Shown here: in pieces, positions 1-64,000 of the stretch
Layout: every line of letters begins with the position of its first letter
Numbering within the stretch: position 1 is the stretch's first letter
Source of the DNA: Limnobacter litoralis
GTDB taxonomy: Bacteria; Pseudomonadota; Gammaproteobacteria; Burkholderiales; Burkholderiaceae_B
DNA: 64,000 nt
Direction: 5' to 3'
NCBI RefSeq assembly: GCF_030160455.1
Contig: NZ_BSOJ01000028.1
Location: 1-64,000 of the forward strand
The notes under the pieces: generated by a model
What the model was told of the DNA's origin: nothing
The model's input: the letters and a program-made list of their open reading frames with translations, nothing else
Databases searched by the model: none
Translations under genes and position numbers: made by a program

Positions 1-177
1 CATCGGTCATTTCCTCAAAAGAGGTTAATTGGCCGAATGCACTTACACAAATTTATTTACAGCCTCTCTGGCAGCGCAAACGATGTCGGCATTGGTGGCC
101 ACAAATTCGACAAGGTCTTTGATGCCGGTCGCGAACAATGGGTGATCTTCAATCACCAGAATTTTATTGGTATTCAT
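1..177 (-). pseudogene. Interrupted response-regulator receiver domain (partial)
   Basis: Reading leftwards from an ATG at 177, with a good ribosome binding site (AGGAG, 8 nt upstream), the frame gives 44 residues that begin MNTNKILVIEDHPLF and stop at 43-45. The LVIEDHP segment is typical of the first strand and acidic pocket of NarL/LuxR-type response regulators. The phosphoacceptor aspartate expected near residue 54 is not reached. A -1 shift near codon TTT (about 50-52) opens a second frame that stays open to the window edge and reads AFGQLTSFEEMTD, which resembles the next part of a receiver domain. The gene is therefore either frameshifted or carries a sequencing error. A separate ORF starting at base 3, behind a GAGGAA site, is the alternative. 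Confidence 0.5.
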
Positions 178-400
178 GCACAGGCTCCTACCGAGGTGAA
201 GTTAGTTAATACGGTGTCACTCTTTGTGATCAACTAACCCTAATGTATTCAAATGAGATTATTTTCCAACCCTCTTTAGGGTGAGTTGAAACTTTTCTGA
301 AAGTTCCGTCAACCGTAAAGCGACGAATAATGAAGTATTGATAGAGATTGAATGCGCAGCTGTGCACATTACAGGGCGAAGTTGACTGTAAACTACCGCT

Positions 401-1108
401 ATGCGAGCAAAACCCTTGAAATCCACTGTTAAAGCGGCAGAAGAGCCTCAGGCGCGGGCCCGACGCAAAGAGCAGACGCGCCAGAACCTGATGCAGGCCG
501 CGCTGTCGCTCGTGAATGCGGGCAGCAGCTTCACCGCTTTGGGTATTCGTGAGATCACGCGTGAGGCGGGCGTCGTTCCGACGGCGTTTTATCGGCATTT
601 CAAAAATACCGACGAACTTGGATTGGCCTTGGTCGAAGAAGGGGGCATTACTTTGCGCCGCTTGCTCAGGGAAGCGCGTCAGGCCAGTTTGCCTGGTGAG
701 GACATGATTCGCCACTCGGTGAGTGTATTCGTGAACTACCTGAAGCAACATCACCTTGAATGGCGCTTTGTCACGACAGAGCGATCGGGTGGTTCACGCA
801 TGCTGCGTGCAGCCATTCGCAATGAGATTTCACATTTCACCAATGAAATGGTCTCAGACATTCGTGCGCTGAATATTTTTCCCAATTTGTCCACGCCATC
901 GCTCCAAAGAATTTGCAGTCTGGTGGTGGTGCTTATGATGCATTCGGCGCTGGATTTTCTGGATCTGGGGCCGGGGCAGCCCAAGCTTGAGGAAGAAATG
1001 ATTGATGATTTCGTCAAGCAAATTGTTCTTGTTTTTCTCGGGGGGGCCAATTGGCAGGAGGATCCCCAGAAGCCTTTGCTGGATGGCATGAGTGATGCCA
1101 AGCACTAG
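401..1108 (+). CDS. fabR: TetR-family regulator, FabR-like
   Basis: A 235-residue regulator with an N-terminal helix-turn-helix at about residues 48-68 (IREITREAGVVPTAFYRHF). The following DELGLALVEEGG and LRRLLREARQ segments match E. coli FabR closely in order and spacing. FabR represses unsaturated fatty acid synthesis genes in response to the acyl-ACP or acyl-CoA pool, and that role is inferred here from similarity. About 20 extra residues precede the conserved RARRKEQTR start of the family, so the true start could lie slightly downstream. The neighbours are not fatty acid genes. The stop codon overlaps the start of the next ORF (GTG at 1092, ATG at 1095), which suggests co-transcription. 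Confidence 0.8.
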   Translation: MRAKPLKSTVKAAEEPQARARRKEQTRQNLMQAALSLVNAGSSFTALGIREITREAGVVPTAFYRHFKNTDELGLALVEEGGITLRRLLREARQASLPGEDMIRHSVSVFVNYLKQHHLEWRFVTTERSGGSRMLRAAIRNEISHFTNEMVSDIRALNIFPNLSTPSLQRICSLVVVLMMHSALDFLDLGPGQPKLEEEMIDDFVKQIVLVFLGGANWQEDPQKPLLDGMSDAKH

Positions 1109-2516
1109 ACCGCCGGTCTATGTTGATCTGGATGGCACCTTAAGTCCATCTGATTTGTTGCTCGAGGCCTGCCTGCAACTCGTTCGTCTCCGTTTTCTCA
1201 ATGTCTTTCTGTTGATTGCATGGGCCTTGAAAGGGGCTTGGTATTTCAAGTCAAAACTGGCCACTTGCATACAGCCGGACACCGAACTGTTTCCGATACG
1301 CGCCGGGCTGCTGGATGAATTGGTGGCGCTAAAAGCCGAAGGACACAGGTTGGTTCTGGCCACGGCGTCTGTCGAAAGCTGGGTATTGCCGATTGCCGCA
1401 CGTCTTGGCTTGTTCGATGCAGTCATTGCCAGCCGCACTTCCAACCTCAAAGGTGTGCGCAAATTGAGGGCCATCGAATCAGACGCAGGGGGGCAGCCTT
1501 TCGTTTACTACGGCGACTCAGCGGCTGACATTCCTGTCTGGAAAGCGGCACAGCGGCCTGTGGCGGTGGCGCCCTCATGGCGAACCCGATTGAAAGCCAA
1601 GGCAGCGGGTGTGCAGCTTGAGGTGTTCCAGGTCAAGGGTGATACAGCATTCAAGGTTATTTCGCGAGCCATGCGTGTTCAGCAATGGGCAAAAAATGCC
1701 TTGTTGTTTTTGCCCTTGGTGGCAGCTCACCAATTGAATGCGCACCTGTGGCTGCAAATGTTGATGGGTTTTGTGGCATTTGGTTTGGTGGCGTCCGCAA
1801 CCTACATCTGGAACGACTTGATGGATTTGGTGCCCGATCGTCATCATCCCAGAAAGCGGCTCAGGCCCATGGCCAGCGGTGCGCTTTCCCCCGCATCGGC
1901 ATTGTTGTTGATGTTTTTTTTGGCACTGGCTGGGTTCGCCTTGTCTTTGCTGGCTGCAGGCGGTGCATTTACCAGCGTACTGTTGGCTTACACCGCATTG
2001 ACGCTTCTCTACACGTTTCGTCTGAAAAGGGTGCCTTTTGTGGACGTGCTTACGCTGGCCTTGCTGTACACGGTGCGCGTTATTGCAGGTGGGCTTGCCA
2101 CAGGCATTGAAGTGTCCAGTTGGCTGCTTGCAATTTCATTGTTTGTGTTTTTGAGTCTGGCGCTGGTCAAGCGTTGTGCCGAACTTGAGTTTCTGCAGTT
2201 CGAGGGGGTAGAGCCCAGTGGACGTGGCTATCGAATGTCCGATTTGGGGTATCTGGTTTCAATGGGTATTTCCAGCGGTTTTGTGGCGGTGTTGGTGCTG
2301 GCCTTGTACGTGGATAGCCAAAACGGTTCGATGCTGTATCATCAGCCCAAGTTTTTGTGGGGCATTTGCCCGATTTTTCTGTATTGGTTAATGCGTATCT
2401 GGATACTGACTTCCAGGCGCGAAATGATCGACGATCCTGTGCACTTTGCAATTCACGACCGGGTCAGCTGGCTGGTCTTGGTGTGCATGGTCGTACTGGC
2501 CGCCTTGGCCGTTTGA
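1095..2516 (+). CDS. HAD phosphatase-UbiA prenyltransferase fusion protein
   Basis: A two-domain membrane protein of 473 residues. Residues 1-185 form a HAD-type phosphatase domain with the nucleophile motif DLDGT at 11-15 and GDSAAD at 140-145. Residues 195-473 are a UbiA-family membrane prenyltransferase with the Asp-rich motif NDLMDLVPDRHHPRKRLRP at 240-258 and several hydrophobic helices. Related proteins transfer phosphoribose or aromatic rings to polyprenyl carriers, like decaprenyl-phosphate phosphoribosyltransferase. The HAD domain could then remove the phosphate, but that is inference. An upstream GTG at 1092 is an equally possible start. The gene overlaps the regulator before it, and a membrane glycosyltransferase follows 16 bases later, so a lipid-linked sugar pathway is likely. 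Confidence 0.8.
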   Translation: MPSTRPPVYVDLDGTLSPSDLLLEACLQLVRLRFLNVFLLIAWALKGAWYFKSKLATCIQPDTELFPIRAGLLDELVALKAEGHRLVLATASVESWVLPIAARLGLFDAVIASRTSNLKGVRKLRAIESDAGGQPFVYYGDSAADIPVWKAAQRPVAVAPSWRTRLKAKAAGVQLEVFQVKGDTAFKVISRAMRVQQWAKNALLFLPLVAAHQLNAHLWLQMLMGFVAFGLVASATYIWNDLMDLVPDRHHPRKRLRPMASGALSPASALLLMFFLALAGFALSLLAAGGAFTSVLLAYTALTLLYTFRLKRVPFVDVLTLALLYTVRVIAGGLATGIEVSSWLLAISLFVFLSLALVKRCAELEFLQFEGVEPSGRGYRMSDLGYLVSMGISSGFVAVLVLALYVDSQNGSMLYHQPKFLWGICPIFLYWLMRIWILTSRREMIDDPVHFAIHDRVSWLVLVCMVVLAALAV

Positions 2517-2532
2517 AATTGGGGTGTTGAAC

Positions 2533-4101
2533 GTGAATTCCAACGAGGTCAGGGCCTCCATTCAGGTCGGTCAAGCCCGACGTATATTCTGGTTTGTGGT
2601 GCTGGTGACAGGGCTTGTCAAGCTTTGCATGGCCCGCTATTTTCCGATCACCGGCGATGAAGCCTTCTTCGATCAATGGGCCAATTTTCCAGGGTGGGGC
2701 TATTACGATCACCCACCGATGATTGGGTGGTGGCTGTGGATTTTGCATCACTTCGGCGATGGGCCTGTGGTGATCCGTTCTGCCACCGTGGCTTTGACCA
2801 CAATTATTTCCTTTGGGGTGGTTTATCTGGCCAAGCGCCTGATGCCTATGCACGATGAAGCAAAGGCCTGGCTGGCAGGCGCAGTGTATTTGTCTCTGCC
2901 GGTGTCGTGGTATGGCGTCTTTGTCACCACTGACACCCCGCTGATTTTCTTCACGGGCGTGTCCATTGCGTTCTATGTCATCGCAATTCGCCGAGAGTCG
3001 GCACCGACCATGTTCCTCAGTGGTGTTTTTCTCGGACTCGCGTTCTTGTCGAAGTATTTCGCGGTGCTGTTGGGTCTGGCTTTCGGCATTCATTTGCTGT
3101 TTCACCGCAAACGTTTTCAGTACATCGGCTTGTTGCTTTTGGGGGTGTTGCCTTTGGCAGCCATCAATGTCATTTACAACGCCACCCATTGCTGGAACAA
3201 CATCATGTTCAATTTGGTGAACCGCAATGAGGATGCCGCGCTGGGGTGGCACAACCTGGCTTTGTTTCTGGTCATGATGATTTACCTCATTTCACCTTGG
3301 GCAACCTGGAGATTGATTCGCAATGCAGGTGGCTGGCGCAGTCATCGCGCACTGAGTGCTACTTTTCTTATTCCGATGGGGCTTTTCCTTTTGTTGTCTC
3401 TGGAAAAAACCATCGGGCTGCATTGGGTGTTGGGCTTTTTGCCGGTGGCCTTTGTCATGCTGGCCGCCTGCACCCCCGCTCACACCCTGAAGAAATTGAT
3501 CGGTTTCAATGCGCTGTTGGGTATTCCACACCTGCTGTTTTTCGGCGCACTCATGTTTGCCAACCCGGCGATCTGGCCGAAGCCAGGGTTTCGAGAAGAT
3601 GTGCGCTTTCATCGATACACCGATGAAATTGTGGTGGGTCTGACTGAAGACATGCCAGCAGGGGCGGTGCTGACCACCATGGCCTATTCGCCAGCCGCCC
3701 TGTTGTCTTACCACTATGGGCACTATGTGCCAGTGTTTGGGCCGGGCAAATACCATGCACGAAACGACGATGTGTTCGTGGATTGGCGAACCATGGCCGG
3801 CAAAGCCATTCGGATTGTCAGCAAGGGTGAGCCCATTGATCCGGCTGTCTATCAAAACTATTTAAGCCATGTGCGCGTGTCAGAAAAGACCATTGCCGAG
3901 GTGCCGTTTTACATTGTGGACGGCGATGACTTCAATTACGAGGCATTCAGAAATGTGGTGCTGCGTGAAGCGGCAGAAAAGTATTACCAGATACCCAAAC
4001 CGCTGCCGGTGTTTGCGTGTCCGTTCGGCGAGCGGTATGGGTTTGAAAAAGAATGCAGGGTCGGTGACATGGGTGTCTTGAAAGGCATATTGGGCCGATA
4101 A
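2533..4101 (+). CDS. ArnT/PMT-like membrane glycosyltransferase (GT39/GT83 type)
   Basis: A polytopic membrane protein of 522 residues with about ten hydrophobic helices. The first periplasmic loop carries the family signature: FPITGDEAFFDQW with Asp42-Glu43, then GWGYYDHPPM at about 54-63. Enzymes of this fold move a sugar from a polyprenyl-phosphate donor to an acceptor on the outer face of the inner membrane. The donor and acceptor here cannot be read from the sequence. The open frame extends upstream to 2446 inside the preceding gene, but the GTG at 2533 has a GGGG site 8 nt upstream and follows the previous stop directly. Its pairing with the HAD-UbiA gene suggests the two make and use one lipid-linked sugar. 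Confidence 0.8.
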   Translation: MNSNEVRASIQVGQARRIFWFVVLVTGLVKLCMARYFPITGDEAFFDQWANFPGWGYYDHPPMIGWWLWILHHFGDGPVVIRSATVALTTIISFGVVYLAKRLMPMHDEAKAWLAGAVYLSLPVSWYGVFVTTDTPLIFFTGVSIAFYVIAIRRESAPTMFLSGVFLGLAFLSKYFAVLLGLAFGIHLLFHRKRFQYIGLLLLGVLPLAAINVIYNATHCWNNIMFNLVNRNEDAALGWHNLALFLVMMIYLISPWATWRLIRNAGGWRSHRALSATFLIPMGLFLLLSLEKTIGLHWVLGFLPVAFVMLAACTPAHTLKKLIGFNALLGIPHLLFFGALMFANPAIWPKPGFREDVRFHRYTDEIVVGLTEDMPAGAVLTTMAYSPAALLSYHYGHYVPVFGPGKYHARNDDVFVDWRTMAGKAIRIVSKGEPIDPAVYQNYLSHVRVSEKTIAEVPFYIVDGDDFNYEAFRNVVLREAAEKYYQIPKPLPVFACPFGERYGFEKECRVGDMGVLKGILGR

Positions 4102-4103
4102 GC

Positions 4104-5072
4104 TCAGTGTTTGACGGCTTGCCAGTGCACCTCTCCTGAGACAGTGCCTGGCGTGGTGTTTCCGTCAATCACCACCGGAATCGACCAGTGTCCGGTTTCT
4201 TTGTGATTGTCCGGCCAACTGGCCTGAATTCTGGGATCTTGGTAGGTGACGGTGTGCCCTTGGTTCACCTTGATCCAGTCTTCGGGTCCACCTGTTTTGC
4301 CATAGAGCTTCAGTTGATCAAACCACTTGTGATGCTGATTCACCCAGACCCCGTCTTTTCTCAGCTCAATGAACGCTTGGCCCTGATCGTCAAGCACCTG
4401 CAGGGTTTTTTCGCTGTTGATCGGCCTTGACAACAGGATGATCGACCCGCTGACACCGGGAATCATCGCCGTCAATTCAGTGTCAGGGCTCTGGGTGACT
4501 TCCGGCTGCCAGAATCCGTGCATCACGGGTTTGGACGACACTGCAACCGGAACAACGATGCGTTTTCCATCGACTCGCAAACTCAGTTTGAAGGGTTTGG
4601 GAGGATCGTCAACCAGTCTCTTGTCATACCATCCATAGCCAGTTTGTTCTGCCACCGTACTCCACTGGGGGGGCAGGTCCTTTTTGGCCATCAAAAGCGC
4701 GGGCACTTTGCCGCCCCCGGGTTGCTGTGCCCTGAACCAGGCTGCGGCATTCAAATCGGCTTGTACCTTGCCTTCTCTCAACCGTATAAATGCGCGCCCC
4801 TGCGGGTCCAGAATGTCCACTTGATGCGTGCCGTCTGTCGCCAAGGCAAACTGGTTAACCGTGGTTTGGACAACACGAATGTCAATGCCTGAAGGGGCCT
4901 TGAAATGGCTGGAAATGACGGGAATGCCTGCACCCGATTCGCTGCTTTCGTGCGCACCCGAAGGTGTGCACACCAGAAACAGCGCAGCCATGGATGCTGT
5001 ACCGACGATCCTGAAAAAAAACCCCAGCCCAAAGGCCGGGGTTTTCAATGCTCCAAAACGATTAGCTTGCAT
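4104..5072 (-). CDS. Exported two-repeat protein of unknown function
   Basis: I do not recognise the family. The 322-residue reading has an N-terminal segment with Arg5, Lys10 and Arg21, then a hydrophobic stretch ending near SGA (residue 40), consistent with a signal peptide. The remainder appears to be an internal duplication. Residues 88-113 (LDPQGRAFIRLREGKV and on) align with 227-251 (LDDQGQAFIELRKDGV and on). Trp137 aligns with Trp266, YDKR near 149 with YQDPR near 277, and VDGK near 167 with IDGN near 302. The start overlaps the last codons of the oxidase gene upstream, and codons 10-20 run through the oxidase terminator hairpin. A start at 4991 is the alternative but would leave a poor signal peptide. 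Confidence 0.6.
   Translation of the reverse strand: MQANRFGALKTPAFGLGFFFRIVGTASMAALFLVCTPSGAHESSESGAGIPVISSHFKAPSGIDIRVVQTTVNQFALATDGTHQVDILDPQGRAFIRLREGKVQADLNAAAWFRAQQPGGGKVPALLMAKKDLPPQWSTVAEQTGYGWYDKRLVDDPPKPFKLSLRVDGKRIVVPVAVSSKPVMHGFWQPEVTQSPDTELTAMIPGVSGSIILLSRPINSEKTLQVLDDQGQAFIELRKDGVWVNQHHKWFDQLKLYGKTGGPEDWIKVNQGHTVTYQDPRIQASWPDNHKETGHWSIPVVIDGNTTPGTVSGEVHWQAVKH
5014..5046 (-). terminator. Intrinsic terminator of the copper radical oxidase gene
   Basis: On the minus strand a GC-rich stem (AACCCC-GCC paired with GGC-GGGGTT, one mismatch, loop CAAA) is followed by seven T residues. It lies 15 bases beyond the oxidase stop codon. It also lies inside the longest reading of the next gene, where it would encode part of the signal peptide region, so it may act as an attenuator. 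Confidence 0.75.
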
Positions 5073-7359
5073 TTTGAATCATGAAGCTGACTGATTTGGA
5101 GGGAAGCAAATTGCCCTTTGAGTCTTTGGTGCGCACAAAGACCATATAAGCACCTGCAGGCAATACGGCGGCCTGGCTTGGTACTTTGAAGGACAGGTTC
5201 TTGCCCGCCACTTTCGTGAAGGCCGATTTCGGAACCACGACAGTGCGTTGGTCACCGTCAACCAAGTGGGTTGTGACCGTGTGACGCACGATGATGACTG
5301 AGTCAATGTCGCTGGCCATGGTGTTGCCACCCATTTGAACAGTCAGTTCGTCGCCGCGGTGTGCCGCTTTCAATGTGGCCTGCCCCGTGACTGGATTGGG
5401 TGCTGGGGCATCCGTGAATCCGGTCAAGACAGGTCGTGCGGGATTCGTCACATAGGGTGGTGTGTAAATCTCGAACGAGGGGTCCCGACCGTCATTGGGC
5501 GCAAAACCAAAAGCCGCCAGGTTAATGTCCTTCAGATACAGGGTGGAAATCGGCGCATGGCCACCCACCAGTACACGCCCATCGGGCATCAGCAGGGCGG
5601 TGTTGTGATAGGTGCGGGGGTGATGTGCAACCGCCATTTCAGTCCAGGTTTTGGTTTTTGGATCAAAACGTTCTGCTGTCTTGCGTGGGTATTCCACACC
5701 AGGTGCCGCTACGCCATCGCGGTCTGCGCCGCTAAACACCATGACGCTGTCATCGGGCAGCAAAACACCACTGCCGTACCAGCGTGTCTGGTTCAATGCG
5801 CCAGTCACTTCGCTGCTGTAGCCAACCACCTTGGCGTCCGCCTGCTTTGCTGCGGGTTGCGTCTTCACTGTGTCGATGCGTGATCCCGCTACGGCGACAT
5901 AACCCCCGGGCGAACCGGCCACGACCAGTGGCAAGACTCCGCCAGCAGTCAGGAAGCTTGCGTCGGTGTACTGGCCGTTTGCATTGGGTCTAAGTGGCAG
6001 CATGATCGAGAATGTTGAACCCCGCATGCCCGCGCCCACCACTTGTTGCAAAGCCGCTTGCGGATTGCCCCCCAAGGTTGAGAGCGTTTTCAGCAAGGCT
6101 TGTGGGCTCTTGATGGGCGCCTGGGTCAATACCTTGGCAAGCGCAGCGGTTGTCGCGCTGCCACCTGTGGCCACATTCAATGCTTGGGTCAATGATCCCA
6201 GGCCCGCGTCATCGAACTTCATCGGGAAGCCTGCGTAGGCAATGTCCGTCCAGCTGTCTGTGCCTGGATTATACGCGCCGGTGATGTTCCAGAGGGGCTG
6301 ATCGTAGCTTTGGCCAAACGGGTTGAAGGCTTGTCCGCCCGCGTTGTAATACACTTCGCCATCAGGCAGCAGGTGCAGCCTGGGGAACAAGGGCAGCGCG
6401 CGCTGCGCAGCTGGGCCGTTGACCTTCCAGATGCCTTTGCCGTCTGTTCCGCCATTCATGTCGAAGGTTTCGGTTTGCACCACGTTTCGACCACTTTGCT
6501 CTGGCGCTTGTGGGTAAACAGGTTTCAGCAATTTGGTAACACCACTTGCCACAAAAATCTTGCTGTCAGCAAGATTCACAGTGGAGGGGTACCAGCGACC
6601 GTAGTTCATGTCAGCCAGTTGGGTCCACTCGTTGGTGTTCTGATTGTAGGCTCTGGCGTTTCTCAGGCCTTCCAGTTCTACCAAGCCGTAAGGCACATTG
6701 TTGATACCCGGTTCGCTGTAATAGCTTGTACCACCCACGGCCATGATTCGCCCGTCGGCCAGCATGGTGACGTCAGCGCAGAACAGGGCGCCATCGGCAC
6801 TGTTGGTTTGCTTGTTTGAACTCAGGCCGGGTACCAGTTCTGTGCTGTTGTAACCGTTGGGGTTTGCACCTGCGTCAATCGGGTAGGGCAGAAGCCAGCT
6901 GGTCGCCGAGTTGGCATCCCGGGGAATGTGCATCAGGCGGGTCTGGTCGTTGATGGCCTTTTGACCAAAGTCGGTCAGAATGCCCAGCTGGAAATCTTCA
7001 GTGCCTTCCAGTGCATTGAAATACAGAAAATCACCATCAGGCAACAGAGAGATCGTGCCTGCAGCGGGTTTGCATTTCATGCGACCATGCGCGGGGTCAG
7101 CCAGACACTTTTGGTCAGTGGCCACCGGGTCCACCGCGATTGCGTTGCCCTTGGAATCTTTGGTGCGGTAATACACGTAAGGTTCGGCAAAAGGCTCGCT
7201 GAAAGAGCCCAGACAACTGGCGTCTTTACAGGTTTGTTGTGGGTTGGTGGGTACATATTTTGCGCCGATCAGGTCGTCGAGCAGACCTGCGGCATGCGCT
7301 GCGGTGGACGCAGTAATGGTAAAGGCGATTGCGGTCGCCAGACGGTTCAGCTTGAACAT
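5062..7359 (-). CDS. Secreted copper radical oxidase (galactose/glyoxal oxidase family)
   Basis: A 765-residue protein with a signal peptide (MFKLNRL, then a hydrophobic stretch, then AHA-AG near residue 24). Kelch-like motifs fill the middle, and the end is a DUF1929 immunoglobulin-like domain (IYTPPYV near 631 onward). By comparison with Fusarium galactose oxidase, all cofactor and copper ligands appear present: Cys194 (LFCADVTM) and Tyr257 (GRWYPST) for the Tyr-Cys radical, Tyr584-His585 (PRTYHNT), and His698 (TTHLVDGDQR). Such enzymes oxidise alcohols or aldehydes and make hydrogen peroxide. The substrate is unknown. A segment at about 380-460 is longer than in the fungal enzyme. The ATG at 7359 is chosen because GGAGGAGGATGAC precedes it. 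Confidence 0.85.
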   Translation of the reverse strand: MFKLNRLATAIAFTITASTAAHAAGLLDDLIGAKYVPTNPQQTCKDASCLGSFSEPFAEPYVYYRTKDSKGNAIAVDPVATDQKCLADPAHGRMKCKPAAGTISLLPDGDFLYFNALEGTEDFQLGILTDFGQKAINDQTRLMHIPRDANSATSWLLPYPIDAGANPNGYNSTELVPGLSSNKQTNSADGALFCADVTMLADGRIMAVGGTSYYSEPGINNVPYGLVELEGLRNARAYNQNTNEWTQLADMNYGRWYPSTVNLADSKIFVASGVTKLLKPVYPQAPEQSGRNVVQTETFDMNGGTDGKGIWKVNGPAAQRALPLFPRLHLLPDGEVYYNAGGQAFNPFGQSYDQPLWNITGAYNPGTDSWTDIAYAGFPMKFDDAGLGSLTQALNVATGGSATTAALAKVLTQAPIKSPQALLKTLSTLGGNPQAALQQVVGAGMRGSTFSIMLPLRPNANGQYTDASFLTAGGVLPLVVAGSPGGYVAVAGSRIDTVKTQPAAKQADAKVVGYSSEVTGALNQTRWYGSGVLLPDDSVMVFSGADRDGVAAPGVEYPRKTAERFDPKTKTWTEMAVAHHPRTYHNTALLMPDGRVLVGGHAPISTLYLKDINLAAFGFAPNDGRDPSFEIYTPPYVTNPARPVLTGFTDAPAPNPVTGQATLKAAHRGDELTVQMGGNTMASDIDSVIIVRHTVTTHLVDGDQRTVVVPKSAFTKVAGKNLSFKVPSQAAVLPAGAYMVFVRTKDSKGNLLPSKSVSFMIQNAS

Positions 7360-7531
7360 GTCATCCTCCTCCAGACAAGCTGTTGCTACAACGCCGGTAA
7401 TCACATGGAAATGCTACCGGTCGAATTTTTTTGTTAACACTTGTTACTTAAGAGTGTGCACCAGCCGCGAAGGTTTGTCAAAAAAGAATAATGGAAGTTA
7501 TGGTTTTAAGATGTCTTTGGGAATGGGGACG

Positions 7532-7565
7532 AAAAAAAACCCTTGGTGTTTAAACCAAGGGTTTT
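7532..7565 (-). terminator. Intrinsic terminator downstream of tRNA-Met
   Basis: An 11-bp perfect stem (AAACCCTTGGT with ACCAAGGGTTT, loop GTTTAA) is followed on the minus strand by eight T residues. It starts six bases after the tRNA 3' end and probably ends the Tol-Pal/tRNA transcript. Confidence 0.85.
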
Positions 7566-7570
7566 GTATT

Positions 7571-7647
<77 letters not shown>

Positions 7648-7720
7648 GAAGACCGAGATTATAACTGAGGCAAGCAATAAAAAGAAGCGGCTTTTTCAAA
7701 AAAATGCAACGTCTGTCGTT

Positions 7721-8467
7721 TTATTTCAGTGCTGTCAATCGGGTTTTGGCGCTTGCTGCTGCGGGGCTGTCCGGATACTTGGAAATCAGTTCATTCAGCG
7801 TCTTTTTGGCACCAGGAATGCTACGTAATTCAATTTGACTGCTGGCCATGCTCAACAGTGCGTCAGGCGCGCGTGGGCTGCTTGGAAAGTCTTTGGCCAA
7901 ATCACGCTGAGTAATCAGAGCAGTTTTGTAATCGCCCTGGGCAAACTGGCAGCTACCCAAGAAATAACGGACCTGCGGCACCAGATCACTTTTGGGGTAG
8001 GAGTCCAGAAAGGCGGAAAACTGCTTTGCGGCTTCACTGAAGTTGCCGCCTTTGAAATTGTCCAAACCGGTTTGATAGGCTTTGGCCTGATCTGCCGGTA
8101 CTCGGTAAGTCACACCGTCCAGTTCGATCGGTTGTGGTTCCAGTGCCTTCAGGCGCTGGTCGAGGCTGGTGTACAAGGTGCGGTTGTCGTCCTGAAGCTT
8201 GCGAATGGCGTTGTTGGCCACCTCAAGTTCACCACGAAGTTTTTCAATTTCCTTGTCTTTGTTGGCAAGGGATTGCGCCAGGGTCAGTTGACCCTGGCTG
8301 GTTGATTCGAGTTGGCTGACCCTCTGTTCCAGCTGGCTGATTCTTTGGCGCAAGTCGAGAATGGCTTTGCGAGCGTCATCGTCCTCAAAGAGGGCATATG
8401 AAGGGCGGGCAAAGGCCATCAACATCAGAGCCATCGCACCGGCAAGCTGGGCAGATTTTCTGGTCAT
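7721..8467 (-). CDS. cpoB: Cell division coordinator CpoB (YbgF)
   Basis: A 248-residue periplasmic protein that is last in the Tol-Pal operon. It has a signal peptide ending near PSYA, a coiled coil at about 25-85 (repeated LRQRISQLEQRVSQLE-type heptads), and C-terminal TPR repeats from about 120 (YQTGLDNFKGGNFSEA, YFLGSCQFAQGDYKTA). In E. coli CpoB trimerises, binds TolA and couples peptidoglycan synthesis to outer-membrane constriction. The ORF opens at a TTG one codon earlier; AGGAG lies 9 nt before that TTG and 12 nt before the ATG, so either is possible. The gene follows pal by 22 bases. Confidence 0.95.
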   Translation of the reverse strand: MTRKSAQLAGAMALMLMAFARPSYALFEDDDARKAILDLRQRISQLEQRVSQLESTSQGQLTLAQSLANKDKEIEKLRGELEVANNAIRKLQDDNRTLYTSLDQRLKALEPQPIELDGVTYRVPADQAKAYQTGLDNFKGGNFSEAAKQFSAFLDSYPKSDLVPQVRYFLGSCQFAQGDYKTALITQRDLAKDFPSSPRAPDALLSMASSQIELRSIPGAKKTLNELISKYPDSPAAASAKTRLTALK

Positions 8468-8489
8468 CAAAACGAACGTCTCCTATTGC

Positions 8490-9020
8490 TTACTTGTACA
8501 CGATGTCGGCACGGCGGTTTTCAGCCCATGCGGCTTCGTTGTGGCCTGTGGCTTTTGGCTTTTCCTTGCCGAAGCTGACCGTTTCGATCTGGTTGGCGTT
8601 TACACCCAAAGCCAGCATCAGTGACTTGACAGCGTCTGCACGGCGCTGACCCAGTGCCAGGTTGTACTCTGAGCCACCACGCTCGTCGGTGTTACCCTGA
8701 ATCACGATGTTGGCGTTTTTGTGCTCGGTCAGGTAGCGGGCATGCGCCTGCACCAGTGCGCGGAAGTCTGGCTTAACGTCGTAGCTGTCGTAGTCGAAGT
8801 AAACGCTACGCTTGGCCAGAACGCCTTGTGGGTCGTTCAGTGGATCGGAAGTTTCTGGCTTCACTGTGGGCACTGCGCGGCTGTCCGCGTTGATGTCACC
8901 AGGGGCCTTGCCGGACTGGTTTTCGATGGGCTTGTTGTTCAAAGGCACTGTGGAGCTACAGGCTGCGAGCGCACCAATTACGCACGCAATAGCCAGGTTC
9001 TTCAGAAATGCTGCTTTCAT
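8490..9020 (-). CDS. pal: Peptidoglycan-associated lipoprotein Pal
   Basis: A 176-residue outer-membrane lipoprotein. The signal peptide ends in a lipobox, LAAC, with Cys21. The C-terminal OmpA-like domain carries the peptidoglycan-binding signature GNTDERGGSEYNLALGQRR. Pal anchors the outer membrane to peptidoglycan and binds TolB. It sits between tolB and cpoB, as in other proteobacteria, behind a clear AGGA-type site (GGAGGAAAAAA). Confidence 0.97.
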   Translation of the reverse strand: MKAAFLKNLAIACVIGALAACSSTVPLNNKPIENQSGKAPGDINADSRAVPTVKPETSDPLNDPQGVLAKRSVYFDYDSYDVKPDFRALVQAHARYLTEHKNANIVIQGNTDERGGSEYNLALGQRRADAVKSLMLALGVNANQIETVSFGKEKPKATGHNEAAWAENRRADIVYK

Positions 9021-9062
9021 TTTTTTCCTCCGGGTTGTTCGATAAAAAGTGTTTAAAAAAAC

Positions 9063-10373
9063 TTACTGGTCAACAAATGGTCCCCACGTTGGCTCCGTAA
9101 TGCTCGCATTTGAACTGGTCAGTTCATTGCGGACACGACCATCTGATGACACAACGGCCAAAACGCCTTTACCCCCTGATTTTGTCGCGTACAGGATGTA
9201 TCTGTTGTTGGGTGAAAAACTTGGACTTTCATCCTGACTGGTGTTTGTCAGTGATTGTGTGGTACCTGATGAAAGGTCCATGATCATCACCTTGAATTGT
9301 CCATTGCTTCGGTTTACGTAGGTCAGAGACTTCCCGTCAGGACTTACCTTGGGGGAAATGTTGTAATTGCCCTCGAAGGTGACCCGTGTGACGTTACTCC
9401 CGTCGCTGTCCATCCGATAAACCTGAGGTCCTCCACTGCGATCAGAGGTGAAATAAATGCTTTTGCCGTCGGCAGAGTATACAGGTTCGGTATTGATGCC
9501 GCCTGTGTTGGTCAGGCGTTTCAAGTCAGACCCGTCCAGATTCATGGTGTAAATCTGTGAGCCAGAGTCTTTGGTCAGCACCACCGCCAGTTTTTGACCG
9601 TCGGGGGCCCAAGCCGGGGCACTGTTGCTACCCCTGAAATTCGCGACTGCGCGTCTTTGCCCGGTTGCCAGGGTGTGCACAAAGACCACAGGTTTTTTGG
9701 TTTCAAATGACACGTAGGCCAGTTGCTTGCCGTCTGGTGACCAGGTCGGCGAAATGATGGGTTCGCGGGAGGCAAGCGCAACTTGCTGGTTAGCGCCATC
9801 GGCATCGGCCACGATCAGTTTGCTTTGGCCGGGCGATTTTTCAACGTAAGCAATGCGGGTCGCAAAAATTCCGGGTTCGCCCAAGAATGTTTTGTAGACG
9901 TAGTCGGCAATTTTGTGGGCGGTCAGCCGCAGCGCGGAAGGGTTGATGACATAGCTGAAACGCCCCACCGATTTTTGTTGCACTGTGTCGTGCAGGTTAA
10001 AGCGAACATCCAGTCGCCCGTCAGCCAGTTTTTTGACAGAGCCCACCACCAAGGCGTCTACACCGATGGATTTCCAGGCGGTTGGATCGATGACCGTGTT
10101 TTCATCCAGCACCACATTGCTGCTGGTGTTGATGGACTTGAAGTAACCGCTACGGACGAGGTCCGCTTCGATGACCGATTTGATGTCGACGGGCAGGCCT
10201 GCGTTGCCGGTAAATGGTGCGGCAGAAAATGCAATCTGGCTTTGGCCCACCCCGGTGATGTCGATTTTCAATTGCGCATGTGCTGGTGCAGACGCAAGCG
10301 ACAATGCCGCGCACGCCAGATACACCAGCCCAAGCATGGATTGTTTGACACGTCGTGTGAAATCAAAATTCAT
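9063..10373 (-). CDS. tolB: Tol-Pal system protein TolB
   Basis: A 436-residue periplasmic protein with a signal peptide ending near AHA, an N-terminal alpha/beta domain, and a C-terminal six-bladed propeller seen as repeated WSPDGKQLAYVS, WAPDGQKLAVVL, YSADGKSIYFTS and SPNNRYILYA blades. TolB shuttles between Pal and the TolA/OmpA complex during division. The ATG at 10373 is preferred to an in-frame TTG two codons upstream, and CAGG lies at a usable distance. It is separated from tolA by 46 bases. Confidence 0.96.
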   Translation of the reverse strand: MNFDFTRRVKQSMLGLVYLACAALSLASAPAHAQLKIDITGVGQSQIAFSAAPFTGNAGLPVDIKSVIEADLVRSGYFKSINTSSNVVLDENTVIDPTAWKSIGVDALVVGSVKKLADGRLDVRFNLHDTVQQKSVGRFSYVINPSALRLTAHKIADYVYKTFLGEPGIFATRIAYVEKSPGQSKLIVADADGANQQVALASREPIISPTWSPDGKQLAYVSFETKKPVVFVHTLATGQRRAVANFRGSNSAPAWAPDGQKLAVVLTKDSGSQIYTMNLDGSDLKRLTNTGGINTEPVYSADGKSIYFTSDRSGGPQVYRMDSDGSNVTRVTFEGNYNISPKVSPDGKSLTYVNRSNGQFKVMIMDLSSGTTQSLTNTSQDESPSFSPNNRYILYATKSGGKGVLAVVSSDGRVRNELTSSNASITEPTWGPFVDQ

Positions 10374-10419
10374 ATGCAACCTGATTCAAGCTTTCATGGG
10401 TAAAGGAAGTAGTTCGTTT

Positions 10420-11373
10420 CTACTGAACGTCCTTCGGTCGAAAAGAGACGACGAGTACCGCGGAAACGGAACCGTCATCTGCCCTTGGCAATGGCGAAGA
10501 CCTCTGGATTGCACGCTCTACGGCGCTGTCCCAGGCTTCCAGCCCACTGCTCTGTTTCCTCGTAACGCTGATTATCTCACCATTTGGCATCTGCCGTATT
10601 TCAAAGATGGCCTCGGGGTTTCCAGACAGGTCTTTGGCACCCGGAAATACAATTCGACTGCGAATGTACTGCCGAATGCGGTCTGCATATTTTGCCCTGT
10701 CTGTGCTTGTGCCCGTGGATTGAGACGCCGTATGTGGCGCCCCGCCCGTGATTCGCGCCATTTCTTCAGCCCGAAGTTGCTTGGCCAGATTGGGGTCAAG
10801 TTTTGGCTCGGGTTTGGGTTTCGGCTTGGGCTCCTTTTTGGGTTCTTCCTTTTTGGGCTCAGGCTTTGGCTTCGGCTCTTTTTTGGGCTCTTCTTTCTTC
10901 GGCTCGGGCTTGGGCTCAGGCTTGACTTCCTTTTTGGGCTCAGGCTTTGGCAGCTTGATGTCTGGCTTGGGCAGGGGAACCTCTTTCTTGGGTTCAGGCT
11001 TGGGCTCAGGCTTTGGCTCAGGCTTTGGCTCAGGCTTTGGCTCAGGCTTTGGCTCTGGCTTGGGTTCCGGTTTGGGCGCTTCCTGCACAACCTTTTCAGG
11101 CGTGACGATTTTCGGCTGGGGTGGCAGGTTGGACCAGATTTCCGCTTCAAACGCGACCGGAGGCTTGCTGGTCCATTGCAGGCTGAACACGAAAAACGCC
11201 ACCAGCAGCAGGTGGGCCACAATCGAAAAGGTCAGGCCGGTTTTGTCGCCCACGTGATCGGCAGGCAGCTCGGGCCTTTGCGCCATTCGGGTTTGGGCCG
11301 ACATGGTTTGCAAAAGCCTTTCATGGCTTTCGCTGAAACTCAAGGGTCCTCGACTGTTGGGGCGATGGTTCAT
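10420..11373 (-). CDS. tolA: Tol-Pal system protein TolA
   Basis: A 317-residue inner-membrane protein. It has a cytoplasmic N-terminus, one transmembrane helix at about 50-68 ([19 protein letters not shown]), a long Pro-Glu-Lys linker at about 95-210 built from PKPE and PKKE units, and a C-terminal domain with the [13 protein letters not shown] and [13 protein letters not shown] segments expected for TolA. It spans the periplasm to couple the TolQR motor to TolB/Pal. In E. coli the linker is an Ala-Lys helix, whereas here it is proline-rich and probably extended. It follows tolR by 12 bases. Confidence 0.93.
10990..11070 (-). repeat. 12-bp tandem repeat inside tolA
   Basis: On the plus strand the unit GGCTCAGGCTTT is repeated in tandem about five times, with degenerate copies to each side. 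It encodes the PKPE units of the TolA linker. Because the unit is a multiple of three, copy-number change would alter linker length without a frameshift. Confidence 0.85.
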
Positions 11374-11385
11374 GAGACTTTCGCG

Positions 11386-11814
11386 TCACTGTCCTTTGGG
11401 CTTGACCAAAAGGCCCACTTTCTGAATGGCTGCACTTTGCAACGCATCCATGGCATCAACCACGGCTTGGTACTGGATGCTCTTTTCGGCTGAAATGACA
11501 ACAGGTCTTTCCGGTTCTGTGCCTTGAATTTCTTTGACTTTGGCCCCCAGGTCCTGCAGGGAAACCTCCGAACTTTTTCCAGTGCGCATGTCTTTAACCA
11601 CCAGCTGGCCCACCTGGCGCACCGTGACCTCAATGGGTTGCACTTCTTTGGGGGTGTTGGTTTTGGACATGGATGGCAAGTCGATCACCGAGGGGGAGAT
11701 CATCGGCGCTGTCACCATAAAAATGATGAGCAGCACCAACATCACGTCGATGTAAGGCACCACGTTGATGTCACTCATGGAGCGTCTGGACTTTCGACCG
11801 AATTCGGCTTTCAT
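11386..11814 (-). CDS. tolR: Tol-Pal motor protein TolR
   Basis: A 142-residue ExbD/TolR-family protein with one transmembrane helix at about 20-40 (YIDVMLVLLIIFMVTAP). Asp23 is at the position of the essential proton-path aspartate of TolR. The periplasmic domain follows and contains IPEVxL-like segments. It forms the proton-driven motor with TolQ and energises TolA. It lies 23 bases after tolQ. Confidence 0.96.
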   Translation of the reverse strand: MKAEFGRKSRRSMSDINVVPYIDVMLVLLIIFMVTAPMISPSVIDLPSMSKTNTPKEVQPIEVTVRQVGQLVVKDMRTGKSSEVSLQDLGAKVKEIQGTEPERPVVISAEKSIQYQAVVDAMDALQSAAIQKVGLLVKPKGQ

Positions 11815-11837
11815 GTCTGCGTTTCCTTGACTGCGCG

Positions 11838-12515
11838 TCAGTGTTGACGTTGAAGAATGTTCAAGAACTCTTCAATGAATGTTTCGAACTGGATGGCCAG
11901 GCGATCAATGTCTGTGGCAAAGCGGTTGTAGGCCACCACGGCAGGAATGGCTGCAAACAGGCCGATGGCTGTGGCCACCAGCGCTTCGGCAATACCCGGC
12001 GCGACAGAAGCCAGCGTTGCTTGCTGAACGTTGGACAAGCCACGGAAGGCGTGCATGATTCCCCAAACCGTGCCGAACAGACCGATGTACGGACTGACCG
12101 AGCCAGCGGAGGCCAGGAAGGGAAGATTTCGTTCCAGTTGATCGTTTTCGCGTTGGTAGGCGGCCTTCATGGCGCGGCGCGCGCCGTCGATGATCAAGGA
12201 TGAATCGGTCAGGCCTTTTTTGTCGCGCGCACGCAGGAATTCGCTCATGCCCGCTTCGAAGATCCGCTCAAGCGGGCCAGCGTCGTTGCGGCGGGTTGAT
12301 GCACGCTGGAACAGGGTGTTCAGGTCTCCACCGGACCAGAATTCCTCTTCAAACTTGTTGGACAGTTTGCGGGCGCGACCGAGTACAACCCATTTTTTGA
12401 AAATGTTGGCCCAGGACACGAGTGAAACCATGACCAAAATAAGCATCACAATTTGTACAACAAAGCTGGCTTCAGTAACCAGCGTGACAAAGGACATGTC
12501 CTGAGAAATATTCAT
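11838..12515 (-). CDS. tolQ: Tol-Pal motor protein TolQ
   Basis: A 225-residue ExbB/TolQ/MotA-family protein with three hydrophobic helices near residues 15-40, 130-155 and 170-195. The characteristic SVSPYIGLFGTVWGIMHAF segment precedes the APGIAEALVATAIGLFAAIPAVVAYN segment. It conducts protons with TolR to drive TolA. It follows ybgC by 60 bases and is co-directional with it. Confidence 0.96.
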   Translation of the reverse strand: MNISQDMSFVTLVTEASFVVQIVMLILVMVSLVSWANIFKKWVVLGRARKLSNKFEEEFWSGGDLNTLFQRASTRRNDAGPLERIFEAGMSEFLRARDKKGLTDSSLIIDGARRAMKAAYQRENDQLERNLPFLASAGSVSPYIGLFGTVWGIMHAFRGLSNVQQATLASVAPGIAEALVATAIGLFAAIPAVVAYNRFATDIDRLAIQFETFIEEFLNILQRQH

Positions 12516-12575
12516 GTTTTTCCAGCCAAGCTAAAACCCGGTCAGTAACGCATGAGCGGCCTGAACGGTGTACGT

Positions 12576-12977
12576 TTAAAGTAATTTTTTAAGTTCATCC
12601 ATGACACTGGCAGGAATGGCTGCCGGGCGCATGGTTTCAGTGTTTACACATCCCACTCGGGTAAGCCCGTCGCACAATAATTCGTTTTGGCGCCAGACCT
12701 CCTGGCGAAAGACAGCAGAGGCACGTTTTAATTCCGCTATTTCAACCGAAATTTCAAGCGCGTCTTCTAGTTTAGCAGAGCGCCTGTAATTCAATTCTGT
12801 GCGGCTGACAACGAACACCAACTTGTGCTCTTCCATCAGCCTCTTCATGCCGATGCTCTGTTCCAGAAACCACTGGCTTCTGGCGCGTTCCATGAATTTC
12901 AGGTAATTTCCATGGTACACAACACCCGCGGCGTCTGTGTCTTCAAAGTAAACCCGCAAAGGGAACTTGAATGCCAT
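12576..12977 (-). CDS. ybgC: Acyl-CoA thioesterase YbgC
   Basis: A 133-residue hotdog-fold thioesterase. The active-site signature DTDAAGVVYHGNYLKFMERAR spans about residues 13-33 and includes the catalytic Asp. YbgC hydrolyses acyl-CoA or acyl-ACP at the inner membrane and is the usual first gene of the Tol-Pal cluster. The 73-base gap to the divergent gene at 13051 must hold both promoters. Confidence 0.95.
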   Translation of the reverse strand: MAFKFPLRVYFEDTDAAGVVYHGNYLKFMERARSQWFLEQSIGMKRLMEEHKLVFVVSRTELNYRRSAKLEDALEISVEIAELKRASAVFRQEVWRQNELLCDGLTRVGCVNTETMRPAAIPASVMDELKKLL

Positions 12978-13050
12978 GAGGAGACTCTCTCGTTGCTAAT
13001 ATCGGTGTAGTTTAAAGTAGTGACAACAATGATAAGAGGGGTATAGGTCG

Positions 13051-14592
13051 ATGGCTCGAAACATTCCACTGTTAGACGCTTCCTGGTTGTATGTAGAATC
13101 CAGAGAAGCCCCCATGCACGTGGGCAGCATGGCGATATTTACGTGTGGGGAAGGTGAAACCTGCAAAGAGGCCATCGCCCGCATTGTCAAAATGCTGCGT
13201 GAATCCACTGAATTCTGTCCGCCCTTCAATTACCGACTTTCCAGCCCTAAATTGTTGACCTTGCGCCCCAAGTGGGTTGAAACCGACAAGGTCGATCTGG
13301 ACTACCACTTCAGGCACAGCGCGTTGCCGGCGCCTGGCGGCGAACGTGAGCTGGGCACGCTGATTTCCCGTTTGCATTCGCATCCGCTTGATTTTCATCG
13401 CCCCCTGTGGGAGATGCACCTGATTGAGGGCCTCTACGGCAACCGCTTCGCCCTGTACACCAAGATGCATCACTCGCTGATGGACGGCGTCGGTGCCATG
13501 CGCTTGATGGAGCGCATATTCGGAAAAACGCGGGAGGAGAGCATGAAACTGCCCGCGCCCTGGTCGGTCGGCACGATCCCTCGCAAACGCAAAAAAGCCG
13601 AGCCCCTGCATTTTGCGGATCAGGCGCGTGAAGCCTGGGAGCAGGCCAAGCTCAATGGTCGAAGCTTGCCGATGGCTGGCAAGGCCATGATGGACATGGT
13701 GGCCGAGGCATTCAAGCCGACAGATCCTGCATTGGCGACACCCTTTTCAGGGCCCAAGTCCATTTTGAACGGTCGAGTGGGTGGTGCTCGTCGACTGGCT
13801 ACGCAAACTTACGAACTTGAGCGGGTCCGTGTGGTTGCCGAGGCTGCCAAGGTCAGTGTGAATGACATTTTTCTGGCCATCTGTTCGTCTGCGTTGCGGC
13901 GCTACCTGATTGAACATGATGCGCTGCCTGAGTTGTCTTTGACTGCTGGGTTGCCCGTTTCAGTTCGCCCCAAAGACGACCTTGACGGGGGCAATGCGAT
14001 CAGCTTTATTTTGGCCAACTTGTACACCACCGAGGCCGACCCGTTGGAGCGATTGAATCACATTCGCCGGTCAACCCAATTGGCCAAGGCGAACCTGCAA
14101 GCCATGCCCAAAGAGGCCATCAACAACTACACCATCATGTTGATGTCGCCCATGATGATTCAGTTGATGACCGGTCTGGGCGGGTTGACACGGCCGATTT
14201 TCAACACGGTGATTTCGAACGTGCCCGGGCCATCGCAAGACCTGTATTTTGCAGGATGCAAGCTGGTGCATTTTTACCCCATCTCGTTGATTCCGCATGG
14301 CCAGGCGCTGAACATCACAGTGGTCAGTTACGCTGGCCAATTCAATGTGGCCTTTACCGGGGATCACGATGCATTGCCGTCGATGCAAAGGCTGGCGGTT
14401 TACACCGGCGAGGCCCTGGAGGAACTGGAAAAACTGTTGGGCATAAAAAAGGCGGAGAAGAAAGCGGACAAGAAAACCACCGCAAAGGCTGCGCCCGCTC
14501 GAAAGCCGGCTGCACCCAAAAAACCGGTTGCTGCGAAAAAGCCCGCACTTGCCAAGAAACCTGCTGCAGCCAAAAAGCCGGCAGCCGCTTAG
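13051..14592 (+). CDS. Wax ester synthase/diacylglycerol acyltransferase with Lys/Ala tail
   Basis: A 513-residue WS/DGAT-family acyltransferase. The catalytic motif HHSLMDG is at residues 140-146, preceded by the [11 protein letters not shown] motif at 118-128. Later family landmarks include [13 protein letters not shown] near 390 and [11 protein letters not shown] near 415. These enzymes join fatty acyl-CoA to an alcohol or diacylglycerol to make storage lipids at the membrane. The last ~47 residues (about 467-513) are unusual, with repeated AAKKPAA units rich in Lys, Ala and Pro, like the histone H1-like tails of PhaF or AlgP. The gene is monocistronic, divergent from ybgC, and its end overlaps ruvB by four bases. 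Confidence 0.9.
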
Positions 14593-15644
14593 CCCAGCAA
14601 GCTGCCCTGGTCGCTTCCCCCGGCGGTTGGCGGAAGCGACGACGGTGCCGCAATTCGGAAGTGCGCGTAGCTGTTGAGCGTGGCCAATCTGCCACGCGGT
14701 GTGCGTTGTATGTAACCCTGCTGAATCAGGTAGGGTTCAATCACGTCCTCAATGGTGTCGCGTTCTTCGCCAATGGCAGCGGCCAGGTTGTCTAGCCCCA
14801 CCGGTCCACCGTTGAATTTCTCGATGATGGTCAGCAATAGGTGCCTGTCCATGGGGTCCAGGCCGATTTTGTCGACATCCAGCATGGTCAAGGCCTTGTC
14901 GGCAATGTCGGCGGTGATTACGCCGTTGCCTTTCACCTGCGCGTAATCTCGCACACGGCGCAGCAAGCGGTTGGCAATGCGTGGCGTTCCGCGTGAACGG
15001 CGCGCAATTTCAAGGCAACCTGACGTTTCGCTTGGGGTGTCCAGCAATTTGGCTGACCGTTCAACAATCCGTGTCAATTCCTCGGGCGAATAAAACTCAA
15101 GCCGCGACACAATGCCAAACCGGTCTCGCAACGGGTTGGTCAGCATGCCGGCACGCGTGGTGGCACCGACCAGGGTGAACGGTTTGAGGTCGAGCTTTAC
15201 ACTGCGCGCACCGGGGCCTTCACCGATCATGATGTCGATTTGATAATCTTCCAGCGCCGGGTACAGAATTTCTTCCACCACCGGCGACAGGCGGTGAATC
15301 TCATCGATGAACAGCACATCGTTTTCTTCGAGATTGGTCAGCAAAGCAGCAAGGTCACCCGCGCGCTCCAGCACGGGGCCAGAGGTTTGGCGAAGGTTTA
15401 CACCCATTTCGCGGGCCAGAATATGCGCCAGCGTGGTTTTACCCAGGCCGGGCGGACCGAACAACAAAACGTGGTCCAGTGCTTCACCCCGCGCTTTGGC
15501 CGCTGCAATAAAAATGTCCAGTTGATCGCGAATTTTCTGCTGACCCACGTACTCGTCCAGGTGTTTGGGGCGCAGGGCGCGCTCAAGCGCTTCTTCGGCG
15601 GGCGAAGACGGAGCAGGGCTTATCAGTCGATCGGGTTCAATCAT
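14589..15644 (-). CDS. ruvB: Holliday junction helicase subunit RuvB
   Basis: A 351-residue AAA+ motor with Walker [10 protein letters not shown] near residue 64, Walker [10 protein letters not shown] near 115, and the C-terminal winged helix with the PRGR segment ([10 protein letters not shown]). RuvB hexamers drive branch migration with RuvA. It is the last gene of the ruvC-ruvA-ruvB set, 20 bases after ruvA. Confidence 0.98.
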
Positions 15645-15664
15645 CTTGGCGTGCTCGCATCGGT

Positions 15665-16255
15665 TCAGGCTTTGGAGAGGTTTTTCAGGGCATGCCGGAT
15701 GCCGTCAGTGACATTGCTGCCCTCGGGCAGACCCTTGCAGGCCAGCTTGGCTTCTTTGTCAGAATACCCCAAGGCCATCAGCGCTTGAACAATTTCATCC
15801 GCCTCAGAGGCCGCAGCAGTTGGCAACGCACCCAAACCGGCACCGTGGCCAAGTACATTGATTTGCCCCTTCAATTCAAGCAACAGGCGCTCAGCCGTTT
15901 TTTTGCCAATGCCCGGAATTTTCACCAAGCGCGATGCGTCCTGGCTTTCAACCGCCAATAAAAACTCGTGTGTGGAAATGCTTGAGAGTATGGCCAGCGC
16001 TGTGCGGGGCCCGATGCCGGAAAGCTTGATCAGTGACTTGAATGTTTTCCGCTCGTCCTCGGTTTCAAAACCGTAGAGCAGGTGGGCGTCTTCGCGTACA
16101 ACCAGGTGGGTCAACAGGGTGCAGGGGGCTGACACGGCGGGCAGGTTGTAAAAGGTGCTCATGGGCACCTGAACTTCATAGCCTACACCCTGAATGTCCA
16201 TCAACACCCAGGGGGCGTTTTTCTCGGCCAGTGTGCCGCGTAGTCGACCTATCAT
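15665..16255 (-). CDS. ruvA: Holliday junction DNA helicase subunit RuvA
   Basis: A 196-residue protein starting MIGRLRGTL, the conserved RuvA N-terminus. It has two helix-hairpin-helix segments ([13 protein letters not shown] and [13 protein letters not shown]) and a C-terminal RuvB-binding domain ending in IRHALKNL. It binds four-way junctions and loads RuvB. The start at 16255 is preferred to an upstream in-frame codon because it matches the family and has GAGG five bases upstream. Confidence 0.97.
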
Positions 16256-16358
16256 GCCTGCCTCATTGTGCAATGTGGAGTGATTGTGTTTGGCTGTATG
16301 AATTTACAGTGAAAAACTGCATTTGATTATACTTCAAAGGCCTCGTACGCCAAGCGAC

Positions 16359-16958
16359 TTATCGCCAACTGGTTCGGCCTTTTCGAACACGCGTTTTGAA
16401 CATTTGTTGTGGCAGGTCACTTTGCGCCAGAGCAGAAATCAATGGGTTGGTTTGTGCATGCGTCAAAGCCGCCGCCAAGGCGTCTGCCGCGTCTGCCGAC
16501 GGTATGCCTGGCAAATTAAGCAGGCGTTTGACCATTTCCTGCACCTGTTCTTTTTTGGCCTTGCCGTGGCCTACGATGCTTTGCTTGATCTGCAGCGCGG
16601 TGTACTCGGTCACTGCAAGGCCGCTGAAGGTGAGCGCAGTCAGTACAGCACCACGGGCCTGCCCAAGTAAAAGCGTGGATTGCGGGTTGACGTTCACGAA
16701 CACCTTCTCGACCACTGACACGTGTGGCCGGTACAGGGTGGCCAGTTCGGAAAGACCCTTGAACAGCGTGTGAAGCCGGTCGGGCAGGGGTGCGCCGCTG
16801 TCGGTGCGAATCACGCCGCTGGCCACATAAGTTTGCTTGCCATTGGCGATGTCAACCAAACCGTAACCGGTGATGCGAAGACCGGGGTCAACCCCCAGTA
16901 TTCGCAGTGTATTGGCGTGTGGCTTGTTGCCTGAATCAGTGCCTGAAGTGTCGGACAC
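16359..16958 (-). CDS. ruvC: Holliday junction resolvase RuvC
   Basis: A 199-residue RNase H-like endonuclease. [14 protein letters not shown] near residue 20-33 holds the first catalytic Asp, VVEKVFVN supplies the second acidic residue, and [13 protein letters not shown] near 155-167 supplies the final Asp pair. It cleaves junctions processed by RuvAB. It begins at a GTG inside the end of purH, overlapping by 23 bases, and has about 15 more N-terminal residues than the E. coli protein. A gap of about 100 bases separates it from ruvA. Confidence 0.96.
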
Positions 16959-18528
16959 CGGTCAGCACCATGACAATGTTGCGTTCGTCCGCTGCGGAAA
17001 TCACCTCTTCATCGCGCATGGAGCCACCCGGCTGAATCACGCAACTGGCGCCGGCGTCTACCACCACGTCCAAACCATCCCGGAACGGGAAGAAGGCGTC
17101 GGAGGCCACTGCGCTGTCCGCCAGTGTGAGGCCTGCGTTTTGCGCCTTGATGGAGGCGATGCGGGCGGAATCAACCCGGCTCATTTGGCCTGCGCCCACG
17201 CCCATGGTCATGCCGTCTTTGCAGAACACAATGGCGTTGGACTTCACAAACTTGGCGCAGCGCCATGCAAACATCAGGTCAGCCCATTGTTGTTCCGTGG
17301 GCTGGCGTTTGCTGACCACGCGGATGTCCGCCTGTTGCACATTTTTCAGATCGGGCGTTTGCACCAGCATGCCGCCGCCCACGCGCTTGAAGTCGAAACG
17401 ATGGCTGCCGACACTGAGCGGGATTTCGAGCAAACGAACATTCTGCTTGGCGCTGAAGACCTCGCGTGCCTGTGCATCAAAGGAGGGCGCGATCACGACT
17501 TCGACGAACTGCTTGGCAACTGCTTCAGCGGTTTCGCGGGTGACATGGCGGTTGAACGCAATGATGCCGCCAAAGGCTGAAGTGGGGTCGGTCTGGAATG
17601 CCTTTTGATAGGCTTGCAGGGTGTCGTGGCCCACAGCCACACCGCAGGGGTTGGCGTGTTTGATAATCACGCAGGCGGGTGCATCAAAGGTTTTGACACA
17701 TTCCCAGGCCGCGTCTGAATCGGCAATGTTGTTGAACGACAGTTCTTTGCCCTGCAGCTGGGTGTAGTTGGCCAGTGCGCCTTCAGGGGCGTTGGCTTCC
17801 CGATAAAAGGCGGCGCTCTGGTGGGGGTTCTCACCGTAACGCATGTCCTGCACCTTGTGCAGTTGCAGGCCCAGCACATTGGGGTATTCGTGGCGTGCAG
17901 GCACGTCGTTCAGATCCCCTTCGGTGCCTTGCAAGCTGGTCAGAAACGCAGCAATGGCGCCGTCGTATCGGGCGGTGTGTGCAAAGGCTTTGGCAGACAG
18001 GCTGGCGCGTGTTTTCAGGGTGGTGGCGCCATTGTTGCTACCCATTTCTTCGGTCACGCGGGCGTAATCGGCGGGTTCAACAATGATGGTCACGCCGGTG
18101 TAGTTTTTGGCGGATGCACGCACCATGGCAGGGCCACCAATGTCGATGTTCTCGATGGCGTCTTCCAGCTTGACCTGGTCACCTGCGGTGGCCTGGTCGA
18201 ATGGGTACAGGTTGACGGCCACCAGATCGATTGCGCCAATGCCGTGAGTGGTCATCGCGTCGAGGTGACTTTGCAGGTCGCGGCGGGCCAGAATGCCACC
18301 GTGGATCTTGGGGTGCAGGGTTTTAACCCGGCCATCCATGATTTCAGGAAAGCCAGTCACGCTGGACACTTCCTTGACTGGAATGCCTTTCTCGGCCAAC
18401 AGTTTGGCGGTGCCGCCAGTGGACAGAATTTCAACACCGCGCGCGTGAAGGGCCTGGGCCAGTTCAAGAATGCCGGTTTTGTCAGAGACGCTAAGCAGCG
18501 CCCGCTTGATGGTTGGGTTGTGTGTCAT
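16936..18528 (-). CDS. purH: Bifunctional AICAR transformylase/IMP cyclohydrolase PurH
   Basis: A 530-residue cytoplasmic enzyme catalysing the last two steps of IMP synthesis. The N-terminal cyclohydrolase (about 1-200) starts [13 protein letters not shown] and contains [14 protein letters not shown]. The C-terminal transformylase contains the LRYGENPHQ-type motif ([14 protein letters not shown]), [11 protein letters not shown] with its Lys-His pair, and the [11 protein letters not shown] end. It follows fis by 40 bases in a dusB-fis-purH-ruvCAB operon. Confidence 0.98.
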
Positions 18529-18568
18529 GACAATGCGTATTGGCCCGAGGGCGCAGTGAGTAAATAAT

Positions 18569-18823
18569 TCAGATCAGGCCGTGTTGCTGCAGTTTTTTTC
18601 TAAGCGTATTACGGTTAATGCCCAGCATCTGGCTGGCAATGGTCTGGTTCTGGTTGGCTTTTTCCATCACCACTTCCAGCATCGGTCGTTCAACCGCAGA
18701 CAGCACCATGTCGTACACGGACTTCGCGTTTTCCCCTTCAAGGTCTTCAAAAAACTTGTCGAGGTTCAATTTGATGCATTCCGATATCGTGATCGGAGTG
18801 GGGTCTAAATCAGTTGGTTTCAT
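18569..18823 (-). CDS. fis: DNA-binding protein Fis
   Basis: An 84-residue nucleoid protein. The C-terminal helix-turn-helix reads [19 protein letters not shown] and matches Fis. The N-terminal part is the dimerisation domain. Fis activates rRNA and tRNA promoters and stimulates site-specific recombination. The start at 18823 is chosen because its ATGA overlaps the dusB stop, giving translational coupling as in other proteobacterial dusB-fis operons. A longer in-frame ORF upstream is not family-like. Confidence 0.95.
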
Positions 18824-19869
18824 GCTGCCATTCTTCTTTGTGATGTTTGTTCTGGATATGCGGCAAAATGGGTGTGGCCTGCGCTGCGCCACTGATCAAA
18901 AAACTGGTTCAGGATTTCAAGTTGTGCTTGTGTGGACTGCGCCTTCATCAGGGCGTCCATCACCGGGTGGTTTTTGCCGACGGGGTCGCAAAGATACCAC
19001 TGTAAATGCTTTCTTGCGGTCAGCATTCCGGTTTTCTCACCATAAAAACTGTAGTGATCCTCTAAGTGACTTGTCAGCGTTTGCTGCGCTTCTTCAAGCG
19101 TAGGTGGTGCAAGGTGTTGGCCGGTGCGCATGTAATGCAAAGTCTCCCGGAAAACCCAAGGGTTGCCTTGCGCAGCACGCCCAATCATGACGCCGTCTGC
19201 GCCCGTGTACTTCAGAACCGCGACGGCTTTTTCCGGTGTGTCGATGTCTCCGTTGGCGATTACCGGAATTTTGACAAGCTGCTTCACAGCTTTGATGGTG
19301 TCGTATTCGGCATGCCCGCTGTAGCCACATTCACGGGTGCGCCCGTGCAGCGTCAGCAGACTGATGCCAGTGTCCTCGGCCATTTTGGCAATGGTCAGGG
19401 CATTTTTGTTCTCGGGGCTCCAGCCGGTGCGGTATTTCAAGGTTAGGGGCACATGGTGTTTGAAGCACACAGCCTGCACAGCAGCCAGAATGCGCTGAAC
19501 CAGGTCTTCGTGACGAAGCAGGGCAGAGCCCGCAGCCACTGCGCACACCTTTTTGGCGGGGCAGCCCATGTTGATGTCGATGATTTGCGCGCCACGTTCA
19601 ATGTTGTATTCGGCAGCGTGGGCCATCATGTCGGGGTCAGCGCCGGCAATTTGAACCGCGATGGGCTTGGTTTCGCCCGTGTGGTTCAAGCGGCGTGTGC
19701 TTTTGTCGGTCGCCCACAATTGCGGGTTGCTGGCGGCCATTTCAGACACGGCATGGCCTGCCCCCAGCTTCTTGCACAACTGGCGAAATGGCCGATCGGT
19801 TACACCGGCCATGGGCGCCAAAAACAGATTGTTGGGCAGATTGAAGTGGGCAAGTTGCACGGTTTGCAC
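18820..19869 (-). CDS. dusB: tRNA-dihydrouridine synthase DusB
   Basis: A 349-residue FMN-dependent TIM-barrel enzyme that reduces uridine in tRNA. It starts with FLAPMAGVTDRPFR and has the catalytic Cys segment INMGCPAKKVCAVAAGSALL near 98-117. VIANGDIDTPEKA and GADGVMIGRAAQGNPW form the phosphate-binding region. It overlaps fis by four bases and is the first gene of the operon. Confidence 0.97.
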   Translation of the reverse strand: MQTVQLAHFNLPNNLFLAPMAGVTDRPFRQLCKKLGAGHAVSEMAASNPQLWATDKSTRRLNHTGETKPIAVQIAGADPDMMAHAAEYNIERGAQIIDINMGCPAKKVCAVAAGSALLRHEDLVQRILAAVQAVCFKHHVPLTLKYRTGWSPENKNALTIAKMAEDTGISLLTLHGRTRECGYSGHAEYDTIKAVKQLVKIPVIANGDIDTPEKAVAVLKYTGADGVMIGRAAQGNPWVFRETLHYMRTGQHLAPPTLEEAQQTLTSHLEDHYSFYGEKTGMLTARKHLQWYLCDPVGKNHPVMDALMKAQSTQAQLEILNQFFDQWRSAGHTHFAAYPEQTSQRRMAA

Positions 19870-19965
19870 AAGATTTAAGCAATCATCGAGCAGGCCATTG
19901 TATCGTTCTTGCCGTTTTTATTCGACCCTAAAAAGGCAGTTTTTTTTCAAATTTTTTGCTTGACT

Positions 19966-20352
19966 TCAAGTGCCAAGCTGAATCAATTCGATTTTGTAAC
20001 CATCCGGGTCTTCAACAAAGGCGATCACGGTGCTGCCACCTTTGACCGGGCCGGCGGGCCGGACCACTTTTCCACCCGATTGGGTGATCGCATCGCATTG
20101 TGCGTAGGCGTCTTCCACGCCAATGGCAATGTGCCCATAGGCTTCGCCCAATTCATAACTGGACACACCGTTGTTGTAGGTCAGCTCAAGCACCGCGGTT
20201 TCTGATTCATCGCCGTAGCCAAGATAGGCCAGGCTGTAACCTTGATCAGGGCGTTCTACGGTGCGCAACAGGCGCATGCCCATGACTTTGGTGTAAAAGT
20301 TGATGGAACGTTGAAAGTCGCCAACGCGAAGCATGGTGTGAAGAATTTTCAT
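19966..20352 (-). CDS. gloA: Lactoylglutathione lyase (glyoxalase I)
   Basis: A 128-residue metalloenzyme that converts the methylglyoxal-glutathione adduct to S-lactoylglutathione. With the start at 20352 ([10 protein letters not shown]) the four metal ligands His5, Glu56, His74 and Glu122 fall at exactly the positions known for E. coli GloA, which supports this start over a longer ORF to 20409. That pattern belongs to the nickel/cobalt-activated class. It lies 31 bases downstream of the metallopeptidase gene. Confidence 0.96.
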
Positions 20353-20383
20353 GGTACAGCTCTTGAAAAGTGAAACAACCCCA

Positions 20384-21148
20384 TTAGGATAAACTGAATT
20401 GCGGGTCAATTGGCACCATGGCCGGGTTCATGCCAGCCAGTGTTTTGTGAGCAGCCTGATAATTCGGCAACAGGCGTTCAACAGTGGCCCAAAAATTTGC
20501 ACTGTGGTTCATGTGAACCAAATGCGCCAGTTCATGGGCAATCACATACTCAATGAAGTGCTGTGGGTAATGAATCAATCGCCAGTTGAGGCGAATCTCC
20601 CGACGGCTGTTGCACGAGCCCCAGCGGTGCTTGGGGCTGCTAAGGTGGATCGTGAACTCGCCAAGTTTCTGGTTATTTGCCAGCGAATCAGCCAGTTGCT
20701 GAAATGTGGCCAGGGCCAGGTGTTGTAACTGTTTGGTCAGCAGCGCAGGTGCCTTGGGTGTGTCGGTGGGCAACCAGATCAGCCGCTCGTGCAGATTGAT
20801 CTCGACCTTTCTCGGCTTGTCTCGGTAGTGAAGTTCAAAATGCTGGCCCAGCACCGGCACAGGTTCGCCGTCCTCCACGCGTTGCTCTAGGCGGGCCCAC
20901 CGCTTTTGCTGGTGTTCGCGGTCGTACAGCTTTTTTAAAAGCCACTGCTTTTTGCCCTGAATGATCTCGTCCAGCATAAGCGGACTGATTCGCAATGGCG
21001 CGCGAATGATCAAGCCTTCTTCTGCGATCAGAAAGCCCACCGACCTGCGCTGAGTCAGTTGCAGCATGTAAGGCACGACCGTGCCGTCCAGCACAATGCT
21101 GCAAAGTCGGGCAGCGGGTCGGGTCTTGGGCGTCGTCTTTCGCAGCAT
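20384..21148 (-). CDS. YgjP-like zinc metallopeptidase
   Basis: A 254-residue protein of the DUF45/YgjP-like family. The zinc motif HELAH is at about 205-209 with a third His in HMNHSANFW near 215, and the family segment [18 protein letters not shown] lies at about 174-191. These proteins have the gluzincin fold, but the substrate is unknown. The ATG at 21148 is preferred to the TTG one codon upstream. It lies 20 bases after plsC and is probably part of the plsC transcript. Confidence 0.88.
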
Positions 21149-21168
21149 CAATTCAGGCTGGGGTCGGC

Positions 21169-21933
21169 CTATTCCTTGCCTCTCACCAGGGGCGTTTCTG
21201 CGCTGGTGTAGCGTTCGGGGCTGATCTGGTGCATTTGGGTTTCAATCCATTTTTCCACTTCAGCCATCAGTGAATCGGCGTCATGCCCCTCGGGCGAAAT
21301 GGCTGGACCAAAGCGCAGGGTGACAGTGCCCGCTTGTTTGAAAAAGCCTTTGCGCTTCCAGAATTCGCCCGCGTTCACAGCCACGGGCACAACGGGTGTG
21401 TTGGTGGCCACTGCCAGACGGGTGCCGCCCGTTTTGTAACGTCGCTTGAACCCGACCGGCACACGGGTGCCCTCCGGGAAAAACATCATCCATGCGCCTT
21501 GTTTCATGCGCTCGCCAGCCCTTTGCTTGATCTGCTCGAATGCCTCAACCCCTTTCTTACGGTCAATCGGCACCATGCGCAGCACCCACAGGCACCAGCC
21601 GAAAAACGGCACATATTGCAGTTCGCGTTTGAACACCAGACACAGTTGCCGTGGCAGCAGCAAAGCCGGTATGCCAAACGTTTCCCAGGCAGACTGGTGT
21701 TTGGCCAGAATGATGGCGCCGGTGTTGGGCAATTGTTCGCGGCCCTCAACCACCCAGTCGATACCACACAGCCATTTCAGCATCAGGATGTTCAGGTAAT
21801 TCCACCAACAGGCCACCACATAGCGGTTGCGAATACTGATGAACGGGGATGCGAGCAAAAGCGCTGTGGCATGAATGGGCGTATACAACACCACATACAG
21901 AAAAAACAGGATTGAGCCGACAAAGGATCTCAA
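21169..21933 (-). CDS. plsC: 1-acyl-sn-glycerol-3-phosphate acyltransferase PlsC
   Basis: A 254-residue inner-membrane acyltransferase with an N-terminal hydrophobic helix. The acyltransferase motif KHQSAWE is at about 78-84, MVPIDR near 128, and FPEGTRVPVG near 175. It makes phosphatidic acid from lysophosphatidic acid. The acidic residue of the HX4D motif is Glu rather than Asp. Translation probably starts at a TTG preceded by GGAGG at six bases, a strong site. Confidence 0.93.
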   Translation of the reverse strand: MRSFVGSILFFLYVVLYTPIHATALLLASPFISIRNRYVVACWWNYLNILMLKWLCGIDWVVEGREQLPNTGAIILAKHQSAWETFGIPALLLPRQLCLVFKRELQYVPFFGWCLWVLRMVPIDRKKGVEAFEQIKQRAGERMKQGAWMMFFPEGTRVPVGFKRRYKTGGTRLAVATNTPVVPVAVNAGEFWKRKGFFKQAGTVTLRFGPAISPEGHDADSLMAEVEKWIETQMHQISPERYTSAETPLVRGKE

Positions 21934-21984
21934 GTTGTGCCTCCGAGGATTGATTTTATTGTGTTTTATTGGGTTTTTCTTGTT

Positions 21985-22545
21985 TTAGCTGTGTTTGAAC
22001 GGGTCGTCCGGCACCAGGTATTCGGCCACTGCAAGCAGGTTGTCAAACACCATTGTGCCGGGGGGCAATTCGTCTTTTTTGGCTTTGGCGGTTTGCTCGC
22101 CCTTGCCGGTTTTGACCAAAAAGGGCTTGCAACCCTGACTGGCACCAGCCTGTAAGTCGCGCAGTGAATCGCCCACGCAGGGTACGTCCTGAAGGTCAAA
22201 ACCCATTCGGCTTTTGATTTCAAGAAACAGGCCTGGCTTTGGCTTGCGGCAGTTGCACTTGTCTTCAGGGCCGTGGGGGCAAAAGAACACCGCGTCAATG
22301 TGCGCACCCGACGAATTGGCCAGGTTGTGCATTTTTTTGTGCATGGCCGACAAGGTTTCAAGATCGAACATGCCACGCGCAATACCCGACTGGTTGGTGG
22401 CCACAACCACCCTGTAGCCACCCCGGTTCAGGCGTGCAATCGCCTGCAGGCTGCCCGCAATCGGCTTCCATTCGCCCACCGTCTTCACGTATTCGTCCGA
22501 GTCTTCGTTGATGACTCCGTCGCGGTCGAGAATGATCAGCTTCAT
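21985..22545 (-). CDS. gmhB: D-glycero-beta-D-manno-heptose 1,7-bisphosphate 7-phosphatase
   Basis: A 186-residue HAD phosphatase for LPS core heptose precursor synthesis. The nucleophile motif ILDRDGVIN is at about 5-13, followed by VVVATNQSGIARG. The zinc-binding loop CPHGPEDKCNCRKPKPG near 108-124 is diagnostic of GmhB. GDSLRDLQAG supplies the last acidic residues. It sits between glyS (15 bases) and plsC, an order common in betaproteobacteria. Confidence 0.95.
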   Translation of the reverse strand: MKLIILDRDGVINEDSDEYVKTVGEWKPIAGSLQAIARLNRGGYRVVVATNQSGIARGMFDLETLSAMHKKMHNLANSSGAHIDAVFFCPHGPEDKCNCRKPKPGLFLEIKSRMGFDLQDVPCVGDSLRDLQAGASQGCKPFLVKTGKGEQTAKAKKDELPPGTMVFDNLLAVAEYLVPDDPFKHS

Positions 22546-22560
22546 GCGTCGGGCTCCGGG

Positions 22561-24648
22561 TCAGGCCTTGGCCAGTTGTGAAATGTCAGCCACTTTGTTC
22601 ATCAGACCATGCATCCATGACAGCAATGCGATCCGGTTGTTTTTCAGGCTTTCGTCCTTGTCCATCACCATCACGTCATTGAAAAAGGCGTCCACTTCAG
22701 GGCGCAGAGGGGCCAGCAGCGCCAGTGCCTCTTGGAAGTTGCCGTTTGCAAATGCCTGCAGTGCGCTGGGTTCAATGGCTTTCACCTTGTCTGCCAGCGC
22801 CTTTTCAGCGGGTTCGCGCAGCAGGTCCGCAGAAAATGCGGCCGATGTACCCTCTGCCTTTTTCAGGATGTTGGTAATGCGTTTGTTGGCTGCGGCCAGC
22901 GCGTCGGCTTGCTCAAGGGCTGAGAAGGCGCGCACTGCTTCAAGTCGGGCCACCAGGTCGGTGAATTGCTCGGGCTGCTGGGCCAGAACGGATTCAACCT
23001 CGGCGGCGCTGTAACCTTGGTCGCGCAGATAACCGCGCAGGCGGTCCAGCATGAACTGGTACACGCCCTCACTGCTGTCGCTGAAGTCGGCGTAGCCGCT
23101 GAACAGGCCACAAGCGGTTTTCAGGGCGGCCTTGATATTCAACGGCAGCTTGCGCTCAATGACCATGCGGATTACGCCCAAGGCGTGACGGCGCAAGGCA
23201 AACGGGTCTTTGTCGCCAGTGGGAATCAGGCCAATGCCATAGATGCCTACCATGGTTTCAACTTTGTCGGCCAGCGCTACGGCAAGGCCCACGGCGTTGC
23301 GGGGCAGTGTGTCGCCCGCAAAACGGGGGCTGTAGTGGTCGGCAATCGCTTGGGCCACGTCGGGCTTTTCACCGTCGTGCCGGGCATAGTGTTCGCCCAT
23401 ATTGCCTTGCAATTCCGGGAATTCACCCACCATGTCGGTCAGCAAGTCGGCCTTGCACAGCAGGGCGGCGCGCTGCGCCAATGCGGGTTCCGCGCCAGTG
23501 AAGGGGGCCAGCCACTGGGCCAACGCAACCAGTCGTTCGTTGCGGTCTTTCTGGCTACCCAGTTTGTTGTGGTAAACCACCTGCGCCAAGCCTTCAATGC
23601 GGCTTTCAAGACTGCGCTTTCGGTCTTGGTCAAAAAAGAATTTGGCATCGGCCAGTCGCGCACGCAGCACGCGTTCATTGCCATGAATGATCGAATGCGG
23701 GGTTTCAGTTTCCAGATTCGACACCAGCAAAAAGCGGTTGCGCATTTGACCGTTTTGGTCGGTAATGGCAAAGTATTTCTGGTTGGCCTGCATGGTCAGA
23801 ATCAGGCATTCCTGTGGCACTTCCAGAAAAGCCTCTTCGAAGTGACCTTCGTAGACCACGGGCCATTCAACCAGTGCACACACTTCGTCAATCAACGCGT
23901 CGGGTTGCACCGCCCGCTCGGGCTTGGCGGCCAGCTCAATGCACTGGGCAATGGCCTCGCGGCGTTCGCCAAACGAAGCAATGACCTTGCCCTCGTTTTT
24001 CAGTTGCTCGGCGTAGCCGTCGGCGTTTTTCAGATTGATCACGCCGCTGCTCAAAAAGCGGTGGCCCAGGGTCAGTCGGTCGGCCTTCAGGCCCAGAATT
24101 TCAACGGGTAGCACCTGTTCGCCATGCAACGCCACGAGGCGGTGGGCAGGGCGCACAAATTTGACTGTACTGCCATCGGGGCGCTGGTAGCTCATCACTT
24201 TCGGAATCGGCAGTTTGGTGGTGGCTTGCTCAAGCGCAACCGCCAGCGATTCTGCCAATGCCTTGCCGATCACCTTGCGGCGAATGTGCAAAACGTCTTG
24301 CTTGCCGTCGCTGATGGATTCAAGCGCACTGGCCGCCACCCCTTCCAGCCCCAGGCTGGACAGCTTTTTCAGCAGGGGTGGGGTGGGTTGCCCGTTGCCG
24401 TCAAGACCGATTTTGGCGGGCAGCAGGCGCTCCAGCGCGTCTTCATCAGGCGACTTCGCCAATACGTCTGTAATTTGACAACCCAGCCTGCGCGGGCTGG
24501 CAAAGGTTTTAATTTGGCTGTTGGCAGTGAGGTGCCCGGCCTGCTTCAATGCGTTGGCCAGCAGTTCAGAAAACGCCTCGCCCAGGCTCAACAGCGCCTT
24601 TGGCGGCAGTTCTTCGGTAAACAGTTCGACAAGTAGAGTAGGGTTCAT
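22561..24648 (-). CDS. glyS: Glycine-tRNA ligase beta subunit
   Basis: A 695-residue beta subunit of the heterotetrameric glycyl-tRNA synthetase. It starts NPTLLVELFTEELPPKAL, the usual beta-subunit N-terminus, and contains an HD-like domain (RAALLCKADLLTDMVGEFPELQG). The C-terminal DALRP-like tRNA-binding domain has FNDVMVMDKDESLKNNR. It begins nine bases after glyQ. Confidence 0.98.
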   Translation of the reverse strand: MNPTLLVELFTEELPPKALLSLGEAFSELLANALKQAGHLTANSQIKTFASPRRLGCQITDVLAKSPDEDALERLLPAKIGLDGNGQPTPPLLKKLSSLGLEGVAASALESISDGKQDVLHIRRKVIGKALAESLAVALEQATTKLPIPKVMSYQRPDGSTVKFVRPAHRLVALHGEQVLPVEILGLKADRLTLGHRFLSSGVINLKNADGYAEQLKNEGKVIASFGERREAIAQCIELAAKPERAVQPDALIDEVCALVEWPVVYEGHFEEAFLEVPQECLILTMQANQKYFAITDQNGQMRNRFLLVSNLETETPHSIIHGNERVLRARLADAKFFFDQDRKRSLESRIEGLAQVVYHNKLGSQKDRNERLVALAQWLAPFTGAEPALAQRAALLCKADLLTDMVGEFPELQGNMGEHYARHDGEKPDVAQAIADHYSPRFAGDTLPRNAVGLAVALADKVETMVGIYGIGLIPTGDKDPFALRRHALGVIRMVIERKLPLNIKAALKTACGLFSGYADFSDSSEGVYQFMLDRLRGYLRDQGYSAAEVESVLAQQPEQFTDLVARLEAVRAFSALEQADALAAANKRITNILKKAEGTSAAFSADLLREPAEKALADKVKAIEPSALQAFANGNFQEALALLAPLRPEVDAFFNDVMVMDKDESLKNNRIALLSWMHGLMNKVADISQLAKA

Positions 24649-24657
24649 GGCGGTGGG

Positions 24658-25572
24658 TCAGGCGGCGTTGGTTTGTGGGGTGTTGCACATGGGGAAGCCC
24701 AGCTTCTCGCGAGAGTCGTAATAGGCTTGCGCCACCAGGCGCGACAAAGTGCGAATGCGCCCAATGTAGGCCGCACGTTCCGTGACAGAAATGGCCCCGC
24801 GAGCATCCAGCAGGTTAAAGGTGTGCGCCGCTTTCAAAATCATCTCATAGGCGGGCAGGGCCAGGCCCGCTTCAATCAGGCGCTTGGCCTCGCTTTCGTA
24901 TTCGCCAAAGTGCCCAAACAGCATTTGCACATTGCTGAACTCAAAGTTGTAGGTGGACTGCTCCACCTCGTTTTGATGAAACACGTCGCCATAGGTCAGT
25001 GTCCGCTTCACGCCTTTTTCTTCACGCTCGGTCCACACCAGGTCGTACACGTTTTCCTTGTTTTGAAGGTACATGGTCAGGCGTTCAATGCCGTAGGTGA
25101 TCTCGCCCAGCGTGGGGGCGCAATCAATGCCGCCGACCTGCTGAAAGTAAGTGAACTGAGTGACTTCCATGCCGTTCAGCCACACTTCCCAGCCCAAGCC
25201 CCAGGCACCCAGCGTGGGGTTTTCCCAGTTGTCTTCCACAAAGCGAACATCGTTCTGTTTGGTGTCGATGCCCAGCGCTTCCAAGCTGCCCAGGTACAGC
25301 TCGATGATGTTCTCGGGCGACGGCTTCAACACCACTTGAAACTGATAGTAGTGCTGCATGCGGTTGGGGTTCTCACCGTAGCGGCCGTCCTTCGGGCGGC
25401 GCGAGGGCTGTACGTAAGCCGCATTCCAGGGTTCAGGGCCCAGCGCTCGCAAAAAAGTGGCCGTGTGGCTGGTGCCAGCCCCCACTTCCATGTCGAAGGG
25501 TTGCAGCAGGGCGCAGCCTTGTTTGTCCCAATAGGCTTGCAAGGTCAGAATGGCTTGTTGAAAAGTCAACAT
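24658..25572 (-). CDS. glyQ: Glycine-tRNA ligase alpha subunit
   Basis: A 304-residue class II aminoacyl-tRNA synthetase catalytic subunit. It begins [20 protein letters not shown] and contains [41 protein letters not shown] and [19 protein letters not shown], which are standard GlyQ blocks. It is first in the glyQ-glyS-gmhB-plsC set and is transcribed from the 356-base gap to its right. Confidence 0.99.
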
Positions 25573-25928
25573 GGTGTGTCCTGAATTGTGTAAGGCGAAT
25601 CTGATTCAACCCGCCATTGTAACTTTAAGTCGGCTTGCTTTGGGAAAGGTGCAGGCGGATGGGCGACAGGGAAGGGGTCTGGTCAGAGACCGGTGGGTGT
25701 GTTTAAGATTAATTGGACAAGACAGTAGCGGTGTTTGGCAGATTGCGTTTCATCAAGGAACATCAATTGCGGCATGACAAAAATTGGTGAATTGATGACT
25801 GCTGTCTCTTCTGGGTAACTCTATACCTATCAAGGTTCACTCATATTTCACCCCTCTGGGCTTTGCTTTGAATCAATTGCCTGAAACTGATTTCATCTGT
25901 TTTCCAATTGATTTCCTAGGATGAAAAG
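25573..25928. other. Intergenic region between glyQ and an orphan gene
   Basis: I see no convincing gene in these 356 bases. It must contain the divergent promoters of glyQ and the ORF at 25929. A short hairpin, GGTCT-GGTCAG-AGACC, lies at 25676-25691. The right half is AT-rich. I see no T-box or other recognisable riboswitch. Confidence 0.6.
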
Positions 25929-26408
25929 ATGACCCTCGCACTCAGCGCACCAAGACAAAATTCAGAGATGGGCTTTTCCAGAGATATTGAGTCACAGCGG
26001 TTGAATCCCGTAGCCACAAGACGATACAACCCTTATGTGACGGCTGCAAAAATTGGTGGTCTTGGCATTTGTGCCGGTGCAGGGCTCGTGGCCACTTCCT
26101 TGCTGGCTTCGCTTGATCCCACTCAAACACACCACATGGGTCGCTCATTGCAAGATACAGGTTGCACAGACAAGCAGCTTGAAAATATTCAAAAGGCCAA
26201 GCAAGCACTTCTGTATTCTGGCATTGCAGCCGCTTCGGGCCTTGGCGCCGCATTTGTCGGCGGTTGTTCCACTGCTGCCTGCCCTGAATCAGGCGCAAGC
26301 GGGCCTTTTTTGTGTCTTGCACAGTTAGGGGGGGTGGCCCTTAGTTTGGGTTCAACAGCGGTACTTGTTTCAGGCATCATTTACGGGGTAATGAAATCGA
26401 ATTGCTAA
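25929..26408 (+). CDS. Hypothetical small membrane protein
   Basis: I do not recognise this 159-residue protein. Residues 1-38 are polar. Three hydrophobic segments follow, at about 38-64 (VTAAKIGGLGICAGAG and on), 95-115 (LLYSGIAAASGLGAAF) and 126-155 (FLCLAQLGGVALSLGS and on). It has several Cys (GCTDK, GGCSTAACPE, FLCLA and the last residue). It is preceded by CCTAGGATGAAAAG, which gives an AGGA site. It stands alone between oppositely transcribed genes, glyQ and gabD, and is followed by a good terminator, which supports its being expressed. The function is unknown. Confidence 0.6.
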   Translation: MTLALSAPRQNSEMGFSRDIESQRLNPVATRRYNPYVTAAKIGGLGICAGAGLVATSLLASLDPTQTHHMGRSLQDTGCTDKQLENIQKAKQALLYSGIAAASGLGAAFVGGCSTAACPESGASGPFLCLAQLGGVALSLGSTAVLVSGIIYGVMKSNC

Positions 26409-26431
26409 AGTTTTGAAGGTGTACTGAACAC

Positions 26432-26460
26432 AAAAAAGCCCACATTTCAGCGGGCTTTTT
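26432..26460. terminator. Bidirectional terminator between convergent genes
   Basis: A nine-base stem, AAAAAGCCC paired with GGGCTTTTT around a ten-base loop, has A and T tracts on both sides. It can end transcription of the small membrane protein gene from the left and gabD from the right. Confidence 0.85.
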
Positions 26461-26472
26461 CACGCACCTGCC

Positions 26473-27939
26473 TCAAACTCCAATACACAGGTATTTCATT
26501 TCCAGAAACTCTTCAATTCCCCACACGGAGCCCTCGCGGCCCAGGCCGGACTGCTTGACGCCGCCAAACGGGCCCACTTCGTTGGAGAACACGCCAACGT
26601 TGATGCCGACCATGCCGTATTCCAGCGCGCGGCCCACGCGGAAGGTGCGGGCTGAGTCTTTGGTGTAAAAGTAAGCCGCCAGCCCGAACGGAGTGTTGTT
26701 GGCGTGGAAGACGGCTTCGTCTTCATGCTCGAAAGGAAACAGCGCAGCCACGGGGCCAAAGGTTTCTTCCTGTGAAATCAGCATGTCGTGGTTGGCATGG
26801 GTCAGCACGGTGGGCTCGAAAAAGCGGCCGCCCAAGCTGTGGGGTTTGCCGCCAGCCACCAGTTTGGCGCCTTTGGCCACAGCGTCGTTCACGTGGCGGG
26901 TTACTTTTTCCAGAGCCTGGCCGTCAATCAGCGGGCCAATCACGCTGCCATCGGCAAGGCCGTCGCCCACGGGCAGCAGCTTCACCTTCTCGGCCAGTTT
27001 TTCTGCAAATTTGGCCATGATGCTTTGTTGAACGTACACGCGGTTGCTGCACACACAGGTTTGGCCAGCGTTGCGGTACTTGGACGCAATCAGACCATCC
27101 ACGGCTTGGTCAATGTCTGCGTCTTCAAACACGATGAATGGGGCGTGACCACCCAGTTCAAGCGACAGCTTTTTGATGGTTGGGGCGCACTGGGCCATCA
27201 GAATGCGACCCACCTCAGTAGAACCAGTAAAGGTCAGTTTGCGCACGGTTTCGCTTTCGCACAGCACCTTGCCCACTTCAATGGATCGGGCTGAGTCTGC
27301 GGTAATCACGTTGAACACCCCATCTGGAATGCCGGCCTGTTTGGCCAGCACGGCCAGTGCCAGGGCAGACAGCGGAGTTTGTTCTGCAGGCTTGACGACC
27401 ACGGTACAGCCGGCCGCCAAGGCGGGGGCCACTTTGCGGGTAATCATGGCAATCGGGAAGTTCCAGGGGGTAATGGCGGCGCACACGCCCACGGGTTGCT
27501 TCAGCACCAGCAATTCACGGCCGGGCTGGGGCGACTCCAGCACGCTGCCTTCAATCCGCTTGGCCTGTTCGGCAAACCATTCCACGAACGATGCGCCATA
27601 GGCCACCTCACCTTTGGCTTCAGCCAAAGGTTTGCCTTGTTCAAGCGTCATCAGGCGTGCCAGGTCGTCGGCGTTGGCCAAAATCAGGTCATTCCATTTG
27701 CGCAAAATGCCTGCGCGTGCTTTCGCGGTTTGGGCGCGCCAGCTAATCAGGGCTTTGTGGGCCACTTCAATGGCTTCTTGTGCCAGTGACACAGGGGCAT
27801 TGCCCACCTTGGCCAGGGTTTCACCTGTAGATGGGTTGTCCACGTCAAAGGTGTCGGCAATGGCGACAAACTGACCGTTGACGAAGGGTTGCAGTTGAAA
27901 AAGGGCCGGGTTTGCAAGATTCGGTGTGTTGCTGCTCAT
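26473..27939 (-). CDS. gabD: Succinate-semialdehyde dehydrogenase
   Basis: A 488-residue aldehyde dehydrogenase with the oxyanion-hole segment TPWNFP near 157-162, FTGSTEVGR near 237-245, the general base Glu261 in LELGGHAPF, and catalytic Cys295 in AGQTCVCSNR. Length and motifs fit the NAD(P)-dependent succinate-semialdehyde dehydrogenase group (GabD), which oxidises succinic semialdehyde to succinate. The exact substrate and cofactor are inferred. It starts two bases after rsmE, so the two are co-transcribed. No GABA transaminase is nearby. Confidence 0.88.
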   Translation of the reverse strand: MSSNTPNLANPALFQLQPFVNGQFVAIADTFDVDNPSTGETLAKVGNAPVSLAQEAIEVAHKALISWRAQTAKARAGILRKWNDLILANADDLARLMTLEQGKPLAEAKGEVAYGASFVEWFAEQAKRIEGSVLESPQPGRELLVLKQPVGVCAAITPWNFPIAMITRKVAPALAAGCTVVVKPAEQTPLSALALAVLAKQAGIPDGVFNVITADSARSIEVGKVLCESETVRKLTFTGSTEVGRILMAQCAPTIKKLSLELGGHAPFIVFEDADIDQAVDGLIASKYRNAGQTCVCSNRVYVQQSIMAKFAEKLAEKVKLLPVGDGLADGSVIGPLIDGQALEKVTRHVNDAVAKGAKLVAGGKPHSLGGRFFEPTVLTHANHDMLISQEETFGPVAALFPFEHEDEAVFHANNTPFGLAAYFYTKDSARTFRVGRALEYGMVGINVGVFSNEVGPFGGVKQSGLGREGSVWGIEEFLEMKYLCIGV

Positions 27940-27941
27940 GA

Positions 27942-28745
27942 CTACGCTTTGCTTTCCAGTTGTAACAGGGCTGTCAGTTGCGACAGGCAGGCCAGGGCAA
28001 ACGTTTCGGTGCGCAATATTCGTCTTGAAAATTGCAGGGCCACCGCTCCGTGTTCAACAGCCCATTGGGTTTCTTCACCGCTCCAGCCGCCTTCGGGACC
28101 AACACAAATTACCAGAGTTTGCAAGGGTTGCGTAACTGGTAATTGACCTGATACGCCTGTGCACCACTGGGTCAGCGTGGTGCTGGCTTCGGGCGTGAAC
28201 CACAGCAACTGCGCGCCAGGGGCCTGTTTGGCGATGGATTCAAAGGCTGCTTCAAGCGACATGGCGGAATGCAGTTGGGGCAGGTGTTGACGTTCTGATT
28301 GCAAGCTGGCGGCTTGCACTATCCGTTCCCAGTGGGCGGCTTTTTTCTCTTGGCGTTCGGCGTTCAGCCGCACCACACTTCGTTGGGCCTGTATGGGCCA
28401 AAACGCGCTTGCACCCAATTCAGTGGTCTTTTCAAGCACCCAGTCCATTTTGTCGCCTTCGGGCAGGGCCTGGGCGATCCACACCGGGCGCATCAATTCC
28501 GTGTCTTGCAGGGGAAGGGGGCCTTCGGTGATTCGAATTTCTGCCAATTTTTTGGACAGGTAGTGCAGCGTGCCCATGAACTCTTGCCCACGGCCGTTCC
28601 ACACTCGCAATTCCGAATTGTCTCTAAGGCGCAACACTCGCGAGGCGTAGTGCATCAAGTCCTCAGACAGATCAAGGGCTTGGCCTTTGCTGTTGCATTC
28701 GCTCATGAAGAAGCGGCTTGTCTTTTTTGTGCTGCCAGTTGTCAT
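27942..28745 (-). CDS. rsmE: 16S rRNA m3U1498 methyltransferase RsmE
   Basis: A 267-residue SPOUT-class methyltransferase. It has SRFFMSE near residues 10-16, an N-terminal PUA-like domain ([20 protein letters not shown]), [25 protein letters not shown] in the centre, and the knot region [12 protein letters not shown] near 217-228 that binds S-adenosylmethionine. It is divergent from tkt, with 103 bases between the starts. Confidence 0.95.
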
Positions 28746-28848
28746 GTTTACCGATGTTTATTCAGCCAAAGGCCACTTTCGAAGGATAGCTTTGATAAAA
28801 TTCAGGTTTTCCCAACTTTGCTTTTGGCAAACCTGTCGCCCAACACCT

Positions 28849-30864
28849 ATGTCATCCTCTTCCAAGAACATGGCGAATGCCATTCGCGCACTGGCCATGG
28901 ACGCTGTTCAAGCCGCCAAATCCGGTCACCCAGGCATGCCAATGGGCATGGCCGAAATTGCAGTTGCCCTGTGGGCACGCCATTTGAAGCACAACCCGCA
29001 AAACCCGCACTGGGCTGATCGCGACCGTTTTGTGTTGTCAAACGGCCACGGTTCCATGCTGATTTACGCGCTGCTTCACCTGACCGGTTACGACTTGCCC
29101 ATTGAAGAGCTGCAAAATTTCCGTCAGTTGCATTCTAAAACACCAGGGCACCCTGAAGTGGACATCACCCCCGGAGTGGAAACCACAACTGGCCCGTTGG
29201 GGCAGGGTATTGCCAACGCCGTGGGCATGGCACTGGCTGAAAAGCTGCTGGCCGCAGAATTCAACGAACCCGGCTTCCCCGTGGTTGATCACAACACTTA
29301 CGTGTTTTTGGGCGACGGCTGCTTGATGGAGGGCATTTCTCACGAAGCCTGTTCACTGGCCGGCACACTGGGCTTGTCCAAGCTGATCGTCATGTACGAC
29401 GACAACGGCATCTCAATTGACGGCAAGGTTGAGCACTGGTTTGGCGACGACACGCCCAAGCGCTTTGAAGCCTACGGCTGGAATGTCATTCCCAACGTGA
29501 ATGGTCACGATGTGGACGCCGTGGATGCAGCCATTGCCCAGGCCCGCCAGAATGCGACACTGGACAAAGGCCCCACGTTGATTTGCTGCAAAACCAACAT
29601 CGGCGAAGGCTCGCCCAACATGGCCGGCACCGACAAAGTGCACGGTGCGCCACTGGGCGACAAGGAAATTGCCGCCACGCGCGAGGCAATCGGCTGGAAC
29701 CACCCACCGTTCCACATTCCTCCCGAGGTGTACAACGCCTGGGACGCACAGGTGGAAGGCGCAGCGCGTCAATCCGCTTGGGACAAACTGTTTGCCACTT
29801 ATGAAGCCAAGTTTCCTGCCAAGGCTGCTGAATTCAAGCGCCGCATGGCGGGTAACCTGCCGGCCGGCATTGAAGCCAAGTTGACAGGCTTGCTGCAGGC
29901 AGTGGCCGACAAGGCCGAAACCATTGCAACCCGCAAGGCCAGCCAGAATGCCATTACCCTGTTGGCGGCTGAATTGCCTGAATTGCTGGGCGGCTCTGCT
30001 GACCTGACTGGCTCAAACCTCACCAACTGGCCATCTTGCGTGGCGGTGCGCCGAAACGCCGACGGTTTTGTGGCGGGCAACCACGTTAACTGGGGCGTGC
30101 GTGAATTTGGGATGAGTGCCGCGCTGAACGGCGTGGCCCTTCACGGTGGTTACATTCCGTTTGGTGCCACTTTCCTGACTTTCTCGGATTACAGTCGCAA
30201 TGCCATCCGCATGGCTGCGCTCATGAAGAAGCGCAATATTTTTGTGTTCACCCACGACTCGATCGGTCTGGGTGAAGACGGCCCAACCCACCAGCCCGTG
30301 GAACATGCGGCCACACTGCGCCTCATTCCAAATCTGGATGTGTGGCGTCCCGCTGACGCGGTCGAATCCATGGCCGCCTGGAATGCAGCGGTGTTGCGTG
30401 CCAATGGTCCGAGCGCCCTGTTGTTCAGCCGCCAAAACCTGCCGCACGTGCCCCGCACTGCTGCCCAGCTTGAAAACACGTTAAAGGGCGGTTATGTGTT
30501 GTCTGACGCCGCCGATGCCAAGGTCACGCTGGTGGCCACGGGTTCTGAACTGGAATTGGTGCTGAAAGCACAAGAAGCTTTGCAAGCCAAAGGCGTGGTT
30601 GCCCGCGTGGTGTCCATGCCGTCTACCACGGTGTTTGACCGTCAAGACGCAGCCTACCGCGCGCAAGTGTTGGGCACAAAGCCGATGGTGTGTGTCGAGG
30701 CCGGCGTCACCGACGGCTGGTACAAGTACATCGCCGCTGCAGGTGCGAAAGGCAGCGTGGTCGGCATGCACAGCTTCGGTGAGTCTGCTCCGGCTGGCGA
30801 ACTGTTCAAATATTTCGGCATTACCGCCGACAAGGTGGCCGAGGCCGCTCTGTCGCTGATTTAA
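28849..30864 (+). CDS. tkt: Transketolase
   Basis: A 671-residue thiamine diphosphate enzyme of the pentose phosphate and Calvin pathways. It has [12 protein letters not shown] near 22-33, the ThDP motif [13 protein letters not shown] at 155-167 ending in NG at 186-187, and the transketolase signature RQNLPHVPR in the C-terminal half. The open frame extends 54 codons further upstream, but the ATG at 28849 matches the family start. It is followed by gapA after 35 bases. Confidence 0.97.
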
Positions 30865-30899
30865 CAGACTGATTTCATTTCTACTGAGGAGTTTTTGAC

Positions 30900-31910
30900 A
30901 TGACCATTCGCGTTGCCATCAACGGTTACGGCCGAATCGGCCGCAACGTTCTGCGTGCCCACTACGAAGGCGGTAAAAAGCACGACATCGAAATCGTAGC
31001 GATCAACGACCTGGGCGACCCCAAAACCAACGCCCACCTGACCCAGTACGACACCGCGCATGGCCGTTTCCCTGGCACCGTGTCGGTTGACGGCGACTAC
31101 ATGGTGGTCAACGGCGACAAAATCAAAGTGCTGGCGAACCGCAACCCGGCTGAGCTGCCATGGGGCGAGTTGGGCGTTGATGTGGTCATGGAGTGCACAG
31201 GCTTTTTCACCTCCAAAGAGAAAGCCTCTGCCCACCTGAAGGGCGGCGCAAAGAAGGTCATTATTTCCGCCCCCGGCGGCAAAGACGTGGACGCCACCGT
31301 GGTTTACGGTGTTAACCACAACGTGTTGAAGAGCACCGACACCGTAATCTCCAATGCGTCTTGCACCACCAACTGTTTGGCCCCTTTGGTCAAGCCACTG
31401 AACGACGCCATCGGCATTGAAACCGGCCTGATGACCACCGTTCACGCCTACACCAATGACCAGGTGTTGACCGACGTGTACCACGAAGACCTGCGTCGCG
31501 CTCGTTCAGCCACCATGAGCATGATCCCCACCAAAACCGGTGCGGCTGCTGCTGTGGGCCTGGTGTTACCAGAACTGAACGGCAAGCTGGACGGCTACGC
31601 CATCCGCGTACCAACCATCAACGTGTCCATGGTTGACCTGTCATTCATCGCCAGGCGTGAAACCACGGTGGATGAAATCAACAGCATCCTGAAGGCCGCT
31701 TCCGAAGGTCCGCTGAAAGGTGTGCTCGATTTCAACGAGGCACCCTTGGTGTCCATCGACTTCAACCACAACCCAGCGTCTTCCTCATACGACGCCACGC
31801 TGACCAAGGTCAGCGGCAAGCTGGTCAAGGTTTCCAGCTGGTACGACAACGAGTGGGGTTTCTCAAACCGCATGCTCGACACCACTGTGGCGCTGATGAA
31901 CGCCAAGTGA
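30900..31910 (+). CDS. gapA: Glyceraldehyde-3-phosphate dehydrogenase, type I
   Basis: A 336-residue NAD-binding enzyme beginning [15 protein letters not shown]. The catalytic Cys155 lies in [24 protein letters not shown] supplies the His and the C-terminal [12 protein letters not shown] closes the active site. A strong GAGGAG site precedes the ATG. Together with tkt it forms a short sugar-phosphate operon that ends at the hairpin at 31962. Confidence 0.98.
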
Positions 31911-31961
31911 TTGAAATACCCCCCCTCAAAGGGGGTAACCCCTTCATTTCAATGGAAAAGT

Positions 31962-31985
31962 AAGGCCCCTTAGCGGGCCTTTTTC
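31962..31985 (+). terminator. Intrinsic terminator after gapA
   Basis: The stem AAGGCCC/GGGCCTT with loop CTTAGC is followed by TTTTT. A second smaller hairpin, CCCCCTCAAAGGGGG, sits about 40 bases upstream, just beyond the gapA stop codon. Confidence 0.85.
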
Positions 31986-32046
31986 ATTGGTTTGAAAGCA
32001 GGCCTGGTTCGCTACATTGGAAGCATCCCAAGAAGTGAGCCACAGC

Positions 32047-34008
32047 ATGTTCCAAGCATTCAATGCCAAGCAGAATTCGTTCAAGTCAGTTAACCTGATT
32101 TTACTTTTCAAGCACGCCTGTATGGCGCTCTGTCTGTGGGGGTTGGCCGTGGGGGCCGCCCAGGCCGACAGTGGTCAGTTCATCATCAAGCTGAAAAATG
32201 CGGTCGAGCTGAGTTCAATGCCCACTGTGCGCAGATTGGATCACGATGGCCAGGAATTGGCGGATCTTATGCAGCGCAACGGCGTTGACGCCACGTGGTT
32301 GAGGCCTGGTGCGATCGGCATTCAAGTCATGAAGTGGGGGCCTTCCGTTCGTGAAAGCGACAAGCAGGCTTTGCTCAACCGCTTGCGCAGCGACCCCGAT
32401 GTTGAGTATGTACAAGAGGATCGCCCTGTTCGCGCCTTTGCCACGCCCACCGATTCGCAGTTTTCAAACCAGTGGGACTTGCGTTCGTTGGCGAACACCG
32501 CCGGTGCAAAATTTGACCAGGCTTGGGACATGATTCGAGGTTCGGCTGCCGTTGTAGTGGCTGTGATTGACACTGGGGTGGTGTTCTCGACACCAGACCT
32601 CTCCGGGCGGTTGCTCAGCGGTTACGACTTTATTTCAGACTCTGCCACAGCCAATGACGGAGACGGGCGCGACGCAGACCCTTCTGACCCTGGTAACTGG
32701 GTGAGTCAGGCTGATACACAAACCACGCAGTTCAGTGGTTGCTCAGTCAGCAATTCAAGCTGGCATGGCACGTTTGTGGCGGGTGAAATTGCAGCAGACA
32801 CCAACAACCAGTCTGACATTGCCGGTGCAGACTGGAACGTCAAAATTCTTCCAATTCGGGCGCTGGGCAAGTGCGGTGGCTCGCTTTCAGACGTGCTGGA
32901 TGGCATGCTGTGGGCCGCTGGCATTTCCGTACCCGGAGTGCCCAACAACACGAACCCTGCCGCAGTCATCAATTTGAGTTTGGGCAGTGCGTCAAGCTGC
33001 AGTACTTATGAACAATCTGTCGTTGATCGAGTCACCTCTGCCGGTACTTTGGTGGTGGCTGCCGCGGGCAACGGAGGCGGTGCGGTTGAGTCGCCCGCAA
33101 ACTGCAATGGTGTCATGGCCGTGGGGGCCTTGGACAAAGACGGAAGCCGGGCCTACTACAGTGCTGTGGGCAATGGCGTCACCCTGATGGCGCCGGGTGG
33201 GTATTACGACGGCATTGTGGGCCTTGGAAACAGTGGTACAACTACACCTTCATCGCCCACACTGGTTACAAAAACAGGCACCTCATTTTCTGCGCCTTTG
33301 GTGGCTGCCACAGGTGCCTTGTTGAAGTCGGTCAATCCAGCTTTAAGCCCGGCTCAAATTCGCAATTACATTACTCAGAATACATCGCCGTTTTTGGCCC
33401 CTGCTTCTCAAACCTGCACGGCCAACAGCGGCTATGCAACGTGTAACTGCACGACAGCGGTCTGCGGTGCGGGCATGTTGAATGCATTTGCCGCCGTCAA
33501 AGCGGCGCGCGGCAACTTGCCCCTTGCCAATGCGGTGTCCAGCAACAATGGTTTGGTGACCAGTGGCTATCAGCCTGCGTCTGCGTCAAGCAACGTGATC
33601 CTGAATGGTTCATCCAGTACAGCAGGTACAGGCAATACCATTGCTTCGTATGCCTGGCAGCAGGTGTCTGGTGAAACATTGATGACCGGCACCAACACCA
33701 ATGCCAACGTGACTTTGCCGCCGCCCCAAAACACCACAGACCTCGTTTTCAAGCTGACGGTGACCGATTCAGTGGGGCAGTCGCACACCAGCTACACTGC
33801 GCTTCGGGTGGTGGCCAGTGGCGGATCAAGTTCATCGCCAACCGTGGGCACCACGGGTGGATCGAGTACCCCGACGGCCACTTCAAGTACCTCTTCGTCT
33901 GGTTCGTCTGGCGGAGGTGGTGGCGGTGGTGCACTGTCTTTCTATGGGCTGGCCGGTTTGGCCCTGTTGCTGGCAGCTCTTCGAAAGGCCAACAGCAAAG
34001 CTGCGTAA
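32047..34008 (+). CDS. Subtilisin-family serine protease with GlyGly-CTERM tail
   Basis: A 653-residue exported S8 peptidase. A signal peptide (hydrophobic at 16-35, cleavage after AAQA at 40) and an inhibitor I9-like propeptide (about 45-130) precede the catalytic domain. The triad is Asp175 (AVIDTGV), His240 (SSWHGTFVAG) and Ser413 (GTSFSAP). A PKD-like or immunoglobulin-like segment follows at about 505-605, then a Ser/Thr/Gly linker. Seven glycines at 622-628, a hydrophobic helix at 629-645 and a basic end (RKANSKAA) form a GlyGly-CTERM sorting signal. Proteins with this tail are processed by rhombosortase, which is encoded next door on the opposite strand. The ATG at 32047 is preferred to a TTG at 32017. 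Confidence 0.9.
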   Translation: MFQAFNAKQNSFKSVNLILLFKHACMALCLWGLAVGAAQADSGQFIIKLKNAVELSSMPTVRRLDHDGQELADLMQRNGVDATWLRPGAIGIQVMKWGPSVRESDKQALLNRLRSDPDVEYVQEDRPVRAFATPTDSQFSNQWDLRSLANTAGAKFDQAWDMIRGSAAVVVAVIDTGVVFSTPDLSGRLLSGYDFISDSATANDGDGRDADPSDPGNWVSQADTQTTQFSGCSVSNSSWHGTFVAGEIAADTNNQSDIAGADWNVKILPIRALGKCGGSLSDVLDGMLWAAGISVPGVPNNTNPAAVINLSLGSASSCSTYEQSVVDRVTSAGTLVVAAAGNGGGAVESPANCNGVMAVGALDKDGSRAYYSAVGNGVTLMAPGGYYDGIVGLGNSGTTTPSSPTLVTKTGTSFSAPLVAATGALLKSVNPALSPAQIRNYITQNTSPFLAPASQTCTANSGYATCNCTTAVCGAGMLNAFAAVKAARGNLPLANAVSSNNGLVTSGYQPASASSNVILNGSSSTAGTGNTIASYAWQQVSGETLMTGTNTNANVTLPPPQNTTDLVFKLTVTDSVGQSHTSYTALRVVASGGSSSSPTVGTTGGSSTPTATSSTSSSGSSGGGGGGGALSFYGLAGLALLLAALRKANSKAA

Positions 34009-34559
34009 GCGAACCCCAGCACAATGCCACCCCGGTGCGCCTGGGTGGCAATTGCTCCACCGATGTGGGCATCCACATGTGGGCCTTGGGCCCATTCGAC
34101 GGTAAGCTTCGCCGCAAGGCCAACCGACAACAGCGTCAGCGGCAGGCTGGTATTTTGGGGTCTGTTTGGCTGGCACCAGGCCAGCGCCAAACACACCGCA
34201 AATTGAAAATGCAGCGCGCCGCTCAGGCCGCAGTACCACTGAATGGGCTCAACGAATTCCAGGTAGAACGCCACCGCAAACAGCGAGGCGAGCTGAGTCA
34301 AAAGCCATTGCCAGGGGTGCAGTACCCGTTCGAATCCCCAGTTCAAAAGTGCCATGCCTGCCAGGTTCAGCGCAAGGTGCGTCCAGCTGAGATGCACAAA
34401 CTGCGCAAGCAGTAAGTAAATGAAAAATGAGTCAAATAAATCAGTGTGTTGCCTGTAAAACAGCGGAAAATAAAGCTGCGTAGCAAAAGCAGCCACTGCA
34501 ATTGCAATCGAGGGCAAATAAAGCCGGAAATCGGGTTTGTCGGGGGTATAATTACGCAC
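33942..34559 (-). CDS. Rhombosortase (rhomboid-family intramembrane protease)
   Basis: A 205-residue polytopic protein with about six hydrophobic helices. It has the rhomboid-like [14 protein letters not shown] segment (His56, His61, Asn65), the nucleophile motif GLSGALH with Ser113, and DAHIGGA with His165 as the likely dyad partner. Size and motifs match rhombosortase, which cleaves GlyGly-CTERM tails near the glycine run so that substrates can leave the inner membrane. The only substrate visible here is the adjacent protease. The last ~21 codons are antisense to the protease tail. The start is a GTG at 34559, and it overlaps the pgk promoter region. Confidence 0.85.
34547..34552 (+). promoter_or_regulatory. 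Putative -10 element of the pgk promoter
   Basis: A perfect TATAAT lies 39 bases before the pgk start codon, behind a G run. I see no good -35 match at the usual distance, so an activator may be needed. It sits on the start codon region of the divergent rhombosortase gene. Confidence 0.45.
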
Positions 34560-34591
34560 TGTTTTTATTTATCTCTGGGCGAGTACCACTC

Positions 34592-35776
34592 ATGCTTCGT
34601 TTCTTGCGGCTAACCGATCAAAAAGTCAGTGGTCAGCGCGTGCTGATCCGCGTCGATTTTAACGTGCCATTCGACTCACAGGGTCGAATTACTGAAGATA
34701 CCCGCATTCGCGCGTCCTTGCCCGGAATTCAATACTGCATCAACAACAATGCAGCGCTGATGCTGACCTCCCACCTTGGCCGCCCGGTTGAGGGTCAATA
34801 CGATGAAACGCTGAGCCTGGCCACTGTGGCACAGCGCCTGTCTGAATTGCTGAACAAGCCCGTGCGCTTGGTTAAAAACTGGGTGGAAGAGGGTGTGTCT
34901 GTTCAACCCGGCGAAGTGGTCATTCTTGAAAACTGCCGCTTCAACAAAGGCGAAAAGAAAAACGACCCTGTGCTTAGCCAGAAAATTGCGGCCCTGTGCG
35001 ACATTTACGTCAATGACGCTTTTGGCACAGCCCACCGCGCTGAAGCCACCACACACGGCGCAGCTCAGTACGCAAAAATTGCCTGTGCCGGCCCCTTGCT
35101 GGCCGCCGAACTGGATGCATTGGGCGCAGCATTGTCTCAGCCGCGTCGCCCCATGGTGGCCATTGTGGCGGGCTCGAAAGTGTCTACCAAGCTAACCATT
35201 CTTGAAAGTCTGGCCGAAAAGGTCGACCAATTGATCGTAGGCGGCGGTATCGCCAATACTTTTATGGCTGCGCAAGGTTTGCCCATTGGCAAGTCACTGT
35301 CAGAGCCCGACCTGGTTGATCAGGCCAAGGCCATTATTTCAAAAATGCAGGCGCGCGGCGCCGCGGTGCCCATTCCAACCGACGTGGTGGTGGGTGCTGA
35401 GTTCTCTTCTGCGGCACAAGCCACCTGCAAGCCCGTAGCACAGGTTTCCGATGCCGACATGATTTTCGACATTGGCCCAGAAACTGCCGAAACACTGACT
35501 GGTATTCTTGAAAAGGCTGGAACCATCGTCTGGAACGGCCCGGTCGGCGTGTTTGAATTTGATCAGTTTGGCAAAGGCACTGAACGAATCGCCAAGGCCA
35601 TTGCCAAGTCCGACGCCTTTTCAATTGCCGGTGGCGGCGACACCCTGGCTGCCATTGCAAAATATGGCATTGCAGACCAGGTCAGCTACATTTCCACCGG
35701 CGGTGGCGCCTTCCTTGAGTTTTTGGAAGGCAAAACACTGCCCGCAGTCGACATTCTTCAGCAGCGCGCTGCCTGA
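34592..35776 (+). CDS. pgk: Phosphoglycerate kinase
   Basis: A 394-residue two-lobed kinase. The N-terminal signature [13 protein letters not shown] near 14-26, LTSHLGRP near 62-69, and the C-terminal nucleotide-binding GGGDTLAAI and [14 protein letters not shown] are all present. It converts 1,3-bisphosphoglycerate to 3-phosphoglycerate with ATP formation. The start at 34592 follows the family. It is first in the pgk-pyk-fba run. Confidence 0.98.
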
Positions 35777-35808
35777 ACCACCCCAACTTTTGCAGGAACA
35801 CTGAATTC

Positions 35809-37254
35809 ATGCTGATGACTCGCCAAACCAAGATCGTTGCCACCCTCGGCCCAGCGTCCACCGACCCGGTGGTGCTGGAGAAGATGATCTCGGCCGGGCT
35901 GAATGTGGTTCGTGTCAATTTCTCGCACGGTTCTGCCGATGAGCACATCGGGCGTGTGCGAATGGTTCGCGAAATTGCTGCGCGCTTGCACAAGGACATC
36001 GCGGTCATGGCTGACCTTCAGGGTCCCAAAATTCGCGTGGGCCTGTTTGAAAATGGATTTGTCCAGCTGGATGTGGGCTCCAGTTTCATTCTGGATGCGC
36101 AGTGCAAAATGGGCAACCAGGATCGCGTTGGGCTTGACTATCCCGAATTGGTCAATGACGTGAAGGCCGGTGACACCTTGCTGCTGGACGACGGCAAAAT
36201 CGTATTCAAGGTCAAAAAGGTGGCAGGCAGTGAAATTCACGTTGAAACGCTGGTGGGTGGACCACTGAAAAACCGCAAGGGCATCAACAAGCAGGGTGGT
36301 GGTTTGTCCGCGCCAGCGCTCACTGCCAAAGACATGGAAGACATTCGCACCGCTGTGGCTTTTGAGGCCGATTACATTGCGGTGTCCTTCCCCAAAAGCG
36401 GTGCTGACATGTACATGGCTCGCGAGCTCACTCGCGCAGCCGGTGGCCACGCTTTGATGATTGCCAAAATCGAACGCTGTGAAGCACTTGAAAACATTCA
36501 GGAATTGATCAAAAGCTGCGATGGCCTGATGGTCGCCCGTGGTGACCTGGCTGTTGAAATTGGCGACGCCGCGGTGCCTGCTGAGCAAAAGCGCCTGATT
36601 CGCGCGGCGCGTGAACACAACAAGCTGACCATCACCGCCACGCAAATGATGGAGAGCATGATCGAAAGCCCTGTGCCTACGCGTGCAGAGGTGTCAGATG
36701 TGGCCAACGCAGTGCTTGACGGCACCGACGCGGTGATGTTGTCTGCTGAAACAGCCGCAGGCAAGTTTCCAGTGGAAACCATCATGGCGATGTCGCGCAC
36801 TTGCATTGAGGCCGAAAAATCCGCCAAGTCCACACTGGATGCTGATTTCCTGAACCGCAAATTCACCCGTGTTGACCAGTCCATCGCAATGGCAGCACTG
36901 TTTACGGCTCATCATCTGGATGTGAAGGCCATTGCGGCTTTGACCCAGTCCGGCTCAACCGCTTTGTGGATGTCTCGCCTGAATTGTGGCGTGCCCATTT
37001 TTGCATTGACGCCCGAAGAAAAGACCCGCAGGCGCTTGTCGCTCTACCGTGACGTGCGCACGGTGATGATGCAATATGAAACCGAAGACCGTGAGATTTT
37101 GCTGGCAAAAGCGGAGAAAGCGTTGCTGGATGCCAAAGTGGTCGAGATGGGCGATCTCATCGTCATCACCATTGGCGAGCCGATTGGCAAGTCAGGCGGC
37201 ACCAACACCATGAAGATTGTTCGCATTGGCGAGCACATTGGCCAGACACAATAA
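35809..37254 (+). CDS. pyk: Pyruvate kinase
   Basis: A 481-residue enzyme that makes pyruvate and ATP from phosphoenolpyruvate. It starts RQTKIVATLGPAS, has NFSHG near 40, ADLQGPKIRVG near 68, and the catalytic segment LMIAKIERCEALENI near 217 with the active-site Lys. MVARGDLAVEIG and TATQMMESMIESPVPTRAEV follow. The start could be the ATG at 35809 or the one two codons later. It follows pgk by 32 bases. Confidence 0.97.
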   Translation: MLMTRQTKIVATLGPASTDPVVLEKMISAGLNVVRVNFSHGSADEHIGRVRMVREIAARLHKDIAVMADLQGPKIRVGLFENGFVQLDVGSSFILDAQCKMGNQDRVGLDYPELVNDVKAGDTLLLDDGKIVFKVKKVAGSEIHVETLVGGPLKNRKGINKQGGGLSAPALTAKDMEDIRTAVAFEADYIAVSFPKSGADMYMARELTRAAGGHALMIAKIERCEALENIQELIKSCDGLMVARGDLAVEIGDAAVPAEQKRLIRAAREHNKLTITATQMMESMIESPVPTRAEVSDVANAVLDGTDAVMLSAETAAGKFPVETIMAMSRTCIEAEKSAKSTLDADFLNRKFTRVDQSIAMAALFTAHHLDVKAIAALTQSGSTALWMSRLNCGVPIFALTPEEKTRRRLSLYRDVRTVMMQYETEDREILLAKAEKALLDAKVVEMGDLIVITIGEPIGKSGGTNTMKIVRIGEHIGQTQ

Positions 37255-37290
37255 GACAGATTCATTTATTTTTTATTCGGAGACTTTCCC

Positions 37291-38355
37291 ATGCCACTCG
37301 TATCCATGCGCCAATTACTGGATCATGCCGCTGAAAACGCATACGGCATTCCAGCGTTCAACGTCAACAACCTGGAACAGGTTCAGGCTGTGATGGCCGC
37401 GGCCGATGCAGTGGGTGCTCCAGTTATTCTTCAAGCCAGTGCAGGTGCGCGCAAATACGCAGGCGAGCCATTCATCAAGCACCTTATCCAGGCCGCCGTT
37501 GAGGCCTATCCGCACATCCCCCTGGTGATGCACCAGGACCATGGCACCAGCCCGAAAGTGTGCGAAGGCGCAATTGGTTTGGGCTTCGGTTCCGTCATGA
37601 TGGACGGCTCATTGATGGAAGACGGCAAAACCCCCGCCAGCTTTGAATACAACATGAATGTCACCAAAACCGTGGTGGATATGGCGCACAAAGTCGGCGT
37701 CACGGTTGAAGGTGAACTGGGTTGCTTGGGCAATTTGGAGACCGGCGAAGCCGGCGAAGAGGACGGCATTGGCGCCGAGGGCAAGCTGGACCACAGCCAG
37801 ATGCTGACTGACCCCGAAGAAGCCGCTGTGTTCGTTAAGGCGACCCAACTGGACGCGCTGGCCATTGCCATCGGCACCAGCCACGGCGCTTACAAATTCA
37901 GCCGCAAGCCCACAGGTGACATTTTGGCAATTTCCCGCGTGAAAGAAATTCACGCCCGCATCCCGAATACACACCTCGTGATGCATGGCTCTTCGTCTGT
38001 CCCTGCCGATCTGCTGGCCATCATCAACCAGTTTGGCGGCAAGATGAAAGAAACCTACGGCGTGCCTGTGGAGGAAATTCAGGAAGCGATCAAGTACGGT
38101 GTTCGCAAGATCAACATCGACACCGACATCCGCCTGGCCATGACCGGTGCAGTGCGCAAGTTCCAGTTTGAAAACCCCGGCAAATTCGACATGCGCGAGT
38201 GGATGAAGCCCGCACGTGAAGCCGCCAAGGCCATTTGCAAGCAGCGTTACCTTGAATTTGGTTGCGAAGGACAAGCCGGTAAAATCAAGGCGATCAATCT
38301 GGTCGACATGGCCGCCAAGTACGCCAAGGGCGAACTGGCCCAGATCGTTCAGTAA
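37291..38355 (+). CDS. fba: Fructose-bisphosphate aldolase, class II
   Basis: A 354-residue zinc aldolase. Asp83-His84 in VMHQDHGTS near 79-87 supply the catalytic Asp and a zinc ligand. [12 protein letters not shown] near 132-143 and [10 protein letters not shown] near 227-236 give further ligands, and [12 protein letters not shown] near 266-277 is the phosphate-binding region. It works in glycolysis and the Calvin cycle. It follows pyk by 36 bases and is closed by a terminator. Confidence 0.97.
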
Positions 38356-38378
38356 AGCAAACCGTTCTGATATGCCAT

Positions 38379-38404
38379 CACGCGGGGTACAACCCGCGTG
38401 TTTT
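38379..38404 (+). terminator. Intrinsic terminator between fba and purC
   Basis: A perfect eight-base stem, CACGCGGG/CCCGCGTG with loop GTACAA, is followed by TTTT. It separates the glycolytic genes from the purine genes that follow in the same direction. Confidence 0.85.
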
Positions 38405-38436
38405 ACTTTTAAAAGCCTGTGAATGAGGCCCCTTGA

Positions 38437-39333
38437 ATGAGTACAGTGTTTGAAACCAAATTGACGTCACTTCCTTTGTTGCACAAAGGCAAAGTGCGGG
38501 AAAACTTCGCCGTGGGTGACGACAAAATGTTGATCGTCGCCAGCGACAGGTTGTCTGCATTTGACGTCATTCTTGACCAGCCCATTCCTGAAAAAGGCAT
38601 GGTACTGACCCAGATGGCCCAATTCTGGTTCGACATTCTGACCGACGTGGTGCCCAACCACCTTACAGGCATTGATCCTGCCACCTTGGTCAGCCCTGAA
38701 GAAGCCAAACAGATTCGTGGCCGGTCAATGGTGGTCAAACGCCTCAAGCCCCTGCCCATTGAGGCGGTGGTGCGCGGCTACCTCATTGGATCTGGCTGGA
38801 AAGACTACTGTGCCACTGGCGCCGTGTGTGGCATCAAGCTGCCCGCAGGCATGCAGATGGCGGCCAAGCTGGAAACTCCCATTTTCACGCCTGCCACCAA
38901 AGCGGCCGTCGGTGAGCACGATGAAAACATCGACTTTGACACCATGGCAGCCACCATTGGCAAAGAACTCGCTGAACAAGTCCGTGATGTGTCCATTCAG
39001 CTTTACACCAAGGCCAGCGACTACGCGGCGCGCCAGGGCATCATCATTGCAGACACCAAGTTTGAATTCGGACTGGATGAGAATGGCACATTGACCCTGA
39101 TGGATGAAGTGCTTACCGCCGATTCATCCCGCTTTTGGCCAGCAGACCAGTACCAGGTGGGTATTTCCCCACCTTCCTATGACAAACAGTTCGTTCGCGA
39201 TTACCTTGAAAGTGTGCCAGGCTGGAACAAAAAAGCCCCCGCGCCTTCATTGCCGGCTGAAATCATTGAGAAGACCGCCAGCAAGTACCGTCAGGCCTAC
39301 GAGGTGCTGACAGGTCGTGTGTGGATGGGCTGA
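38437..39333 (+). CDS. purC: SAICAR synthase PurC
   Basis: A 298-residue ATP-dependent ligase that joins aspartate to CAIR. It has the [27 protein letters not shown] blocks near 17-44, the [11 protein letters not shown] motif near 110-120, and [19 protein letters not shown] near 222-240. This longer form is typical of beta- and gammaproteobacteria. It heads the purC-purE-purK-sua5 run. Confidence 0.98.
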
Positions 39334-39357
39334 AAATAACAATTGGGGACACAGGCA

Positions 39358-39879
39358 ATGACAGACGTGAACAACATGCACACATGCGACAAGCCACTGG
39401 TTGGCGTGGTAATGGGCTCTTCCTCAGACTGGGAAGTGATGAAAAACGCCGTGCAGGTGCTGCGCGATTTCAATGTGCCCTACGAGGCTCAAGTGGTGTC
39501 GGCACATCGCATGCCCGATGAAATGTTTGCTTATGCCACTGTGGCCAAAGACCGGGGAATACAGGTGATCATTGCTGGTGCAGGCGGTGCCGCGCACCTG
39601 CCAGGCATGCTGGCTGCCAAAACAACACTGCCTGTGATGGGCGTGCCGGTTCCTTCAAAATACCTGCGTGGCGAAGATTCACTGTTGTCCATCGTCCAAA
39701 TGCCCAAAGGCATCCCTGTTCACACCTTCGCCATTGGTGAAGCGGGTGCTGCAAATGCCGCTTTGGCCGCTGTTTCCGTGTTGGCCTTGAGTGACAAAGC
39801 ATTGTCTCAGAAGCTGGAAGCCTTTCGTGTGGCGCAGTCCCAGGTGGCGCGCGACATGGAACTGCCCCCTCTCCGTTAA
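39358..39879 (+). CDS. purE: N5-CAIR mutase PurE
   Basis: A 173-residue mutase with the class I PurE signature [14 protein letters not shown] near 17-30 and the active-site SAHRMPDEM near 48. [14 protein letters not shown] follows, then GVPVPS. It moves the carboxyl group of N5-CAIR to carbon 4. The ATG at 39358 is preferred to a TTG at 39343. It is followed by purK after 14 bases, its usual partner. Confidence 0.97.
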
Positions 39880-39893
39880 AGGTCCACATTCCT

Positions 39894-41072
39894 ATGAGCA
39901 ATTCACACAACGCACAGGCCGCCAAACCCAATCAATGGTTGGGCCTGTTGGGTGGCGGGCAATTGGGGCGCATGTTCTGCATGGCCGCTCAAAGCCTCGG
40001 TTTCAGGGTGTTGGTGCTTGACCCAGCCGCCAATGGGCCTGCCGGCTCTGTGGCTGACGATCAGGTTTTGGCCGATTACATGGACGATGAAGGCCTGGCC
40101 CAGTTGGCCGCTCGATGTGTGGGTGTGACCACCGAATTTGAAAACGTGCCAGCCTTGGCACTGGACACCCTTTCAAAGTCTATTCCTGTCAGTCCATCGG
40201 CCTTTTCGGTGGGCATTGCCCAAAACCGAATTGACGAGAAGGCCTACATTCAAAAGTGTGGTGTTCCCGTTGCACCCCACGCCGCCATTCGCCAGACCGC
40301 CGACATTTCTATCGCGCTTGAACCCTTGTTGCCCGGTATCCTCAAAACGGCGCGTCTGGGTTACGACGGCAAGGGGCAGGTGCGGGTTAAATCGCTGGAT
40401 GAAGTTCAAAAGGCCTTCGTTGAACTGGGGCAGGTTGAGTGCGTACTTGAGCAGCGCTTGCCCTTGCTCAAAGAGGTGTCGGTGATCGTAGCGCGCGACA
40501 GCATGGGCGAGTGTGCCACATTCCCCGTTGCTGAAAATCACCATCGAAAAGGCATTTTGGCCACCACCGTGGTGCCGGCACGCATTGACGAATCCATGGG
40601 CGCGCAGGCAAGGGCCAATGCCATTGCCATTGCAGGGGCCCTGGATTACGTCGGCGTGCTGTGTGTTGAGTTTTTTGTGGTCGATGGCATGGGCCTGGTG
40701 GTCAATGAGATCGCCCCGCGCCCTCACAACAGCGGTCATTATTCAATTGACGCCTGCGTTACAAGTCAATTCGAGCAACAGGCCCGCATTCTGGCCAAGC
40801 TGCCCTTGGGAAGCACACGGCAGCACAGCCCGGCTGTGATGGTGAATCTGTTGGGTGATCTTTGGTTTACGCCGGAAGGCGAAGAACGCGAACCCAACTG
40901 GCCCGCTGTGTTGGCTTTGCCTGAGGTGAAACTGCACCTGTACGGCAAGGAGCAGGCCCGCGTGGGCCGAAAGATGGGACACATCACCATTGTGGCCGCC
41001 GAACTGGAGCGCGCCCTGGAGGTCGCTCAAATGGTGCGCGATATTTTGGGCATCGGTCAGGATGACGATTAA
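39894..41072 (+). CDS. purK: N5-carboxyaminoimidazole ribonucleotide synthase PurK
   Basis: A 392-residue ATP-grasp enzyme that carboxylates AIR with bicarbonate. It has LLGGGQLGRMFCMAA near 19, VTTEFENVP near 81, GILKTARLGYDGKGQ near 146, and the C-terminal NEIAPRPHNSGH metal-binding loop near 268. Its stop overlaps the start of the sua5 gene by 11 bases. Confidence 0.97.
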   Translation: MSNSHNAQAAKPNQWLGLLGGGQLGRMFCMAAQSLGFRVLVLDPAANGPAGSVADDQVLADYMDDEGLAQLAARCVGVTTEFENVPALALDTLSKSIPVSPSAFSVGIAQNRIDEKAYIQKCGVPVAPHAAIRQTADISIALEPLLPGILKTARLGYDGKGQVRVKSLDEVQKAFVELGQVECVLEQRLPLLKEVSVIVARDSMGECATFPVAENHHRKGILATTVVPARIDESMGAQARANAIAIAGALDYVGVLCVEFFVVDGMGLVVNEIAPRPHNSGHYSIDACVTSQFEQQARILAKLPLGSTRQHSPAVMVNLLGDLWFTPEGEEREPNWPAVLALPEVKLHLYGKEQARVGRKMGHITIVAAELERALEVAQMVRDILGIGQDDD

Positions 41073-42069
41073 GGTACTGGAACCCACCGAACTGAACATT
41101 TTGCAGTGTGCACAAGCGCTGCAAAGCGGTTCACTGGTGGCATTTCCCACCGAGACTGTATTTGGGTTGGGTGCTGCAGTCACTCAGCCCTCGGCTGTGG
41201 AGGGTATATTTCGGGCCAAAGGCCGCCCCAGCAACCATCCTTTGATTGCTCATGCGCACACTGGTTTCGATTGGGCAGATGGATGGATTGACCTCTCATC
41301 TGCTCGTCTCAAGGCCCAGTTTTTGGCGTTGACTCAGCATTTTTGGCCTGGCCCCCTGACCTTGATTGTACCCAAGGGCGACAAAATGCCTCTGAACGTG
41401 ACCGGCGGGCAACGGTCTGTGGGCGTTCGGTGCCCTCAGCACCCTGTTGCACAAGCCCTGCTGAAGGCCACTGGTGTGCCCGTTGCGGCACCGTCTGCCA
41501 ACCGCTTTGGAAAGGTCAGCCCCACACGGGCTGCCCACGTGGTCAGTGAGCTGGGTGTGTCTGTTCCCTACGTGTTGGAAGGTGACATTCCTGAAGTCGG
41601 CATTGAGTCGACCATTGTTTCGTTGTTGAATGAAACCCCCCGCCTATTGCGGCCTGGGCGAATTACCGCTCAGCAAATCGAGGCCGTGCTTGGGCAAGCT
41701 GTTGCGGTTGGACCTGCCGCAGGCGAAAACGCCGTGCGTTTTTCGGGCGGGCTGGAAAAGCACTACAGCCCAGACGCCAAGGTGTGCATCCTGAGTGCCG
41801 AGCAGTTGATGGCAGAGCCTTTGCCGTCCAGCACGCTGTTTGTCGGGTGGTCGGATTCCTTTATCGAGCAAGCCAATCACAAGGGCGCCCAGTTGCGAAA
41901 TTCAAGTGTAGTCAGTAACAGTGGTCTTCCCGCTGAAATTGAACAGAACTTGTACATTTGGCTGCGGCAAGCAGACGAGCAGCAGTGGGGTTGTGTGGTA
42001 TTCGAGCAGCCCCCGGCACTGCCTGAATGGGCGGGCGTGGCAGATCGCCTGCGCCGTGCGGCCTGGTAA
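41062..42069 (+). CDS. sua5: L-threonylcarbamoyladenylate synthase (Sua5-type)
   Basis: A 335-residue enzyme making the precursor for t6A in tRNA. The YrdC/SUA5 domain has [13 protein letters not shown] near 24-36, [13 protein letters not shown] near 48-60, and [12 protein letters not shown] near 146-157. A C-terminal extension of about 120 residues marks it as the Sua5 form rather than short TsaC. The ATG lies inside the end of purK. The partner tsaE is also in this window, at 53982. Confidence 0.94.
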
Positions 42070-42092
42070 ACCGTTATTTTCAGGACAAGCCC

Positions 42093-42815
42093 ATGTCAAT
42101 GGACGACAAAACCCTACCCAATATCGATCAGTCACTTTTTCAATCGCCTGATTTGTCAGCTTTGGGTGCAGCTGGGCAGCCAGCGCATTCGCCCCGGTTT
42201 TTGGTGTTGTATGGGTCGCTGCGCGAGAGGTCGTACAGCAAGTTACTGGCACTGGAAGCGGCCAGGCTTTTGATGGCCTTGGGTGGCGAGGTCAAGTTGT
42301 TTGATCCCAGGGGTTTGCCGCTGCCTGATTCTGAGCCTGAAAGCCATCCCAAAGTGCAGGAGTTGCGTGAACTGGCGCAATGGGCCGAGGGCATGGTTTG
42401 GGTGTCACCCGAAAGGCACGGCGCAATGACCGGCATCATGAAAGCCCAAATTGACTGGATTCCACTTGTTGTGGGTGCCGTCAGACCCACGCAAGGAAAA
42501 ACGCTGGCCGTGATGGAAGTCAGTGGCGGTTCGCAATCCTTCAATGCGGTCAATCAGATGCGTGTGTTGGGCCGCTGGATGCGCATGATCACCATCCCGA
42601 ATCAGTCTTCAGTGCCCAAGGCATTTCTTGAGTTTGATGAAGCTGGGCGCATGAAGCCTTCAAGCTATTACGACCGGGTGGTGGACGTGGTCGAAGAACT
42701 GATGAAGTTTACTTTGCTGACGCGCGGCTGTTCAGCTTATCTGGTTGACCGGTACAGTGAAAGAAAGGAAAGCGCCGAAGCGCTTTCAAAGCGCGTGAAT
42801 CAACGTGCCATCTGA
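42093..42815 (+). CDS. arsH: ArsH-type NADPH-dependent FMN reductase
   Basis: A 240-residue flavoprotein. The FMN-binding motif GSLRERSYS is at 41-49, [10 protein letters not shown] at 105-114, and the block [20 protein letters not shown] at 131-150 is typical of ArsH. The C-terminus [19 protein letters not shown] also matches. ArsH oxidises trivalent organoarsenicals in several bacteria and also reduces other electron acceptors. No arsR, arsB or arsC is visible, so an arsenic role is inferred from family only. The ATG at 42093 follows CAGGAC. The end overlaps the convergent patatin gene by 16 bases. Confidence 0.92.
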
Positions 42816-43945
42816 CTGCTTGGCGTGGCGGCTGCCGCGCTGCCATGACCTCGATCAAAGTCGAATACATGCACCCCAGCCTGCCCTTTTTGACGGTTTT
42901 TCCAGTGGCTTTGCGCCAGAGTAAAGTGCACGTCATTGACTCCGGCTTCCCAGTGTTCATTCACCGAGAGTCTTGAAAACTCGTAGTCTTTGGAGTGTTG
43001 TTCGTAGTCTTTCTGCCTGTAAATCAGATGGGCAATGGTGACCGAGTTGTGTTGGCTCCATTGCGTCAAAAGGGCTTTATCGTCTGCACTGAGGGCGTCG
43101 GCTGGCAGCTTTTCCAGCAGTTCGTTGACAATGACCCGAACTTTCTGATTTTGTCGAAACAGGTCAGTGTTCAAACGGGTTCGGCTTGAATACCGAATGT
43201 CGTCTTTTCGACGCATCACTTCCAGCAGGTCTTTGGGCATCTCGCCCTTGGCGCTGAACAGATCCACCTGAAAAATGCAAAGGTCCTCCGGCAGACGTTG
43301 ATCAATGACGTATTGCAGGGGGGTGTTGGACACCAAGCCGCCGTCCCAATACCATTGACCGTCAATTTCAATGGGTGGAAAGCCTTCTGGCAGGGCACCG
43401 CTGGCCATGATGTGTTCGGGTTCAATGGTGATTTGTGTGTTGTCGAAGTACACAAAGTTGCCTGTTTCCACATTGACTGCGCCAACGCTGAAACGCACGG
43501 ATGGATGGTTCAATCGTTCGAAGTCGACCAGCTCTTGCAAGGTGTGCTTCAAGGGGGAGGTGTCATACACCCCCAGTGCCTGCGAATGGCCTGCCAGCCA
43601 CCCCTGCAGGGCATGCAGTGGGTTTTGTGGTTTGAAAAAGCCTGGAACACCGAAGCTGGCCACCCAATTGGCACTGAGGTTGTTTTGAAGTGTGCGGCCT
43701 GCGGCTGTATTGCTTAGCTTGGGAAGCAGCAGGTTGGAGGACACCAAGTTCCAGAACTTGCGGAGTTGCGGGGCACGCTCAGACGGCGCATTGCCCGCAA
43801 TGATTGCCGAGTTGATGGCGCCAATTGAAATGCCAGCCACCCAGTCCGGCTCAATCCCCTCGTCGTGCAAGGCACAGTAGGCGCCCGCCTGATAAGCGCC
43901 CAACGCGCCGCCGCCCTGTAACACCAGTACCACCTTTTCTGCCAT
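42800..43945 (-). CDS. Patatin-like phospholipase with DUF3734-type C-terminus
   Basis: A 381-residue cytoplasmic or membrane-associated lipase. It has the oxyanion loop [12 protein letters not shown] at 10-21, the nucleophile motif GISIGA with Ser40, and DGG with Asp201 of the catalytic dyad. The C-terminal third, with [11 protein letters not shown] and [12 protein letters not shown], resembles the DUF3734 domain often attached to bacterial patatins. No signal peptide is evident. The substrate is unknown but is probably a phospholipid or storage lipid ester. Confidence 0.88.
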
Positions 43946-44030
43946 GAAACGGCTCCTTCAAATCGAGTGTGTACTCAGTGTGACTCAAACAAGGGGCGGG
44001 CGTTCAATCCAATTCAGCGGGTGTCTCCGT

Positions 44031-45452
44031 TCAGGGAAAGGCCTGCCCATTGATGGAGGCGTTGACCAGGCTGATGTGCGCTTCAGTGATGCCGCCATTG
44101 CCGTTGTCGAGTGGATAGCTCTCTTTGAGTAACGCGCCCGAACCCACGCCGTACCAGGAGCTTGTGGTTTCTGTTCCTGCGCTGCTCTGGGCTTCCTGAT
44201 CGATTCGACAGGCCAGAAATTGACCCGCCGGTGTGTTCACTGCCTCAAGTCCGGTGAAGGTCACTTTTTCTGTGCTGTAGGCAGACAGGCTGGATTGAGT
44301 GGGTGCACCACCCGCAATACGGGTGCTGGTCAGTGTGCGGCCCGACAATACTCTGTTTTGGCTCTCTCCAAGGTTCAGGTCAAAGTCCTTTTCAAGCACC
44401 GCTGGACTGTAAACCGTTTTTTCCTCAACAGTTTTGCCTTGCGCGGTGGTGCTGGCCAGTTCTCCAAGAAATTCAATGTCAGTGCCCGAGGTTGTGAAAT
44501 ACAGGCTGTCCACCAGTGCGTTTAAATTGGTGCTTGTCGTGAGGGCCATGGCAGCTTGGCCTTCAAATGTCACCGCCTGTACGGATTGGGTAGTGGTGAA
44601 GCCACCTTTGGTGGTTCCCTGTTCAAACGCGTAAGTGCCGTTGAATGTGTAGCCCGCATTGAACATGCCTGGGTTGAAGCACAGGGCAGAAGAGATCGGC
44701 TTTCCCTCGACAGCGTGCAAGGCAGTCGAGTTGGCGGGTAGTGCAATGCCGGTTAATCGGTAGAAGCTGCTGGCCTGACTGACCAGATTGTCGGAGTCTG
44801 TGGTATTGGGCGATTGATCGGCGTTAAAGCCACCCGCTGCTGAAATACTGTCGAGTGCTTTGTCAGCGTCGTTTTGCGGGTCTTTGTTGCTTGCTGGGGC
44901 CACCAGCGGTTCGGTCAAGAAGGTGGGCCCGATGTCGACCCCATATTGCTTCAAGATCCGCGCTTGCACCGCCTTCTCGGCCTCGTCGATTTCACTGGGG
45001 TTTGACACCAGTGCGGCCAGTGTTGCGCTGGCCACAACCTGATCGGCAGGTGCATTGATGCCCAGGCCAGATCGAGCAAGCAGGTAACGTGTCAAAAGCT
45101 CAGTGAGTGGGGTGATGTTGATGGCATTGCCACCCGTGTAAAGCGCACGAAGGGCATGGCCGTTGAAGGTGGTGTTGATTACACAGGGTGTTGCGTCTGA
45201 CAGTGCAATCGTGAATGCGCCGGTGGCATTGGTTTGGCTGTTGAAAGTGCCGTTGCTGCAGATGGCCTGAATGGGTGCGTTGGAGATGGCCTTGCCCGTG
45301 GCTGCAGTGCCGCTGACGGTGACTGTGCCTAGCGTGCCTACGGCGGCATTGTTACTGGCACTGCTCGCCCCCCCACCGCCGCCACAGGCTGACAGCATGA
45401 GCAATAGAAGAGTAGAGGCAACCGGGGCGGTGCAATTGATTGTGTGGGTCAT
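44031..45452 (-). CDS. Putative lipoprotein with carboxypeptidase-regulatory-like domain
   Basis: A 473-residue exported protein. The signal peptide ends in lipobox LSAC with Cys23, followed by a glycine run (GGGGGAS). Residues ~40-110 (GTVTVSGTAATGKAISNAPIQ) look like a carboxypeptidase-regulatory or Ig-like beta sandwich. The remainder, with repeated GTYAFEQGTTKGGF-like beta segments, is not recognised. It is most likely an outer-membrane lipoprotein with an adhesive or structural role, but nothing specific can be shown. It is monocistronic, between the patatin gene and the pan operon terminator. Confidence 0.7.
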   Translation of the reverse strand: MTHTINCTAPVASTLLLLMLSACGGGGGASSASNNAAVGTLGTVTVSGTAATGKAISNAPIQAICSNGTFNSQTNATGAFTIALSDATPCVINTTFNGHALRALYTGGNAINITPLTELLTRYLLARSGLGINAPADQVVASATLAALVSNPSEIDEAEKAVQARILKQYGVDIGPTFLTEPLVAPASNKDPQNDADKALDSISAAGGFNADQSPNTTDSDNLVSQASSFYRLTGIALPANSTALHAVEGKPISSALCFNPGMFNAGYTFNGTYAFEQGTTKGGFTTTQSVQAVTFEGQAAMALTTSTNLNALVDSLYFTTSGTDIEFLGELASTTAQGKTVEEKTVYSPAVLEKDFDLNLGESQNRVLSGRTLTSTRIAGGAPTQSSLSAYSTEKVTFTGLEAVNTPAGQFLACRIDQEAQSSAGTETTSSWYGVGSGALLKESYPLDNGNGGITEAHISLVNASINGQAFP

Positions 45453-45564
45453 GGAGTGTACTGAAAAGGGAATAAAGGGCCCAATGGTGGGGGCATAGGT
45501 CTTAAAAACCGGAATTCAGGTTTATGTGAACACTCCGCCAGAAAAGTTCGACGGACTCAGAAAC

Positions 45565-45594
45565 GAAAAAGCCCCCGAAAACGGAGGCTTTTTG
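45565..45594 (-). terminator. Intrinsic terminator of the panD end of the pan operon
   Basis: A twelve-base stem with one mismatch (AAAAAGCC-CCG with CGG-GGCTTTTT, loop AAAA), with a T tract on the minus strand, lies 27 bases beyond the panD stop. Confidence 0.85.
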
Positions 45595-45620
45595 ACAAGA
45601 AGAAGGTGAAAGCTGCGCGT

Positions 45621-46000
45621 TTACATCATCTGCGTGGGTATGAATCCACGTTCTTCCTGCTTGCGGTTGTTTTCATCGACAAAAACAAGCTTGGGTTTGA
45701 AATCCTGAACTTCCTCGTCGCTGAGCGAGCCATAGGCGGCAATGATCACGAGATCGCCTTTCTGGGCGCGGCGCGCTGCAGCGCCATTCAGGGAAATCAT
45801 GCCGCTTCCACGTTCGCCCTTGATGGCGTAGGTGGTAAAGCGCTCGCCGTTGTCGATCACATAAATGTCAATTCTCTGGAATTCAATGATTCCGGAGGCT
45901 TCCATCAGATCGAGGTCGATTGCACAAGACCCTTCATAGTGAAGTTCGCAGTGGGTTACTTTGGCTCGGTGAATTTTTCCGAGCAACATCTCACGATGCA

Positions 46001-46001
<1 letters not shown>
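45621..46001 (-). CDS. panD: Aspartate 1-decarboxylase PanD
   Basis: A 126-residue pyruvoyl enzyme that makes beta-alanine for pantothenate. The self-cleavage site Gly24-Ser25 (YEGSCAID) is present, with the upstream KIHRAKVTH start and the downstream [20 protein letters not shown] segment. The ATG overlaps the panC stop in a TAATG arrangement. It is the last gene of panB-panC-panD. Confidence 0.98.
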
Positions 46002-46858
<857 letters not shown>

Positions 46859-47689
46859 TTAAAATTGATGTTCAACTGCTGGAAAGGTTTTGTCTTTCAC
46901 GGCGCGCACATACGATTCGATGGCCTGTTGAATGGAGGACTGATTATCCATGAAATTTCGAACGAACTTGGGTTTCTTGCCTGGGAAAACATTCAGCATG
47001 TCGTGCAAAACCAAAACCTGCCCATCGCAATCCACGCCAGCACCAATGCCGATGGTGGGCACTTTCAAGGTGCGGCTGATTTCAGCACCGAGTGCGGCAG
47101 GAATTAGCTCGAACAGCACCATTTGCGCACCCGCGTTTTGCATTTGGAGAGCAGTGGCCTTCAAGAGCTTGGCGTCCTGACTGCTTTTGCCTTGCACACG
47201 GTAACCGCCGATTGCATGCACCGACTGGGGCGTTAGGCCCAGGTGGGCGCAAACGGGGATGTCTCGTGTTCGCAAAAACTCGACGGTTGGCGCCAGCCAG
47301 CTACTGCCTTCCAGTTTGACCATGTGTGCACCTGCGGCCATTAATCGGGCTGCATTGGCATAGGCTTGTTGGGGGCTTTGCTGATAGCTGCCAAATGGCA
47401 TGTCGGCTACTACGAATGCATGTGTGTTGCCTGCGGCCACGCACCGGGTGTGGTACTCCATCTGTTCCATGGTCACTGGCAGCGTGCTGGGCATACCGGC
47501 CAGTACCATGCCCAGCGAATCACCGATCAACAGAACATCAACGCCGCAGTTGTCCAAAAGGCCGGCAAAACAGGCGTCGTAACAGGTCAGCATGGCGATC
47601 TTTTCCTGCTTGGCCTTCATGTCCAGCAGGCGAGGCAAGGTGACGGCTTTGCGACCGCCTTCCGGTGTGGGTGTGTTGTGTACACTCAT
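46859..47689 (-). CDS. panB: 3-methyl-2-oxobutanoate hydroxymethyltransferase PanB
   Basis: A 276-residue TIM-barrel enzyme that adds a hydroxymethyl group to 2-oxoisovalerate. [14 protein letters not shown] near 33-46, [13 protein letters not shown] near 54, [11 protein letters not shown] near 90 and [18 protein letters not shown] near 205 are family blocks. It is the first of panBCD and follows the nucleoside kinase gene. Confidence 0.97.
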
Positions 47690-47707
47690 GCGTCAGGGTC
47701 CTTTTGC

Positions 47708-48355
47708 TTATTCCGACCAGTTAAAAAACTCGCGCCGTCCTTTCATGCTTTCAATTTGGCTGAGCAGCAGGTCGAAATCTTCAGGGTGATCAACAGGGTT
47801 GAGGTGTTCGGTATTGACGATCAGCAAGGGCGCGCCGTCATAGTGGTAAAAAAAGCGGCTGTAGGCCTCGCTGAGTTGCGCAAGGTACGACTCGGTGATG
47901 CTTTGCTCGTAGCCGATTGCACGTTTGTGCACCCGTTCAACCAGAATTTGGGGCGAGGCCTGCAGGTAAATCACCAAGTCTGGCGTGGGGGTTTGGGGGC
48001 TTTGATGCTGATAAATTTGCTGATACAGCTTCAGTTCTTCTTCATCCAGCGTCAAAGAGGCAAACATGCGGTCTTTTTCGAGCAGGAAGTCGCTGACCAC
48101 CATCGACTCAAAGAAGTCGCGTTGTGCCAGATCACGCAGTTGCCCAATGCGCTGAAACAGGAAAAACAGCTGCGTGGGCAGGGCGTAGCGGGCAGAGTCC
48201 TCGTAAAACTTGGGCAGAAAAGGGTTTTCCTGCGGCTGCTCCAGCAACAGTTCGGCATTGAAGCGCTCGGCCATGAGTTTCGCCAGCGACGTTTTTCCAA
48301 CGCCAATGGGGCCTTCAATCACGATGTGACGATATTTCTCAAACAACAAATTCAA
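47708..48355 (-). CDS. Deoxynucleoside kinase (dCK/dGK family)
   Basis: A 215-residue P-loop kinase. Walker A is GPIGVGKTSLA near 15-25. ERS-like VERVHKRAIGYE near 145 and VIYLQASPQIL near 134 are family motifs for deoxyadenosine/deoxyguanosine kinases. It phosphorylates salvaged deoxynucleosides, but specificity cannot be read here. The ORF opens at a TTG at 48355, while another TTG at 48349 has GGGAG at seven bases and may be the real start. The gene sits between folK and panB, a common betaproteobacterial order. Confidence 0.88.
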   Translation of the reverse strand: MNLLFEKYRHIVIEGPIGVGKTSLAKLMAERFNAELLLEQPQENPFLPKFYEDSARYALPTQLFFLFQRIGQLRDLAQRDFFESMVVSDFLLEKDRMFASLTLDEEELKLYQQIYQHQSPQTPTPDLVIYLQASPQILVERVHKRAIGYEQSITESYLAQLSEAYSRFFYHYDGAPLLIVNTEHLNPVDHPEDFDLLLSQIESMKGRREFFNWSE

Positions 48356-48425
48356 ACTCCCGGGCTGGATTGCCCTGCGCGCGCTCAGTGTAGCGCACGC
48401 CTTGGCAGATGGTTGGAATAAACGC

Positions 48426-48905
48426 TCAAATCCGGAATACGGACTGGTCCAGTGTCTGCTTCAACAAATCGGATGCCCGACCCTGACCCGGAATGTACAC
48501 CTCTGGCGCCAATTCAACCAGCGGCTCGAGGACGAATCGCCGCAGATGCATGCGTGGGTGGGGTACTGTCAGGTGCTCAGTGGAAATTCGCAATTGATCC
48601 ACCAGCAACACATCAAGATCAATGGGTCTCGGCGCATTTCGGAAGCTGCGCACCCGGCCCAGGTCTTGCTCGATTTGCATGCACAATTGGAGCAACTCCT
48701 CAGGGGCACCTGCCCAGTCCAGTTCAATGACGGAGTTCAGGTAGTCAGGGCCCGTGGCGTCTACAGGGGCACTCTTGAAACGCGAAGATTCCCGGATGAA
48801 GGTCGCGCTGGGGTGTTGGTTCAAAAGCCCCGGCAGAGAGTCGAACAATTCGTTCGGTGTCCCCAGATTACCCCCGACGCCCAAAAAGCAGCGCGAAGAT
48901 TTCAA
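48426..48905 (-). CDS. folK: HPPK, 2-amino-4-hydroxy-6-hydroxymethyldihydropteridine pyrophosphokinase
   Basis: A 159-residue enzyme of folate synthesis. FLGVGGNLGTPNEL near 7-20 and the signature RPIDLDVLLVDQLRIS near 92-107 followed by VPHPRMHLRRFVLEPL are all FolK blocks. The start is a TTG overlapping the pcnB stop (TTGA), so translation is probably coupled to pcnB. Confidence 0.94.
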   Translation of the reverse strand: MKSSRCFLGVGGNLGTPNELFDSLPGLLNQHPSATFIRESSRFKSAPVDATGPDYLNSVIELDWAGAPEELLQLCMQIEQDLGRVRSFRNAPRPIDLDVLLVDQLRISTEHLTVPHPRMHLRRFVLEPLVELAPEVYIPGQGRASDLLKQTLDQSVFRI

Positions 48906-50326
48906 TCCTCCATGTCCTCATGCAGGTGTGCCACATCCGGTGTTGCGTGCTGGTCCCGCTGTTGTGGCTTTCTGCGGCGCTTTCGCCGCTTTTTGGCAGG
49001 GCTGCCGGTCTGGCCGCCACTGTCACGAAGGCTGTCAATCAATTGCTGGCGATTTTGGGGCTCTAGGTCGCTGAAGCGGCGCCACCACTCAGCCAGTTCC
49101 AATTCAGCGTCGCCCACCAAGGCACGCAACTCCAGGAAATCCAGCGCCGCGCGGAATTTCTGCTGTTCCAGCATGCGAAATGGCGCTTTGCCTGTCCGCT
49201 TCTCAAAACGAGGCTGAAAGCTCCAAATTTCGCGCATGTCGCCAGTCAGGCGTCGAGGAATGGCGGTGCGCTCGGCCTGTTCGGCCAGCACTTCGTCCAT
49301 GGCTGCATACAAGGCTGGAAATTTGACCTCGCCTTTGGCCAGGCGGCGTTCCCAGTTTTCCAGCACCAAATGCCACAACAGGCAGGCAAACAGAAATCCG
49401 GGACTAATTGGCTTGCCCTCTTTGATGCGAGCGTCAGTGCGAGACAGCGCCTCTTCAACGAATTTTTCGCCGCGCTCGTCACTCAAAATGGCGTCGAGAA
49501 GGGGAAAGACGCCACCGTGCAAGCCTGCATTTCTCAAGCCTTTCAAGCAGGCCAGTGCGGATCCGCTGGTGAGCAGCTTCAGCATTTCATCGAACAGGCG
49601 AGCGGCCGGTACGTTGGTCAACAGGTCTGAAAGGCTGGAAATGGGCGCGTAGGTGGAGGGCTCCACCGTGAAGTTCAGTTTGGCGGCAAACCGCACAGAC
49701 CGCAACATCCGAACTGGATCTTCGCGGTATCGCTGAGAAGGTTCACCGATCATGCGCAGTGTTTTTGCCCGCAGGTCTTTCATGCCGTGGTGGTAGTCCC
49801 ACACGGTTTCTGTGCGAGGGTCGTAATACATCGCATTGACCGTAAAATCGCGGCGCGTGGCGTCCTCGTCCTGTTTGCCGAACTCGTTGTCGCGCAATAC
49901 CCTGCCGTGTTCATCGGTTTCACTGCTTGCACTGGCCAATGCCCTGAAAGTGGACACTTCAATGGTTTCAGGGCCAAACATCACGTGCACGATCTGAAAG
50001 CGTCGACCGATGATTCGCGCACGCCGGAACAGGCGTTGAACCTGCTCGGGGCTGGCGTCGGTGGCCACATCAAAGTCTTTCGGGCGCATACCCAGCAACA
50101 AGTCGCGAACCGCGCCACCGACCACGAACGCTTTAAAGCCCTTGTCTTGCAGCGTTTCGCACACGCGTATGGCGTTGTGAGACACCAGGTGACGGTTGAT
50201 TCGATGGTCCTTTTGACCCCAAATCTCGGGTTTTGCCACGTGATAGGGCGTAGGCGCGGCGTTGCCGGCCGTGTCTTTGGCCAAGCCGGGTTTGACGAAA
50301 ATTCGCTTGAAAAATCGCTTGATCAT
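48902..50326 (-). CDS. pcnB: Poly(A) polymerase PcnB
   Basis: A 474-residue nucleotidyltransferase of the class II polymerase family. The active-site region FVVGGAVRDLLLGMRPKDFDVATDA near 62-86 has the GG...DxD arrangement, and RRARIIGRRFQIVHVMFG follows. The C-terminal end is rich in Lys and Arg, as in E. coli PcnB. It adds A tails that promote RNA decay. The start at 50326 is chosen because its ATGA overlaps the stop of the upstream gene. Confidence 0.94.
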   Translation of the reverse strand: MIKRFFKRIFVKPGLAKDTAGNAAPTPYHVAKPEIWGQKDHRINRHLVSHNAIRVCETLQDKGFKAFVVGGAVRDLLLGMRPKDFDVATDASPEQVQRLFRRARIIGRRFQIVHVMFGPETIEVSTFRALASASSETDEHGRVLRDNEFGKQDEDATRRDFTVNAMYYDPRTETVWDYHHGMKDLRAKTLRMIGEPSQRYREDPVRMLRSVRFAAKLNFTVEPSTYAPISSLSDLLTNVPAARLFDEMLKLLTSGSALACLKGLRNAGLHGGVFPLLDAILSDERGEKFVEEALSRTDARIKEGKPISPGFLFACLLWHLVLENWERRLAKGEVKFPALYAAMDEVLAEQAERTAIPRRLTGDMREIWSFQPRFEKRTGKAPFRMLEQQKFRAALDFLELRALVGDAELELAEWWRRFSDLEPQNRQQLIDSLRDSGGQTGSPAKKRRKRRRKPQQRDQHATPDVAHLHEDMED

Positions 50327-50988
50327 TTGAACAGTTCCAGAATGGGCCACTGACGCTGCTCAGCGATGGCGGTCAACTTGTCATCCGGGTTGGTGGCCAC
50401 TGGGTGCGTCGCTTTTTCCAGTAATGGCAGGTCGTTGATCGAGTCGCTGTAAAAATGAATGCTTTCGAAGGACGACAGAGTCCAGCTTCGCGCAGCCAAC
50501 CACTGTTCCAGGCGGGTCACCTTGCCGTCTTTGAAATTCGGGATACCGACAATTTTGCCAGTGAATTCGCCATCGACTACTTCAGGTTCGGTGGCAATCA
50601 GGTTCGGGATGCCGAACAGCTCAACGATGGGTTTCGTAATGAAGCTGTTGGTGGCCGTGACGACCACGCAAATGGCGTGGTCATCCTGGTGTTTCTTGAC
50701 CAGTTCAAGCGCGCTTTTGCGAATGGCGGGCTCGATGACCTGCGACATGAAGTCGGCGTGCCACTTGTTCAACAAACCCCTGGGGTGCGACCGTAGCGGG
50801 CTGAGTTGAAAGTCCAGAAATTCATGGATGTTCAGGCAGCCTGCTTTGTAGTCGTTGTAAAACGAGTCGTTTTTGGCTTCAAATTCATTGCGGTCAAGCA
50901 GACCTTTGTCAATCAGGAACTGCGACCAGCCGTGGTCTGAGTCCATGGGTAGCAAGGTGTTATCAAGGTCGAACAGTGCAAGTTTCAT
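50323..50988 (-). CDS. HAD-IB family phosphatase (CicA/SerB-like)
   Basis: A 221-residue HAD hydrolase. The nucleophile motif LFDLDNTLLPMDSD is at 4-17, VVTATNSFIT near 111 supplies the second motif, and YSDSINDLPLLEKATHPVATNPD near 180 supplies the last. It belongs to subfamily IB, like phosphoserine phosphatase and CicA, but the substrate is unknown. It follows hda and overlaps pcnB by four bases. Confidence 0.9.
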   Translation of the reverse strand: MKLALFDLDNTLLPMDSDHGWSQFLIDKGLLDRNEFEAKNDSFYNDYKAGCLNIHEFLDFQLSPLRSHPRGLLNKWHADFMSQVIEPAIRKSALELVKKHQDDHAICVVVTATNSFITKPIVELFGIPNLIATEPEVVDGEFTGKIVGIPNFKDGKVTRLEQWLAARSWTLSSFESIHFYSDSINDLPLLEKATHPVATNPDDKLTAIAEQRQWPILELFK

Positions 50989-50989
50989 C

Positions 50990-51673
50990 TTATTCTTTCA
51001 CAACCAGACTTTCGCGCCGTTTCATCCAGTGCCGCAGCAAATGCACGGAAACGGGCTTGTGTTGTTCTAGGGAAAAACGGTCCAGGCCGTCCATGACTGC
51101 CATTAAAGACCCCATGTCGCGTTGAAAATAACGCAGTGCATATTCAACCACTTCCTCGGAAAGCTCAAGGCCGCGACCCCGCGCAACAGCCTGAAGCGCG
51201 TTGAACTTCTCTTCATCAGTCAGTGGTTCCACCCGCCAGCACAAGCCTGCTGAAATCCGGGTTCTCAGGTCGTCGCGAATTTTCAGTTCTGCCGGGTGGT
51301 AGGTTGAACCCATCACAATATTGACTGGTTTTTCCCCAGCCAGGTGTGCGTTACAGGCATTGAACAATTGCACCTGAGAATAGGGCGTGAGCTGGTCAAT
51401 GTCGTCGACGATGAGCGTTGGGGTGGCGGATTTGAAGACAAATCGGTCCGCGCCCTTCAAAACACCCGCACCCAACAACTCGGCGGCACCCTTCAACAAA
51501 TGACTTTTGCCGCAGCCTGGGGGGCCATACAGGTAAATAAGCCGATTCGCTGGCGACGGCTGGGCCAGCGCATGAAGCGAATGCAACACTTGCGCGTTTT
51601 TCCCGACCAGAAAATTTCCAAGGTTTGGCTTGGGTGGTGTGAAAACATCAAGAAGCAGTTGTTGCATGCTCAT
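50990..51673 (-). CDS. hda: DnaA regulatory inactivator Hda
   Basis: An AAA+ protein of about 228 residues. Walker A is GPPGCGKSHLLKGA, Walker B LIVDDIDQL, and the sensor region INIVMGSTYHPAELKIRDDLRTRISAGL is DnaA-like, but the DNA-binding domain of DnaA is absent. With the sliding clamp it stimulates ATP hydrolysis by DnaA to prevent re-initiation. Betaproteobacterial Hda proteins begin near QLLLDV, so I place the start at the ATG at 51673. Longer starts at 51718 and 51745 are possible. Confidence 0.9.
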   Translation of the reverse strand: MSMQQLLLDVFTPPKPNLGNFLVGKNAQVLHSLHALAQPSPANRLIYLYGPPGCGKSHLLKGAAELLGAGVLKGADRFVFKSATPTLIVDDIDQLTPYSQVQLFNACNAHLAGEKPVNIVMGSTYHPAELKIRDDLRTRISAGLCWRVEPLTDEEKFNALQAVARGRGLELSEEVVEYALRYFQRDMGSLMAVMDGLDRFSLEQHKPVSVHLLRHWMKRRESLVVKE

Positions 51674-51855
51674 TGCAGGGGTGTTGCGGCCTTCGAGTGG
51701 TGATTGGGGGGTGAACATGGAGCCAATGATAACCGCAAATGCCAAATTTCACGATTCTGGTTGAATCAAACAGAATACATTCGCATAGAACGAGGGGCAA
51801 ATCCAGCCGCCTCGGTTAAAATGACGCATCATCTGCACACTTCCCCGGGTAACCC

Positions 51856-52893
51856 ATGAATTCACCTCTCACGTACAAAGACGCTGGCGTTGACATACAA
51901 GCTGGCGACGACCTAGTTGAAGCCATCAAGCCCATGGCCAAGCGGACCATGCGCCCTGGCGTGCTTGCCGGCATTGGTGGTTTTGGTGCGCTGTTTGAGG
52001 TGCCCACGGGTTTCAAAGAACCAGTGCTGGTGTCCGGCACTGATGGTGTTGGCACCAAGCTGCGCCTCGCGTTTGAATGGAACATTCACAACACGGTCGG
52101 TATTGATCTGGTGGCCATGAGCGCCAACGACATTTTGGTGCAGGGCGCCGAGCCGCTGTATTTTCTGGATTACTTCGCATGCGGCAAGCTCGACGTCAAA
52201 ACAGCCGCCAGCGTGGTTGGGGGTATTGCTCTGGGTTGTGAACAGGCGGGTTGCGCTCTCATTGGTGGTGAAACCGCTGAAATGCCCGGCATGTACCCGG
52301 ACGGTGAATACGATCTTGCTGGCTTTGCAGTCGGCGTGGTCGAGAAATCGGAAATTATCGATGGCAGCCGCGTGAAGTCTGGCGACGTTATTTTGGGCTT
52401 GGCTTCCAACGGTGTGCATTCCAATGGCTTTTCATTGGTGCGTAAAATCCTTGAGCGTGCTCAACCTGACCTGAATCAGGCTTGCGATGGCATGACATTG
52501 CGTGAAGCCATCATGGCGCCCACCCGCATGTACGTCAAACCGGTGCTGTCTCTGCTCAAACAGGTGTCAGTTGCCGCCTTGGCGCACATCACCGGCGGTG
52601 GCCTGGTTGAAAACATTCCGCGCGTATTGCCCGAGGGCATGACGGCTGAATTGAACCGCAGCGCCTGGCCGGAATCCGATTTGTTCAAGTGGCTGCAAAG
52701 CAACGGGCAGGTGCCTTTTGATGAAATGAACCGGGTGTTCAACTGCGGCATTGGCATGGTCATCGTGGTGGATGCCCAGCAGGCCGATCAGGCCATGGCA
52801 ATATTGAAGGCGGAAGGTGAGCAGGTTTACCGAATTGGTCAGGTACGCCCCTCACGCGCTGGTGAAGCCCCCACCGTGGTCAATGCAGCCTGA
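51856..52893 (+). CDS. purM: Phosphoribosylformylglycinamidine cyclo-ligase PurM
   Basis: A 345-residue AIR synthetase. It has [22 protein letters not shown] at the start, [15 protein letters not shown] near 55-70, [13 protein letters not shown] near 137-149, and [16 protein letters not shown] near 247-262. It forms aminoimidazole ribonucleotide in purine synthesis. It is divergent from hda and convergent with queG, separated from it by three bases. Confidence 0.98.
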
Positions 52894-52896
52894 CAA

Positions 52897-53979
52897 TCAG
52901 GATTCCTGCTGCCTGATTGCCCAGTCTATGTGCTCCCTTAAAAATGCATCGGCTGTCCGGTGCATTTCCTGAAGGCCCCGTAGGGCGTTCTCTTTCTGGC
53001 ATGAGTTGCCGGCGGCAATCGCCAGGTTCCGCCGAAACCGGCGGTACCCGATTCGGCGAATGGCCATGCCTTCGGTGTTTTTGTTGAACTCCTCTTCAGT
53101 CCAGCCCATCAGGGTTTGCCATTCTGGCTTGTCGAAGCCATGGCGAGGTTCAAAGTCCGCGTACACGCTGGGTTTGGCGAATTTGTTCCATGGGCATACC
53201 AGCTGGCAGTCATCGCAACCGTAAATTCGGGTCCCGATTGCCTTGCGAAATTCCAGTGGAATGGCCGAATCGTGCTCAATGGTCAGGTAGGAAATACAGC
53301 GCCTTGCGTCCACCTTGTAGGGCTCAACAATTGCGCGGGTTGGGCAGGCGGAAATACAACGTGTGCACTGGCCGCAGTGGTTCTGCCCAAAGGGCGTGCT
53401 CGGTGGCAGCGGCAGGTTGGTGAATATTTCTCCCAGAAAAAACAGGGAGCCTTCGCTGGGGTGAATCAGCAACGTGTGCTTTCCACGCCAACCCAGCCCG
53501 GCCTTTCGGGCAATTTCCACCTCGGGCGCGGGTGCGCTGTCGCAGCTGACCCGAAAGCCATGGGACTCAAAGCGTGCGTGAACCACCTTGGCCAGCGCCG
53601 CCAATTTGGCACGAATCACTTTGTGGTAGTCTCGTCCCCGTGCATACACGCTGACATAGGGTTGCTCGCCGGCCGTGGCCGTGTCCAGCATGTTTTTCAT
53701 GGCAATCGACGCGGTGCGGTCTTCAAAGACGCTGGCCGGTGTGTAATTGAAACGAAAGGACACAATGCTGACTGTGCCGGGCAGTAGAATATCGGGGTTC
53801 AGGCGATCCATGCCGTGCCTGGCCATGTAACCCATTTCCCCGTGCATCCCGGCATCCAGCCAGGCGCTCAGGTGTGGTTCACAGGCTTTCAGGTTGGTGT
53901 CGCTAACGCCCAGGCACTCTAGGCCGAGTAACCCGGCCTGTTGCCTGAACCACTGCCAAAGTTCTTCCTGGTTCAACAT
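52897..53979 (-). CDS. queG: Epoxyqueuosine reductase QueG
   Basis: A 360-residue cobalamin-dependent iron-sulfur enzyme that makes queuosine in tRNA. The two [4Fe-4S] motifs are visible: CGQCTRCISACPTRAIV and CDDCQLVCPWNK. The N-terminal GRDYHKVIRAKLAALA and GWRGKHTLLIHP segments are typical of QueG. Its start codon is only two bases from that of the divergent tsaE, with no clear ribosome binding site. Confidence 0.96.
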   Translation of the reverse strand: MLNQEELWQWFRQQAGLLGLECLGVSDTNLKACEPHLSAWLDAGMHGEMGYMARHGMDRLNPDILLPGTVSIVSFRFNYTPASVFEDRTASIAMKNMLDTATAGEQPYVSVYARGRDYHKVIRAKLAALAKVVHARFESHGFRVSCDSAPAPEVEIARKAGLGWRGKHTLLIHPSEGSLFFLGEIFTNLPLPPSTPFGQNHCGQCTRCISACPTRAIVEPYKVDARRCISYLTIEHDSAIPLEFRKAIGTRIYGCDDCQLVCPWNKFAKPSVYADFEPRHGFDKPEWQTLMGWTEEEFNKNTEGMAIRRIGYRRFRRNLAIAAGNSCQKENALRGLQEMHRTADAFLREHIDWAIRQQES

Positions 53980-53981
53980 AA

Positions 53982-54464
53982 ATGAAGACGTACACCCAAC
54001 GATTGCACGATGAAAAAGTCACCCACAGTGTAGGTGAAAAGCTGGCTGACATTGTATCGGCGCCACTTTTTATCAGTCTTTCAGGACCTTTGGGTGCAGG
54101 CAAAACTGCACTGATTCGAGCCTTGCTCAGGCGTTTGGGCGTCACTGGGGCCATCAAAAGTCCCACCTATGCGTTGGTTGAACCTTACAATTTTTCTAGT
54201 TATTCTATCTATCACTTTGATTTTTATCGCTTCCTGGATCACAATGAGTGGGAAGAGTCTGGCTTTCGGGATTATTTCGAACAAAATGCCATTTGTTTGG
54301 TCGAATGGCCTGAAAAGGCAGAGGGCCTTTTGCCAATCGCTGATCTGGCAATTACCCTGGCCTACGACGGCGAAGGTCGCCTGATGACCATTCAGGCGCA
54401 AAGCCCGAAGGGATGCAAACTGTTAGAGTTATTAGAGAACAACAAAACGAATGAACACTCGTAG
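53982..54464 (+). CDS. tsaE: tRNA threonylcarbamoyladenosine biosynthesis ATPase TsaE
   Basis: A 160-residue P-loop ATPase of t6A biosynthesis. The Walker A motif GPLGAGKTALIRALL is at about 36-50, followed by the switch-like IKSPTYALVEPY and the HFDFYRF motif. It works with TsaD and TsaB, while Sua5 (41062) provides its substrate. Its ATG lies two bases from the divergent queG start. The end overlaps amiC by 14 bases. Confidence 0.95.
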   Translation: MKTYTQRLHDEKVTHSVGEKLADIVSAPLFISLSGPLGAGKTALIRALLRRLGVTGAIKSPTYALVEPYNFSSYSIYHFDFYRFLDHNEWEESGFRDYFEQNAICLVEWPEKAEGLLPIADLAITLAYDGEGRLMTIQAQSPKGCKLLELLENNKTNEHS

Positions 54465-55779
54465 AACTGTGCTGAAAACACTGGGAGCAAGCCTGCTGCT
54501 GCAGCTTGTGCCCGTGGGTGCCCGGGCCGCCGAGAGCGCTCGATTTGTCGATGTCAGGTTGTGGCCTGCCGAGGATTACACCCGGGTGACGCTTGAGCAC
54601 GATGGTGCTCTGAAATACAAGTACTTCCTGGTGGAAAACCCAATGCGCATGGTGGTCGACATCAGCGACATGCAATTGGACAAAACGCTCAAAAACCTGA
54701 CTGACCGTTTAAAGCCGGACGATCCCTACGTTCAGCAGATTCGTGTTGGCCAGTTCAATGCCGACACCGTGCGAATTGTGTTTGACCTGAAAGCGCAAGT
54801 CAGACCGGAAGTGTTCACGATCGACCCAGTCGCCGAGTACAAAAACCGCCTGGTCGTGGATTTCTATCCCAAAACCCCGCCTGATCCCCTGATTGCGCTC
54901 TTGAAAGACCAGCAGCAGGACGCGGCAACCCCCAGTTACAAAGACGATGAAATCAACCGGGCCCTGAATTTGGCCAAGGCAGACCAAACGGACAAGGCGC
55001 CTGCGTCCGAATCCGCCAAAGAATCTCCCAGAAAAGCCAAGGCAGATGCGGATTCAACGCCCCAGGTTCGCAGACTGGTCACGGTGGCGATTGATCCCGG
55101 CCACGGAGGTGAAGACCCGGGTGCAATCGGGCGTGCGGGCACTCGTGAAAAAGACGTGGTGCTGGAAATTGCCCGCATGTTGAAGCAGGAAATTGACCGC
55201 ACGCCAGGCATGCGCGCCATGTTGACCCGCAATGACGACTATTTCGTGCCTTTGGGCAAACGTGTTCAAAAGGCCCGCGGTGTCAAGGCGGATTTGTTTG
55301 TGTCTGTACACGCAGACGGGTTTATCAAACCGTCGGCCCGTGGTTCCTCTGTGTTTGTGTTGTCCGAGCGGGGCGCCAGCAGCAGCGCAGCGCGTTGGCT
55401 GGCAGACAAGCAAAACGCCTCTGACCTGATCGGTGGCGTCAATATTGCAGACAAAGACAACCAGCTGGCCAAGGTGCTGCTTGACCTGTCCACCACAGCC
55501 CAGATCAACGACAGCATGAAACTGGGTGGCGCTGTTCTCGGTAAACTGGCCTCCGTCAACCAGCTGCACAAAGCCTATGTCGAACAGGCTGGTTTTGCTG
55601 TTCTGAAGGCGCCTGACATTCCGTCCATCCTTGTAGAAACGGCCTTTATCAGTAACCCGGCCGAAGAAAAGAAGTTGAACGACCCCCACCAACAGTTGAA
55701 AATTGCCAAAGCGATCGCAGGCGGCGTCAAAGAATACTTTGACAAGAATCCGCCCGTGGCCCGCTCTCGCATTGCCTGA
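54451..55779 (+). CDS. amiC: N-acetylmuramoyl-L-alanine amidase AmiC
   Basis: A 442-residue exported cell-wall amidase. The N-terminus TRRTVLKTLG is a twin-arginine signal, consistent with Tat export of AmiC. An AMIN domain (about 35-140) targets the septum. The C-terminal Amidase_3 domain has IDPGHGGEDPGAIG near 215, FVSVHADGF near 285 and the C-terminal VETAFISNP Glu. It cleaves the amide bond between muramic acid and the peptide to separate daughter cells. It overlaps tsaE, and mutL follows. Confidence 0.95.
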   Translation: MNTRRTVLKTLGASLLLQLVPVGARAAESARFVDVRLWPAEDYTRVTLEHDGALKYKYFLVENPMRMVVDISDMQLDKTLKNLTDRLKPDDPYVQQIRVGQFNADTVRIVFDLKAQVRPEVFTIDPVAEYKNRLVVDFYPKTPPDPLIALLKDQQQDAATPSYKDDEINRALNLAKADQTDKAPASESAKESPRKAKADADSTPQVRRLVTVAIDPGHGGEDPGAIGRAGTREKDVVLEIARMLKQEIDRTPGMRAMLTRNDDYFVPLGKRVQKARGVKADLFVSVHADGFIKPSARGSSVFVLSERGASSSAARWLADKQNASDLIGGVNIADKDNQLAKVLLDLSTTAQINDSMKLGGAVLGKLASVNQLHKAYVEQAGFAVLKAPDIPSILVETAFISNPAEEKKLNDPHQQLKIAKAIAGGVKEYFDKNPPVARSRIA

Positions 55780-55787
55780 TCCACGCC

Positions 55788-55793
55788 TATAAT
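55788..55793 (+). promoter_or_regulatory. Possible -10 element just before mutL
   Basis: A perfect TATAAT ends eight bases before the mutL ATG. If used, transcription would start at or next to the start codon and give a leaderless mRNA. No matching -35 box is seen 17 bases upstream, so this could be chance. Confidence 0.3.
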
Positions 55794-55800
55794 AGGGGCC

Positions 55801-57639
55801 ATGCACAAAGCCCCTATCTCTTTGCTTCCCGATGTTCTGATCAGTCAGATCGCCGCTGGCGAGGTAGTGGATCGCCCTGCGTCAGTCGTGAAAGAACTCG
55901 TTGAAAATGCCCTCGACGCGGGCGCAACCGAGATGACCATTCGCATCGATGGCGGTGGCATTCAGCGGATACTGGTGCAAGACAACGGCGCGGGTATTCC
56001 AGCCACTGAATTGCCTTTGGCCGTCACCCGACACGCGACTTCAAAAATTCAGACTTTGAGCGATCTGGAGTCAGTGGTCACCTTGGGCTTTCGGGGTGAA
56101 GCCCTGGCTTCCATCGCCTCTGTAAGTCAGATGACCGTCAGCAGTGCCACGGCAGGGGCCACTCACGGCCACGCCATCAGCAATCGAACCGGGGCCTGGT
56201 TGACAGAGCCCGCCGCCTGCCCCATCGGCACAACTGTTGAAGTGCTGTCCCTGTACTTCAGTACGCCAGCACGCCGCAAATTCCTGAAAACCGAGCAAAC
56301 CGAATTTTTTCATTGCCTCGATGTGATCAAGCGCATGGCCTTGGCCAATCCTTCAGTGTCTTGGGTGGTGTACCGTGACGGCAAACTGTACGCCCGCTAT
56401 CAGGCTTCAGATTGGTCTGCGCGTGTATTCGGCATTCTTGAAGCCATGGCTGACGGGGCATCCAAGCCCATCGATTTTGAAACGGCAGACATGAAGTTGC
56501 GCGGAGCCATAGGTTTGCCAGACGCCGCGCGCGGCCGAGGTGACATGCAGTTTTTCTATGTCAATGGCCGCTTCGTGAAAGACAAGCTGTTGAATCACGC
56601 TGTTCGTGCCGCCTATGAAGATGTGTTGCATGGCGACAAGTTTCCGGCCTTTGTGCTGTTTTTGAATTTGCCGCCCACTGAAGTGGACGTGAATGTACAC
56701 CCTGCCAAAACAGAAGTGCGATTCCGCAATTCAAAGGCGGTGCACCAATGGGTCAGGCAGGTGATTTTGTCCGCCTTGTCGAGTTCCCGTGCGGTGTCTG
56801 AGCTCAGTCCCGCACAAGCCGATCTCCAAGCCGCACCCTCGCAGGGGCAGCCTTCCTGGGTGAACAGTCAGGCGGGTCGCACTGCTTACCCCGCGCCGCA
56901 GCCCAGGGCTGGTGTTTTGCCCTTCGCCAGGGAAGGGCTGGCCGATTATCTCCAAGCCTATCAGCCCTTGCCGCAAACCATTGAGAAGCCAGTGGGGCAG
57001 CCTGTTCCCCGGCCCTTGTCGAACGCGTCGCCACTGCCCGTTTCAAGGCCCGATGAATATTTGGGTCAGGCCGTGGCTCAAATTCACGGCATCTACATTT
57101 TGGCTCAAAGGGCCGACGGTCTTATTGTGGTGGACATGCACGCCGCGCATGAGCGTGTGCTTTACGAGCAGTTCAAACAGATTCTGGATGGGCGGGTACA
57201 GGCCGCTTCCCAAGAGTTGCTGGTGCCCATCCTCGTCAATATCGACCCCCGACTCAGCGGCGAAGTCGAAAACGGAAGCGAAGTCTGGCAAAAACTGGGT
57301 TTCAGGTTGAGTCTGGTCTCACCTCAGGAAATCGCCGTGCGTGCCATGCCAACCTTGCTGCTGGGCCAAGACGTGGCGGGCCTGCTTCGCCAATGGCTGG
57401 GCGATCTTCAGAGTTTCGGGGTTGCGCATGTGCTTGAAAGGCATCGCAATGAGTGGTTGGCCACTTTGGCTTGCCACACAGCCGTACGGGCCAATCGAAG
57501 TTTGTCTTTGGTCGAAATGAACGCCTTGCTGCGCGCCATGGAGCAGACTGAACGGTCAGACCAGTGCAACCACGGACGGCCGACTTGGCGTCATTTTTCA
57601 ATGTCCGAAATGGACAAATGGTTTCTCAGAGGGCAGTGA
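55801..57639 (+). CDS. mutL: DNA mismatch repair protein MutL (nuclease type)
   Basis: A 612-residue GHKL ATPase. Motifs ELVENALDAGA near 30, DNGAGI near 60, and GFRGEALASIASV near 98 form the nucleotide site. The C-terminal domain carries DMHAAHERVLYE at 445-456, fitting the DxHA(X2)E(X4)E endonuclease motif with Met in place of the usual Gln. It also has ACHTAVRA-like and CNHGRPT metal motifs near 558 and 585. This indicates a MutL that nicks DNA itself, as in bacteria lacking MutH. It starts 21 bases after amiC. Confidence 0.96.
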   Translation: MHKAPISLLPDVLISQIAAGEVVDRPASVVKELVENALDAGATEMTIRIDGGGIQRILVQDNGAGIPATELPLAVTRHATSKIQTLSDLESVVTLGFRGEALASIASVSQMTVSSATAGATHGHAISNRTGAWLTEPAACPIGTTVEVLSLYFSTPARRKFLKTEQTEFFHCLDVIKRMALANPSVSWVVYRDGKLYARYQASDWSARVFGILEAMADGASKPIDFETADMKLRGAIGLPDAARGRGDMQFFYVNGRFVKDKLLNHAVRAAYEDVLHGDKFPAFVLFLNLPPTEVDVNVHPAKTEVRFRNSKAVHQWVRQVILSALSSSRAVSELSPAQADLQAAPSQGQPSWVNSQAGRTAYPAPQPRAGVLPFAREGLADYLQAYQPLPQTIEKPVGQPVPRPLSNASPLPVSRPDEYLGQAVAQIHGIYILAQRADGLIVVDMHAAHERVLYEQFKQILDGRVQAASQELLVPILVNIDPRLSGEVENGSEVWQKLGFRLSLVSPQEIAVRAMPTLLLGQDVAGLLRQWLGDLQSFGVAHVLERHRNEWLATLACHTAVRANRSLSLVEMNALLRAMEQTERSDQCNHGRPTWRHFSMSEMDKWFLRGQ

Positions 57640-58610
57640 ATCAATTGGGCAATTCCATTCCTGCGCTCGCCATTGTGGGACCCACGGCCTCCGGCAAGTC
57701 TGCGTTGGGTCTCTGGTTGGCCCATGAGGGTTTGCCAGTTGAAATCATCAGCCTGGATTCCGCACTGGTCTTTCAAGACATGAACATTGGCACTGCCAAA
57801 CCCACACCTGAAGAACTGGCCCAGGTGCCACACCACTTGATCGACATCATCACACCGGAGCAAAGTTTCAGTGCGGCAGACTTCTTGAGCGAGAATGAAC
57901 GCTTGATTTCAGAGATTCGTGGCCGTGGTAAAGTGCCGGTGATCGTCGGGGGCACCATGATGTATTACCGAGCGATGCTCAGCGGCATGGATGATCTGCC
58001 CCAGGCAGATCCGCAAGTGCGTGCAGACATTGACGCATTCGCAAAACAAAAGGGTTGGCCTGCTGTTCATGACGAGTTGGCCAAAGTGGACCCGGAAACG
58101 GCAGCCAGGTTGTTTCCAAACGATTCCCAGCGGTTGCAAAGGGCTCTGGAGGTGTACCGCCTGACCGGTTTGCCATTGTCGTCGTTTCACAAGCGTGGAG
58201 AGGAAGGTCAACAAAGGCAGCTACCCACCTTGTCGCTTGAGCCGGCAGATCGATCTGTCTTGCACGACCGCATTGAACAGCGGTTTCGCAACATGTTGGA
58301 TCAGGGATTGGTTCAGGAAGTGGTCGGTTTGCTCGAAAAATACACCTTGAATGCAAACATGCCTTCCTTGCGGTGTGTGGGGTACAGGCAGGTTCATCAA
58401 TACCTTCAAGGTCAATGCACTTACGATCAAATGATCGCCCAGGGCATTGCCGCAACCCGACAGCTGGCCAAACGTCAAATTACCTGGCTAAGGTCAACAC
58501 CCCACAAACACGTGGTCGACCCGCTTCAATCCGGTTGGATGGAGCAAGTCAAACCGTGGTTGATTGCCCAAGTCAGTGAATTGGCAGCAGGAATACCAAG
58601 GGCAGGCTGA
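57618..58610 (+). CDS. miaA: tRNA dimethylallyltransferase MiaA
   Basis: A 330-residue prenyltransferase that modifies A37 of tRNA. It has VGPTASGKSALGL near 22-34, the LDSALVFQDMNIGTAKP block near 52-68, VIVGGTMMYYRAM, and LKxVGYRQ-like CVGYRQVHQYLQG. The chosen ATG overlaps the end of mutL by 22 bases; a downstream GTG or TTG is possible. The mutL-miaA order is widespread. Its end overlaps the convergent transporter gene by 38 bases. Confidence 0.95.
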   Translation: MVSQRAVNQLGNSIPALAIVGPTASGKSALGLWLAHEGLPVEIISLDSALVFQDMNIGTAKPTPEELAQVPHHLIDIITPEQSFSAADFLSENERLISEIRGRGKVPVIVGGTMMYYRAMLSGMDDLPQADPQVRADIDAFAKQKGWPAVHDELAKVDPETAARLFPNDSQRLQRALEVYRLTGLPLSSFHKRGEEGQQRQLPTLSLEPADRSVLHDRIEQRFRNMLDQGLVQEVVGLLEKYTLNANMPSLRCVGYRQVHQYLQGQCTYDQMIAQGIAATRQLAKRQITWLRSTPHKHVVDPLQSGWMEQVKPWLIAQVSELAAGIPRAG

Positions 58611-59463
58611 ACGCAGCACCCACGGTGCTTAATGAAATCAGGCAGGCCACCAGTGGCGCATTGCCTCCCATTCGGGCGGCCAGAATGTAGGCACTGGAAG
58701 CGGATGGCAAAGCCGCAAAAATCACCAGCATCCGTGTTTCATCGATGGTCAGGTGGGCCCAGTGTGCATAACCCAGGGCCAGAATTGGGGAAACCAGCAA
58801 TTTCAGTGTCAACCACCACACCGAGATTAACCAGTGGCCGCGCAAGCCCGAAAACAACAGGCCTGCACCCACTGCCATCAAACCCAGTGCAACAGCGGCT
58901 TGCCCCAGTCTGGACAGCGTCTCCATGACGGGTGCCGGCACTGGCAGGTGGAGCAGCTTGGCGCCAATTCCCAATAAAGTACTGATCACCAAAGGGTTTT
59001 TTAGAATTTCCAGCGGAATTTGATGGTATTTCCCCTTGCTCATGCTGCCCACGGCAATGACATTGCAAAGGGGGACTGCAATGGCCATCAAAATGGCGAT
59101 GTGCGCAACGCCTTGGGCGCCATCGATTCGACTGGCAAGTGCCAGTGCAATGTATGAGTTGAAGCGGTAGGCGGTTTGTAAACCCGAGGCGAAGTCGACC
59201 CGATTCATGTGGCTCAGTGGTTTTGCCACCGCGCCCAGGAGAGTGGCGGCCAATACGACAAAGGCGCTGCCAGCCCCAAATACGCCGGCCTTGCCCAGTT
59301 CTATTTCGCTGTGAACTATCGAGTAGAACAACAAGCACGGGAACAAGACGAAATAAACCAGCTTTTCGATGGTGGCCCATGCAGACGCTGGCAACCAAAA
59401 GCGCCTGAGTGCGAACCCCAGCGCGATGACTGCAAAATCAGGAAACAGGATGAGTGGCGACAA
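58573..59463 (-). CDS. AEC-family (auxin efflux carrier) transporter
   Basis: A 296-residue membrane protein with about ten hydrophobic helices. It starts ILFPDFAVIALGFALRRF, typical of the AEC family, and has PLVISTLLGIGAKLL and LPSASSAYILAARMGGN blocks near the centre and C-terminus. Family members export organic acids or related compounds, and the substrate here is unknown. The only family-like start is a TTG at 59463, four bases after the terminator of erpA. Confidence 0.85.
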   Translation of the reverse strand: MSPLILFPDFAVIALGFALRRFWLPASAWATIEKLVYFVLFPCLLFYSIVHSEIELGKAGVFGAGSAFVVLAATLLGAVAKPLSHMNRVDFASGLQTAYRFNSYIALALASRIDGAQGVAHIAILMAIAVPLCNVIAVGSMSKGKYHQIPLEILKNPLVISTLLGIGAKLLHLPVPAPVMETLSRLGQAAVALGLMAVGAGLLFSGLRGHWLISVWWLTLKLLVSPILALGYAHWAHLTIDETRMLVIFAALPSASSAYILAARMGGNAPLVACLISLSTVGAAFSLPLVFLLPIH

Positions 59464-59466
59464 ACG

Positions 59467-59491
59467 TTAAAAACCCGCCATCAGGCGGGTT
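59467..59491 (-). terminator. Intrinsic terminator of the argC-side/erpA transcript
   Basis: A perfect eight-base stem, AACCCGCC/GGCGGGTT with loop ATCA, is followed by a T tract on the minus strand. It lies between erpA and the transporter gene, immediately before the transporter start codon. Confidence 0.85.
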
Positions 59492-59542
59492 GCATACAGA
59501 GGGGTCAATCAAGAAGGGCTGACAGGGTCAGCCCTGTCAAAC

Positions 59543-59893
59543 TTAAACCGAGAAAGACGACCCGCAGCCGCAAGTTGTGGTTGCGTTGGGGTTCTTGATC
59601 ACAAATTGGGCACCGTTCAGGTCCTCTTTGTAATCAATCTCGGCGCCTGTCAGGTACTGAAAGCTCATGGAGTCGATCAGCAGGCTTACACCGCCTTTGT
59701 CCAGCACGGTGTCGTCTTCATTCACGTCTTCATCAAACGTAAAGCCGTACTGAAAGCCCGAACAACCGCCACCCTGAACGAACACGCGAAGTTTCAGGTT
59801 TGGATTGCCTTCCTCGTCGATCAATTCTTTCACTTTGGTGGCCGCTGAATCGGTGAAAATCAGCACGCTTGGCATTTCGGTAGTTGCTTCCAT
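59543..59893 (-). CDS. erpA: Iron-sulfur cluster insertion protein ErpA
   Basis: A 116-residue A-type carrier. The three cluster ligands are in [11 protein letters not shown] and the C-terminal TTCGCGSSF (CGC). It passes [4Fe-4S] or [2Fe-2S] clusters to apoproteins. The ATG at 59893 fits the family, and a longer ORF to 59962 does not. It lies 14 bases after the bactofilin gene. Confidence 0.96.
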
Positions 59894-59906
59894 CTTGTGT
59901 TCCTGC

Positions 59907-60326
59907 TTAAGTGTTACTTGACGCCAAGGCCAGCTTGCCTGGTGTCGTATCCAGATGATCATGGTGAAGGGTTCCGTCTACGACGGCACCAGGATGCATC
60001 TCCAACGCCTTATATCTTACGTCACCCGAGACTTTAGCGGAAGGGTGCAGCTCCAAAAGTTCTTCGGCATGAACTGGCCCGGAAATTGAACCACTGACCA
60101 CAATGTGTCCCACTTCCACAGACCCAGTCACTGTGCCGCTTTCTGAGATGACCAGCAATGACTTGTCATTGGAGTCTGTGGTGACATTTCCCAACACCTG
60201 GCCATCGATTCGCAGTCCGCCTTTGAAGTGGACATCGCCTTCAATGCGCATGTCTGCACCGATCAGGCTTTGAATGGGCAGCATTCCCTTGCGTTTTTTA
60301 CCGAACACTTTCACTGTGGGTTTCAC
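59907..60326 (-). CDS. Bactofilin (polymer-forming cytoskeletal protein)
   Basis: A 139-residue bactofilin. A short basic N-terminus (VFGKKRKG) precedes a right-handed beta-helix of repeated short turns ([43 protein letters not shown]). Bactofilins form membrane-associated filaments that position cell-wall enzymes. The start is a GTG immediately after the stop of the upstream DUF6776 gene. Confidence 0.92.
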
Positions 60327-61043
60327 CTATAGTTTGAGTAGCGATTGGGCGCGGATCACCCCGTCTTCAAGAATTCGCATTTCCACACTGATCACCTTCT
60401 CACCCGGGGGAATGGCAAACATGCCGCTCACCCTTGAAAAACGCACCAGCTTGATCTTGAATTGTGGATCCTTCGCTTCCGACTTGTCTGGGTGAACTAT
60501 GACATCCGTTTTGTCTTTGTTCAAGACTTTCACCAAGACCTGCACACCCAGATTGACTGCAGGACGCTGGCTACCCTGAATAACCAGTGCTTTGTAGCGG
60601 TATTGACCCGGGATGGTGTCCTTGTTGACTTGAAGGCGCTTCAGCGAGATTGCACCCTGCATGCTTCCGGGGATAAAGCCTTCGAAAAACGCAAGGTCTT
60701 CCTTGAGTTTGGCGTTCTCAGCCTCAAGGTTGTTGATCAGCAATGTGAGCTTTGCGTTGGCGTCTTTGTCCAGCTTCGCCAGTTCTCGCGTTCGATCGGT
60801 TTCTTCGCGCAGTTGCCCTGCCTCTGATTCAACCTTTTGAAGGCGCTCATGCAGGCTGGACAGTTCGCTTGTTGAAAAAAGACGTCGCACGGGGTTGGTT
60901 TCTGGACCCAGCAGCCCGTAAATACCAATGAGTACCAAAATCAACAGGCCGCTTGCCAGGCCGGCCAGGTAGGACACCCATTTTGCACGCTTGATCTCGG
61001 GCAAAAAGGTGCGCGTCATGTTTTTCAGTCGTCTGCCAGTCAT
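60327..61043 (-). CDS. DUF6776-type membrane protein with coiled coil
   Basis: A 238-residue protein with one transmembrane helix at about 24-44 (VSYLAGLASGLLILVLIGIYG), a periplasmic coiled coil at about 58-120 rich in Glu and Lys heptads, and a C-terminal beta-rich domain (YRYKALVIQGSQRPAVNLGVQVLV). I assign it to the DUF6776 type from overall layout and its position before bactofilin; the function is unknown. It probably forms a pair with the bactofilin. It follows argC by 17 bases. Confidence 0.75.
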   Translation of the reverse strand: MTGRRLKNMTRTFLPEIKRAKWVSYLAGLASGLLILVLIGIYGLLGPETNPVRRLFSTSELSSLHERLQKVESEAGQLREETDRTRELAKLDKDANAKLTLLINNLEAENAKLKEDLAFFEGFIPGSMQGAISLKRLQVNKDTIPGQYRYKALVIQGSQRPAVNLGVQVLVKVLNKDKTDVIVHPDKSEAKDPQFKIKLVRFSRVSGMFAIPPGEKVISVEMRILEDGVIRAQSLLKL

Positions 61044-61060
61044 CCGCTTGTGCGCTTTGC

Positions 61061-62104
61061 TTAAGGTGCCAGCGGAAGCTGCTCTAGACCCATGTGCTCG
61101 GGCAGATCAAACAACAAATTCATGGCCTGAACAGCCTGACCGGATGCGCCCTTGACCAAGTTGTCAATGACCACGAGAATCACCGCGGTGTCACGGCCTT
61201 GCGGCTGGTGAACGGCAATTCGAGCGTAATTTGAGCCGCGTACCGATTTGGTCTCGGGCAAAGATCCTTTCGGCATCACATCGATGAAATACTCATTGTT
61301 GTAATGCTGCTCGTACAGGGCTTGCAAGTCGATGGATTTGCCTTTGTCGTTGAGTTTGACGTAGATCGTGGCCAGAATGCCCCGAACCATCGGCACCAGA
61401 TGTGGTGTGAAGGTCAACTGCACGGGGCGTCCCGACATGGCCCTTAGGCCTTGCTCAATTTCCGGCAGGTGTCGATGACCAGACACGCCATACGCTTTGA
61501 AACTTTCGCTGGCCTCTGAGAAAAGAGAGCCCACGGTGGCCTTGCGGCCTGCGCCTGACACACCCGATTTGCAGTCGGCGATGATGTTTTGTTCGTCGAT
61601 AAGCGCTTCGTCTTGCGTCAACAGGGGCTTTAATCCAAGTTGGACGGAAGTGGGGTAGCACCCGGCCAGCCCAATTAGACGGGCATTCTTCATTTTCTCG
61701 CGAGTGGCCTCCACCAAACCATACTGAGCCTGCTTCAACAGCTCGGGCTCGCTGTGTGGCATGCCATACCACTTGGCAAATTCCTCGGTGTTTTGAAGCC
61801 GAAAGTCAGCGCCCAGATCAATCACGCGAATGCCGTGTTGCACGAGTTCAGCCGCTTGAGCCATGGCTACGCCATGTGGCGTGGCAAAAAACACCACATC
61901 GCAGGCTTTCAATGACTCCAATGTGGGTTCGGTGAAACGGATGTTTACCTTTTTTCGCAGGGCAGGAAACATGTCAGACACGGGCTGATCGACTTCTGCC
62001 CGGGATGTGATTGCCTTGAGTTCCACTTGAGGGTGTAGGGCCAGTAGCCTGAGTAATTCGGAACCCGTGTATCCAGTTCCTCCAACAATACCCACCTTGA
62101 TCAT
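61061..62104 (-). CDS. argC: N-acetyl-gamma-glutamyl-phosphate reductase ArgC
   Basis: A 347-residue NADPH-dependent enzyme of arginine synthesis. It starts [19 protein letters not shown], a dinucleotide-binding loop. The catalytic Cys is in [14 protein letters not shown] near 149, and [17 protein letters not shown] follows in the C-terminal domain. It has its own promoter, because a terminator separates it from rpsI. Confidence 0.97.
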
Positions 62105-62137
62105 TGCGTGTCCTCTTTCGTGCCTTGTATCAATAAA

Positions 62138-62164
62138 AAAAGCCGCATCGAAATGCGGCTTTTG
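62138..62164 (-). terminator. Intrinsic terminator of rplM-rpsI
   Basis: An eleven-base stem, AAAAGCCGCAT/ATGCGGCTTTT with loop CGAA, is followed by a T run on the minus strand. It lies 60 bases after the rpsI stop and before argC. Confidence 0.88.
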
Positions 62165-62223
62165 ATTGTAACCCAGCAGGGAGGGTTGCTGGGGTGTCTT
62201 CTGCAGTGTTGCAGAAGTGCGAA

Positions 62224-62616
62224 TTAACGCTTGGAGAACTGCTTCCGGCGACGCGCTTTGCGAAGACCGACTTTCTTACGTTCAACTTCACGTGCATCGC
62301 GAGTGACCAGACCTGCTTTGGACAGGGTTGGCTTCAGTTCAGCGTCGAAGTCGATCAGTGCGCGGGTAAGGCCGTGGCGAACTGCACCAGCCTGACCTGT
62401 TTCACCGCCACCACGGACGTTGACTTTGATGTCGAAAGTTTCCTGGTTCTCGGTGAGAACCAGCGGCTGACGAGCAACCATTTGACCAGTTTCGCGGGCG
62501 AAGTACTCAGTGAGTGGCTTGCCGTTCACGATGAACTGACCTGTACCTTTTTTGATAAAGACCCGTGCCACAGAGCTCTTGCGGCGACCGGTTCCGTAAT
62601 TGTATTCACCAATCAT
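62224..62616 (-). CDS. rpsI: 30S ribosomal protein S9
   Basis: A 130-residue ribosomal protein with the S9 signature [20 protein letters not shown] at the start, [15 protein letters not shown] in the middle, and the basic C-terminal tail [12 protein letters not shown] that reaches the ribosomal P site. It starts nine bases after rplM. Confidence 0.99.
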
Positions 62617-62624
62617 GCTGGACC

Positions 62625-63053
62625 TCAGATTTCAAGTGGCTTGGGTTGTTGGGCTGCATGCGGATGATCAGCGTCAGCGTAAACCTTCAGCTTTTTGATC
62701 ATTGCGTAGCCCAATGGACCTTTCGGCAACATGCCTTTGACGGCTTTCTCAAGCGCACGGCCTGGAAAACGCTCTTGCATTTTGTCGAAGTTTGTTTCGT
62801 AAATACCACCTGGGTAACCTGAGTGGCGATAGTACTTTTTGTTCAGGCCTTTGGTGCCTGTCACGCGAATCTTGCCTGCGTTGACAACAACGATGAAATC
62901 GCCGGTGTCGACGTGGGGTGTAAATTCAGGTTTGTGCTTTCCGCGCAGACGACGTGCAACTTCACTGGCTACCCGTCCGAGAACCTTGTTCTCTGCGTCG
63001 ATCACAAACCAATCACGCTGAACCTCATGAGGTTTCGCTGAAAAGGTTGGCAT
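62625..63053 (-). CDS. rplM: 50S ribosomal protein L13
   Basis: A 142-residue protein with [25 protein letters not shown] near 15-39, [23 protein letters not shown] near 54-76, and [13 protein letters not shown] near 107, all L13 blocks. It is the first gene of the rplM-rpsI operon. Confidence 0.99.
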
Positions 63054-63116
63054 AGTAAATTCCTAATTAGGTTTGAGCTTGAAAATATTCACCTGTACCG
63101 CTTCTTATCTTTTGCG

Positions 63117-63131
63117 TTGGGTGCAACCCAA
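63117..63131 (-). promoter_or_regulatory. Hairpin in the rplM leader
   Basis: A perfect six-base stem (TTGGGT/ACCCAA, loop GCA on the plus strand) lies about 65 bases upstream of rplM, inside its probable 5' leader. L13 leaders in other bacteria use small hairpins to autoregulate rplM translation, so this may be one. I see no clear match to a described leader motif. Confidence 0.35.
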
Positions 63132-63205
63132 GGCAAATCGTGAAGGCTCTCCCGACAGGTAACTTTCTATTTTAGCAAAGAATTTTGGTTTGCGTTACAC
63201 TTTTG

Positions 63206-63246
63206 CGAAAAAAAAACCCGAGCAAATCGAAATCTGCTCGGGTTTA
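63206..63246 (-). terminator. Strong intrinsic terminator without a gene
   Basis: An eleven-base perfect stem (AAACCCGAGCA/TGCTCGGGTTT around a ten-base loop) is followed on the minus strand by about nine T residues. No minus-strand protein gene precedes it, which suggests that it ends a non-coding RNA. Confidence 0.8.
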
Positions 63247-63425
63247 ATCCACACCAAAGGAGGAGGGTGGAGGAGACAATCTTGCGCGTTGCGGAAAACA
63301 ATCCGGATTGAGCTGACTATTGGCCTTTCGGTTGTTGCATCGTTTCGCGACCACAACTGAAGTTTATTTGCTTTTCTTGTGCACCGCAAGGTAAGAAGTG
63401 CAAAGTTGTGTAAAGTACGCGACAT
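63207..63425 (-). ncRNA. Candidate small RNA ending at an orphan terminator
   Basis: This is an inference. The minus strand between the AT-rich tract and the orphan terminator has no plausible protein gene and would make a transcript of about 150-220 nt. Before the terminator it carries repeated CTCCTCC segments (63258-63275) complementary to Shine-Dalgarno sequences, a feature of several RNA regulators that block ribosome binding. The 5' end is a guess. It could also be a long leader or an unrelated read-through product. Confidence 0.35.
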
Positions 63426-63488
63426 CTGTGGTTTCTACTTATTTTTAAAATAATTTATTTAAAATCAATAGGTTAAATTATTTTTATA

Positions 63489-63506
63489 TAACTGAACGGT
63501 CAGTTA
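63489..63506. promoter_or_regulatory. Perfect inverted repeat, probable operator of yhfA
   Basis: TAACTGA-ACGG-TCAGTTA is a perfect 7+4+7 palindrome in an AT-rich tract about 90 bases upstream of yhfA. The form and the T-C-A-G half sites are like operators of TetR-family repressors. Which regulator binds it is unknown. Confidence 0.55.
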
Positions 63507-63595
63507 AATAGGAAAATAAAATTTTCTTATCATCGCTATAAGTTTTTTGTGCTTTGCACAATGCTGAAAATGTTGCTTTTTAAAGAGGATTTTTA

Positions 63596-64000
63596 ATGGA
63601 AGCAGTGGTTAGTTGGTCCGGTCTGCCCGGCATGAGTTTTGTGGCCACCACCGGCAGTGGCCATCTGGTTTGTATGGATGGTGCCCCTGATGGTGGCGGG
63701 CAAAACCTGGCCCCGAGACCGATGGAACTGGTGTTGGCTGGCACTGGGGCTTGCACCGCCTATGACGTTGTCTTGATTCTTAGAAAGAGTGGACAAGACA
63801 TTCGAAATTGTCAGGTGTCGATGAAGGCCGAGCGCGCCGAGGCTGCGCCCAAGGTGTTCACCCGGATTGTTTTTCATTTCGTGGTGACGGGTCGTTCACT
63901 GAAGCCCAATCTCGTAGACAGGGCCATTAAGCTGTCTCATGAAAAGTACTGCTCGGCCTCTGCCATGTTGGGAAAGACGGCTGAACTTGTCTTTACCCAT
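63596..64000 (+). CDS. yhfA: OsmC-family protein, YhfA-like (partial)
   Basis: An open frame runs from the ATG at 63596, behind AAAGAGGA, to the window edge (135 codons, no stop reached). The protein aligns well with E. coli YhfA, whose length is 134 residues: GHLVCMDGAPDGG, PMELVLAGTGACTAYDVVLIL, and SHEKYCSASAML with the second Cys are all present. OsmC-family enzymes use the Cys pair to reduce organic hydroperoxides, but YhfA itself has no assigned substrate. The gene lies downstream of the inverted repeat at 63489. Confidence 0.9.
   Translation, partial: MEAVVSWSGLPGMSFVATTGSGHLVCMDGAPDGGGQNLAPRPMELVLAGTGACTAYDVVLILRKSGQDIRNCQVSMKAERAEAAPKVFTRIVFHFVVTGRSLKPNLVDRAIKLSHEKYCSASAMLGKTAELVFTH

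Follow-up and report, generated by a model that had tools for sequence, protein, structure and literature searches.

Genes and Features of the Locus

The window, i.e., the whole 64,000-nucleotide stretch of Limnobacter litoralis DNA that was analyzed, contains an S8 subtilase gene (32047..34008, + strand, 653 aa) and, converging on it, a rhombosortase gene (33942..34559, − strand, 205 aa, GTG start), with the two coding ends overlapping by 67 bases (33942..34008, both strands). Upstream of this pair lies gapA (30900..31910, +), with a terminator-like hairpin and T run at its 3′ side (31962..31984, +); this element is weak evidence alone, as the scan found 3 in the region against 4.1 expected from shuffles. 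On the other side is pgk (34592..35776, +), the divergent neighbor of the rhombosortase, the two starts being 32 bases apart on opposite strands. A search of 28000–38000 against Rfam returned no match. The coordinates, strands, lengths, and 67-base overlap agree with those of an earlier note on this DNA.

The Subtilase and Its Tail

Regarding the protease, it has a signal peptide (assigned by eye), a catalytic domain, a PKD-like domain, and a C-terminal GlyGly-CTERM sorting tail; Pfam places PF00082 (Peptidase_S8) at residues 168–446 with 165.4 bits, the cut-off being 21.8, and also reports PF22352 with 44.9 bits. The D, H, and S motifs of the S8 family were read by eye as DTGV, SWHGT, and GTSFSAP. 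The tail (33910..34005, +) starts with a run of seven glycines (33910–33930), continues with a hydrophobic stretch, and ends in RKANSKAA, so that the sequence itself contains all three parts of the signal: a glycine motif without cysteine, a hydrophobic helix, and a basic end. The earlier description of an S8 protease with such an end was thus borne out, with TIGR03501 scoring the tail just below its cut-off (14 bits versus 15.5); when the L. litoralis genome was searched with this model at E ≤ 10, the locus tail was the sole match. A tail profile named A1, built from 13 locus tails of the genus, gave 50.8 bits, a value to be read with the locus tail itself being one of the rows of the profile.

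The VesB protein requires Pro395 of its tail helix, according to the accessible text of PMC11389362, and inspection of the locus tail revealed no proline; therefore, the processing of this subtilase is not certain. Seven of the 13 A1 tails, as well as both other tailed subtilases of L. litoralis (see below), have a proline near the helix start, its equivalence to Pro395 being putative.

The Rhombosortase

As for the convergent gene, its product matches the Rhomboid family PF01694 with 41 bits, and TIGR03902, the rhombosortase model, is its sole NCBIfam match at E ≤ 1, with an E-value of 7e-23 and 81.3 bits against a slightly higher cut-off of 84. Searching the genome with TIGR03902 gave two matches, with the locus protein as the best (81.5 versus 13.6 bits); across the genus the scores range from 66 to 85 bits, and they exceed the cut-off in 1 of 16 genomes. 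The genome has a single PF01694 match over cut-off, so the check for further rhomboids proposed in the earlier note yielded no second one.

Three motifs characterize the family as given in the accessible part of PMC3237569: GLSGxLH, AHxxGxxxG, and WRxxS/T, the last in the first loop. They were sought in an alignment of 17 rows, corresponding to 16 Limnobacter genomes and G027, which belongs to another genus of the same family. Residues W108, Y109, the GLSGALH block with the active Ser113 and the stacking His117, and the pair H175-R176 are invariant in 17/17 rows; the pattern AHxxGxxxG, which holds the catalytic His of the last helix, reads AHRGGIVLG at 174–182 and recurs in every row with A or G as its first letter. 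Of the two motifs singled out previously, GLSGALH thus stands, and DAHIGGA does not, since its His163 is not kept and the invariant histidine is H175. WRxxS/T was found in 0/17 rows, and this missing motif may account for the TIGR03902 scores below the cut-off.

The AlphaFold2 model, computed with 21 rows, has the rhomboid fold with a pLDDT of 87.5 and a pTM of 0.86; Ser113 starts the fourth of six long helices, by our own count, and His175 lies close to the beginning of the last one, in agreement with RssP, whose helices 4 and 6 carry S102 and H160, as described in the accessible text of PMC11389362. Foldseek against the PDB ranked GlpG structures at all positions from 1 to 33 (probability 1.00, best E 1.2e-3, TM by query 0.50–0.59), and the sequence search returned 13 GlpG chains with E from 0.0035 to 0.0069. 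Finally, the protein co-occurs with GlyGly-CTERM proteins in 15 of 16 genus genomes; none was found in G002, a draft that is 85% complete and whose subtilase runs off its contig. The identification made in the earlier note is supported by E-value, motif, and fold: the 205-aa protein is a near-cut-off member of the rhombosortase family, recognized by motif, fold, and genome partners and not by score.

Scanning contigs with the rhombosortase alignment detected 89 relatives, of which the best 80 were kept, and these 80 include Limnobacter sp. MED105, L. alexandrii, L. parvus, and L. humi; the single-protein scan gave 77 pattern matches and 0 relatives. At L032 and other Limnobacter loci there is mostly no ATG or GTG where the L. 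litoralis gene has its GTG start; in loci of this type, the start may be a TTG three codons earlier, behind the conserved AAGGAAGG.

Number of Substrates

The earlier note had proposed a dedicated system with one enzyme and one substrate, and had suggested a search for other GlyGly-CTERM tails in the genome. For this search, A1 was run over 36 genomes (16 of the genus and 20 others), and in L. litoralis it recovered, along with the locus tail, two more, on contigs C15 (E 1.6e-6) and C6 (E 0.0033). Both proteins are S8 subtilases whose C-terminus has a glycine run followed by a hydrophobic helix and a basic end, and the three genes that match PF00082 at E ≤ 1e-8 in this genome are all GlyGly-tailed. 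The claim of a dedicated system was therefore given up once A1 had found the further tails; TIGR03501 alone would have wrongly supported it.

At E ≤ 0.012, A1 matched 15 of the 16 genus genomes (where 13 of the locus tails match by construction) and one genome among the 20 others, G041 (E 0.0101), a hit that was rejected on inspection as an internal glycine run. With the same threshold, and with every tail confirmed as the terminus of its reading frame, 14 of the 16 Limnobacter genomes have from two to five tails, the exceptions being G010 (65% complete) with one and G002 with none. MED105 (G005) has four targets by the A1 profile versus the one counted in 2011. Untailed S8 genes also exist: they are one of four in each of MED105 (L243 stretch, L232), G006 (L233), and G027.

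The S8 tree was computed on 52 proteins (three of G021 gave no row) and contains three sets, namely the locus set, set B (13 of 16 genus genomes), and set C (14 of 16). One G027 sequence falls with each of the three. Four more tailed proteins, from G008, G012, and G014, are outside these sets, and the tree program flags long branches for these and for G027_C84. As for the secretion machinery, the GspD secretin is over the cut-off in 16/16 genus genomes.

Tails of this kind also occur on other proteins. In three genus genomes (L174, L186, L199), a GlyGly-like tail ends a protein of about 686 aa that is likely a non-protease target; the L174 copy has a PAF-acetylhydrolase-type Pfam match, and the other two are alike by sequence. 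In L181 and L184, a protein of 862–899 aa has a GlyGly-like tail, and that of L181 is without a Pfam match.

Because L. litoralis and most of the genus have further tailed proteins, the arrangement is very probably many-to-one. The opposite view, that the enzyme processes its neighbor subtilase only and that the remaining tailed proteins remain in the membrane or depend on some other route, would agree with TIGR03501 reporting the locus tail only, with the subtilase–rhombosortase adjacency shared by 15 of 16 genus genomes, and with the adjacent single-target pairs known from the accessible text of PMC3237569; it is nonetheless quite unlikely, as the two additional L. litoralis subtilases have full tripartite tails, related tailed sets are found in most genus members and in G027, and the genome has only one PF01694 match over the cut-off.

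Position between gapA and pgk

The order gapA–subtilase–rhombosortase–pgk occurs in 13 of 16 genus genomes, and 15 of 16 have the subtilase, rhombosortase, and pgk side by side. The contig end truncates gapA or pgk in G008 and G013, and no gapA was seen within the 3–4 kb read upstream in G015 and G010. The divergent genus member G002 (L031) has the rhombosortase beside pgk, with another gene replacing the subtilase, and its locus-type subtilase is on a separate, cut contig (L236).

Outside the genus, 20 of 24 genomes were read for this comparison: 18 of these 20, among them every one of the 8 from the same family, have pgk directly after gapA, with 23–213 bp between the two, and the two remaining have no gapA beside pgk. 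Since gapA and pgk are contiguous in 18 of the 20 relatives, something was inserted in Limnobacter, and the spacing comparison thus upholds the earlier suggestion of an insertion. The further suggestion of a self-contained cassette is not supported: in G027 (L045), the rhombosortase stands alone between gapA and pgk, and the subtilase that belongs to the locus set (tree support 98/92 in the 52-protein tree and 87/85 in a smaller one) is on another contig; this genome has three subtilases with GlyGly-like tails, as judged by eye, all on other contigs. The enzyme being present without an adjoining subtilase, the two parts are separable.

The Convergent Overlap

The overlap of the two coding ends had been regarded as one of the unusual parts of the locus, with the sorting helix of the protease and the last helix of the rhombosortase on opposite strands of the same DNA. 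In L. litoralis, 13 of the 16 residues of the protease helix core are inside the overlap, versus 0–4 in the other 13 pairs, and this helix lies across from the hydrophilic C-terminus of the rhombosortase, while the basic tail of the protease faces ALLLAAY; the two hydrophobic helices are thus not opposite each other.

Overlaps exist in 14 of the 15 adjacent genus pairs, with lengths of 67, 35, 44, 49, and 27 bases and, nine times, 47 bases, and with phases 0/1/2 represented by 1, 2, and 11 pairs; the fifteenth pair, in G010, has a gap of 111 bp in its place, in a draft genome with frameshifts. The mean pairwise identity over 14 loci is 0.60, 0.52, and 0.46 in the consecutive blocks of 33934–34008, the last being the lowest of the stretch, and it is 0.62–0.74 just upstream, 0.69–0.72 just downstream, and 0.52–0.64 deeper in the rhombosortase. 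As background, some convergent overlaps longer than 60 bp may be real, according to the accessible text of PMC2478687, and overlap lengths differ between close species in that of PMC4161906.

A functional antisense overlap, for instance one that couples the genes via antisense transcripts or a shared coding constraint, could be argued from its presence in 14 of 15 genus pairs and in the held-out genome L090, which has 47 bases, and from the recurrence of 47 bp in 9 of 14 pairs. This role was rejected on phase, length, and conservation, and we give it very little chance: the lengths drift from 27 to 67 bases and through all three phases, the identity inside is below that of both flanks (with the reservation that deeper rhombosortase blocks reach 0.52 too), G010 has its 111-bp gap (with the draft caveat), and the corresponding pairs of two Derxia and a Cupriavidus are separated by 9, 44, and 15 bp. 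From these alignments, the 67-base overlap looks incidental and not special.

A TATAAT Box in the First Codons of the Rhombosortase Gene

At the other end of the rhombosortase gene, codons 3–5 contain, on the opposite strand, a TATAAT (34547..34552, +; ATTATA in the rhombosortase reading) that is the predicted −10 box of pgk. All 17 loci with the insertion have TATAAT 41–49 bp before the pgk start, and 0 of 20 loci without the insertion have it within 110 bases of pgk, the starts being set by protein alignment and not curated; the shuffled chance is about 4% per sequence. The held-out L090 agrees.

At the codon level, Tyr4 is TAT in 17/17 rows versus 39 TAT and 39 TAC elsewhere in these rhombosortase genes, and only Tyr4 and His175 are single-codon columns among the 52 conserved ones. 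The residue before Tyr4 varies between Asn and Asp with the box kept; the G002 box is displaced by one codon and may even precede the true start of the gene. With G002 left out, the longest DNA stretch that is invariant in the rhombosortase gene is ATTATA (6 nt) over 16 rows and AATTATA (7 nt) over six deep lineages; with G002 included, the invariant run at the box shrinks to 4 nt, and two other runs have 5 nt.

TATAAT is probably the own −10 box of pgk, a box that pgk would need because the insertion and the possible gapA terminator (31962–31984) cut it off from upstream. We lean somewhat towards a scenario in which the rhombosortase insertion split a conserved tkt–gapA–pgk row and brought a pgk promoter, with its −10 box antisense in the first codons, so that the meaningful overlap would be at the head of the gene and not at its tail. 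The main competitor is a codon-level coincidence, with a conserved Asn-Tyr at the rhombosortase start and no promoter: the promoter scan of the region found no full site at TATAAT (0 versus 1.5 expected) and no −35 partner, the sequences are related by descent so that 17/17 are not 17 independent events, and the run of 4 nt with G002 aligned is shorter than two others. Such a coincidence has a fair chance and is the less likely reading, given the TAT bias at Tyr4, the persistence of the box through the Asn/Asp change and its shift by one codon in G002, and its rank as the longest invariant run when G002 is set aside.

Literature searches combining Limnobacter, phosphoglycerate kinase, and promoter found nothing, and those combining rhombosortase and phosphoglycerate kinase found, in the text accessible, nothing beyond Acinetobacter proteomics.

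Comparison with Known Systems

Adjacent, dedicated GlyGly-CTERM/rhombosortase pairs were described by Haft and Varghese in 2011 (PMC3237569), including Burkholderiales such as Cupriavidus and Ralstonia. The Limnobacter locus is like these pairs in having a single rhombosortase beside a GlyGly-CTERM target, and differs from them, as far as the accessible part of that paper describes them, in having more targets elsewhere in the genome. That part reports no multi-target genome with a target adjoining the enzyme except Cupriavidus metallidurans, which has two rhombosortases, with Comamonas testosteroni near; it also tables Limnobacter MED105 with one GlyGly target and no rhombosortase. In our searches, no other paper was found naming both Limnobacter and GlyGly-CTERM, and Limnobacter with subtilisin retrieved only, in the text accessible, echovirus inactivation by lake bacteria and a pepper microRNA study.

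The system also resembles RssP/VesB of Vibrio cholerae, as documented in the accessible parts of PMC6219818, PMC11389362, and PMC13393428: there, a rhomboid cuts a serine protease that has a GlyGly-CTERM tail and depends on type II secretion, in a many-to-one relation. The Limnobacter locus differs from RssP/VesB in its substrate, an S8 subtilase, in the adjacency of the genes, and in a tail without the VesB-type proline.

Closer in layout are the tail-to-tail subtilase/rhombosortase pairs of Derxia lacustris (gap of 44 bp), D. gummosa (9 bp), Cupriavidus neocaledonicus (15 bp), and Burkholderiaceae bacterium PBA (overlap of 74 bp), with the S8 domain assigned by Pfam for the last two and by sequence for Derxia. 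Like the Limnobacter locus, they have a convergent GlyGly-tailed subtilase next to the rhombosortase; unlike it, the Derxia and Cupriavidus pairs do not overlap, and none of these subtilases is in the Limnobacter locus set, the Derxia and Cupriavidus neighbors being outside sets A and B of the smaller tree. A crude rule of our own for GlyGly-like ends, applied to 66 loci (L099–L164), flagged 10: L104 (the rhombosortase itself), L121 (which looked false), and L143 and L150 (not convergent neighbors) were discarded, and six have a convergent target, namely the subtilases of L124, L141, L161, and L163, a Calx-beta/LVIVD protein that is not S8 in L122 (gap 182), and an unclassified protein in L133 (gap 438).

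Proposed Explanation and Significance

The families of the two proteins, the tails and their number, GspD, and the conserved place are all taken from the genomes analyzed here. We judge it highly probable that the Limnobacter rhombosortase sits beside one of several GlyGly-CTERM substrates and serves two other subtilases also, that the overlap is incidental, and that the gene houses the predicted −10 box of pgk. By analogy with Vibrio, from which the cut site is carried over, the enzyme would cut the GlyGly-CTERM tail of the neighbor subtilase, the processed protein would undergo conjugation and reach the cell surface, and the same enzyme would serve the two other L. litoralis subtilases; in V. 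cholerae, rhombosortase processing puts the protein on the cell surface and does not set it free, according to the accessible text of PMC6219818 and PMC11389362. The 67-base overlap would have arisen secondarily, as the stop codons of a tightly packed convergent pair drifted, and the rhombosortase gene would carry the −10 box of the divergent pgk. The points counted against this explanation are TIGR03902 and TIGR03501 scores just under the cut-offs, WRxxS/T in 0/17 rows, the proline-free tail, and the untailed S8 genes of G005 and G006.

In conclusion, adjacent rhombosortase/GlyGly-CTERM pairs are known since 2011, and what is new here is the corrected MED105 entry and the TATAAT before pgk. 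The Limnobacter rhombosortase removes one of the few listed exceptions (MED105) to the rule that GlyGly-CTERM and rhombosortase co-occur, and both curated models, TIGR03902 and TIGR03501, narrowly miss Limnobacter members. Limnobacter is also a genus with a target adjoining the enzyme despite several targets, a situation for which the accessible text of PMC3237569 gives Cupriavidus metallidurans only. If real, the embedded promoter, whose prediction within the rhombosortase gene is directly testable, would tie the central-carbon gene pgk to a secretion gene.
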